From Candidatus Latescibacterota bacterium (GTDB lineage: Bacteria; Latescibacterota; UBA2968), in assembly GCA_022821275.1 (NCBI GenBank), contig JAJEDY010000007.1, positions 1 through 35,257 of the forward strand: a DNA stretch of 35,257 nt, read 5' to 3'. Under the pieces are notes generated by a model. The model had not been told where the DNA came from. It did not search any database and saw nothing but the letters and a program-made list of their open reading frames with translations. Shown here one piece after another: positions 1 through 35,257 of the stretch (positions are counted from its first letter, which is position 1; every line of letters starts with the position of its first letter). The translations under genes were made by a program, and so were the position numbers.

Positions 1-1
1 A

Positions 2-1172
2 TTTCGACTGGTGCCTCTGGGAAAGGTTAAAACCGTACAGGCAGCCCGCGCTGGAGAGATTGAGCTTATTGGGATTAAGGAGGGAGACCGGGTTAAAAAG
101 AAACAGGTGTTGTTCAAGTTGCGCTCGTGGGAAACATGGCATGAATTGCGCGAGCTTGAGCAGGCGAAAATCGCGCTTCAGAAGGCGAAATACGATTTGG
201 AAGTGGCATTGCCCCAGAAACGGGCGTTGACAGCCGAGACGGTGGCAGCACTAAAAGAGCGGTTGCAAATAGCACAGATGTTTGTTGCGACGCATCGGGA
301 TGTATTGGATGCGTATCAAACGGAGATGGGGACGCAGAACGCGCGAGATGTCAGCGGAAAAGATGCGGATTTGAAAGCGCGCATCAATTTGCGCCAGGCG
401 GAAGTTGCACATATCAAAGCGCAGTATGAACGTCAAAAAGCGTTGTTTGACCGCAGTTTGATCAGCCAGGCAGATATGGAAAGGGCGCGGATGGCATATC
501 TCAATGCGTTGGCGCAATTGCCTGGCCGGATGTCCGAAATTTATCAGCAAGAAATGGCGGTTCAGGATATCAAGCGTCAGATTCTGGAGGCCGAGTTATC
601 GCAAGACCGGGAAAGCATCTCAGGCAAAATACGCTTATGATTCTGCACGTTTGCGTCTGGAACAGGCGCAACAGAAGGTGGCACGGAACTTGGATGCAGA
701 ATCGGATCTCATTCTGGCACCAGAAGCCGGTATCGTGACGCAGGTGCTGGTGAATACAGAAAGACAGGTGATCAGCAAGGGACAATCGCTGGCTATGATC
801 GCACCGGAAACTGCGCCGATAGTGGCCGAGGTGATGATTTTGAATAAGGATGTGGGGTTGATGAAACCCGGTCAGGTTGTAAGGTTGAAGTACGACGCTT
901 TTGCATTTCAAGATTACGGGATTAAAAGGGGCTGGCTATCAGAGATTGCTCCGGATGCTGTTCTGGATGAGATGTTGGGACCTGTTTTCCGCGGGATTGT
1001 TGACCTTGAGGAGACCGCGATACGGGTCAAGGGCGATGAAAAACCTCTGATGTTCGGCATGAAAGGCGTGGCAGAAGTGGTGACGGATCGGCAATCGGTT
1101 CTCATGTTATTACTCAGTCCTTTGTGCAAGCTCTACGAATCTGCCACGTTTACAAATGGGGAGGAAACATAG
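2..1172 (+). pseudogene. HlyD-family periplasmic adaptor, 5'-truncated and frameshifted
   Basis: This is the adaptor (membrane fusion) subunit of a type I secretion or peptide export system, which bridges an inner-membrane ABC exporter to the outer membrane. The frame is open to the window edge, so the N-terminal membrane anchor is missing. A first biotinyl-lipoyl half (AGEIELIGIKEGDRV) is followed by about 150 residues of Gln/Ala/Glu-rich coiled-coil hairpin. The second lipoyl half (APEAGIVTQVLV) and a beta-barrel region (PGQVVRLKYDAF) lie in the next frame. The first frame stops at 640 and the second runs from before 600 to 1172. The coiled coil continues across the switch at about 600-622, near a GGGAAAGC run, and removing one base there rejoins the frames. 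This is either a recent mutation or an assembly error. The downstream PpiC isomerase gene follows directly. Confidence 0.75.
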
Positions 1173-1949
1173 GTGTCTGAGTCTGAAGACCCTGTGATGG
1201 TTGTTGTAAACGAACAATCGGTTCACCTTTCAGATATGATTCGGTCACTGTCTGTAGAGGGCAATTGGAAATTGTTCGAACGTTTTGCCCGCAGGCAGGT
1301 GATCATCCAGTGGGCTGATCGAGAAGGCATTAAACTGAGTCCGGAAGATCTGCAAAATGAGGTAGATGAGTGGCGCTATGAGAATCGACTGGAACGGGTG
1401 GAAGATACAGATGCGTGGCTTGAAACTCATGGTCTCACGTTATTTGATGTGGTCGTAGAGGCTGAATTTCTGTTGTATGAACGCTGGTTGATGTCGCGGA
1501 TTAAAGAAGACGACATTCGGGCTTTTTTTGTTCAGCGTACCCTGGATTTCGAGCGCGTGGAGGTGTGCTGGATTTCTGTGTCGGATGAGGGCGTAGCTGA
1601 AGAATTGTGTTTGCAAGTCGTGGAAGAAGGCGCGGATTTTTATACTCTGGCGCGGCGGTATTCGCAAGATGAAGCCACGCGGCCTGCTGGTGGATATCTT
1701 GGACGACGGCGCAGGCGCGATCTTCCACAAGGGGTCGCGCCTTTGATTTTTGCCGCATCGGAAGGCGATGTTGTTGGTACTGTAAAGGTTGAAAAGGGAT
1801 ATGCGCTGTATTATGTGCAGAAACGATGTCCAGCAGTACTCGATGAGACTACTCGTGAAAAGATCCGGAAAAAGCTGTTTGAGTCCTATTTGCAACGCGA
1901 AATGAAACGCGCTGAGATCAATTTTCCATTTGTCTTCTCTGATTTGTAA
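1173..1949 (+). CDS. PpiC/parvulin-type peptidyl-prolyl isomerase
   Basis: Predicted prolyl cis-trans isomerase or chaperone of 258 residues. The N-terminal 115 residues are helical and SurA-like (LSPEDLQNEVDEW, LFDVVVEAEFLLYERWL). Residues about 125-215 form the rotamase domain with the family pattern FYTLARRYSQDEA, AGGYLG, and a closing LIFAASEGDVVG then GYALYYV. There is no signal peptide or membrane segment, so it may act in the cytoplasm or use another export route. It starts at GTG 1173, immediately after the stop of the HlyD frame, with GGGGAGG 9 nt upstream. Coupling of a soluble PpiC protein to HlyD is known from peptide-exporter operons that also encode a peptidase-containing ABC transporter. 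That transporter would lie left of the window, which is inference. Confidence 0.85.
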   Translation: MSESEDPVMVVVNEQSVHLSDMIRSLSVEGNWKLFERFARRQVIIQWADREGIKLSPEDLQNEVDEWRYENRLERVEDTDAWLETHGLTLFDVVVEAEFLLYERWLMSRIKEDDIRAFFVQRTLDFERVEVCWISVSDEGVAEELCLQVVEEGADFYTLARRYSQDEATRPAGGYLGRRRRRDLPQGVAPLIFAASEGDVVGTVKVEKGYALYYVQKRCPAVLDETTREKIRKKLFESYLQREMKRAEINFPFVFSDL

Positions 1950-1999
1950 ATGTCGAGAATCGGCACCTGTTTTTTTCCCAATAACTCGAATGAATAATG

Positions 2000-2036
2000 G
2001 TCCGTCGACCACATGAGCATCGACGGGCTATTTTTT
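2000..2036 (+). terminator. Rho-independent terminator after the HlyD-PpiC operon
   Basis: Inverted repeat CCGTCGA (2002-2008) / TCGACGG (2020-2026) with an 11-nt loop, followed closely by six T residues (2031-2036). It lies 50 nt after the PpiC stop. Confidence 0.75.
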
Positions 2037-2101
2037 GTACTTGAGGCGGACAGTTGTATTTCTGACGACTAAGGATTATATTTCATCCATTGGTCGAAAA
2101 A

Positions 2102-2130
2102 TTGGACACTATACCGTCTGATAGTATAAA
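2102..2130 (+). promoter_or_regulatory. Sigma-70-like promoter for the receiver/AraC gene
   Basis: TTGGAC (2102-2107), a 17-nt spacer, then TATAAA (2125-2130). This predicts a transcript start near 2137 and a leader of roughly 128 nt. The leader is very AT-rich and contains the perfect 12-bp palindrome TTATACGTATAA at 2173-2184, a plausible operator. The rest of the 1950-2264 gap holds only the preceding terminator. Confidence 0.5.
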
Positions 2131-2264
2131 ATTCGGTCTGGGATATTTTTTATTTTAATTAAAAATAACGGGTTATACGTATAAATATTTGAATAGACTC
2201 ACATTGGCACGGATATTGCAGGTAAATATTATGGGGATAGGTCTCAAATTCTATAGGAGGAACT

Positions 2265-2966
2265 ATGGACAAGCAGAAAATTCTGATTGTAGATCATGAC
2301 CTGCTTGTAATCTCAAAGCTTGCGGGATTCTTGTGGGATGAACCCTATGAAATATGTCTGGCAGGATATGGGATAGAAGGTCTTGAAATTTTGAGAAAAG
2401 AGGAGATTGATCTTGCTGTCGTCGAGCTACATGTAGAGGGTATAGATGGTATAACGCTATTGAAGCATGTGAAGGAGGAAAAAATTCAGACAGCTATGCT
2501 GATCATGACGAGTTTAAGATCTGCAGAATTGGGCGAACAACTGATCAAGGCTGGCGCTGCAAGTGTATTTGACAAACCAATAGAGAGAGATGTTTTTTTG
2601 ACGCAGGTCAAAAGATATATGCCTCCACACGATATGTGGAAGATCAGGTTTGAAGTATTTTTGGAGGATCATTACAGCAATCCAGATCTAAAATTTGAAG
2701 ATGTCATGCGCTATTTCCGATTTTCTAAGTCGCATGGTTACGCATTGTTCAAAAAACATTTGGGCAAGACCTTCCGTGAATCATTGAGGAAAGTTAGAAT
2801 TGAAAAAGCAAGATTATTGATTGAAGAAACTCTATTGCCAATTTCTGACATTGCAGCACACTGTGGTTTTCGTTCATCATCGCGTTTAAACGAAGCTTTT
2901 AAGAGATTATATGGCATGTCTCCCCGTGCTTATCGAAAAAAAGTGGACATACGCGTAATAAATTAG
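2265..2966 (+). CDS. Response regulator with AraC-type DNA-binding domain, Glu at the phospho-site
   Basis: Receiver domain (residues 5-118) joined to an AraC/XylS double helix-turn-helix domain (about 125-225), so a transcription factor. The receiver keeps Asp10 (ILIVDHD), the Thr of the LIMTS strand and Lys of FDKPI. At the phospho-acceptor position the sequence is AVVELHVEGIDG, giving Glu54 where the family has Asp, and the second acidic pocket residue is His11. Asp-to-Glu at this site can mimic phosphorylation in some regulators, so this one may be constitutively active or controlled otherwise. The HTH part is canonical (ISDIAAHCGFRSSSRLNEAFKRL, then GMSPRAYRKK). GGAGG lies 5 nt before ATG. 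The last nine codons lie inside a direct repeat (2936-2972), so the C-terminal tail VDIRVIN is probably repeat-derived. Confidence 0.9.
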   Translation: MDKQKILIVDHDLLVISKLAGFLWDEPYEICLAGYGIEGLEILRKEEIDLAVVELHVEGIDGITLLKHVKEEKIQTAMLIMTSLRSAELGEQLIKAGAASVFDKPIERDVFLTQVKRYMPPHDMWKIRFEVFLEDHYSNPDLKFEDVMRYFRFSKSHGYALFKKHLGKTFRESLRKVRIEKARLLIEETLLPISDIAAHCGFRSSSRLNEAFKRLYGMSPRAYRKKVDIRVIN

Positions 2967-3015
2967 ACGTACTAATGCAAAAAAAGTGGACATACGCGTA
3001 ATAAATTAGACGTAC
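2936..3015. repeat. Tandem 37-bp direct repeat over the 3' end of the AraC gene
   Basis: Positions 2936-2972 and 2979-3015 are identical over 37 bp, with a 43-bp period. Each copy begins with seven A residues and contains the palindrome TACGCGTA. A further GCGTAAT follows at 3016. The first copy encodes the end of the regulator and its stop codon. Confidence 0.9.
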
Positions 3016-3031
3016 GCGTAATTTTTTGCTG

Positions 3032-3061
3032 TTGAAATTGTAGTGGCAATTGTATTATTAT
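3032..3061 (+). promoter_or_regulatory. Candidate promoter for a structured RNA
   Basis: TTGAAA (3032-3037), an 18-nt spacer and TATTAT (3056-3061). A start about 7 nt later would fall at 3068, one base before the first hairpin of the proposed RNA. Confidence 0.4.
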
Positions 3062-3067
3062 AAAGAA

Positions 3068-3264
3068 GTCGCCGACAGATTCTGGCAAGTCAAATGTCGG
3101 CGATGGGATGTATCTCAAGCTAATAACTTGAGAATATTAGTTGCCATTTTGGAAACGTGTGAATACAAACTCAGGAAAGCTCAACGGCTGCGGGATGTTT
3201 CTCTGGATTTTTCCAGAAAAATAAGGGACCGGTCCTCCCTTCCCGCAGTCTATTTTATTTTTAT
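3068..3264 (+). ncRNA. Candidate structured small RNA, about 195 nt
   Basis: No convincing protein is encoded here, but the strand carries ordered inverted repeats. TCGCCGACA (3069-3077) pairs perfectly with TGTCGGCGA (3095-3103). CTCAAG (3114-3119) pairs with CTTGAG (3127-3132). The 3' end forms a three-way junction: outer stem CTGCGGGA (3188-3195) / TCCCGCAG (3241-3248) encloses hairpins TCTGGA/TCCAGA (3202-3217) and AGGGA/TCCCT (3224-3240). A U-rich tract (3249-3264) follows, as in an intrinsic terminator. A promoter-like pair ends just before the first hairpin. I do not recognise a known RNA family (no 6S, SRP, RNase P, tmRNA or riboswitch core motif). The alternative is an untranslated tail or decayed mobile DNA. 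Confidence 0.35.
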
Positions 3265-3274
3265 AACCCAGCCA

Positions 3275-4069
3275 TTATCTCACGCGGATATCCGGCATTT
3301 TGTCCATTAATCCGAGTTCTACACCATAAGCGTAGAATCGCCTTAAGCCTTTCAATTCTGGGTCGCCCAGGTCGTAGAGAATATTTTTGGTCAGATATTC
3401 TGCATAAAACGCGGGCGATAGGGTGCGGGTTTCTGCGGCATAGTCCTTTGCGATGTTTGGGATAAGCGGCTTGCCTTTTTCCTTGGCTTCGATCAGTTTG
3501 GCAATGTGATATGGCGTCAATGCATCGGGACGCCCGGTCCAGCAGGCATAGACAAAGGGCAGTCCGGTCATCCGCGTCCATATTTCGCCCAGATCCAGAA
3601 TCCGATAGCGTTTGCGGGGCAATGTCAGCGCGGAATCACCTATCAGTAAGGCGGCATCAGCGCATTTGAGCATTGCGTCTATATCTGGAGGATGAAAAAA
3701 TACCTGTGGTCGGCAGCCAAATTGTCGCGCCAGTACGATCTGCGCCAGTACGACTGATGTGCGCGATCCGCGATCCAGAGCCAGTGTTTGAATTTCTTGG
3801 GGTTCTTTGTTCAGGACAATAAGTACGCTGCCAACAGGTCCGTTTGAAATAATGCCGACATTGGGCACAATCCGATAGGCGTCATGTCCGCGTCCAATTT
3901 CTGCAGTGGGGATCAATGCCACATCGGTTTCACCCCTGTGCAGCCGTTCGGCGCATCGCGAGGGTACGTCGTAGATCAGTTCGAAATCGCGATCATTCGC
4001 GCCCGTGCGCAGCATTTCAACCAGTGGCCGCGTGTTTAAGTATGATACTACGCCCAAACGCACACGCAT
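3275..4069 (-). CDS. mqnA: Chorismate dehydratase, futalosine menaquinone pathway
   Basis: MqnA converts chorismate to 3-enolpyruvoyl-benzoate, the first step of the futalosine route to menaquinone, in the cytosol. The 264-residue protein has the periplasmic-binding-protein-like fold of the family. It shows the N-terminal GVVSYLNTRPL motif, the DVALIPTAEIGR segment, ALLIGDSAL in the middle, and the EIWTRMTGLPFVYACW signature. The start is ATG at 4069. The stop of the upstream substrate-binding protein gene lies only 6 bp away on the same strand, so the two are probably co-transcribed. No other mqn gene is in the window, which is common because the pathway genes are often scattered. The presence of mqnA implies a menaquinone-based respiratory chain. 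Confidence 0.93.
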   Translation of the reverse strand: MRVRLGVVSYLNTRPLVEMLRTGANDRDFELIYDVPSRCAERLHRGETDVALIPTAEIGRGHDAYRIVPNVGIISNGPVGSVLIVLNKEPQEIQTLALDRGSRTSVVLAQIVLARQFGCRPQVFFHPPDIDAMLKCADAALLIGDSALTLPRKRYRILDLGEIWTRMTGLPFVYACWTGRPDALTPYHIAKLIEAKEKGKPLIPNIAKDYAAETRTLSPAFYAEYLTKNILYDLGDPELKGLRRFYAYGVELGLMDKMPDIRVR

Positions 4070-4075
4070 TGCTAC

Positions 4076-5578
4076 TTACTCCTTGGATGGGTTAAAAACC
4101 TCAAGTTTGCCATTCCTGACGATCAGTACAACAGGGGTATAAACCCCATCTCCATTGGCGTCAAAAGAGAATGTGCCCAGAATTGTGTCCAGGTCTCTGG
4201 TTTTTGCCAGAGCGTCCCGAATTGCCCTTGAATCAATTGATTGGGCATTGGCGATGGCGTTTGATAGGATATGGACGGTGGCATAGGTTTGTGCGGTGAA
4301 TGCGCTGGGTTCAACACCGGTTTGCATCGTGTAATTTTGGACGAATGCGCGATTGCCCGGTGTGTCAGCCGTGCTGGTCCATGCGGTAAAACTAATCGCT
4401 CCCTCGGCAGCAGCACCTGCGCGTTCTATTTCGCCTGGGGTCAGGGTCTGCGTGATGAAGTGAACTTCGGGGGGAATACCGATTTGACGAGTCTGGATCA
4501 GTATATCATTTGCCTCTGTTATTGGTAGCGCAGAGAGGAAGATGGCGTCTGGATTTGATTCTTTTATTCGGGTTAGTTGTTCCGAAAAGTCGGTCTGACC
4601 AACCTGGAAGGACTCTGTGATCAGAACTTCGACGCCGTTTTGATGGAGTATTTCTTTGATCACTGCGTCGCTATTTTGGGAAAAGACATCGCCAGCCTGG
4701 AATATTGTGGCTACTTTCTGATAGCCGAGTTTCTCATGCGTTGTCCTGACGCCACCGGGTATAAGCCAGTTGATCGTGAGACTGGCGCGGAAGAGGAAAT
4801 CGCCCATTGCGCTGAGGCCAGGGGAGGCTGAGGTTGGACTAATTGCCACGACTTCATTTTGTTGGGCAATGGGAAAAGCTTCACGGGTTGCACTCGATGT
4901 GTACGGACCGATGATGACAGATACGCCATCGCGATGAATCAGTTTGTTATAAGCTTCAACAGAGCCTTCTGGGGTGCTGCGATTGTCTTCCATGATGAAT
5001 CTGATTTTTGCTCCGCCGAGTAGCGATGATCGGTTGATTTCTTCGCGCGCGAGTTCAATGCCAGCTATAAGCGACTGACCACCTGCACTGAGTTGGCCCG
5101 TCAGAGGCAGGACGATGCCAATGGTAATTTCTGCGGGGAGACCTTCTGATGTTATATGTGCCTTTTCGCCAATGGGCAAGTTGAGTCTTATCCCGTAGCC
5201 TTCGTTAATTGGAATGCTGGTCCAGGATCCGATCTCGATCCCGTCTTGTGAGGCGCGCGCCTGATAATACCCATTGCCCGATGTGATCTCTATCCGCGTT
5301 TGACCATTTTCATCGGTTATGCCTGACCACTGATAATCCGGTTTTTGTCCCGCAATAGAACGCGCAAATTCTACTTTTGCACCGCTTACAGGGGCGTCAT
5401 TTTGCTGCACAGTAGCTATGACCACAGCGCGATTTTGTTGTGTAGCCAATTTGCTCAGGGGACGGCCAATCTGTTCTTCTGTCCCGTTTTCTGGCTGCGT
5501 TATGCGCGCACCGCCACAGTTCCATATTATGACTGTGGCAAGGGCTATTGCGATTATAATGCGAATATTTTGCAACAT
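4076..5578 (-). CDS. Lipoprotein substrate-binding protein (LivJ type) with N-terminal Ig-like domain
   Basis: Predicted periplasmic ligand-binding lipoprotein. From ATG 5578 (AGGAG 7 nt upstream) there is a hydrophobic signal segment and a lipobox ending IIWNC at Cys21; a longer frame to 5629 runs through the upstream terminator and is unlikely to be translated. Residues about 50-145 look like a carboxypeptidase-regulatory or Ig-like beta domain (GAKVEFARS, TDENGQTRIEITSGNGYYQ). Residues about 150-500 are the Peripla_BP_6 fold (ITIGIVLPLTGQLSAGGQSLIAGIELAREEIN, VSVIIGPYTSSATREAFPIAQ, ATIFQAGDVFSQN, PDAIFLSALP). The family binds branched-chain amino acids, amides or urea, but no permease or ATPase genes are adjacent, so ligand and partner are unknown. 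A sensory or adhesive role is possible. It lies 6 bp upstream of mqnA. Confidence 0.88.
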   Translation of the reverse strand: MLQNIRIIIAIALATVIIWNCGGARITQPENGTEEQIGRPLSKLATQQNRAVVIATVQQNDAPVSGAKVEFARSIAGQKPDYQWSGITDENGQTRIEITSGNGYYQARASQDGIEIGSWTSIPINEGYGIRLNLPIGEKAHITSEGLPAEITIGIVLPLTGQLSAGGQSLIAGIELAREEINRSSLLGGAKIRFIMEDNRSTPEGSVEAYNKLIHRDGVSVIIGPYTSSATREAFPIAQQNEVVAISPTSASPGLSAMGDFLFRASLTINWLIPGGVRTTHEKLGYQKVATIFQAGDVFSQNSDAVIKEILHQNGVEVLITESFQVGQTDFSEQLTRIKESNPDAIFLSALPITEANDILIQTRQIGIPPEVHFITQTLTPGEIERAGAAAEGAISFTAWTSTADTPGNRAFVQNYTMQTGVEPSAFTAQTYATVHILSNAIANAQSIDSRAIRDALAKTRDLDTILGTFSFDANGDGVYTPVVLIVRNGKLEVFNPSKE

Positions 5579-5604
5579 GGCGATCTCCTGAAAACGGTAT
5601 AGAG

Positions 5605-5645
5605 AAAATCCCAGAATGGGAAAAACCATTCTGGGATTTTTTGTG
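5605..5645 (-). terminator. Long hairpin terminator between two minus-strand genes
   Basis: Perfect 15-bp stem, 5605-5619 with 5626-5640, with a 6-nt loop and T runs on both sides. It lies between the stop of the DUF5069-like gene (5662) and the start of the substrate-binding gene (5578), so it most likely ends the upstream transcript. Confidence 0.8.
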
Positions 5646-5661
5646 TGAGATAGACGGGTGT

Positions 5662-6102
5662 CTATCCCGTTAGTTGTGCGTGAAATTCTGTCCAGTCATC
5701 GAGGTTGTTCAGATTGACGGCGTCGAGTATTGTGCCGTCGTCGTCAATCCCTGCACCGCCGAGGATGGCCTGACGGACATCGTCTGCGTGGTTGTAACCC
5801 TCGATTGCGGCGTTGAGTTCTGCAACGGCATTGCTGTCGAGGCTGCCGCCGCTCTGTTCGATTACCCATGCTTCGAATTCCGGATAGGAGGGCAGATTTT
5901 CGGTGAGATAGGCGACGGTGGCATCGCGGTCGAGACCCAGGCCGTCGAGGACCATCTGGTCGTAGCCCAGTCCACACTGGTCATATCCTTCTTCGAGGTT
6001 GCCCGTGGCGCCCAACAGGACTTTGCTCCACAGGCGAGGAAGATGGAGTACGCCCGCTGGTCCTGCAACACCTGAACTGATGAGGGGGATTGTTCCTGCC
6101 AT
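5662..6102 (-). CDS. DUF5069-like protein of unknown function
   Basis: The 146-residue protein resembles the DUF5069 family in its first 80 residues: GVLHLPRLWSKVLL, then GLGYDQMVLDGLGLDRDATVAYL and a Glu-Phe-Glu-Ala-Trp segment match that family's pattern of LPR..dK, D..ll..lgl and ..W. Residues 85-146 add an acidic tail (EGYNHADDVRQAILGGAG, TILDAVNLNNLDDWTEFHAQL). It is acidic and soluble, with no signal peptide or membrane helix. The start ATG at 6102 has AAGGAG upstream. It is flanked by hairpins on both sides (6132-6161 and 5605-5640), so it may be an independent transcript. The family has no established biochemical function and none is inferred here. The family match is from memory of the pattern. 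Confidence 0.7.
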   Translation of the reverse strand: MAGTIPLISSGVAGPAGVLHLPRLWSKVLLGATGNLEEGYDQCGLGYDQMVLDGLGLDRDATVAYLTENLPSYPEFEAWVIEQSGGSLDSNAVAELNAAIEGYNHADDVRQAILGGAGIDDDGTILDAVNLNNLDDWTEFHAQLTG

Positions 6103-6131
6103 TTTTTACTCCTTTTGATGTGGTTCATCGA

Positions 6132-6161
6132 CCAGCACACGAATGATTGGGGAGGTGCTGG
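6132..6161 (-). other. Inverted repeat between two minus-strand genes
   Basis: CCAGCAC (6132-6138) pairs perfectly with GTGCTGG (6155-6161) across a 16-nt loop. There is no T run, so it could be a weak terminator, an attenuator or an mRNA stabiliser between the lipoprotein stop (6195) and the DUF5069-like start (6102). Confidence 0.35.
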
Positions 6162-6194
6162 CACGATTTGAACCGCGTTTTGAGAATGACTTTA

Positions 6195-6704
6195 TTATTT
6201 TGACAAAACACCTTTTTGATCTTTGTTGAGTGTCCACGTATCGACTACACCATTTGAATATGTTATGGTGAGTTGTGTGCCGATAAATTCATATTGTGTT
6301 CCGTTATCGTGGGTGAGTGTGACGCGCGCATCGTCAGAGGATATTTGCCCCGTGCCATTTTGAGCGGTTGTGTCATACGCTACATCTGTGCTGTCTGTTG
6401 CTACATCGCCAATTCTGAGTTTGGATTGATATGTAAATGCCGTGCCTTGCAGATCGTATAAACGGTCAATGACTCTGATGCTTTGTCTGTCGTCGGTTAC
6501 GGAGAGATGTACTTTAGCCTGGGTGGGTGTGGTTGGAAACCATTCGATGAGGCCGCTGATTTGCGGACTCTGGATGATTTCACCCTGCGCGGGTTTGCGA
6601 GATTCCAATAGCCAGGTTCCGCGAAGCTCTGCCTGGTATTTGGTGTCGTCGCCGCAACCAATCAGTAAGGCACAAAAGACGAGTGTTATAGATGTGCGCA
6701 ACAT
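6195..6704 (-). CDS. Small putative lipoprotein, lipocalin-like
   Basis: The 169-residue protein starts at ATG 6704 with AGGAGA upstream. The signal peptide ends in a lipobox LLIGC, giving lipidated Cys17 followed by Gly-Asp-Asp. The mature part is mostly predicted beta strand with short alternating hydrophobic segments (GTWLLES, KVHLSV, QSIRVIDRLYDL, YEFIGTQLTITY, VVDTWTLNK). It opens with an L.GTW.L pattern, as in many small lipocalin-like lipoproteins of bacteria. No enzyme motif is visible. The Asp-Asp after the lipidated Cys would favour inner-membrane retention under the E. coli Lol rule, but that rule may not apply here. The function is unknown. Confidence 0.75.
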   Translation of the reverse strand: MLRTSITLVFCALLIGCGDDTKYQAELRGTWLLESRKPAQGEIIQSPQISGLIEWFPTTPTQAKVHLSVTDDRQSIRVIDRLYDLQGTAFTYQSKLRIGDVATDSTDVAYDTTAQNGTGQISSDDARVTLTHDNGTQYEFIGTQLTITYSNGVVDTWTLNKDQKGVLSK

Positions 6705-6839
6705 AAAAATCTCCTGTCAAAACGTCAAAGGTCGATCAAAGCGGAATGGTTGTGTTCCGCCGCGAACAATAAAAAAGGAATTATTGTGTTGTCAAGGACA
6801 AATTGTTGTGTGTAGTGGATTCTCGTTCTATATTTTGAT

Positions 6840-6870
6840 CCGCAGATGGACGCAGATGGACGCAGATGAA
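6840..6870 (+). repeat. Dispersed CAGATGRACGC-type repeat, copy 1
   Basis: Three near-perfect 10-11 bp units, CGCAGATGGA twice then CGCAGATGAA, immediately upstream of the DUF368 gene. Related copies lie at 11641-11670 and, inverted, at 20385-20413. The rest of the 6705-6882 gap shows no gene. Confidence 0.8.
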
Positions 6871-6882
6871 CCGGGAGAGTAT

Positions 6883-7821
6883 ATGGAAATGGAAGAGATG
6901 GCGCATCGGCCAAAGCGGTCTTTGAGTAGCTATTTTGGTATCGCGTTGAGGGGCGTGTGCATGGGGGCTGCCGATGTTGTGCCCGGCGTGTCGGGGGGCA
7001 CAATGGCGCTGATTACGGGGATTTATGAAGAGTTGATTCTTTCGATCCGGTCTTTTGATGCGCGATCTGCGCGGCTTCTGATTGGGTTGCGTATAAGAGC
7101 GTTGGTCAATTATGTGCGGTGGCCTTTTTTGTGCGCGCTTGTCGCGGGGATTCTCGTTGCGATTTTTTCACTGTCGCGCGCGATTACTTATTTGCTGGAG
7201 AATGAGCCTGTTTTTCTGTGGTCCTTTTTCTTTGGTCTGGTGCTGGCGTCTGTTTTTACGGTGGGGCGGCGCATCCCAAAGTGGAATTTGAGAATGTTTT
7301 TGGGTGCTGTTGGGGCAACGCTCGGTGCATATTTTCTGGTGGGGTTGGTGCCGGTCGAAATGCCGCACAGTCCACCGTATATTTTTTGTTCTGCTGTGGT
7401 TGCGATTTGCGCGATGATTTTGCCCGGTATTTCCGGGTCCTTTGTGCTGGTTTTGCTGGGGCAATATCCGTATCTTCTCAACGCAGTCAATACGCGCGAT
7501 CTGTTTACCATTGCACTTTTTGGTGCAGGTGCCATAGTTGGGCTGATGGCGTTTTCGCGCGTTCTGAACTGGTTTTTTCGGCATTATCACGATTTGACGA
7601 TTGCGCTGTTGACCGGGTTGATGCTGGGGTCGCTCAGGAAGATCTGGCCGTGGAAAGAGACGGTGGAGACGATGGTCAATCGGCACGGCGAGGTGGTGCC
7701 TCTCGTTCAGGTGAATGCGTTGCCCGAGGTGTGGTCGGGCGAGGTGATAGGGGCAATAGGACTCGCGCTTTTGGGCCTGGGCCTGGTGCTCGTTCTCGAG
7801 CGTCTGGCCGGGCGCAGGTAG
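6883..7821 (+). CDS. DUF368 membrane protein, polyprenyl-phosphate transporter family
   Basis: Integral membrane protein of 312 residues. DUF368 proteins have been implicated in moving undecaprenyl phosphate back across the cytoplasmic membrane for reuse in envelope synthesis; the role here follows from family membership. The N-terminal signature is clear: GVCMGAADVVPGVSGGTMALITGIYEE, and the internally related ICAMILPGISGSFVLVLLGQY marks the second inverted half. About eight hydrophobic segments follow, with a short hydrophilic insertion (ETVETMVNRHGEVVPLVQ) before the last helix. The frame is open from 6442, but ATG 6883 with GGGAGAG just upstream is the sensible start: the upstream part lacks family similarity and overlaps the divergent lipoprotein gene. 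Confidence 0.92.
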   Translation: MEMEEMAHRPKRSLSSYFGIALRGVCMGAADVVPGVSGGTMALITGIYEELILSIRSFDARSARLLIGLRIRALVNYVRWPFLCALVAGILVAIFSLSRAITYLLENEPVFLWSFFFGLVLASVFTVGRRIPKWNLRMFLGAVGATLGAYFLVGLVPVEMPHSPPYIFCSAVVAICAMILPGISGSFVLVLLGQYPYLLNAVNTRDLFTIALFGAGAIVGLMAFSRVLNWFFRHYHDLTIALLTGLMLGSLRKIWPWKETVETMVNRHGEVVPLVQVNALPEVWSGEVIGAIGLALLGLGLVLVLERLAGRR

Positions 7822-7828
7822 TTAGTTC

Positions 7829-7858
7829 TTGACAGGCGCGTATTTTGGAAAATACATT
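7829..7858 (+). promoter_or_regulatory. Promoter with embedded inverted repeat before the dehydrogenase gene
   Basis: TTGACA (7829-7834) and TACATT (7853-7858) are separated by 18 nt. The spacer contains GTATTTT-GG-AAAATAC (7840-7855), a perfect 7-bp inverted repeat overlapping the -10 element, which is typical placement for a repressor site. Confidence 0.45.
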
Positions 7859-7899
7859 GGCACGAGAATTTTTTTCATCCTTAAACTATCGAGGTAGAT

Positions 7900-8793
7900 A
7901 TGGCAAATTCAGATTATACAATTGGCGTGGTTGGCGTTGGTCGAATGGGCGCGAATATTGCGCGGCATCTCAACGACGAGGGATTTTCGGTCGAGGCGGT
8001 GTACGATATTCGCTCAGAGATCGCATCGGAACTTGCCAGCGAGTTGGGTTGTGAGGCGCATACGGAACTCGCGGGTGTGACGGCTGCTGCAGATTATATT
8101 ATTACGGTCGTGACAGATGACGCTGCGATGGGGACCATTTATGCCGAATCTGGCGATAGTCTGTTGCAGGGTGCTCAGGGCAAGGTTTTTATCAATTGTG
8201 CGACGATTACGCCACAGATTCACGTGGATGTCGAAGGCCTTGCAGAGCAGGCGGGGGCAAATAGTCTGGAAGGGTGCATGGCCAGCAGTATTACACAGGC
8301 GCGTGAAGGTACGCTGTATTTGATGTGCGGTGGTAAGCGCGCTGTTTTTGACCAGGCGAGTCCGATTCTCGAGTCTATGAGTACAAATTTGATCTATATC
8401 GGTGAAGCGGGGCAGGCCGCGCAGGTCAAGGCGCTCGTCAATATGGTTATGAATATCAATACCGCTGGCCTGGCAGAGGGGCTGGGGTTGGGTGCCGCAC
8501 TCGGCCTGGATTTGAATATGCTCATGGAGGTGTTTTCACAAACGGGGGCAAATTCTCGCGTGCTGGAGACCGATGGGGAAGATATGGTCATCCGCGATCA
8601 CGAATGTTATTTTTCCGCCGACCATGCAGCAAAAGATTCGGGGATTGCGCTTTCGCTCGCTCAGGACGCGGGTGTCAATCTTCCATTGGCAGAGGCGACA
8701 AAAGCCCAATTTGAGCTTTTGAAAGAGAAGGGCAAGGGCGATTTGGACAAATCGGGTGTTGCCGAGTTGACTTTCCCGGGGAGAGATGATTAG
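7900..8793 (+). CDS. NAD(P)-dependent dehydrogenase, 3-hydroxyisobutyrate dehydrogenase family
   Basis: Cytosolic oxidoreductase of the beta-hydroxyacid dehydrogenase family, which oxidises small beta-hydroxy acids or reduces the matching semialdehydes. The 297 residues match the family length. The Rossmann motif GVVGVGRMG is at residues 9-17. The catalytic lysine is in GQAAQVKALVNMVM, and the C-terminal helical dimerisation region ends KDSGIALSLAQDAGVNLPL. The substrate-binding segment usually reading D.PVSGG..GA is here EGCMASSITQAREGTL, so the usual double Gly is replaced and the substrate probably differs from hydroxyisobutyrate or tartronate semialdehyde. Acidic Asp36 (AVYDIRS) at the end of beta2 favours NAD over NADP. 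GAGG precedes ATG 7900. The M20 deacylase gene follows at once, suggesting a catabolic pair. Confidence 0.9.
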   Translation: MANSDYTIGVVGVGRMGANIARHLNDEGFSVEAVYDIRSEIASELASELGCEAHTELAGVTAAADYIITVVTDDAAMGTIYAESGDSLLQGAQGKVFINCATITPQIHVDVEGLAEQAGANSLEGCMASSITQAREGTLYLMCGGKRAVFDQASPILESMSTNLIYIGEAGQAAQVKALVNMVMNINTAGLAEGLGLGAALGLDLNMLMEVFSQTGANSRVLETDGEDMVIRDHECYFSADHAAKDSGIALSLAQDAGVNLPLAEATKAQFELLKEKGKGDLDKSGVAELTFPGRDD

Positions 8794-8796
8794 GTG

Positions 8797-9981
8797 ATGC
8801 AGACACGAGATCTCATAGCGGCTGTTGACCGGGAGTGGGTGGCTGATCGGACCCTGGAATTGGTCGATATATACAGCGTTACAATGGACGAAGCCGAGGT
8901 ATGCCGCGCGTATTGCGATATGATGCGCGGGGTTGGTCTGGAAGTGGATGTGCGGGAGGTTACGCCGGGGCGGAATAATCTCTACGCGCGTATCGCTGGG
9001 CATGGGGATGGTCCCTCCCTGATGCTCAATGGTCATCTCGATACCATTCCTGTTGGAGACTGTACGCCCGCTCGTCGCGAGGGCAACCGCGTGTACGGAC
9101 GGGGGGCGACCGATATGAAGGGGGGGATGGCTGCGGCTCTGGCTGCGGCCAAGGCGCTCATAGAAAGTGATGTGGCGTTGCGGGGCGATTTGTGGCTGAC
9201 GGCGGTTGTGGGACACGAGGAGATCGAGGCGCAAAAGGATGGGCCGCTGGCGCTGATTGCGGATCGCAATAGCGGCCGGATTGGCGGAGATCGGATTTTG
9301 ATTGTCGAGGGTCGGGACGCGCTGTGGGTGATGAGTATGGGGTCAATGGTTTTTACCATCACGCTTGAATCTGATGCTGGCGGCAAACACACGCAGTACG
9401 TGCCTTTTGCAGAGAATCCGATCCGCTTTGTGGGCGCGCTTATCGAGCGGATTCACGAGTATCAACTCGAGCTTGACTCGGGACCGGCTCACGCCCTTGC
9501 TGGCGCTGAACGGATTGATCTGGGTATTGTCATCGGGGGCGATTATTTTAATCGCACGCCTCTGCGTTGTACGCTGACCGGGACCCGGCGCTGGTTGCCG
9601 GGGCGCACTGCGCCACAGGTGTTGGCGGAGTTGGAAGATCTGGCGCGGCCATTTGCCGAGGCCGGGAAGTTGCGTCTGCAGGTTGAGATGGAGCACGAGC
9701 GCGAGCCTTTTGAGACCCGCGCCGACGATGCGGCAGTGCAGGCGGTGACCCGGGCGCATACACAGGTGACGGGCGGGGATGCGGAGCTGGTGGGGATGCG
9801 GATTGTGGGGGATGCCAATTTATACGTGCATGGGACGGGAGTGCCGACCTTTTATTACGGTCCCTCGAATGAGACGGCACACGCAGATGTGGAGTGGGTA
9901 GAGGTGGATCGGCTGGAGCGGGCAGCGCAGGTGTACGCTCTCTCTGCGGTTGGTTATTGTGGTGTTGTGGGAGAGAAATGA
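8797..9981 (+). CDS. M20 family metallo-deacylase (ArgE/DapE-like)
   Basis: Zinc-dependent hydrolase that removes acyl groups from amino acids or cleaves small peptides. The motifs are complete (numbered from ATG 8797): NGHLD gives His80 and Asp82, GRGATDMKGG gives Asp106, GHEEIE gives Glu141-Glu142 (general base and ligand), EGRD follows at about residue 170, and the last ligand is His in SNETAHADVEW. A dimerisation domain sits between about residues 180 and 295. In-frame GTG at 8794 directly after the upstream stop is an alternative start. The gene follows the dehydrogenase without a gap, so the two are translationally linked. The exact substrate cannot be told; the GARAD-type motif found in many ArgE/DapE relatives reads GRGATD here. 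Confidence 0.88.
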   Translation: MQTRDLIAAVDREWVADRTLELVDIYSVTMDEAEVCRAYCDMMRGVGLEVDVREVTPGRNNLYARIAGHGDGPSLMLNGHLDTIPVGDCTPARREGNRVYGRGATDMKGGMAAALAAAKALIESDVALRGDLWLTAVVGHEEIEAQKDGPLALIADRNSGRIGGDRILIVEGRDALWVMSMGSMVFTITLESDAGGKHTQYVPFAENPIRFVGALIERIHEYQLELDSGPAHALAGAERIDLGIVIGGDYFNRTPLRCTLTGTRRWLPGRTAPQVLAELEDLARPFAEAGKLRLQVEMEHEREPFETRADDAAVQAVTRAHTQVTGGDAELVGMRIVGDANLYVHGTGVPTFYYGPSNETAHADVEWVEVDRLERAAQVYALSAVGYCGVVGEK

Positions 9982-10010
9982 TAGAGGTTTAACGTTTCGT
10001 GCAAAAGACA

Positions 10011-10045
10011 AAAGGGGTGTACATCAGTGAGATGTACACCCCTTT
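10011..10045. terminator. Bidirectional terminator between convergent genes
   Basis: Perfect 15-bp stem 10011-10025 / 10031-10045 with loop AGTGA and T-rich ends on both strands. It serves the M20 gene on plus and the receiver-ATPase gene on minus. Confidence 0.9.
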
Positions 10046-10052
10046 TTTGCGG

Positions 10053-10904
10053 TTACCTATTCGTATCTTTTGGGAGGTCGAGGTATTTGACAAAGGCCAC
10101 TTCGTTGCGCGCTTCGTTGTAGATCAATTCGTCTGCGCTGGTTTTGACCATTAGCAGGCCAAAGCCGCCCGGGCGCAGGCCCCGGTTTTCTCTGATGCTC
10201 ATGTGGGCGATGGGATCGTCGGGGTTGTTGAGGGCCGCATGTTCGAGTTCATCCATGTCAAAACCCGATCCGGGATCTGCGATGCGAAACATGAGCATGC
10301 GTTCAAAGCGGAGAAATGCGATTCGGACCTTTTTGCTCGGGTCGAGTTGCCCGCCCCATTCAATGGCATTGGCGAGGAGTTCGTAGAATGACATCGCGAT
10401 GGTTTCGCGGAGGTCTTCGGGCAGACCGGCTTCTAATTGCATCACGAAATTGCGCATCCGTCCCGCTGATTTTTGATCGCAGGGCACCAGAAGTTCGACC
10501 CAGTTGGGGGTTGCCGATGTCACTTCGATAAATGTTTCCTGGTGGCCTGCGCTGAGGCCGTCCTGGACGAGGCGTGTCAATTCCTGGGGGTCTATGGGTT
10601 TTGAGATGTAGTGGTATGCCTGTTCTCGGATTGCTTTGAGGAGGGTGTCCGAGGTGTCGTCGGAGGTCATGACGATGACTGGCGGGGGTGAGGGCAGGGT
10701 TTTTATTTCCGACAACAATTCCAAACCGTTGAGTCCGGGCATCCATATATCTGTAAGCAGCAAGTCGAATGGCGTTGTGGCGATTCGGTCATAAGCCTTT
10801 TTTCCATCGGTGACTGTTTCTGTTGTGTACCCGGCGTCTTCGAGTATGGCTTCTACCAGCACTCTGGTTGGGCCGTCGTCTTCAGCAATTAATATTTTGG
10901 ACAT
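10053..10904 (-). CDS. Receiver domain fused to RsbW-like serine kinase/ATPase domain
   Basis: Two-domain signalling protein. The receiver domain (residues 3-118 from ATG 10904) is complete, with acidic pocket IAEDD, phospho-acceptor Asp52 (LLLTDIWMPGLNG), the Thr of VMTSDD and Lys of YISKPI. Residues about 130-280 form a HATPase_c_2 domain of the anti-sigma/serine kinase type: YELLANAIEWGG (N box), IADPGSGFD (G1) and GLRPGGFGLLMVK (G2). RsbW-like kinases phosphorylate STAS antagonists, so phosphorylation of the receiver probably switches the kinase. A STAS partner is encoded nearby at 15022. An alternative start is TTG 10922, overlapping the upstream stop as TTGA. It is the second gene of an operon with the pseudo-receiver/Hpt gene. 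Confidence 0.9.
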   Translation of the reverse strand: MSKILIAEDDGPTRVLVEAILEDAGYTTETVTDGKKAYDRIATTPFDLLLTDIWMPGLNGLELLSEIKTLPSPPPVIVMTSDDTSDTLLKAIREQAYHYISKPIDPQELTRLVQDGLSAGHQETFIEVTSATPNWVELLVPCDQKSAGRMRNFVMQLEAGLPEDLRETIAMSFYELLANAIEWGGQLDPSKKVRIAFLRFERMLMFRIADPGSGFDMDELEHAALNNPDDPIAHMSIRENRGLRPGGFGLLMVKTSADELIYNEARNEVAFVKYLDLPKDTNR

Positions 10905-10918
10905 GTTTGGTACCCGGT

Positions 10919-11617
10919 TCAAAAGGATAAGGTGAGTTCTTTGAGTGCGTTTTGAACTGCGGATAACTCGCGTTCGAGCGTTTGGCAGGTCTCGGGAGCC
11001 AGGCTCAAGTTGTTCGATTTTCCCATTTGCTCAAGTGCAAAAGCTGTTTCATATGCTGCACTGGCATCAAAATTGGCTACGGAACCCTTCAGCGCGTGGG
11101 CCGCCTGACGCAGGTCTTCGGGCGATTGCTGGTCAATTGCCCGGTGCAATGCGGCGATCTGGTCGGGTAGTTCTTCGGTGAAAATATCTACCATTTTTTT
11201 CAGAATTTGCTTTCTTCCACCTACCCGTGTCATGATGCGATCGATGTCAATAGGAGATGTTTGGACGTTTTCGGGCTGCACATTCAGATTTTGCAGGACG
11301 GCAACGAGTTGGTCTGCGCGGATAGGACGGATTAGCGTTGCTGCGGCACCTGCATTGAGACAGGGTTGATCGTATTGTTCGTGTGATACGAGACCGATGA
11401 TGGGGATGCCCGATTGTGCTCGCGCAATTTGCTGTTCAATATTTTCACACTCATCTATGTCGATCATCGCGAACTGATAGGATAGGGCTTTTTCAGGCCG
11501 TTCGGAGACCGATACAACCCGATAGCCCTTTTGCTCGAGTAGCACGTGGAGCAAGTGGCGATGGATGGGGTTGCGGTCTATGATGAGTGCGTTACAAGAA
11601 GTTGGGAGATGGGCCAT
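10919..11617 (-). CDS. Receiver-like domain fused to Hpt phosphotransfer domain
   Basis: Numbered from ATG 11617 (GGAG upstream), residues 8-108 are receiver-like. Asp53 (AMIDIDE) may fill the phospho-acceptor place, but the conserved Lys is Arg (LIRPIR), the Thr/Ser strand reads GLVSHEQ and the acidic pair is Asp-Arg (LIIDRN), so it is probably a poor or inactive receiver. Residues about 125-230 form an Hpt four-helix bundle with the canonical motif AAHALKGSVANF, giving phosphorylatable His174. The protein could carry phosphate from the hybrid kinase at 12114, whose own C-terminal Hpt-like region has no histidine. A longer start at GTG 11644 reaches into a dispersed repeat and is less likely. 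The gene overlaps the next one (receiver-RsbW) if that uses its TTG start. Confidence 0.85.
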   Translation of the reverse strand: MAHLPTSCNALIIDRNPIHRHLLHVLLEQKGYRVVSVSERPEKALSYQFAMIDIDECENIEQQIARAQSGIPIIGLVSHEQYDQPCLNAGAAATLIRPIRADQLVAVLQNLNVQPENVQTSPIDIDRIMTRVGGRKQILKKMVDIFTEELPDQIAALHRAIDQQSPEDLRQAAHALKGSVANFDASAAYETAFALEQMGKSNNLSLAPETCQTLERELSAVQNALKELTLSF

Positions 11618-11640
11618 CGAATCCGACTCCAGGAATGTAT

Positions 11641-11670
11641 CCACAGATGAACGCAGATAAACGCAGATGA
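11641..11670. repeat. Dispersed CAGATGAACGC-type repeat, copy 2
   Basis: Three units, CACAGATGAA / CGCAGATAAA / CGCAGATGAA, in the divergent region between the Hpt gene and the small membrane protein gene. It matches the copies at 6840-6870 and 20385-20413. The rest of the 11671-11865 gap presumably holds the divergent promoters, but I could not single one out with confidence. Confidence 0.8.
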
Positions 11671-11865
11671 AAACCCAAAAAGGTCATTCGCATAATAGGT
11701 ACAACAGATTGGCTATTTATGTCAACCACAAATGTTTGGGCTTGTGGGGTGGCGCGAACCAATAGGGAGAAGAAGATTTTTGATTGACTTCTGTTTTTGT
11801 GTTTGCAATCTTAATGGCAAACAGGTTCTCCACAATTGCTATTCCGATGGTATCAGGAGGTGTGT

Positions 11866-12105
11866 ATGGATCTCAAAGATTTGGACCGTATCCACAAGGA
11901 ACAGGCAGAAAGACAAAAGTTCAAAAGCATTCTTCACCGTTTTGAAGAGGGGAATAATTTGAGGAATGGGTTTATTGTCATTGCCATTGTGATTGCCCTG
12001 GTGATTGTGATTTACGGTTTGAAAGAAATGAATTTTCTCTTTGAATCTATTCCGGGCGGTGACCCGGTAGAACAGGTAACACCCCGGGAAACAGAGGGTG
12101 AATAA
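11866..12105 (+). CDS. Small single-pass membrane protein
   Basis: The 79-residue protein starts at ATG 11866 with a strong AGGAGGTG site. It has a charged N-terminal helix (DLDRIHKEQAERQKFKSIL), one transmembrane segment (FIVIAIVIALVIVIYGL, about residues 36-52) and a short acidic, Pro-containing tail predicted to be outside. It is not a recognised family. It lies 8 bp upstream of the hybrid kinase gene in the same direction, so it may be an accessory or membrane tether for that kinase, which has no membrane helix of its own. That role is inference from position. Confidence 0.75.
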   Translation: MDLKDLDRIHKEQAERQKFKSILHRFEEGNNLRNGFIVIAIVIALVIVIYGLKEMNFLFESIPGGDPVEQVTPRETEGE

Positions 12106-12113
12106 AATTTTCC

Positions 12114-15008
12114 ATGGGTAAACGCGATACACATACGATTGATTCTACTGGTGGTTTTCAACAGATTCGGGATGCGTTAGACGCATTGCAGCGGAGTGAA
12201 GAGCGTCTTACACACGCGCTCGAAGCCGGTGGGATTGGTCTGTTTGATTGGGATATCCAGAACGATAGCGCCGTGTGTACAGATCGGTATTTCGATCTTT
12301 TTGGTTTTCCGCCACGAGATACAATGGTCTCTGAGGCCGAGTGGTTGGCGTGTGTTTATCCAGATGATCGCGATCGCGCACAGAAGGAGGTCAGACAAGC
12401 CCTTGAAGGACGCGCTCCTTATGATACTGAATATCGAATCGTGCATGCCGGTGGCGAGGTGAGATGGGTCAGTAGTAAAGCCAAAATTTTTTTTGATGCG
12501 GGTGAAGAAGTGCCGGTCCGGATGATTGGTGCGGTAGCCGATATTACCGGGCAGAAGCAGGCAGAAGGTGCGCTTGGCGAGCAGGTGGCTTTTCAGAACG
12601 CGCTTATACAGGTCAGTCGCGCCGTGCAACAGATGACGCGGCCAGAGCATCTCGAGGTGGTTGTGCGCGTATTTAGAGAACAGTTGCTGGCTCTTGATGT
12701 ATCAGTTGTCGCCATTGCCGTGCATCGGTTGCTCAATCCCGAAACGTACACGTTTGAGTCGTACGAGGTAATGCCTTCAGGACAGATCAATCGTCTGGTG
12801 CGCGATTTGCCGAATGTTTATCGGATGTGGCGACAGCAGAAAACAATCTACCGCGAAAATCTCAAAAAAGATATGGGCGGATTGACAACCGTAGGACTGG
12901 AGGGCATGTCTACGCGGTATGGGGTTGAGATTCGGTGCATCCTCGATATCCCTCATGCGCGGGGCACACTGGCTTTGTTGAGTGATAAGATTTCTGCTTT
13001 TTCAGAGGCCGAAGTTCTGTTTTTGGAAAGTATTGCAGAACAGGTCTCGATGGGTATTACCCGCTTAGATGATCTCGAGCGCCTCGAAGCGCAGAACAAA
13101 GAGCTTGAAAATGCCCGCTTGGCAGCTGAAGCAGCAAATCAAGCTAAGAGCCAATTTTTGGCCAATATGAGCCACGAGATTCGCACGCCGATGAATGGCA
13201 TTATGGGGATGATTGAATTGCTCGGCAATACCGAATTGACAGAGCGGCAAAAAGAATACGCAGATCTCGCTTATAATTCGGCAGATACGTTGCTGGTGTT
13301 GCTCAACGATATCCTCGATCTGTCCAAGGTGGAGGCCGGTAAGCTCGAATTGGAAAGCATTCCGTTCGCGCTGAGAGATACGCTTGGCGATACGTTGCAA
13401 ACCCTGGCTGTTCGGGCGAGTGAAAAGGGGCTTGAATTGACCTATCGGATTGCGCCAGAGGTTCCCGACGACCTGATAGGCGATCCCATTCGCCTGAGAC
13501 AAGTCGTCGTCAACCTGGTGGGCAATGCCATCAAATTTACAGAACGGGGAAATGTAGATATCGATGTTGACCTGATCGAGATGCGCGAGGAGGACGCAAA
13601 AATGCGATTTGAGGTGCGCGATACAGGTATCGGTATCCCATTACAGGTACAACAACAGATATTCAGTGCGTTTGATCAGGCCGACAGTTCAACGACGCGG
13701 CAATATGGCGGCACGGGTCTCGGTTTGACCATTTCTGCCCAATTGGTCGAGCTGATGGGGGGAAAACTCGATGTGAAAAGCGAACTGGATAAGGGCAGTA
13801 TTTTCTTTTTTGAAGCCAGTTTTGCGCGTCGGACCAACGGTGTGTTGTACCGAGATGTTTTGCCCGATACATTGCACGGCATGCCCGTACTGGTCGTTGA
13901 TGATAACAATACCAATCGGGTGATTTTTGAAGAGATGTTGTCCTGCCATGGTTTGAAACCCGCTCTGGCCGAGAATGGTCAGATAGCATTGGAAGAGTTG
14001 CTGCGCGCACAACGGGCAGGCAGCCCATATCCACTGGTTCTGCTCGACGCGGAAATGCCGGTTATGGACGGTTACGCGCTCGCAAGGCAGATTGCCGCTG
14101 ATGCAACGCTGCAATACACGCGTGTGGTGGTGTTGACTTCTGCTGGTCGCCCGGATGTGGCTTCTACCAGAGAAATGCTGGCCGGGCACCTGTCCAAGCC
14201 CATCAAGCAATCCGATCTTTTTAATTTGATCGCTGGCATATTTGAGGAATCTGTGTCAGATGCTTTGGGGACGGACGATATTGTAACCGATAAGGCGCAG
14301 ACATCTCTGCACATTTTATTGGCCGAAGACGGTCTGGTCAACCAGCGCGTCGCCATTGATATGTTACACCAGCGCGGTCACACAGTCGTTGTGGCAAATA
14401 ATGGTGTGGAGGCTCTGGAAGCACTTGATAAAGACGATTCCTTTGATCTGGTGTTGATGGATGTACAAATGCCCGAAATGGATGGTCTTGAAGCCACCAA
14501 AGAAATTCGCAAGCGAGAAAAGGTGTCGGGAGGGCATATTCGCATTGTTGCGATGACAGCCGATGTGATGAAGGGCGACCGCGAGCTTTGCATAGCGGCC
14601 GGGATGGACGGATTTGTCGCCAAACCACTTCGGTCTCGCTTCCTTTACGAGGTGGTGGAAGCGACGGGTCCCGCCTCGCATCAGACGCTCGATTGGGGGG
14701 CATCATTGCAACATGTTGGTGGAGATGAAGCACTTCTCGTGCGGTTAGCCGAGATGTTTTTAGAAACGAGGGGCGATTTGATGAGCCTGCTCAAAGACAC
14801 AGAAACGCTTCGCCGGGGCGCGCGTGAATTAAAAGAAAATGCCGAATTGTTTTACGCGAATGACCTGAGGGAAGTTGCCGCGAAAGTTGAAGCGTTGGCA
14901 AAGGATGAAAATTGGTCAGGTGCTGAGCGCCTTATGGAAGATTTAAGAGCACAGGTAGAATCTCTTGCAGCCGCGCTTGAGGTGCGAGGAGATTTGGGTC
15001 ACAAATAG
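12114..15008 (+). CDS. Hybrid sensor histidine kinase: PAS-GAF-HisKA-HATPase-REC-REC-degenerate Hpt
   Basis: Soluble 964-residue hybrid kinase. In order: a PAS_3 domain (about 25-150, [23 protein letters not shown] to [12 protein letters not shown]), a GAF domain (about 155-320), a short coiled coil, HisKA with His354 ([15 protein letters not shown]), HATPase ([29 protein letters not shown]), REC1 with Asp645 ([11 protein letters not shown]) and REC2 with Asp783 ([11 protein letters not shown]). The last 100 residues align with an Hpt domain, but the active-site motif reads [12 protein letters not shown], so Arg904 stands where the phosphorylated His should be. The relay must therefore use a separate Hpt protein, and one is encoded divergently at 10919-11617. 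Without a transmembrane segment it probably senses a cytosolic signal or acts with the small membrane protein just upstream. The ribosome site before ATG 12114 is weak. Confidence 0.93.
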
Positions 15009-15021
15009 GAAGGAAAACAGG

Positions 15022-15366
15022 ATGGCTTTTGAAGAAACAATGCAGGGGAATATTCGCATTATAAAGCTCGACGGTCAGGTGACAGACCGCGAGATGTCGG
15101 CGTTGGCCGATTATGTAACTGAATTTCTCGAAGAGAATAATGGAATGAAGGTGGTTTTAGATTTGGGACAGGTGCGGTGGTTAAACAGCATGGCATTTGG
15201 GGTTTTGACCGCGCTTTTGCAGCGTTTGCGCAAGTCTAACGGCGATTTGAAACTCGCCAATGCCCACGATCATGTGATCAGCGTTTTTGTGCAGACGCAG
15301 TTGATTAAAATTTTCGATCTTCACAATTCCGTAGATGAGGCTGTTGCGGCATTTCAGGCGGCGTGA
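15022..15366 (+). CDS. STAS-domain anti-anti-sigma factor-like protein
   Basis: The 114-residue single STAS domain resembles SpoIIAA/RsbV. Such proteins bind and inhibit an RsbW-type kinase until phosphorylated on a conserved serine. The key segment is VVLDLGQVRWLNSMAFGVL, placing the likely phospho-serine at Ser56; the preceding residue is Asn where many have Asp. The N-terminus (NIRIIKLDGQVTDREMSAL) and the end (DLHNSVDEAVAAF) fit the family. ATG 15022 has AGGAAGG upstream and the gene follows the hybrid kinase stop by 13 bp, so they share a transcript. The likely partner kinase is the receiver-RsbW protein at 10053-10904. No sigma factor gene is visible in the window. Confidence 0.9.
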   Translation: MAFEETMQGNIRIIKLDGQVTDREMSALADYVTEFLEENNGMKVVLDLGQVRWLNSMAFGVLTALLQRLRKSNGDLKLANAHDHVISVFVQTQLIKIFDLHNSVDEAVAAFQAA

Positions 15367-15375
15367 ATCTTTTTC

Positions 15376-15403
15376 TTGCCTGAGAATGAAATTGTGGTAT
15401 TTT
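15376..15403 (+). promoter_or_regulatory. Candidate promoter for tRNA-Pro
   Basis: TTGCCT (15376-15381), a 16-nt spacer and TATTTT (15398-15403), about 18 nt before the tRNA 5' end. Confidence 0.35.
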
Positions 15404-15421
15404 TTTTAGACATATAGCAAA

Positions 15422-15498
15422 CGGGGCGTGGCTCAGCCCGGTAGAGCGCCTGCTTCGGGAGCAGGAGGCCGGAGGTTCAAATCCTCTCGCCCCGACCA
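15422..15498 (+). tRNA. tRNA-Pro (anticodon CGG)
   Basis: Full 77-nt cloverleaf with encoded CCA. Acceptor stem CGGGGCG (15422-15428) pairs with CGCCCCG (15488-15494), then A and CCA (15496-15498). The D arm is GCTC...GAGC. The anticodon arm is CCTGC-TTCGGGA-GCAGG with anticodon CGG, reading CCG proline codons. The T loop is TTCAAAT. Confidence 0.97.
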
Positions 15499-15506
15499 AT
15501 AGATTT

Positions 15507-15540
15507 AAGGGGTTGTTTTTATAACGCGACCCCTTTTTTA
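15507..15540 (+). terminator. Terminator downstream of tRNA-Pro
   Basis: AAGGGGT (15507-15513) pairs with ACCCCTT (15529-15535), followed by T residues. It overlaps the stop codon of the convergent histidine kinase gene. Confidence 0.75.
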
Positions 15541-17313
15541 TTTTTTCGGCAATGTCAATCCAAATGTCGATCCTTTGCCCTGTTCGCTTTCGACATAGAC
15601 CCGCTCGCCGTGTGCATCCATGATGTGTCGAACAATTGACAGGCCCAGGCCCGTGCCGCCCATTGCCCGCGACCGCCCTTTATCGACCCGATAAAATCGC
15701 TCAAAAATGCGATCCATATCTGAAAGCGGAATCCCAATACCCGTGTCTTTTACTTCTAATGCAATGCGGGTCTGCGTATTTTCACCATGTTTGAAATCTC
15801 GCGTCTGAATCCAGATTTTACCCTCTTCGGGCGTGTATTTTACGGCGTTGTCGAGCAAATTGAGCAATGCCTGTTCGATGAGCTTGCGATCACACTGCAC
15901 CTGAACATTTTCTTTTGTGTTTATCTCGATGGTAAGGGTTTTTTCTTTTGCCAGTGGACGTATCTGTCCAACGACGGAATCGACCATCTCATGTACGGGA
16001 TATACGCCGGTTTTAAGGGGCAGAGCACCCGATTCTATACGCGACAGATCCAGAATATCTTCTATCAGATTGTGCAGGCGATCCGCATGGGTGTTAATCA
16101 TTTGCACGAATCGCTGTGCGGCTTCTCTGTTGTCTAAGGCGCCGTCTGCCAGTGTGGCTGCACATCCCTTAATGGTCGTAAGCGGGGTGCGCAATTCATG
16201 GGACACATTGGCGACAAAATCTTTGCGAATGCGCTCCAGGCGGCGCAGTTCAGTGATGTCGTAAAATATAGTTACAGAACCCGCCATATGATCGTCTTGC
16301 AAAATAGGTGCAATCTGCACATCGAAATGGCGTTCTCGGCTATCTGAGCGGGTGAGATCTAAAAAGACCACTTGTCCGGTTTTCAGGGTTTGCTCAATCG
16401 CATCTTGCACATCCCGATGGCGCACGAGTTCAATGGGCATGCGCCCTTCAATGGCGTCAGATACACCAAATAGCTTCTCAAATGTCCCATTTCCCATCAG
16501 GATGCGACCACTCTGGTCCGTGACCAGAATCGCTTCCGTAATGCTCGCCAAGACGGCTTCTAAACGCGATTTTTCAAGTGTGATTTGCCCGATGTGCGTC
16601 TGGATCTGCCGACGCATGTCGTCTAATGCGGTGCCCAAATCGCGCAATTCTCGCGTGGATCCAACGCGGAGTGTGCGGTGTTTTAATCTGCCTGAGGCAA
16701 TATTTCGGACGAACCAGATTGCATCTAAAATCGGGCGCGAGATATATCGCGAGGTGGCATAAGCCAATAACAGGGCGAGGCATAATCCCAGTATTGATGT
16801 CATCCATATTGCCTGTGAAATCCGTTGCTTTATATGCCCCATATCGCGCAGGGGCAGAGCCAATCTCAGGACAAAATTTTCATCGCCAATTTCCGGTACT
16901 GCAGTTGCGACATATAGTACTTCGATATCCTGTGTATTGCTATAACGCACGCTGGTTCCCCGCCCCTGTTGACGTACTGCGCTGATTTCTGGATGATCGG
17001 CGTGATTTTCCAGAGTACTCAGATCAGATGGGTCGGTCTCCGAATCGGCCAATACGCGCCCCTGTCCGTTGATCAGCGTTGTACGCACGCCCAAACGCAC
17101 GCCCACTTCGTTGATCAGTGGGATGAGATCCTCATCGGTATTTGCTACCTCACTGAGATGTACACGGGCAAAACGCACCTCTCGCAAAAGTCTCTGTTCG
17201 AGATGATGGATCCAAAAGTCGCGTATGACGCGATCCAGATACAGATGTGCAGATGCCAGTGCCATGACCAGCACAGAGAGGCAGGCGAGCATCCATTTCC
17301 AGTGCAAACGCAT
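15538..17313 (-). CDS. PhoR-like membrane sensor histidine kinase
   Basis: The 591-residue membrane kinase has one transmembrane helix at residues about 8-26, a periplasmic sensor of about 140 residues, a second helix (WMTSILGLCLALLLAYATSRY), a HAMP linker (ISRPILDAIWFVRNIASGRL), a PAS domain (LEAVLASITEAILVTDQSGRI), and HisKA with His372 (VANVSHELRTPLTTIKG). The HATPase domain has LLNLLDNAVKYTPE, KDTGIGIP and GGTGLGLSIV. This layout matches the PhoR/ResE/WalK class. It lies 1 bp after its cognate OmpR-type regulator. Whether it senses phosphate cannot be told, because no pst or phoU genes are in the window. Confidence 0.93.
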   Translation of the reverse strand: MRLHWKWMLACLSVLVMALASAHLYLDRVIRDFWIHHLEQRLLREVRFARVHLSEVANTDEDLIPLINEVGVRLGVRTTLINGQGRVLADSETDPSDLSTLENHADHPEISAVRQQGRGTSVRYSNTQDIEVLYVATAVPEIGDENFVLRLALPLRDMGHIKQRISQAIWMTSILGLCLALLLAYATSRYISRPILDAIWFVRNIASGRLKHRTLRVGSTRELRDLGTALDDMRRQIQTHIGQITLEKSRLEAVLASITEAILVTDQSGRILMGNGTFEKLFGVSDAIEGRMPIELVRHRDVQDAIEQTLKTGQVVFLDLTRSDSRERHFDVQIAPILQDDHMAGSVTIFYDITELRRLERIRKDFVANVSHELRTPLTTIKGCAATLADGALDNREAAQRFVQMINTHADRLHNLIEDILDLSRIESGALPLKTGVYPVHEMVDSVVGQIRPLAKEKTLTIEINTKENVQVQCDRKLIEQALLNLLDNAVKYTPEEGKIWIQTRDFKHGENTQTRIALEVKDTGIGIPLSDMDRIFERFYRVDKGRSRAMGGTGLGLSIVRHIMDAHGERVYVESEQGKGSTFGLTLPKK

Positions 17314-17314
17314 T

Positions 17315-18013
17315 CTATGCTTTCTCTCGGCGGAAGCGATAACCCACGCCCCGCACGGTTTCTATCCATTCGCACGCTTCGCCGAGTTTTTCGCGCAACC
17401 GCCTGATGTGTGTATCGACAGTACGTCCATAGCCGCCGTATTCATAACCCCATACTGTATCGAGTAAGTCGTCGCGTGTTTGTACGCGCCCACGGCGTTC
17501 GATCAGGGTTGTGAGTAGCTTAAATTCTGTGCCTGTCAATTCTAATGGGTCGCCGTTTAACAGGGCCTGGTGTGCGGCTTTGTCGATGGAGATCGGTCCC
17601 AGGTGTAACCAGGTTTCGGTATCTGTGATTGATTGCAAACTGCTCTGGCTGCGTCGCAGAATTGCCTGTGTCCTCAAGACGAGTTCGCGTGGGGAAAAGG
17701 GTTTGACGACGTAGTCATCGGCTCCCAATTCCAATCCCACAATGCGATCTATTTCCTCTTTGCGTGCGGTTAACATCAAGATGGGTATGTGACGGGTTCG
17801 CGCATCTTGTTTTATTTGTCGGCACATGTCCAGTCCATCGATGCCCGGTAGCATCAGGTCCAGTATGATTAAATCTGGCAGCGTCTCCTGAATGCTCTGG
17901 AGACCGCACTCGGCGTCTTCTGCTGTTTCAACATCTAACCCCGCTTGATCGAGGTTGTAGCGCACCATTTCCAAAATATCGGGTTCGTCTTCAACGACCA
18001 GAATTTTATTCAT
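17315..18013 (-). CDS. PhoB/OmpR-type response regulator
   Basis: The 232-residue regulator has a receiver domain (residues 1-118) with VVEDEPD, phospho-acceptor Asp52 (LIILDLMLPGIDG), Thr in MLTARK and Lys in YVVKPFSPREL. An OmpR/PhoB winged helix follows (about 135-230: LTGTEFKLLTTLIERRGRV, then RTVDTHIRRLREKLG and GVGYRFR). The start ATG 18013 has AGGAGA upstream. It forms a two-gene unit with the PhoR-like kinase and is probably co-transcribed with the two genes upstream, since no terminator separates them. It controls transcription of unknown targets. Confidence 0.94.
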   Translation of the reverse strand: MNKILVVEDEPDILEMVRYNLDQAGLDVETAEDAECGLQSIQETLPDLIILDLMLPGIDGLDMCRQIKQDARTRHIPILMLTARKEEIDRIVGLELGADDYVVKPFSPRELVLRTQAILRRSQSSLQSITDTETWLHLGPISIDKAAHQALLNGDPLELTGTEFKLLTTLIERRGRVQTRDDLLDTVWGYEYGGYGRTVDTHIRRLREKLGEACEWIETVRGVGYRFRREKA

Positions 18014-18082
18014 TTTATTCTCCTGGTATAAAAATGAATCATGTACACACTTCTACAACATAAATATAATACGGTGGTCAAA

Positions 18083-20431
18083 TTATTGTGATCGTTTGAG
18101 GATAAAGACCATGTCAATGGCTTGTAATTGTTCGGTCAGCGTATCCAGGGCGTTCAGTTCGGGCAGGTTGACAGATGTTTTCAATAGGTGCTGAATATCT
18201 CGATGGTCAAAGATGCGTTGCGGTGGCGTTTTGTAGCCTTTTGCTTCTATGTAAATCTCGCTGGTTGCAGGTACCCAGATTTGAAATGTTCCGCGTGGCG
18301 CTTCTGTCTCTAAGACCGTTCTGCCAATGGGATCAACCGCTCGAACAATGGCTTTGGGCACGGGAGAGTTGTCGGCCATTTCAATTTTGCCCTGCACAAT
18401 GGCCTGAATGGGTTGGGGAGGTGCGAAATTTTTTGTTTCGAAGTAGATTGGATTCGTCAATGCCATGCGCGATGTGTCTGCACCATAGCACCGGGCGAGG
18501 TACCAGCAATCGACAGTATCTTCGAGTGCTGTTGATATCCGATATTTTCGCGGCTGTTCTTCCAGATCCCAGCTCTGGATGACCCGGGCATTGCGAATGA
18601 GTTCAATGCGCGTCAAATACGCATCGGGTTTTGCCGCTGCCCAGGCGTGAATTGTTGCCCGTCTTTTGCGGCCTGCGGGCAATTGGTCGCCGGGTCCGGC
18701 TGCAAAGACGGATAATGAGATTAGAGGTCCGTTGGTTATCATATTTTGTCCGTTGGCAATTGCGCGCATCAGTCTATCGGCGGTCAGGTCGCCGGGCACC
18801 TGTGTGTACGTGCGAAAATGTTTGTTGGAAAAAGCAGTACCCGCAATGCGGTATCCCCGATTGAGGAGTGCAAACCAGATTGCTCGTGCATCGGGATGCG
18901 CGACATCGAGTGCATCAAAAGCAGGGCCAGCGAGAATATCGAATAATGCCGTGCCCAATATATCTGTATAGCCGGTAATACCGCGGTCTAAACGCGTCTG
19001 AGCATGTACCTCAAATCCGGTTTTCTCAGGGGAAAATAGCCCCGTGGTACCCAATACCCATTGTTTTCCCCCGCGGGTTTCAACATTTTTGCCAGGCAGG
19101 GTCAGTATCGAATTTTTATTTTCATTCTCTGGCAAGGCTACCCAGTCCAGTCCGCGTGCTCGCGCATCAGTGGTCGTGCTGTTGAGAAGATTACCTGCGA
19201 CCCATCCCCGCGCCTGGAGATCTCCCCATGGTTTGAAGGGCAGTTCTGCTATGTGTTCACGACCGGGTACGAGGTGCAGGACCTGTGGTTCTGGCGGCAG
19301 GTGTGCAAAATCGCGTATTGCGGATATGGTGATTGTTTGGGGGGGTACATCAATTGTAAATGCACTGTCGGCAATAAAACCGCGTTCTGCAAATCCCGTT
19401 TGTAAAATGGTACCCTGAGAATCGGTGACGGTTACCCGGCCCCACAGGGGTTGTCCGGTTTCGGCATTGAAGAGACGACCGCGCAATCGGACCGCTTTTT
19501 TGTCACCAATATAGGCCCGGGCGCTGAGGTGTGCCAACCGCGCCCGCACGTAGATGCCGCCCACATTTTCATCGGCGTCGCGCAATGTGGCTGTCGCTGT
19601 GCCATTTCTTATTCGCGCCCAGGGGGTTATTTGCCCCCGGCTCGCTTCGAAGATGACCACGGCTCCGTTATGAGAAATCACACTGTCCTGTTGCGTCACC
19701 TGTTCCTGTTGGGGTAGCGCAACAACGCTGTCTTGTGTGGTCACATGCACGCTTGAGACGCGCGCGCCCTGTGTGGGAAAATCCGCTGCTTTTAATTGAA
19801 GACCGAGGGGCATTCGCGGCGCAATTTTTTGTAGTCGCACATCGTCAAGAGCCGCTTCTTTTCCGTTTATGAGACAAATTACACGCGCAAATACGGCTTT
19901 TGTGGGTACTACAAAAGTCCCTGTCCATTGCGTCCACGACGCGCTTGTTACTTCTGTTGTTATTCTGCTTTCGCCCACCGGAATTTGATCTTCTGATAGC
20001 CATCGGATGCGTGCAAAAGCCTTTGCGCTGTCGGCTCGCGCCCATCCGGTTAAGACATAAACAGCCCCCGGCTGAATACCGACGGGGTCGCTGATCAGTG
20101 CGGTGGGATCACCCCGCGGTCCACCTATCATAAGGACTGAGATTTTGCCGCTGTGGGCGCGTTCGCGTTCGACCATGACCCGCGTAGAATCGGGTATGGG
20201 AGACCAATTTACAGGCATCTGTGATGCTGTTATTTGTTCAAATCCCCCGTTGGGCACGTCTGCCCAGAGGTGTGCGGTAAGTAAGAAAAATAACAAAGGC
20301 GGTAAGACGTAAGACGTGAGACGTGAGTACAGGCGGAGCCTGAAGAGCCGCGCAGCAAGTAAAGTCTCCTGTTTCAATGCCTTTAATCTGTGTTTATCTG
20401 TGTTCATCTGTGGTTGCTTTTCCCGTCTCAC
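18083..20431 (-). CDS. Large exported protein with CBM-like domain and degenerate CehA/McbA-type PHP domain
   Basis: The 782-residue predicted secreted protein has a hydrophobic signal (VLPPLLFFLLTAHLWA) at about residues 42-57, then a jelly-roll carbohydrate-binding-like domain (NGGFEQ, VYVLTGWARAD, ALDDVRLQ; to about 190). A beta region is followed by a CehA/McbA-type PHP fold at about 390-620 (ARGWVAGNLL, GLDWVALPENEN, WFALLNRGYRIAGTAFSN, ANGQNMITNGPLISLSV). In active relatives those segments carry metal ligands (H.H, T-D-H-N, G-S-D-x-H). Here they read N-L-L, P-E-N-E and F-S-N-K-H, so metal catalysis is unlikely. A carboxypeptidase-regulatory-like domain ends it. The start is uncertain: GTG 20431 is used because it is the first start after the in-frame TAA and follows the RNase stop. 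The first 45 codons run through two repeat families. Confidence 0.75.
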   Translation of the reverse strand: MRREKQPQMNTDKHRLKALKQETLLAARLFRLRLYSRLTSYVLPPLLFFLLTAHLWADVPNGGFEQITASQMPVNWSPIPDSTRVMVERERAHSGKISVLMIGGPRGDPTALISDPVGIQPGAVYVLTGWARADSAKAFARIRWLSEDQIPVGESRITTEVTSASWTQWTGTFVVPTKAVFARVICLINGKEAALDDVRLQKIAPRMPLGLQLKAADFPTQGARVSSVHVTTQDSVVALPQQEQVTQQDSVISHNGAVVIFEASRGQITPWARIRNGTATATLRDADENVGGIYVRARLAHLSARAYIGDKKAVRLRGRLFNAETGQPLWGRVTVTDSQGTILQTGFAERGFIADSAFTIDVPPQTITISAIRDFAHLPPEPQVLHLVPGREHIAELPFKPWGDLQARGWVAGNLLNSTTTDARARGLDWVALPENENKNSILTLPGKNVETRGGKQWVLGTTGLFSPEKTGFEVHAQTRLDRGITGYTDILGTALFDILAGPAFDALDVAHPDARAIWFALLNRGYRIAGTAFSNKHFRTYTQVPGDLTADRLMRAIANGQNMITNGPLISLSVFAAGPGDQLPAGRKRRATIHAWAAAKPDAYLTRIELIRNARVIQSWDLEEQPRKYRISTALEDTVDCWYLARCYGADTSRMALTNPIYFETKNFAPPQPIQAIVQGKIEMADNSPVPKAIVRAVDPIGRTVLETEAPRGTFQIWVPATSEIYIEAKGYKTPPQRIFDHRDIQHLLKTSVNLPELNALDTLTEQLQAIDMVFILKRSQ
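20302..20327. repeat. Heptamer tandem repeat GTRAGAC
   Basis: GTAAGAC twice, GTGAGAC once and a partial GTGAG, 7-bp period, inside the 5' coding part of the PHP-like gene. A related inverted stretch (GTCTCACGTTTTAC) lies at 20425-20438 over its start codon. Confidence 0.85.
20385..20413 (-). repeat. Dispersed CAGATGAACAC-type repeat, copy 3
   Basis: On the minus strand the units are CACAGATGAA, CACAGATAAA and CACAGATT. They lie in the 5' coding part of the PHP-like gene and encode its MNTDKHRLK segment. Confidence 0.8.
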
Positions 20432-20441
20432 GTTTTACATC

Positions 20442-22397
20442 TCACTCCATGACAAATTGTATATCATCCGCCCAGGGATCTACCCGCGTCAAGCGCGCGC
20501 TGATGCGTTTACCCGCGCTGATTTGTCCAGATAGGCGCATGTCAACTTGTAAAGCGTAGTCAAGGATTTCGATCCGGGCGCGGTGATCCCAGGTGTTTAG
20601 TACGAGTGCGTCAAATGTCTGTCCTCGGTATTGCGAGAGATGGTGGAATATCCAGTATCGCTCTCTGCGCTGTTCCAGGCGGTTGATCAGGCGAAGGCGT
20701 TCTTCAATGTAGGGACAAAGTGTCGTCAGATCATCTACAGAATAGGGCAAGGGCCTGTTGTCGATGATGGCGACGAGTTGTCGCTGTGATATCAGGTCTA
20801 TGAATCGCCTTAAGGGAGATGTGGTCTGGCAATAAGGTTCTACCCCCAGGCCACCGTGCAGGCCGGGTTGTAGTGAGATTGCTGCTGCGCGCATGCGCGT
20901 CAGTGTTTGATAGCGGTGCAATTGCTCGCTTTCCGTGGGTTCTATATCGGAGAGGTCGGGCGCGTCTTGCACGCGGAAGATCGCGGGTGCGTTTTGTTCT
21001 ACACACAATTTTGCGGCTTCGACATTGGCTTTGACCATCAGTTCGCTGACGAGCAAATCAGCCTTAGAGTCGCGTTTTTTTATTTTGATGTTTACGGTTC
21101 CGTCAGTAGAAATATTAACACGGCGGTCAATCTGGTCAACCGCTATGGCACCGGCTTCTACGCGCTGTATCAAAAGCGATTCTGCCGCGTCAAATAGGGC
21201 TGATAATATCGCGTGCCTGGGGTGCGCCGCGTCGTCGAGTATTTCATCTGCTTCGTCATAACTCAGTTTTTCGCAACATCGGATGACGGAAAGCGTCCAG
21301 GTCGGGATTTCCATCGCGCCATCTGATCCCACGTCCCACAAGAGGCTGACGGCTAACCGATTTTCATGCGGGATAAGGCTGCCCAGATTTTCCGATAGAA
21401 TGGGCGGTAACATGGGGTATTTTGCTTCTGGAAAGTAGAGGCTTGCGCCGCGGTTTCTGGCTTCTTCGTCGAGGGCTGAATACGCGGGGATCAATGCAGA
21501 GGCATCGGTAATATGCACGCCGATTTGATAGCTACCATCTTCCCGAAATTGAACGGATATCGCATCGTCCATATCTGTTGTCGATGCGTCGTCAATGGTC
21601 ACGGTATCTGTATCTGTGAGGTCCTGGCGATTTGCAAATAGGTCGCTTTTATACATTGCCTGGATCGCGTTCGCTTCTTTGATCAACAGGTCGGGAAAAT
21701 TCAGAGGTATATCTTCGCGCATCAATTCGACAAAGGCATGTTGATCCCATACGCCTTCGGCGACCAGGCGGTCAAAAGCTTTGCGCGCAGAGATGGTCTC
21801 GCCGGCCATGCGTTCCAGCCAGTGAGCATATTTGCTCTGTTCGCCGTATATTGCGACGTCTTTTAGCCGGTTGATCCAGTCGTCTTTTCCGGTGCCCTGA
21901 AATTTGAGCCATTTCAAAAATGCCTCTCGTTCCGCTTCTCGCTCTTTGTCGCGGGCGACCATTTCCAGCCTGTGATCGACTTCTGCCGGATCAGTTGCGC
22001 GAAATCTCCGTCCTTCAGCATCGAAGTGAACACTCGTTTCCAATGCGACTAAAAATGCCGACATTTCTTCCGATGTCGGCGTGTGATTGTAATGCAATTC
22101 GGCCAGTTCGTTCAGGTCCCAGATTTCATCTTCTTCTACGACGAGTTCCCACAGGTCGCAAAGGTCAATGTCGGCGCTTGTGGCTTCTGCGCGATTGAGC
22201 CAGGTCGCGCCAGCGGTTTTGTCTTTTCCGATTTGTCCGGTTGTCTGAAGTATATTTTCTATGGGTACATTGTGCGATGTGCGCGTCGATACCGCAAATC
22301 TGGCTCTGGTATGCGAGATGTTGACGCACACGCCCGCCATGAGCCGATTTCTGTAGCGGAACAAAGCGATTTCGTTTTCTTTGGGCAAGGTGTTCAT
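20442..22397 (-). CDS. RNase II/R family 3'-5' exoribonuclease
   Basis: The 651-residue RNA exonuclease degrades RNA processively from the 3' end. The RNB catalytic centre is intact: TIDDASTTDMDDAI supplies Asp269, Asp275, Asp277 and Asp278 with the spacing of the four magnesium-binding aspartates of RNase II. The conserved arginine segment is TTSPLRRFIDLISQRQL. The N-terminal 240 residues lack a clear pair of cold-shock domains and resemble the cyanobacterial/plastid RNase II-type group, with a C-terminal S1-like beta domain (FDALVLNTWDHRARIEIL). The length also fits that group better than RNase R (over 700). ATG 22397 has only a weak ribosome site. Its stop lies 10 bp before the PHP-like gene, so the two are linked. 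Confidence 0.9.
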   Translation of the reverse strand: MNTLPKENEIALFRYRNRLMAGVCVNISHTRARFAVSTRTSHNVPIENILQTTGQIGKDKTAGATWLNRAEATSADIDLCDLWELVVEEDEIWDLNELAELHYNHTPTSEEMSAFLVALETSVHFDAEGRRFRATDPAEVDHRLEMVARDKEREAEREAFLKWLKFQGTGKDDWINRLKDVAIYGEQSKYAHWLERMAGETISARKAFDRLVAEGVWDQHAFVELMREDIPLNFPDLLIKEANAIQAMYKSDLFANRQDLTDTDTVTIDDASTTDMDDAISVQFREDGSYQIGVHITDASALIPAYSALDEEARNRGASLYFPEAKYPMLPPILSENLGSLIPHENRLAVSLLWDVGSDGAMEIPTWTLSVIRCCEKLSYDEADEILDDAAHPRHAILSALFDAAESLLIQRVEAGAIAVDQIDRRVNISTDGTVNIKIKKRDSKADLLVSELMVKANVEAAKLCVEQNAPAIFRVQDAPDLSDIEPTESEQLHRYQTLTRMRAAAISLQPGLHGGLGVEPYCQTTSPLRRFIDLISQRQLVAIIDNRPLPYSVDDLTTLCPYIEERLRLINRLEQRRERYWIFHHLSQYRGQTFDALVLNTWDHRARIEILDYALQVDMRLSGQISAGKRISARLTRVDPWADDIQFVME

Positions 22398-22423
22398 AAA
22401 CGCTTTGTGTACTTCAAGTAAAA

Positions 22424-22449
22424 CGGCAGACGATACAATCTGTCTGCCG
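22424..22449 (-). terminator. Terminator of the peroxiredoxin gene
   Basis: CGGCAGAC (22424-22431) pairs with GTCTGCCG (22442-22449). On the minus strand it is followed by TTTTAC. It lies 17 nt beyond the peroxiredoxin stop and before the RNase start. Confidence 0.65.
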
Positions 22450-22465
22450 CTGTGTCAATGCATCC

Positions 22466-22903
22466 CTATATTGTGGGCAATAATGCTTCGGGATGTTTTC
22501 GCGCATCCACGTTGGTGTGGATTTGTGCGATTGTCCCATCGGGTGCAATGAGGTATGTCATGCGTTTGGCAGCGCGGTCCGATGCCGATTGACACGCCCC
22601 GTAAGATAGACAGATTTCGCGTTCTGTATCGCATAACAGAGGATATTCAAATTCCTGTGTTTCTGCAAATTTGGCGTTGGCGGCAACGCTGTCTGTGCTC
22701 ACGCCCAGAATTTGCACATTTTTATCTGCATAGTCATGGATTCGCTCCTGGAATCCTACGCCTTCAGCCGTTCAGCCACCTGTGCTTGCTCTGGGATAAA
22801 ACCAGAGTACGACGGTCTTGCCGCGATAGTCACTGAGTTTTACTTCACTGCCTGTGTGGTCTTTGACCAGAAAATCAGGCGCAATATCGCCAACATCGAG
22901 CAT
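22466..22903 (-). CDS. Bcp/PrxQ-type peroxiredoxin with in-frame TGA (probable selenocysteine) at the active site
   Basis: Reduces peroxides using a peroxidatic Cys or, here, probably selenocysteine. Translating through TGA 22772-22774 gives one continuous 145-residue protein of normal Bcp length. It starts at ATG 22903 after AGGAGG and includes the family motifs DVGDIAPDFLVKDHTG, LSDYRGKTVVLWFYPRAS, then GG-U44-TAEGVGFQE, and VQILGVSTDS. The TGA falls exactly on the peroxidatic position of the F-Y-P...T-P-G-C-T motif. A perfect hairpin follows 15 nt downstream (22738-22756), at the distance expected of a bacterial SECIS. The usual resolving Cys five residues on is Val; Cys residues remain further along (LLCDTE, ICLSYGACQ). 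Read conventionally it would be two fragments, 22772-22903 and 22466-22717. A nonsense mutation is the alternative, but the surrounding reading frame is undamaged. Confidence 0.85.
22738..22756 (-). promoter_or_regulatory. Candidate bacterial SECIS hairpin
   Basis: On the minus strand GGATTC (22756-22751) pairs perfectly with GAATCC (22743-22738) around loop CAGGAGC. It begins 15 nt after the TGA, inside the coding sequence, and the loop starts 21 nt after it. The loop has GG at positions 3-4 rather than the first two positions preferred in the consensus, so the fit is good but not perfect. Confidence 0.55.
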
Positions 22904-23057
22904 TATGACCTCCTGAAAAAAATTGAAGTGTTGACAGACGGTGGCAATATAGGCAAACAGGACATGCAAATCCAGTGGGAAAAGTGGCAAGGGGTAGGTG
23001 GTTGAGCGGGGAACCGAATCAAGTCTTTACCGCATTCTTTGTTCTGTGTATCTTGGG

Positions 23058-23083
23058 ATTGATAATTGATAATTGATAACTGA
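23058..23083. repeat. Heptamer tandem repeat ATTGATA
   Basis: Three perfect ATTGATA units and a partial one, just before the ribosome site of the metallophosphatase gene. The rest of the 22904-23093 divergent gap shows no gene. Confidence 0.85.
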
Positions 23084-23093
23084 GGATTACACA

Positions 23094-23807
23094 ATGAAAA
23101 TTGTACATATATCCGATTTCCATCTACGCCATCATCTCGAGGGCGAGAATGTCAAGTGCGGGCCTGATCTCATAACTGAAGCCGCGCGTCATATCGCCGC
23201 GCATTCTCCCGATCTGGTCGCTATTACAGGTGATCTGGTTGATTATCCTCTCGATGCATTGGACGATCCCGATACGGTTGCGCTGGGGGAGAAAGATCTC
23301 CATCTCGTGCGCGAGTGTTTTGACAGTCTTTCCTGTCCTGTTGCGTATGTGCATGGCAATCACGATCATCCCACGTCTTTTCGCCGCGTTTTTTCCGATC
23401 AGCCTTTTGATTTTGATGTGCAGGGTTTTCGCGTGATTATTTTTTTTGATGAGGAGGGGGACCACCATGTGCCGCAGCGCGTTGGGGCGGAACGAGCGCG
23501 GTTTCAATCTGTGTTGTCAGATGACGATCCGCGTCCGCAAATTCACTTGCAACACTATATGATATTTCCCGAGCATAGCGGAGGATATCCATATAATTAT
23601 GATAATGCGGCGGAGTTGAAAGCTGCACTGCTTGCAGATTCGCGCCGCAAACTCGTGCTTAGTGGGCATTATCACGAGGGAGAGGATCTGATGGCGGAAG
23701 GCCATGTTTGCTTTGCGACAGCGCGTGCTTTTCGAGAGCCACCCCATCCCTTTCGCGTTTACGAGATTACGGATGCGGATATTACACAGGCTGAGTACAC
23801 TTTGTGA
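23094..23807 (+). CDS. Calcineurin-like metallophosphoesterase
   Basis: The 237-residue cytosolic phosphoesterase has the five-motif dimetal site: HISDFH (D-x-H, residues about 5-10), AITGDLVDY (G-D), VHGNHDH (G-N-H-D/E), LQHYMI (a His-bearing strand) and LSGHYHEG (G-H-x-H). The family hydrolyses phosphodiesters or phosphomonoesters such as cyclic nucleotides; the substrate here is unknown. The start is ATG 23094 (K-I-V-H-I-S follows), with TGAGGA upstream; an earlier in-frame ATG at 23073 lies in the heptamer repeat. It overlaps the next reading frame by four bases if that used GTG 23804. Confidence 0.88.
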   Translation: MKIVHISDFHLRHHLEGENVKCGPDLITEAARHIAAHSPDLVAITGDLVDYPLDALDDPDTVALGEKDLHLVRECFDSLSCPVAYVHGNHDHPTSFRRVFSDQPFDFDVQGFRVIIFFDEEGDHHVPQRVGAERARFQSVLSDDDPRPQIHLQHYMIFPEHSGGYPYNYDNAAELKAALLADSRRKLVLSGHYHEGEDLMAEGHVCFATARAFREPPHPFRVYEITDADITQAEYTL

Positions 23808-23818
23808 GTGGAGGATGT

Positions 23819-24394
23819 GTGGCGTTCAAGGCGCGATATATTTTTATACTAATTGCTACAATCGTTTTGGGGATCTGCGTTTTTGTGGTTTTTCTGGATT
23901 ATCGAGATGATTTTTACCGCGCCCTCGATGTGCCGCCAACTTCGCATTATGCCGCTGATGTGTCCAATTTGATTACGGCGTATTACACGCGGTCAGATGT
24001 GTCAGATATAGAGTGGTCCGTTTCCGAAGCTCTTGCGCCCGATCAGCCCATTCGCCGTCTGGTTTTTGCGCTTTTTCTCGCTTACACATCACAGGAGAAG
24101 CGCGTTGCCGCATTTTTGCATTATGCGCAGTTTGGTCCTGTGCGCGGTCTTGAGCGGGCTGCGCTATATCATTTTGATATTCATCATTCCAAACTCACGG
24201 CTGGCGAGGTTTTGCTGCTGTGCGATCTCGCGCAGGGTGCTGATCTTCCGGTGAATGATCCCATTGCCGCGCTGGAGCGCCGCGATGCGCTTTTGTCCGA
24301 TTTGTTCACGCGCGGTTTTTTGTCCCAGGCGGTTTATCGCAGCGAGCGCGACCGTGCGCTGTCCCTTTCTGTTAATCCCATACCGGTGAAGTGA
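23819..24394 (+). CDS. Membrane-anchored, truncated GT51 (peptidoglycan glycosyltransferase)-like protein
   Basis: The 191-residue protein has an N-terminal transmembrane anchor (YIFILIATIVLGICVFVVFL). Its C-terminal half resembles the second half of GT51 glycosyltransferases of penicillin-binding proteins: RRLVFALFLAYTSQEKRVAAFLHYAQFG, then GLERAALYHFDIHHSKLTAGEVLLLCDL and ALERRDALLSDLFTRGFLSQAVY match the R-K..E..LA..lE...sK..Il..yLN..fG, AA..yF.k...LT..E.AlLA and R...vL..M...G.I patterns. The part that should carry the catalytic Glu and the G-S-T-I-x-Q-Q motif is replaced by a short segment (DVPPTSHYAADVSNLITAYY). It is therefore probably not an active transglycosylase. The start is GTG 23819 with GGAGG upstream; an earlier GTG is at 23804. 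Confidence 0.65.
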   Translation: MAFKARYIFILIATIVLGICVFVVFLDYRDDFYRALDVPPTSHYAADVSNLITAYYTRSDVSDIEWSVSEALAPDQPIRRLVFALFLAYTSQEKRVAAFLHYAQFGPVRGLERAALYHFDIHHSKLTAGEVLLLCDLAQGADLPVNDPIAALERRDALLSDLFTRGFLSQAVYRSERDRALSLSVNPIPVK

Positions 24395-24424
24395 TGGTGT
24401 AAAAAAGCAAAGGTTTTATTGCGT

Positions 24425-25000
24425 ATGTCAAAAACAGAATGGCGTGAAAAGCTCGATTATGCGAAAACAATTGCCGATCCATTGCGCCGTCGGCTCTATG
24501 TTTGTGCGCTTGTGGCCGCAGCATTGCCGCAAGCGAAAAAGTTGCCTTATGTCATTGTTGGTGGCAATGCCCTGGAGTTCTATACGCTTGGTGCTTATGC
24601 CACTGTGGATGTCGATCTCGTGAGTTCAAGACGAGCCGAAATTGGCAATTTGTTGGAAAGCTGGGGGTTTGATCAGACGGGCAGGCATTGGCATCACGTG
24701 GAACTGGATATTGCGATTGAGATTCCCGATGATGTCCTCGCCGGATCTGAAGATAAGGTGACACAGGTCGAGATTGAGGATTTGACTGTTTATATCATTG
24801 GGGTGGAAGATCTCATCATTGATCGGCTGGATGCTTATGTCCACTGGGATTCAATTGATGATGGAAATTGGGCGCAGGAACTCCTGGCACTATACTATCA
24901 AGATATTGATTGGATATATCTCAAAACCCGCGCGCAAGCTGAAGGCGTGATAGAGGCATTGATTGCGTTGAGAAATCAGGCAGAGGAGGACAGAGGTTGA
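24425..25000 (+). CDS. DUF6036-like nucleotidyltransferase
   Basis: The 191-residue protein has a nucleotidyltransferase core: VGGNALEFYTLGAYATVDVDLV, with the double Gly and the D-x-D metal ligands 13 residues on, and a third acidic strand HHVELDIAIEIPDD. This resembles the DUF6036/AbiEii-type fold, members of which act as tRNA- or protein-modifying nucleotidyltransferases in several toxin-antitoxin or phage-defence pairs. The role here is unproven. The start is ATG 24425 with a weak AAAGG site; TTG 24419 is an alternative. The next small gene overlaps its stop (TTGA), the usual arrangement of a coupled pair. Confidence 0.7.
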   Translation: MSKTEWREKLDYAKTIADPLRRRLYVCALVAAALPQAKKLPYVIVGGNALEFYTLGAYATVDVDLVSSRRAEIGNLLESWGFDQTGRHWHHVELDIAIEIPDDVLAGSEDKVTQVEIEDLTVYIIGVEDLIIDRLDAYVHWDSIDDGNWAQELLALYYQDIDWIYLKTRAQAEGVIEALIALRNQAEEDRG

Positions 25001-25221
25001 AAACTGTAAATTTTGATCAACACGTTCGAGAGATACGACCGCGTGCGCGACGCTATCAACTCGAGCAACGACGACGCCAGCGCCTGCCCCGTCGTCGTCC
25101 TCGAGACGCGGATGCACGTCGGGGTCTGATTCAGTTGGCGTTGAAACGTCGGGCGCAGTGGTTGGAAGACGGTCGATTAGAAAAAATTGGCCCCAGACAC
25201 TATCGCTTGCGTCTCGAGTAG
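24997..25221 (+). CDS. Small, very basic protein coupled to the nucleotidyltransferase gene
   Basis: The 74-residue protein begins at TTG 24997, overlapping the previous stop codon, with GAGGAGG upstream. It is strongly Arg-rich (RRQRLPRRRPRDADARRG), with a C-terminal segment RAQWLEDGRLEKIGPRHYRL that looks like the end of a helix and a beta wing. I do not recognise a family. Translational coupling suggests it works with the nucleotidyltransferase. Its charge suggests nucleic-acid binding, perhaps as an antitoxin or adaptor. Confidence 0.6.
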   Translation: MKTVNFDQHVREIRPRARRYQLEQRRRQRLPRRRPRDADARRGLIQLALKRRAQWLEDGRLEKIGPRHYRLRLE

Positions 25222-25230
25222 AGGCGGGTA

Positions 25231-26499
25231 ATGAATAGAGATACGCAGTCCTGGATGTGCAATTTTTTGGCGGGTCGCATTGGTTCCGCAGATCCGCTTG
25301 CCAGAGGTACGGAGATTGTGCATATCGAGGCGCATAAGGGACGGCTTTATGCCGGAAATGGCTACTGGATGGATCATCCCTATACCGCGATACCCTGGGC
25401 GCAGGTTTTGGCGATTGATTCACCGGGTGATGCGTGGCGTATAGACCACAGTTTGGGGGCGTCACATCTTCGGGTTACTGCGCTGAAGTCGGTGGTTTTT
25501 GAGACTGATGATTTGGGCAATTCCCTGTCCGAGAAAGTACATCTTTTGCTGGCTGGTTCCGACCGGCGCAGGGGCGTTCGCGGGATGGGTGAGTCGAATA
25601 TTTTTACGCGAGACGATGATAGTAGTTCGTGGGTGAGGACTACGCTTCAGTCCGGCAGGGGATATCGGCGCATGGTGCGCGCGTTTTTTGTTCATCGCGA
25701 TGGCGTGACTGGGGTGGATCGCATTTTTGTTTCTGCGGGGCAGTTGGGGATTTATTCGGGGGTTTATGATCCGGCTCAGTTGGGGAAAATTCGATGGGAT
25801 GAGGCGTCCGAGTTTGGGCCGATTGAGGCGCGCCCTATGTCTTTTGCAGAGGCAAATGGCGTTTTGTACGCTTCGGTTGGGACGTCGGTTTATCGCCGCG
25901 TAGATGGGCAGGCGCCTGTTTGGGAGGAGGTTTACACGGATGATACGCCGTATAGTTTTGAACAGGCTGGTATCCGCGGTCTGACGGCGGTTCCTTCTCC
26001 AGTAGGGAGAGGTGAGTCTCTTTTGTTTTCTCACACAGATCGCATTATTCGCATGGATCCGGAGGCGGATTATGCAGCGACGGTTGAGCTGAGGATTGAT
26101 GCGTTGCTCGAGAAGGCATGGCGGCGTTCTATTAGAGGCAGAAGTATTATTGCGGCGTACAGCGATATGGTGCCTGTTACCGATCCTGCGACGGGGCAGA
26201 CCGTTCATTTGATGGGTGTTCAGTCAAAGGTGGATGGGGGACTGACTTTTGGGGAGTGGTATCCGGGTGCGGCTTATTTGATCCGTTATTCCGATTTGAG
26301 CTACAGGATCAAGGAGGTGAATGGGCAATGGAAACCCGGCGATCCGTTTCTGGTGGCGATACGCGCGATTGCGTTGTCGCCTTTTTCAGAGGATGCGGGT
26401 CAATTTCTCTATTTTGGCGGTTTTGACGCAAATTTCCTCGATGCACACGATACGGCCTGGATTTACCGCGCGCATGTGGATACGGTTTTGGAGCTTTAG
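25231..26499 (+). CDS. Predicted beta-propeller-like protein of unknown function
   Basis: The 422-residue protein has no signal peptide. It contains repeated short beta blades with the pattern of hydrophobic strands plus a Gly/Asp turn: IVHIEAHKGRLYAGNG, VHLLLAGSDRR, RIFVSAGQLGIYSGVY, SFAEANGVLYASVGTSVYRR, SLLFSHTDRIIRMD, QFLYFGGFDANF. This reads like a WD40- or exo-alpha-sialidase-like propeller, but the family is not recognised and no catalytic motif is visible. It starts at ATG 25231 after GAGGCGGG and ends directly before the ankyrin gene, suggesting co-translation. Confidence 0.65.
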   Translation: MNRDTQSWMCNFLAGRIGSADPLARGTEIVHIEAHKGRLYAGNGYWMDHPYTAIPWAQVLAIDSPGDAWRIDHSLGASHLRVTALKSVVFETDDLGNSLSEKVHLLLAGSDRRRGVRGMGESNIFTRDDDSSSWVRTTLQSGRGYRRMVRAFFVHRDGVTGVDRIFVSAGQLGIYSGVYDPAQLGKIRWDEASEFGPIEARPMSFAEANGVLYASVGTSVYRRVDGQAPVWEEVYTDDTPYSFEQAGIRGLTAVPSPVGRGESLLFSHTDRIIRMDPEADYAATVELRIDALLEKAWRRSIRGRSIIAAYSDMVPVTDPATGQTVHLMGVQSKVDGGLTFGEWYPGAAYLIRYSDLSYRIKEVNGQWKPGDPFLVAIRAIALSPFSEDAGQFLYFGGFDANFLDAHDTAWIYRAHVDTVLEL

Positions 26500-27522
26500 A
26501 TGTCGCTACTTACGGGTAAGGTTAGTGATTTTTTAAAGATCGGTGTTGCGGCTGCTGGTCGCGGCGATTTGGAGACTGTGCGGACGGTGCTGGCGGAGAG
26601 GCCAGACTGGTTGTTGCGCGTTGGTTCGCACGGGCGGACGATGCTCTGGGAAGCGGCGTACCGGGGGCGGTTGGCGATGGTTGAATGGCTGCTCGACCAG
26701 GGTGCAGATGTCCATGCGTGGGGCTGTCATTTTACACCGTTGCTGGTGGATATTTCGCCTTATTGCGCGGCGCGGTTCAAGAATCACGATGCTGTTGCCG
26801 ATGTGTTGTGGGCGCGGGGTGCGAGTACTGATATCTATACGTTTGCGTATTTGGGGAATGGGGATGCGGTTGCCGAGTGCCTGCACCGCGATCTGGATCT
26901 CATCACTGCGGAGAGGACACAGCACGATACGAATGTCCGTGCTACGGTGTTGCACTACGCGATTGGTGCTGGTTTTCTGGATATTGTTCGTTTGTTGCTT
27001 GAGTGGGGTGCAGATCCGCGTCCCTATAGCAACTGGCTGGTGCGGTTTTGTATCTGGCGCGATCGGGCGGATATTTTGAAAGTGTTGCTCGATGCGGGTC
27101 TCGATCCGGTGACGGCTGAGCTGCCTCGTTCGGGTCTTACCAATCCCGATATTATTGCTCTGCTTTCAAGCCATGGGGTGGATTGCGATCCGAATCGCGC
27201 AGAGGATGGCTGGCCGCCGATTGTTTTTCAGTCTCGCGGTGATCGCGGTGGCAGTATTGCCCGTATCCGCGATTTGATCGCGCGCGGTGCAGATGTGAAT
27301 GCGCGGAATTACAAGGGTCAGACTGCGTTGCATTGCGCGGCGCGGGCGGGTTTTGTGGAGATCGTTTCTCTGCTGATCGAACACGGTGCGGAAGTCGATT
27401 TGCGAGACCGCGTGGGACATACGCCACTTATGACTGCATTGCGCTCGAAGATTAAGAATAAAGATAAACTCCGCGAGGTTGTTCGCGTTCTTACAGCAGC
27501 AGGGGCGGATATGGATGAATAG
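26500..27522 (+). CDS. Ankyrin-repeat protein
   Basis: The 340-residue protein is built mainly of ankyrin repeats, a protein-binding scaffold. Clear units: GRTMLWEAAYRGRLAMVEWLLDQGADV (about 45-72), ATVLHYAIGAGFLDIVRLLLEWGADP (about 148-173), GQTALHCAARAGFVEIVSLLIEHGAEV (about 273-300) and GHTPLMTALRSK at the end with AAGADMDE. The N-terminal DLETVRTVLAERPDWL and middle units are more diverged. There is no signal peptide. It starts at ATG 26500, right after the propeller-like gene, with GGAG inside the preceding coding end. Its partner is unknown. Confidence 0.9.
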   Translation: MSLLTGKVSDFLKIGVAAAGRGDLETVRTVLAERPDWLLRVGSHGRTMLWEAAYRGRLAMVEWLLDQGADVHAWGCHFTPLLVDISPYCAARFKNHDAVADVLWARGASTDIYTFAYLGNGDAVAECLHRDLDLITAERTQHDTNVRATVLHYAIGAGFLDIVRLLLEWGADPRPYSNWLVRFCIWRDRADILKVLLDAGLDPVTAELPRSGLTNPDIIALLSSHGVDCDPNRAEDGWPPIVFQSRGDRGGSIARIRDLIARGADVNARNYKGQTALHCAARAGFVEIVSLLIEHGAEVDLRDRVGHTPLMTALRSKIKNKDKLREVVRVLTAAGADMDE

Positions 27523-27531
27523 GATGGTGTC

Positions 27532-27556
27532 ATCGCGGCATGATTTTAGCCGCGAT
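27532..27556. other. Hairpin at the boundary before the McrBC genes
   Basis: ATCGCGGC (27532-27539) pairs perfectly with GCCGCGAT (27549-27556) across a 9-nt loop, without a T run. It lies between the ankyrin gene and mcrB, where base composition changes. Confidence 0.5.
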
Positions 27557-27599
27557 CCAGTCTATCGCTTCTTCTGATCTATTCACTATGAGGTATTAA

Positions 27600-29462
27600 A
27601 TGAGTCGTTATCACGCTTGCGGGAGTCTTGAACGGATGCTGGAGGCCAGCCAACATTGGACAGAGGTTGCCTTACTATCAGATGGGGCAGTGTTTGCAAA
27701 GGAATCGGTGTGGACATTGCCGTATCTTCAAGATTTGAAGCAATACTTTATTGATCAGCCTGACGAGGGCAAAGATAGCTTCTTCGTTAAACTGGAAAAG
27801 CAACTTGAAGCGACGGAACCTGAGGTCAAGCAACTGGCTGCGGAGATGTTGTGGGTCATATACTTATGTCCGGACAATATTACTAAACCGAGAAAGCTTG
27901 GGAATATTAGGCTTGTTTGGGAATGGTCAGGTAAATCCTTTCCTGAAAATTCTGATTGGTTGGCGGAAGATGTTCTCGGCGGAGCAGGCAATGCCGGAAC
28001 AGGTTTCAACACGAACATCCCGGACGAGTTTGCTTTCTTCATCCGCGTGATGATTGACTTCAAAAATCTTCCGAAACCAGAACGAATTGAGCTTCTCTAT
28101 GATGGTTGGAAGTTTGGCAAGTGGCTCGAACAGATTCCAGAATGTGATCGGCGCCAATTCCGCAATATGATTGTGTTTTTACTTTTTCCAGACAACTTTG
28201 AACACATATTCTCTGGAACAAAGCGAAGGGATATAGTCCGAGAATTTACGGGGAAAACCAATGCAGAGGTCAATAAATTGTTAGCATTGGAAATAGACCA
28301 GGAACTTCTCAATATACGGCGGGAAAAAGAAAAAGAACATGACACCAGGGATTTAGACTTTTATGCCTCTCCTCTTTATGAGCTTTGGGAAGGTTCTAAG
28401 CCCGAAAATGATTCTGAACATAATCAAGGAGAGTCGCAACCTAAAACAGATACTATGAAATATCCTTTGAACCAAATCCTCTATGGCCCGCCGGGTACGG
28501 GTAAAACGTGGAACACCGTCAATTATGCAGTGGCGATTATCGAGAGCAAGTCTTTGGATGAGATTGAAGACGATAAAGATGCAAGACAGCGATTTCGTGA
28601 GTTAAAAAGGGATGGACAGATTGCAATGGTGACATTTCACCAGAACTTTACTTATGAGGATTTTATTGAGGGCATCAGGCCAGTTCTGGCTGATGATGGG
28701 AATGAAAATATAGAATATGAATTATCAAGGGGTGTATTCAGAGAAATTGTAGAGCGGGCCAAGGAAAATTGGACGGGAGAACCAGACGATCCGAAATATG
28801 TCCTGATCATTGATGAAATCAATCGCGGCAATATCGCCAAGATTTTTGGTGAGTTGATCACGCTGCTTGAATCATCCAAACGGACCGGAGGAGATGATGA
28901 AGCAACTGCCACCCTGCCTTATTCGCAAGATTCTTTTGGCGTGCCTGATAACCTCTATATCATCGGCACGATGAATACCGCTGATCGCTCCATTGCCCCA
29001 TTGGATACCGCATTGCGGCGACGGTTTAAGTTTGTCGAGATGATGCCGGATTTAGAACATCACAAAATCAGTACGGATATTGAAGGTGTGAACTGCCAAG
29101 AATTACTTGCTGCAATGAACAAGCGCATCCGTTTCCTATTTGACCGCGAACATCAGATTGGACATACGTATTTTATGGATGTTGATAACATGGAATCTCT
29201 TGCGGCAACTTTTAAAAACCAAATCATCCCGCTGTTGCAGGAATACTTTTACGATAACTGGGAGAAGATTGATCTGGTATTGAATTGCAATGGATTTATT
29301 GACAAAACCTCTATTGACAGCGATCTATTCAAAAATTCAGATTTGATTGATGAAGAAAGAAAAATTTATGAACTATCTGATGATGAAGGCAAATGGAAAG
29401 ACCCCAAAAGTTATAAGAAGATCTACCAAAAAGGACAAGACGAAACCGGTGAAGCCGGATAG
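27600..29462 (+). CDS. mcrB: McrB-type GTPase/AAA+ subunit of type IV restriction
   Basis: Motor subunit of a McrBC modification-dependent restriction enzyme, which translocates DNA on GTP and drives cleavage by McrC at modified sites. The AAA+ core is complete: Walker A GPPGTGKT at residues 296-303, VTFHQNFTYEDFIEG, Walker B VLIIDEINRGN (Asp405-Glu406), the McrB signature GTMNTADRS and the arginine finger region ALRRRF. The first 280 residues are a helical N-terminal specificity region unlike the short E. coli McrB N-domain (FFVKLEKQLEA, WVIYLCPDNI, FLLFPDNFEHIF). They presumably recognise a different modification. The gene is more AT-rich than its left neighbours. GAGG lies before ATG 27600, and mcrC follows 11 bp later. 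Confidence 0.9.
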   Translation: MSRYHACGSLERMLEASQHWTEVALLSDGAVFAKESVWTLPYLQDLKQYFIDQPDEGKDSFFVKLEKQLEATEPEVKQLAAEMLWVIYLCPDNITKPRKLGNIRLVWEWSGKSFPENSDWLAEDVLGGAGNAGTGFNTNIPDEFAFFIRVMIDFKNLPKPERIELLYDGWKFGKWLEQIPECDRRQFRNMIVFLLFPDNFEHIFSGTKRRDIVREFTGKTNAEVNKLLALEIDQELLNIRREKEKEHDTRDLDFYASPLYELWEGSKPENDSEHNQGESQPKTDTMKYPLNQILYGPPGTGKTWNTVNYAVAIIESKSLDEIEDDKDARQRFRELKRDGQIAMVTFHQNFTYEDFIEGIRPVLADDGNENIEYELSRGVFREIVERAKENWTGEPDDPKYVLIIDEINRGNIAKIFGELITLLESSKRTGGDDEATATLPYSQDSFGVPDNLYIIGTMNTADRSIAPLDTALRRRFKFVEMMPDLEHHKISTDIEGVNCQELLAAMNKRIRFLFDREHQIGHTYFMDVDNMESLAATFKNQIIPLLQEYFYDNWEKIDLVLNCNGFIDKTSIDSDLFKNSDLIDEERKIYELSDDEGKWKDPKSYKKIYQKGQDETGEAG

Positions 29463-29473
29463 GATACCTGACA

Positions 29474-30760
29474 ATGCTCGTTATTAGAGAACATGAAAAA
29501 CTAATGAAAGAACAGACGGATCTCGGCGAAGATGAACTGAGAGACCTGAAGGAGTTCGCCCTTGAACACCAAACGGACGATGAGGATAACTATCGGCCGG
29601 TACTGCAACTCAAAAACAGCGAACTGTTTGCTGGCAACTACGTCGGTATTATTGAAACGCGCAAAGGGACCGTGCTCGAAATTTTGCCAAAGGTAGATGT
29701 TGTCAAAGATGAAGACGCGGAAAAAACCAAAACCAAAGAGTGTTTTTTTGAAATGCTGCGGGATTGGCGTGGGTTCAAATCGTTGGCGCAGTTTAACGCG
29801 AGTCACATTAACGCTGTGCGGCGTTTTAATATGCTGGAGGTGTTTGTACATCTATTTTTAAATAACCTCGTTTTACTGACACAACGCGGTCTCGCCCGTC
29901 ATTACCAACCAGTGGAAGATAACCAGCCTTATCTGCGTGGGCGAATCCTGTTTCCGCAGCATATTCGTGAAAATGTAGCTAATCGTGCGAGGTTTTACGT
30001 CGGCTATGACGAGTTCAATGCCAACCGCCCGGCCAATCGTCTGATTCACAGCACCATTCGCAAGCTGATGGGTTCTGTGCGGCAACCAAGAAATCAACAG
30101 TTGCTCCATCAGTTGCGTATCTGCTTTTCCGATATTCCGCAGTCAGCGCCAGCGCACCTTGAAAGCGACTGGGTTCAATATCGAGTGAATCGTTCGGATC
30201 GTTCAATGCAGCATTACGATGAGGTAATGCAGTGGGTTGGGTTGTTTCTGTTTGATCACGGCCTGACTACGTTTGCCGGAAAATATGTCAACCGGACATT
30301 GTTGTTTCCGATGTGGGAAGTGTTTGAGGATTTCGTTGCGGCGAGTTTTCGCCGGTATCAGGAAGATTTTTTTCTGTATAAACAAAGGCCGCAAAAACCG
30401 TTGGCCAGCATTGATGGCAAAGATGTTTTTTATATGAAACCGGATATCAGCCTGGTGTCTGACAACAAAACAGACGAGACAGAATTTATCCTGGACACCA
30501 AGTGGAAGCAGATTAACGAAGAAAGCAGTGATCTGAAACACGGCATCAGTCAGGCTGATATGTACCAGTTGTTCGCTTATGGGAAAAAGTATGGCTGCAA
30601 GCAGGTCGCGCTTGTCTATCCAAAGACGGGGCAGTTTCAGAAAATGTTGCGCTACGAGTTTGATGAGAAATTGTCAGTGTATTGTGTTCCCTTTGATGTG
30701 ACTAAGCCCAAATGTAGCGTAAAAAAAATACTGCAGGATCTAAACAACAAACAAAAGTGA
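29474..30760 (+). CDS. mcrC: McrC-type nuclease subunit of type IV restriction
   Basis: Nuclease partner of McrB. The 428-residue protein has the N-terminal beta-rich McrB-binding region (YVGIIETRKGTVLEILPKV) and a central helical part with the family segment RGRILFPQHIRENV. The C-terminal PD-(D/E)xK endonuclease core has Asp324 (YMKPDISLV) and Asp341-x-Lys343 (FILDTKWK). The gene starts at ATG 29474 with no strong ribosome site, so it may depend on translation of mcrB. Together the pair should restrict DNA carrying modified bases. Confidence 0.9.
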   Translation: MLVIREHEKLMKEQTDLGEDELRDLKEFALEHQTDDEDNYRPVLQLKNSELFAGNYVGIIETRKGTVLEILPKVDVVKDEDAEKTKTKECFFEMLRDWRGFKSLAQFNASHINAVRRFNMLEVFVHLFLNNLVLLTQRGLARHYQPVEDNQPYLRGRILFPQHIRENVANRARFYVGYDEFNANRPANRLIHSTIRKLMGSVRQPRNQQLLHQLRICFSDIPQSAPAHLESDWVQYRVNRSDRSMQHYDEVMQWVGLFLFDHGLTTFAGKYVNRTLLFPMWEVFEDFVAASFRRYQEDFFLYKQRPQKPLASIDGKDVFYMKPDISLVSDNKTDETEFILDTKWKQINEESSDLKHGISQADMYQLFAYGKKYGCKQVALVYPKTGQFQKMLRYEFDEKLSVYCVPFDVTKPKCSVKKILQDLNNKQK

Positions 30761-30774
30761 TAAGGAAGAGAAAT

Positions 30775-30845
30775 ATGAAAGCGAGGATCGTTGGAAAGCG
30801 GCAGGCTGATGTGGTGCCGGCCGAAGAAAATTGAGTTGTCATACT
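30775..30845 (+). pseudogene. Decayed 5' fragment of a zinc alcohol dehydrogenase gene
   Basis: Encodes MKARIVGKRQADVVPAEEN and then a stop. It matches the start of the dehydrogenase at 31522 (MKARIIGKEQSDVVPAP) at about 84% of bases over the first 50, including the ribosome-site region. A 15-bp in-frame deletion and a TGG-to-TGA change follow, after which similarity fades. Confidence 0.7.
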
Positions 30846-30864
30846 TCGTAAAAAGGTATATCAT
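30836..30864 (+). promoter_or_regulatory. Promoter of the hicBA pair
   Basis: TTGTCA (30836-30841), exactly 17 nt, then TATCAT (30859-30864). It predicts a start near 30871, 57 nt before the hicB start. Confidence 0.6.
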
Positions 30865-30873
30865 TCTAAAAAC

Positions 30874-30899
30874 GCACAAAAAATCTAAAGTTTTTGTGC
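30874..30899 (+). promoter_or_regulatory. Operator-like palindrome upstream of hicB
   Basis: GCACAAAAA (30874-30882) and TTTTTGTGC (30891-30899) form a perfect 9-bp inverted repeat with an 8-nt spacer, just after the predicted start site. HicB antitoxins commonly repress their own promoters, so this is the likely binding site. It could instead be an mRNA hairpin. Confidence 0.5.
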
Positions 30900-30927
30900 C
30901 AACAGACAAGATTCTAAGGGAGATAGC

Positions 30928-31278
30928 ATGTCTGTCATAGATCGTAAACCTTCAATGCCAGTGTGGCGCATAAACAAGCGCAATCGTATCAAGCGACTCA
31001 TTGGGCGATGGTGGGGGTGCGTCAACAAAGAGGAAGCAACAATTCTAAAATATGTCTATTGGGTTTCTGACTCCTGGTATCTGGGATATCTTGTAGATTA
31101 TTCAGATTATTGGACACAGGGCGAAACTCTGGAAGAATTGGAAGAGAATCTGGCTGATATTTATAGTGAACTTGATAATCCCGAGTTGTTTTCAAGTGAT
31201 AGTAATCATAATGATTTTCCGCTTGATGATGTTCCCGAAAATCATCAAACTGCTCAACTGTTGATTATCGAAAAGTAA
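30928..31278 (+). CDS. hicB: HicB-family antitoxin
   Basis: The 116-residue antitoxin neutralises HicA. Its core (residues about 40-85) has the HicB degraded RNase H-like fold: YVYWVSDSWYLGYLVDYSDYW, then TQGETLEELEENLADIYSEL, matching the family pattern of a small beta sheet followed by G-x-T-x-E-E-A-x-x-N-x-x-x. A basic N-terminal extension of about 40 residues (RINKRNRIKRLIGRWW) is unusual and may be the DNA-binding part. GGGAGA precedes ATG 30928. The hicA gene starts 5 bp after its stop, so the order is antitoxin first, the reverse of the classical hicAB. Confidence 0.8.
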   Translation: MSVIDRKPSMPVWRINKRNRIKRLIGRWWGCVNKEEATILKYVYWVSDSWYLGYLVDYSDYWTQGETLEELEENLADIYSELDNPELFSSDSNHNDFPLDDVPENHQTAQLLIIEK

Positions 31279-31283
31279 ATTCT

Positions 31284-31460
31284 GTGAAAAAACGAGACCT
31301 GATACGAGAACTCAAGAACATGGGTTGCGTATTTGTCCGTCATGGAAGCAAACACGACTGGTATAAAAACCCTGAAACAAACAAAGGTTGCCCTGTTCCT
31401 CGTCATAACGAAATTAAAGAAGGGACAGCAAGGCGTATCATCAAGATTCTTTCTTCGTAA
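31284..31460 (+). CDS. hicA: HicA-family mRNA interferase toxin
   Basis: The 58-residue toxin folds as a double-stranded-RNA-binding-like domain and cleaves or blocks mRNA. The signature is clear: KKRDLIRELKNMGCVFVRHGSKHDWY, with the active-site histidine in RHGSKH, then VPRHNEIKEGTARRIIKIL, the classic P-R-H-x-E-I motif. The start is GTG 31284 and the stop 31458-31460. It lies directly downstream of hicB and ahead of a terminator, so the pair is a self-contained module. Confidence 0.88.
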   Translation: MKKRDLIRELKNMGCVFVRHGSKHDWYKNPETNKGCPVPRHNEIKEGTARRIIKILSS

Positions 31461-31463
31461 TCA

Positions 31464-31501
31464 AAAACGGGCTTATTCTATGTGGGATAAGCCCATTTTT
31501 G
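31464..31501 (+). terminator. Terminator of the hicBA operon
   Basis: GGGCTTAT (31469-31476) pairs with ATAAGCCC (31487-31494), extended by two more pairs inwards, followed by ATTTTTG. It starts 4 nt after the hicA stop and ends before the dehydrogenase gene. Confidence 0.85.
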
Positions 31502-31521
31502 CAACTAATAGGGAAGACAAT

Positions 31522-32532
31522 ATGAAAGCAAGAATCATTGGAAAGGAGCAGTCAGATGTAGTGCCGGCACCAGTGCCAGAGCCGAAGGAGGATTGGGCGG
31601 TGGTGAAGGTGCATGCTTCGGCGATGTGTACTGAGTACAAGACGTGGTTGGCGGGTGATCGGCGCGAGGTGATCGGGCACGAGGGGGCGGGTGAGGTGGT
31701 GGCGGTGGCGCAGCCGGGGCGGGTGAAGGTAGGGGACCGAGTTACGGTGATGCCGCAGTATCCGTGTGGCAATTGCGCTTTGTGCCGCGCTGGCGATTAT
31801 GTCTATTGCGAGGATACGTACGATTTTGCCGAGTTCACGGGTAGCCGCGAGGGCAGTGGCACGTTTGCCCATTATGTGGTCAAGCCCTCATGGCTTTTGT
31901 TGCCGATTCCCGAACGGGTTACGTACGAGCAGGCGACGATGGCGATTGACGGTATCGGTGCTTCTTTTGGGGGTATGCAAGCGATCGGCGTGGGTGCTTT
32001 TGATACGGTACTGATTACGGGGCTGGGTCCGGTGGGGCTTGGTGGGATTATCAATGGCCGGTTCCGTGGGGCGCGGGTGCTGGCGGTGGAGCCTGCGCCG
32101 TGGCGCGCTGCGCTCGGTCTCGAGTTGGGCGCAGAGGTGGTGCTGCATCCTCAGGATGATCCGCTTGCGCGTATTCGAGATTTGACGGATGGTCGCGGGG
32201 TTGATTGCGCGGTGGATTGTTCTGGTTCGGTGGCGGGCGAGCGGTTGTGTATTGATGCGGTGCGGCGGCGTGGACGGGTGGCGTTTGTCGGCGAGTGTTC
32301 CCAGGATTTGCCGATTAAGGTGAGCCCGGATTTGATTCGCAAGGGGCTGCTGGTGGCGGGGAACTGGCTGTACAATATGCAGGATTACGAGGGCGTGATG
32401 CAGGTGATCGCAGAGTCGCCTCTTATCGATAAGCTGATCAGCCATGTTATGCCGATGAGCAATATTCAGGAGGCTTTTGGTCTTCTGGCTGCTGGCGAAG
32501 CTGCGAAGATCGTGCTTCATCCCTGGGCGTAG
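31522..32532 (+). CDS. Zinc-dependent medium-chain alcohol/polyol dehydrogenase
   Basis: The 336-residue NAD(P)-dependent dehydrogenase has a catalytic zinc site from Cys (SAMCTEYK), His-Glu (IGHEGAGEV) and a later acid. The structural zinc site has the cysteines of CGNCALCRAGDYVYC. The coenzyme-binding Rossmann motif is GLGPVGLGG, with an acidic residue after the second strand (VLAVEPAP) suggesting NAD. It starts at ATG 31522 (AGGGAAG upstream); an earlier in-frame start at 31333 would run through hicA and is discarded. The last 16 bp overlap the convergent hydrolase gene. A decayed copy of its 5' end lies at 30775. The substrate is not predictable; sorbitol- or threonine-type substrates are common in this family. 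Confidence 0.9.
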   Translation: MKARIIGKEQSDVVPAPVPEPKEDWAVVKVHASAMCTEYKTWLAGDRREVIGHEGAGEVVAVAQPGRVKVGDRVTVMPQYPCGNCALCRAGDYVYCEDTYDFAEFTGSREGSGTFAHYVVKPSWLLLPIPERVTYEQATMAIDGIGASFGGMQAIGVGAFDTVLITGLGPVGLGGIINGRFRGARVLAVEPAPWRAALGLELGAEVVLHPQDDPLARIRDLTDGRGVDCAVDCSGSVAGERLCIDAVRRRGRVAFVGECSQDLPIKVSPDLIRKGLLVAGNWLYNMQDYEGVMQVIAESPLIDKLISHVMPMSNIQEAFGLLAAGEAAKIVLHPWA

Positions 32533-33335
32533 TGCGTTTCTTTCAGCACCCTTTCAAGCCAGGCTCTGGCGCGCTTGCGGTACCTACTTTCTCTATGCAT
32601 CCACAGGTCTGTATGGGGATGGACGATATTGCCTTCGGGGATGTTGAATATTTGATCCGTTGGCACGTTCAGGAATGTGAATTGCGCCAGGTCGAGGTGC
32701 GATTTGAGAAATTGATCTTTTACTCTGCTGGCGTTCTGCCCGCAGATGAGCACGGGCCTGCCTTTTAACCGTGCGAGGCGGGTGAGAGCGGATGCGCGAT
32801 CACTCTCTGGATAATTCCATTCCTTTTCGCCGTCAAAATGGTCGTGGGTGAAGATGCCTTTCCAATAGGCTGCAATCTCATCATCTGAAAGGCCGATGTA
32901 GCTGGTGCCAATAGCTCCGCGCGAGAAGCCACAGATGAATATGTTGTGCGGGTCGCCGCCAAATTTTTCACAGATCCGTGGGAGATAGGTTTTGCAGTAG
33001 TTTATCGTTGCTTGCTTATCGCCCCACCATGTGACGGCATTTTCTTTTTTTCCCTTTTCTATATATGGCATAGATATCCAGATAAATCCACGCCCTCCAC
33101 TCATGCCATAGCCCAGGTTCGCGTCTTCTACTTTCCCAGTTGATTTACACGGTTCCCATTTGTTGCCGGTGTATTCGACGATGACGGGGTATTTGCGCCC
33201 GGGTTGCCAGTCTATGGGAAGGTATAGCGCGTGGTGTACGTTGGATCCTCTGTACTCCGGCGTGGTTTGACGCACACGCTTGCCCGGGGCAGGTGGTTCA
33301 TCCGTCATAGCCGGTGTCACGAGGTCTAATGGCAT
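32517..33335 (-). CDS. Alpha/beta-hydrolase, esterase-like
   Basis: The 272-residue protein has an alpha/beta hydrolase core: a nucleophile elbow GFSRG with Ser138, preceded by KFGGDPHNIFICG. The strand YPVIVEYTGNKW is near the N-terminus and a likely catalytic His lies in VHPHTDLWMH near the end. The acid is likely among the residues after GRPVLICGQNASRV. There is no signal peptide from this start. It resembles polyhydroxybutyrate-depolymerase- or feruloyl-esterase-like hydrolases, but the substrate cannot be told. ATG 33335 has GAGAG upstream. The glycosidase-like gene ends 24 bp upstream on the same strand, so they may be co-transcribed in sugar or polymer use. Confidence 0.8.
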   Translation of the reverse strand: MPLDLVTPAMTDEPPAPGKRVRQTTPEYRGSNVHHALYLPIDWQPGRKYPVIVEYTGNKWEPCKSTGKVEDANLGYGMSGGRGFIWISMPYIEKGKKENAVTWWGDKQATINYCKTYLPRICEKFGGDPHNIFICGFSRGAIGTSYIGLSDDEIAAYWKGIFTHDHFDGEKEWNYPESDRASALTRLARLKGRPVLICGQNASRVKDQFLKSHLDLAQFTFLNVPTDQIFNIPEGNIVHPHTDLWMHRESRYRKRARAWLERVLKETHYAQG

Positions 33336-33359
33336 GGTCTCTCAGCTTGCGGGATCTGT

Positions 33360-34478
33360 TCAGGATTCTAAATCATTGAGCCATTGTGATACAACTTGAC
33401 TGCCTTTTTGTATTTCAGAGATGGCTTCGTGGTCGGGTTGTTCTTTTTCGTCGATCAGACCTTTTCGCCGGAAGCGATTTCGGAGATAACCGCCGCAAAG
33501 ATGCGCGCCTATTGCGCCGGGGTTTTCCAGAAGGCCGTAGAGGGCTTCGGCATACCATTCCCCATCCACGAGATGATATTCCCCATCCAGATATTTTCCG
33601 CTGTCATCCGCGATGGTTTTCCGGGGACGAGATCCGTCTGCCCATAGAACCGGTTTTCCCGTGGCTGTGTGCCATTCGCGCATGTGTGTGACCGGGTCTC
33701 CGAAGTCCTGAAAGCTGAGTACGTCAACGTACGGTTCGGCAGCCTGAACAATTTCCATTGGGAGCGCTGCGAGTGCTTCGTATCGGTCTCCGAGGATTAA
33801 GTGATGGGGATCATAACGGCGAATGGCGTCGTGGGTGATTTTGTAGTATCGCTGTGCCAGGTTGAAGAGTTCAGCACGGCCCGCTTGCGATTCCAGTCGT
33901 GTGGGATCAAACATGGGGCCGCGCCAGGCTGTGTGTGGGGTTCGGACGTGAACCCAGGTTGGACAGTCCGAGTAAAAATAGCCGATTAAGTTCGGTTCAT
34001 CCCGCAGTCGGGCGCATTCGGATCTGGCGACATAATCGCACCAGTCTTCGAAGTCTTTGCTGAAGATGTCGGGATTTCTGTGCCATGCGTTCCACTGATG
34101 TGTTTCGATGAAGGGCAACAGGTGGCAGTAGGGCATGGATAGCGCGCGATATTCTTCCAGGGTGAAGCTCGGACTGTGCGCGTGTTTTAAGATGGTTACG
34201 TCCTGTACCCAGCCGACGGTGTTGAATCCCCATGCTTTCAGGTCGGGTGATACGGATTCACAGATCCACTTGATGCTGTTGTTGTCGTATTTTTGTTGCC
34301 AGCGGGACAGGTTCTCTGGATATAGCAGGGGGGAGGAGTCAATATGATTCAGTCCGACTGAGAAGAAGGGCTGTCGCTCTGGCGTGAGTAAGATCCAGCG
34401 TTCGCCAAGTTTTGCGAGGGTGAAGAATCCTTCGGGGGATGTTTGTGTTGTTTCGATCATTTCCAGTATGGTGTTCAT
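33360..34478 (-). CDS. Glycosidase-like (agarase/GH42-like) TIM-barrel protein
   Basis: The 372-residue protein begins at ATG 34478 (AGGGAG upstream; a longer start at 34535 overlaps a small upstream frame). It opens with a beta segment shared by agarase-like proteins (RWILLTPERQPFFSVGLNHID). A TIM barrel follows with helices and strands such as LKAWGFNTVGW, LIGYFYSDCPTW, HHLILGDRYEA, VDVLSFQDFGDP and KPVLWADGS. In active relatives the segment after GYF contains D-N-E with the acid/base Glu; here it is Y-S-D-C-P. The nucleophile strand usually P-V-L-x-T-E is P-V-L-W-A-D. Catalysis may use Asp residues, or the protein may only bind carbohydrate. No signal peptide is seen. Confidence 0.7.
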   Translation of the reverse strand: MNTILEMIETTQTSPEGFFTLAKLGERWILLTPERQPFFSVGLNHIDSSPLLYPENLSRWQQKYDNNSIKWICESVSPDLKAWGFNTVGWVQDVTILKHAHSPSFTLEEYRALSMPYCHLLPFIETHQWNAWHRNPDIFSKDFEDWCDYVARSECARLRDEPNLIGYFYSDCPTWVHVRTPHTAWRGPMFDPTRLESQAGRAELFNLAQRYYKITHDAIRRYDPHHLILGDRYEALAALPMEIVQAAEPYVDVLSFQDFGDPVTHMREWHTATGKPVLWADGSRPRKTIADDSGKYLDGEYHLVDGEWYAEALYGLLENPGAIGAHLCGGYLRNRFRRKGLIDEKEQPDHEAISEIQKGSQVVSQWLNDLES

Positions 34479-34497
34479 TGAGGCTCCCTGGTAGTCG

Positions 34498-34681
<184 letters not shown>

Positions 34682-34687
34682 ATCCCT

Positions 34688-34749
34688 CCGTATCATAGGG
34701 TATCCAAGTCCTTATAGACCTATAAATAAGGAGGTTTCCTATGATACGG
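34688..34749 (+). promoter_or_regulatory. Inverted repeat enclosing the transposase ribosome site and start codon
   Basis: CCGTATCATAGG (34688-34699) pairs perfectly with CCTATGATACGG (34738-34749), whose centre contains the ATG at 34741. Inside, CCTTAT (34710-34715) pairs with ATAAGG (34726-34731), overlapping the AAGGAGG ribosome site. Confidence 0.75.
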
Positions 34750-35257
34750 CGAGGCTCACTGCTTGTCAAGCTGGTCAAATTGGTAGATCACATTCCTGCG
34801 CCTGTCCAGCCAGAAAAACCGATGAGAGGCAGACCCAAGTTCTATTCAGATCAGGTCTTCCTCAAAGCGGTCATCATCATGATCGTCAAGCACCTCCACA
34901 AGGTGGGTGAACTGCTCTGTGTGCTTGAGGAGCCGACCGAGGAGATGCAAGAGCTACGTCAGTTACTGACTTTTGAGGGACGTTATCCTTCAAGGCGGAC
35001 TTTTGAGCGTCGGTTGAAGCAGATTCCTGAGACCTTGCCGGCACAAATTAGATGCTTGGCACAGCATCTTTTAGCCCGCATCAAGCCTTTTGACACTTGC
35101 GGACGTGCCGCAGCGATAGACAGCACACTGTTGCCTGCCAAAGGTGGCGTATGGCACAAGAAAGACCGTGAGCGCGGACGGATCCCTCACACATCTATCG
35201 ACACACAAGCCCATTGGACCAAAAGTGCCTATCACGGCTGGATATATGGCTGGAAAC
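34741..35257 (+). CDS. DDE transposase (IS4-type), 3' end beyond the window
   Basis: The 172 visible residues of a transposase, open to the right edge. A basic N-terminal region (GSLLVKLVKLVDHI, then GRPKFYSDQVFLKAV) and a helix-turn-helix-like part (YPSRRTFERRLKQIPETL) precede the DDE fold, which begins with AAAIDSTLLPAKGG; the Asp there is the likely first catalytic residue. HKKDRERGRIPHTSIDTQAHW and YHGWIYGWK are typical of IS4/DDE_Tnp_1 transposases. AAGGAGG lies 6 nt before ATG 34741, and both are within nested inverted repeats (34688-34749), presumably limiting expression from read-through transcripts. The remaining catalytic residues and the right end of the element are outside the window. 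Confidence 0.85.
   Translation, partial: MIRRGSLLVKLVKLVDHIPAPVQPEKPMRGRPKFYSDQVFLKAVIIMIVKHLHKVGELLCVLEEPTEEMQELRQLLTFEGRYPSRRTFERRLKQIPETLPAQIRCLAQHLLARIKPFDTCGRAAAIDSTLLPAKGGVWHKKDRERGRIPHTSIDTQAHWTKSAYHGWIYGWK

Follow-up and report, generated by a model that had tools for sequence, protein, structure and literature searches.

One of the questions raised by the short stretch between a response-regulator gene and a convergent menaquinone-biosynthesis gene in a Candidatus Latescibacterota genome (assembly GCA_022821275.1) is whether it specifies an RNA and, if so, of what kind. The window, by which is meant the whole stretch of 35,257 nucleotides that was analysed (contig JAJEDY010000007.1), had been the subject of an earlier note, made from the letters alone, which proposed at this position a single unannotated structured RNA with its own promoter and a three-way-junction terminator. 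The reading favoured here, in which our confidence is evenly balanced, is that the window locus carries an orphaned member of a family of structured leader RNAs that is specific to one genus and is under the control of a response regulator (Table 1).

The elements described in the note are present in the sequence. Both promoter boxes are there and have promoter-like counterparts in related copies, and the two hairpins that begin at about 3069, together with the three-way junction and U-rich tract that follow them, all occur in the minimum-energy fold. For the stretch of 197 nt the fold has an energy of -66.3 kcal/mol (z = -5.0), a value matched by 0 of 200 shuffles. The opposite strand folds equally well (z = -5.7), so that the forward strand is chosen by the promoter and the U tract only. 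Since single matches of the TTGAAA-18-TATTAT type are common in the window (11 found, 5.3 expected), the promoter call rests on conservation in the related copies. No known gene occupies the RNA: an 86-aa TTG-start ORF lying over it (3050-3310) was rejected as a gene, having zero matches in a Pfam search and a frame kept in one of six orthologues, G005 alone. The RNA also matches no Rfam family; in an Rfam 15 scan of the window the sole match at the curated cut-off was a tRNA, the best match to 2940-3300 (E up to 10) fell far under the cut-off with none credible, and four related loci of the RNA gave 0 matches. Literature searches found no paper on this RNA, and in the accessible part of PMC12993501 the terms small RNA, noncoding, response regulator and AraC do not occur.

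Table 1. Features of the window locus and its surroundings
Feature	Position	Strand	Evidence
Putative sigma-54-like promoter TTGGCAC-N5-TTGC, upstream of response-regulator gene	2204..2219	+	read in sequence
Response-regulator gene, Response_reg and AraC-type HTH, 233 aa	2265..2966	+	PF00072 6.2e-16, PF12833 2.1e-21
Tandem repeats GACATACGCGTAAT / GACGTAC.., proposed regulator site	2946, 2966, 2989, 3009 (2946..3022)	+	read in sequence
Sigma-70-like promoter TTGAAA-18-TATTAT	3032..3061	+	boxes TTGAAA 3032-3037, TATTAT 3056-3061; similar boxes in related copies
Two-hairpin RNA module without 3' tail	3062..3147	+	model R1 match 67.8 bits, E 1.9e-17
Hairpin 1, GTCGCCGACA...TGTCGGCGAT with inner stem	3068..3104	+	minimum-energy fold, covariation
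Hairpin 2, TCTCAAG-CTAATAA-CTTGAGA	3113..3133	+	minimum-energy fold
Linker ahead of terminator, kept in hairpin-less orthologues	3148..3186	+	orthologue alignment
Three-way-junction (Y-shaped) terminator and U-rich tract	3187..3264	+	model R2, fold, alignment
VitK2_biosynth (menaquinone-biosynthesis) gene, convergent	3275..4069	-	PF02621 1.7e-52

The window copy has relatives. Within the genome from which the window comes, a search at the DNA level returned four more partial copies, and of 100 genomes searched as relatives 10 gave matches, all of one genus and the window's genome included. A covariance model of the RNA (R1), built from 27 full-length copies, recognised 39 places in 10 of 70 genomes, exclusively in the window's genus, where 10 of its 11 genomes carry the RNA; in the sole genome of the genus without it (G008) the regulator was also not found at E 1e-20. 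A looser hairpin-1 pattern gave 38 places in the same 10 of 64 phylum genomes, again all of one genus, and zero in the other 54 genomes of the phylum, against 1 match for the reversed control pattern; the same 38 places were returned over 41 genomes. A pattern scan hit 15 loci in a named genome collection, 13 of them in records named Latescibacterota or Latescibacteria (9) or Gemmatimonadota (4), and the other two, which lie outside the phylum (L075 and L082), were dropped as chance because model R1 does not recognise them. This is a structured RNA family absent from Rfam 15, with several copies in most genomes of one Latescibacterota genus. The usual copies stand in a single orientation at a near-constant position just past the -10 box and end in a ATTGTCAA tail, which the window copy lacks.

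The support for a structure at the RNA level comes from hairpin 1, a conserved hairpin carrying a 3-nt side bulge. Among 29 distinct sequences, giving 290 cells (the chance match L075 was left out), 94.1% of the cells were paired, as against 22.4% and 19.0% after a one-column slide. Changes on both sides were found in three of the ten pairs (C-G/U-A, G-C/A-U and U-A/C-G), amounting to 12 cells, a number reached in 0 of 500 shuffles, as was the covariation score. The count of pairs with double changes (153/500) and the number of further pair types (350/500) did not exceed those of shuffles, and 9 of the 29 copies lack the pair at position 6-33. In the window the hairpin has arms of 10 with a terminal G-U pair. 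Hairpin 2 is almost invariant in sequence among copies and therefore offers little covariation evidence, so that compensatory changes above the controls were found in hairpin 1 only. The loops of the consensus fold are 8 and 7 nt long. An alternative pairing of CTAATA with TATTAG, which had been taken as a hint of a switch, is shared by the window copy with that of G005, to which it is 95% identical, and is absent from the other two hairpin-bearing orthologues. The proposed switch is not conserved and was rejected. Hairpin 1 (GACAA/GACAG) was noticed by eye to be complementary to the 3' tail (TTGTC/CTGTC). Separately, L014, L022 and other long-type loci have a conserved inverted repeat like GTGAACAATATGTTCAC between the RNA and the sigma-54-like motif, possibly a hairpin or an operator.

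The notion of an unannotated structured RNA with a promoter-like site thus stands, but not that of a single element, as the locus falls into two parts, the genus-wide module, tail-less here, and a separate Y-shaped terminator. The outer stem of the latter pairs about 3187-3195 with 3241-3249, encloses two inner hairpins and is followed by TCTATTTTATTTTTAT; folded alone, the junction has z = -4.8 (1 of 200 shuffles). A second model (R2) found this structure at 11 places in 8 of 26 genomes, and its pairs are kept at 97.9% in the alignment. Its covariation is no better than that of shuffles (81 of 500 reach it). As modelled, 3187-3264 has the form of an intrinsic terminator, a GC-rich stem with a U-rich tract at once after it, the stem being branched, and to judge from the alignment it is separate from the two-hairpin module, since it stays in orthologues without the hairpins. 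The Y terminator recurs at three other loci (G003:C47:34596-34714, G005:C35:193336-193453 and G004:C171:3884-3989), at one with part of the linker and at one directly after a truncated AraC-type gene.

The neighbourhood of the RNA was compared over 40 copies, namely 38 of the model R1 places (an antisense match at G009:C17, overlapping a sense copy, was excluded) and two from the pattern scan of 41 genomes. Twenty-three lie upstream of a gene for a homologue of the window's response regulator, 8 just downstream of such a gene or its remnant, and 9 have no regulator on either side, two of these nine being cut by contig ends. The regulator-less copies head other genes, such as those for an ABC exporter, a beta-helix protein and an HlyD-type protein, and other copies sit in clusters with genes for S8 peptidase, thioredoxin-like proteins, MauE, rhodanese and an FtsX/MacB-like permease. 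As the RNA is multi-copy in the genus and usually lies beside one regulator type, it is probably a new regulatory RNA and not a chance fold.

Several further features of these loci may be recorded. In a cluster spread over L165 (3580-15380), L166 (143-8433) and L167 (10173-15029), hairpin 1 is repeated at several operon heads among genes for an acyl-carrier-like protein (by eye), S8 peptidase, ABC exporter, MauE and rhodanese, polysaccharide-type genes and possible short precursor peptides. A regulator paralogue with one in-frame TAG occurs in three genomes (G000:C10:7735-8412, L115; G007:C1:2197582-2198268, L090; G006:C122:4113-4799, L194), and in L115 the TAG falls between the receiver and HTH halves, as if the regulator were divided into two proteins. 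At the usual phospho-acceptor position the receiver has Glu in the window protein and in 6 of 9 aligned paralogues, and Asp in the other 3.

Upstream of the window promoter are four repeat units, of which the last pair (GACATACGCG/GACGTACGCG, at 2989 and 3009) is spaced by 20 bp and stops immediately before the -35 box, while the other pair (2946, 2966) lies within a 43-bp duplication. This tandem duplication (window 2925-3010, 91% identical) extends across the stop codon of the regulator gene, and it leaves the putative operator in two copies. Over 30 copies, the regions upstream of the -35 box had a self-match of 0.518 at a 20-bp shift, compared with at most 0.338 for shuffles at that shift and 0.249 to 0.353 at the remaining shifts between 8 and 31. 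Binding to tandem sites of this kind is frequent among AraC-type proteins, and the fact that tandem 20-bp repeats adjoin the -35 box suggests that the promoters of the RNA copies are activated by the adjacent receiver and AraC-HTH regulator. Related regulators (best 56-59% identity) also occur in four genomes of a sister order, where each of the two regulator genes is followed by tandem GACAA-type units and a promoter-like site (8/8 flanks by eye), and model R1 finds no RNA in these genomes; the regulator and its operator therefore look, from this comparison, older than the RNA. Some related regulators within the genus also have similar repeats and no hairpin, which implies that the RNA is not needed for the regulator.

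For the RNA family, the most likely role is that of a regulator-activated leader. The adjacent receiver and AraC-HTH protein would bind the tandem repeats beside the -35 box and thereby switch on the sigma-70 promoter, and the transcript would start a few bases ahead of hairpin 1, which would place this hairpin at the 5' terminus. The RNA of the usual copies would serve as an untranslated leader, either to the regulator gene or to an export/modification operon, and within it hairpin 1, hairpin 2 and the ATTGTCAA tail may have an effect in cis, the simplest being one on the stability or the translation of the transcript. It fits a leader that 20 of 23 loci have no terminator-like site between RNA and regulator. 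At the window locus, where the tail is lost and no known gene lies on the forward strand before the convergent menaquinone gene, transcription would stop at the Y terminator to give an untranslated RNA of about 195 nt.

The window copy, tail-less and fused to the Y terminator, is one of seven orthologous loci. The full module with terminator is found in G007 and G009, tail-less versions in G000 (the window's genome) and G005, and promoter, linker and terminator without the hairpins in G001, G003 and G006; the terminator is kept in all three situations. Given these variants, the window copy looks like an orphan under remodelling. Noncoding identity at the locus is about that of the regulator's third codon positions, so that selection on the window copy is not demonstrated. 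A serious, if somewhat less probable, reading is that the two-hairpin stretch at the window locus is a decaying remnant, a leader whose gene was lost and which has no present function, and that only the terminator matters, as the place where the regulator transcript stops. Such a reading can stand beside the leader explanation for the family as a whole. It would account for the absence of tail (G000, G005) and hairpins (G001, G003, G006) beside two full copies and for the lack of clear conservation above third codon positions, and a small regulator-gene tree, in which the two tail-less loci come together (support 0.928) as do the three hairpin-less ones (0.955), fits one loss per branch, the deeper order being weak (0.156 and 0.487). 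On the other hand, the pairing of hairpin 1 is intact in the window, a difference within its stem in G005 preserves a pair, and promoter and repeats are kept in 7 of 7 loci.

Rather unlikely is the alternative of a free-standing, trans-acting sRNA made on the regulator's command, of which the window type would be the functional form and the leader-like copies would be processed or stopped before the regulator. The window locus does have its own promoter-like site and terminator, and both hairpins plus the terminator are kept in four of the seven orthologous loci. In addition, 17 of 23 paralogous loci have the putative sigma-54-like motif TTGGCAC-N5-TTGC between the RNA and the regulator, so that the two may be separate transcripts. 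However, the hairpins are missing from three of the seven orthologues, terminator-like sites separate RNA and regulator in only 3 of the 23 loci, and when the window RNA was paired with the start regions of 27 genes in the window, the best duplex with the regulator came 10th, on a par with unrelated genes. The GacA/RsmY-RsmZ-type sRNAs are also structured, untranslated RNAs with their own promoter under response-regulator control, which the present RNA would share, but its copies are without conserved GGA loops and are mostly placed as leaders. A CsrA/RsmA-binding sRNA, with repeated GGA in hairpin loops, was rejected, as 4 of 29 copies of hairpin 1 have a GGA between their arms.

It is improbable that the palindromes work as DNA, whether as sites bound by a protein or as a small mobile repeat, and do not represent RNA structure. 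Their multiple copies, their presence or absence between orthologues and the near-invariant hairpin 2 would suit such elements; the compensatory changes, which include C-G to U-A and U-A to C-G, the near-constant placement and single orientation of the usual copies behind the -10 box, the zero copies in the 54 other phylum genomes and the 0 matches in viral contigs argue for RNA. Most improbable is that hairpin 1 loads a specialised NusG paralogue for LoaP-like processive antitermination, an idea prompted by the copies that head long export/biosynthesis-like operons and rejected because all 17 genomes searched, whether they have the RNA or not, carry exactly one NusG gene (PF02357).

Among known leaders, the LoaP/dfn leader and the EAR element belong to secretion and secondary-metabolite operons, and the RNA described here is similar in that its hairpin heads long biosynthetic or export operons; it differs from both in having no NusG paralogue and no Rfam match. 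ANTAR-target leaders carry two tandem hairpins with matching hexaloops. The tandem arrangement within a leader is shared, the loop sizes are not, and an ANTAR-target RNA was rejected on that account.

A broader scenario, offered tentatively and with some doubt, is that this RNA class arose within one Latescibacterota genus and was wired one-to-one to multiplied AraC-type response regulators, each of which would turn on its own leader; the leaders would coordinate export and peptide- or polysaccharide-modifying clusters, and copies of the window type would have been cut loose as free sRNAs. The family itself is well delimited, new to the catalogue and from a phylum that has received very little study. 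Since a likely controller and its proposed DNA site can be named, RNA, regulator and operons are open to joint testing, and the window locus catches such an RNA in the course of trimming and loss among close relatives.
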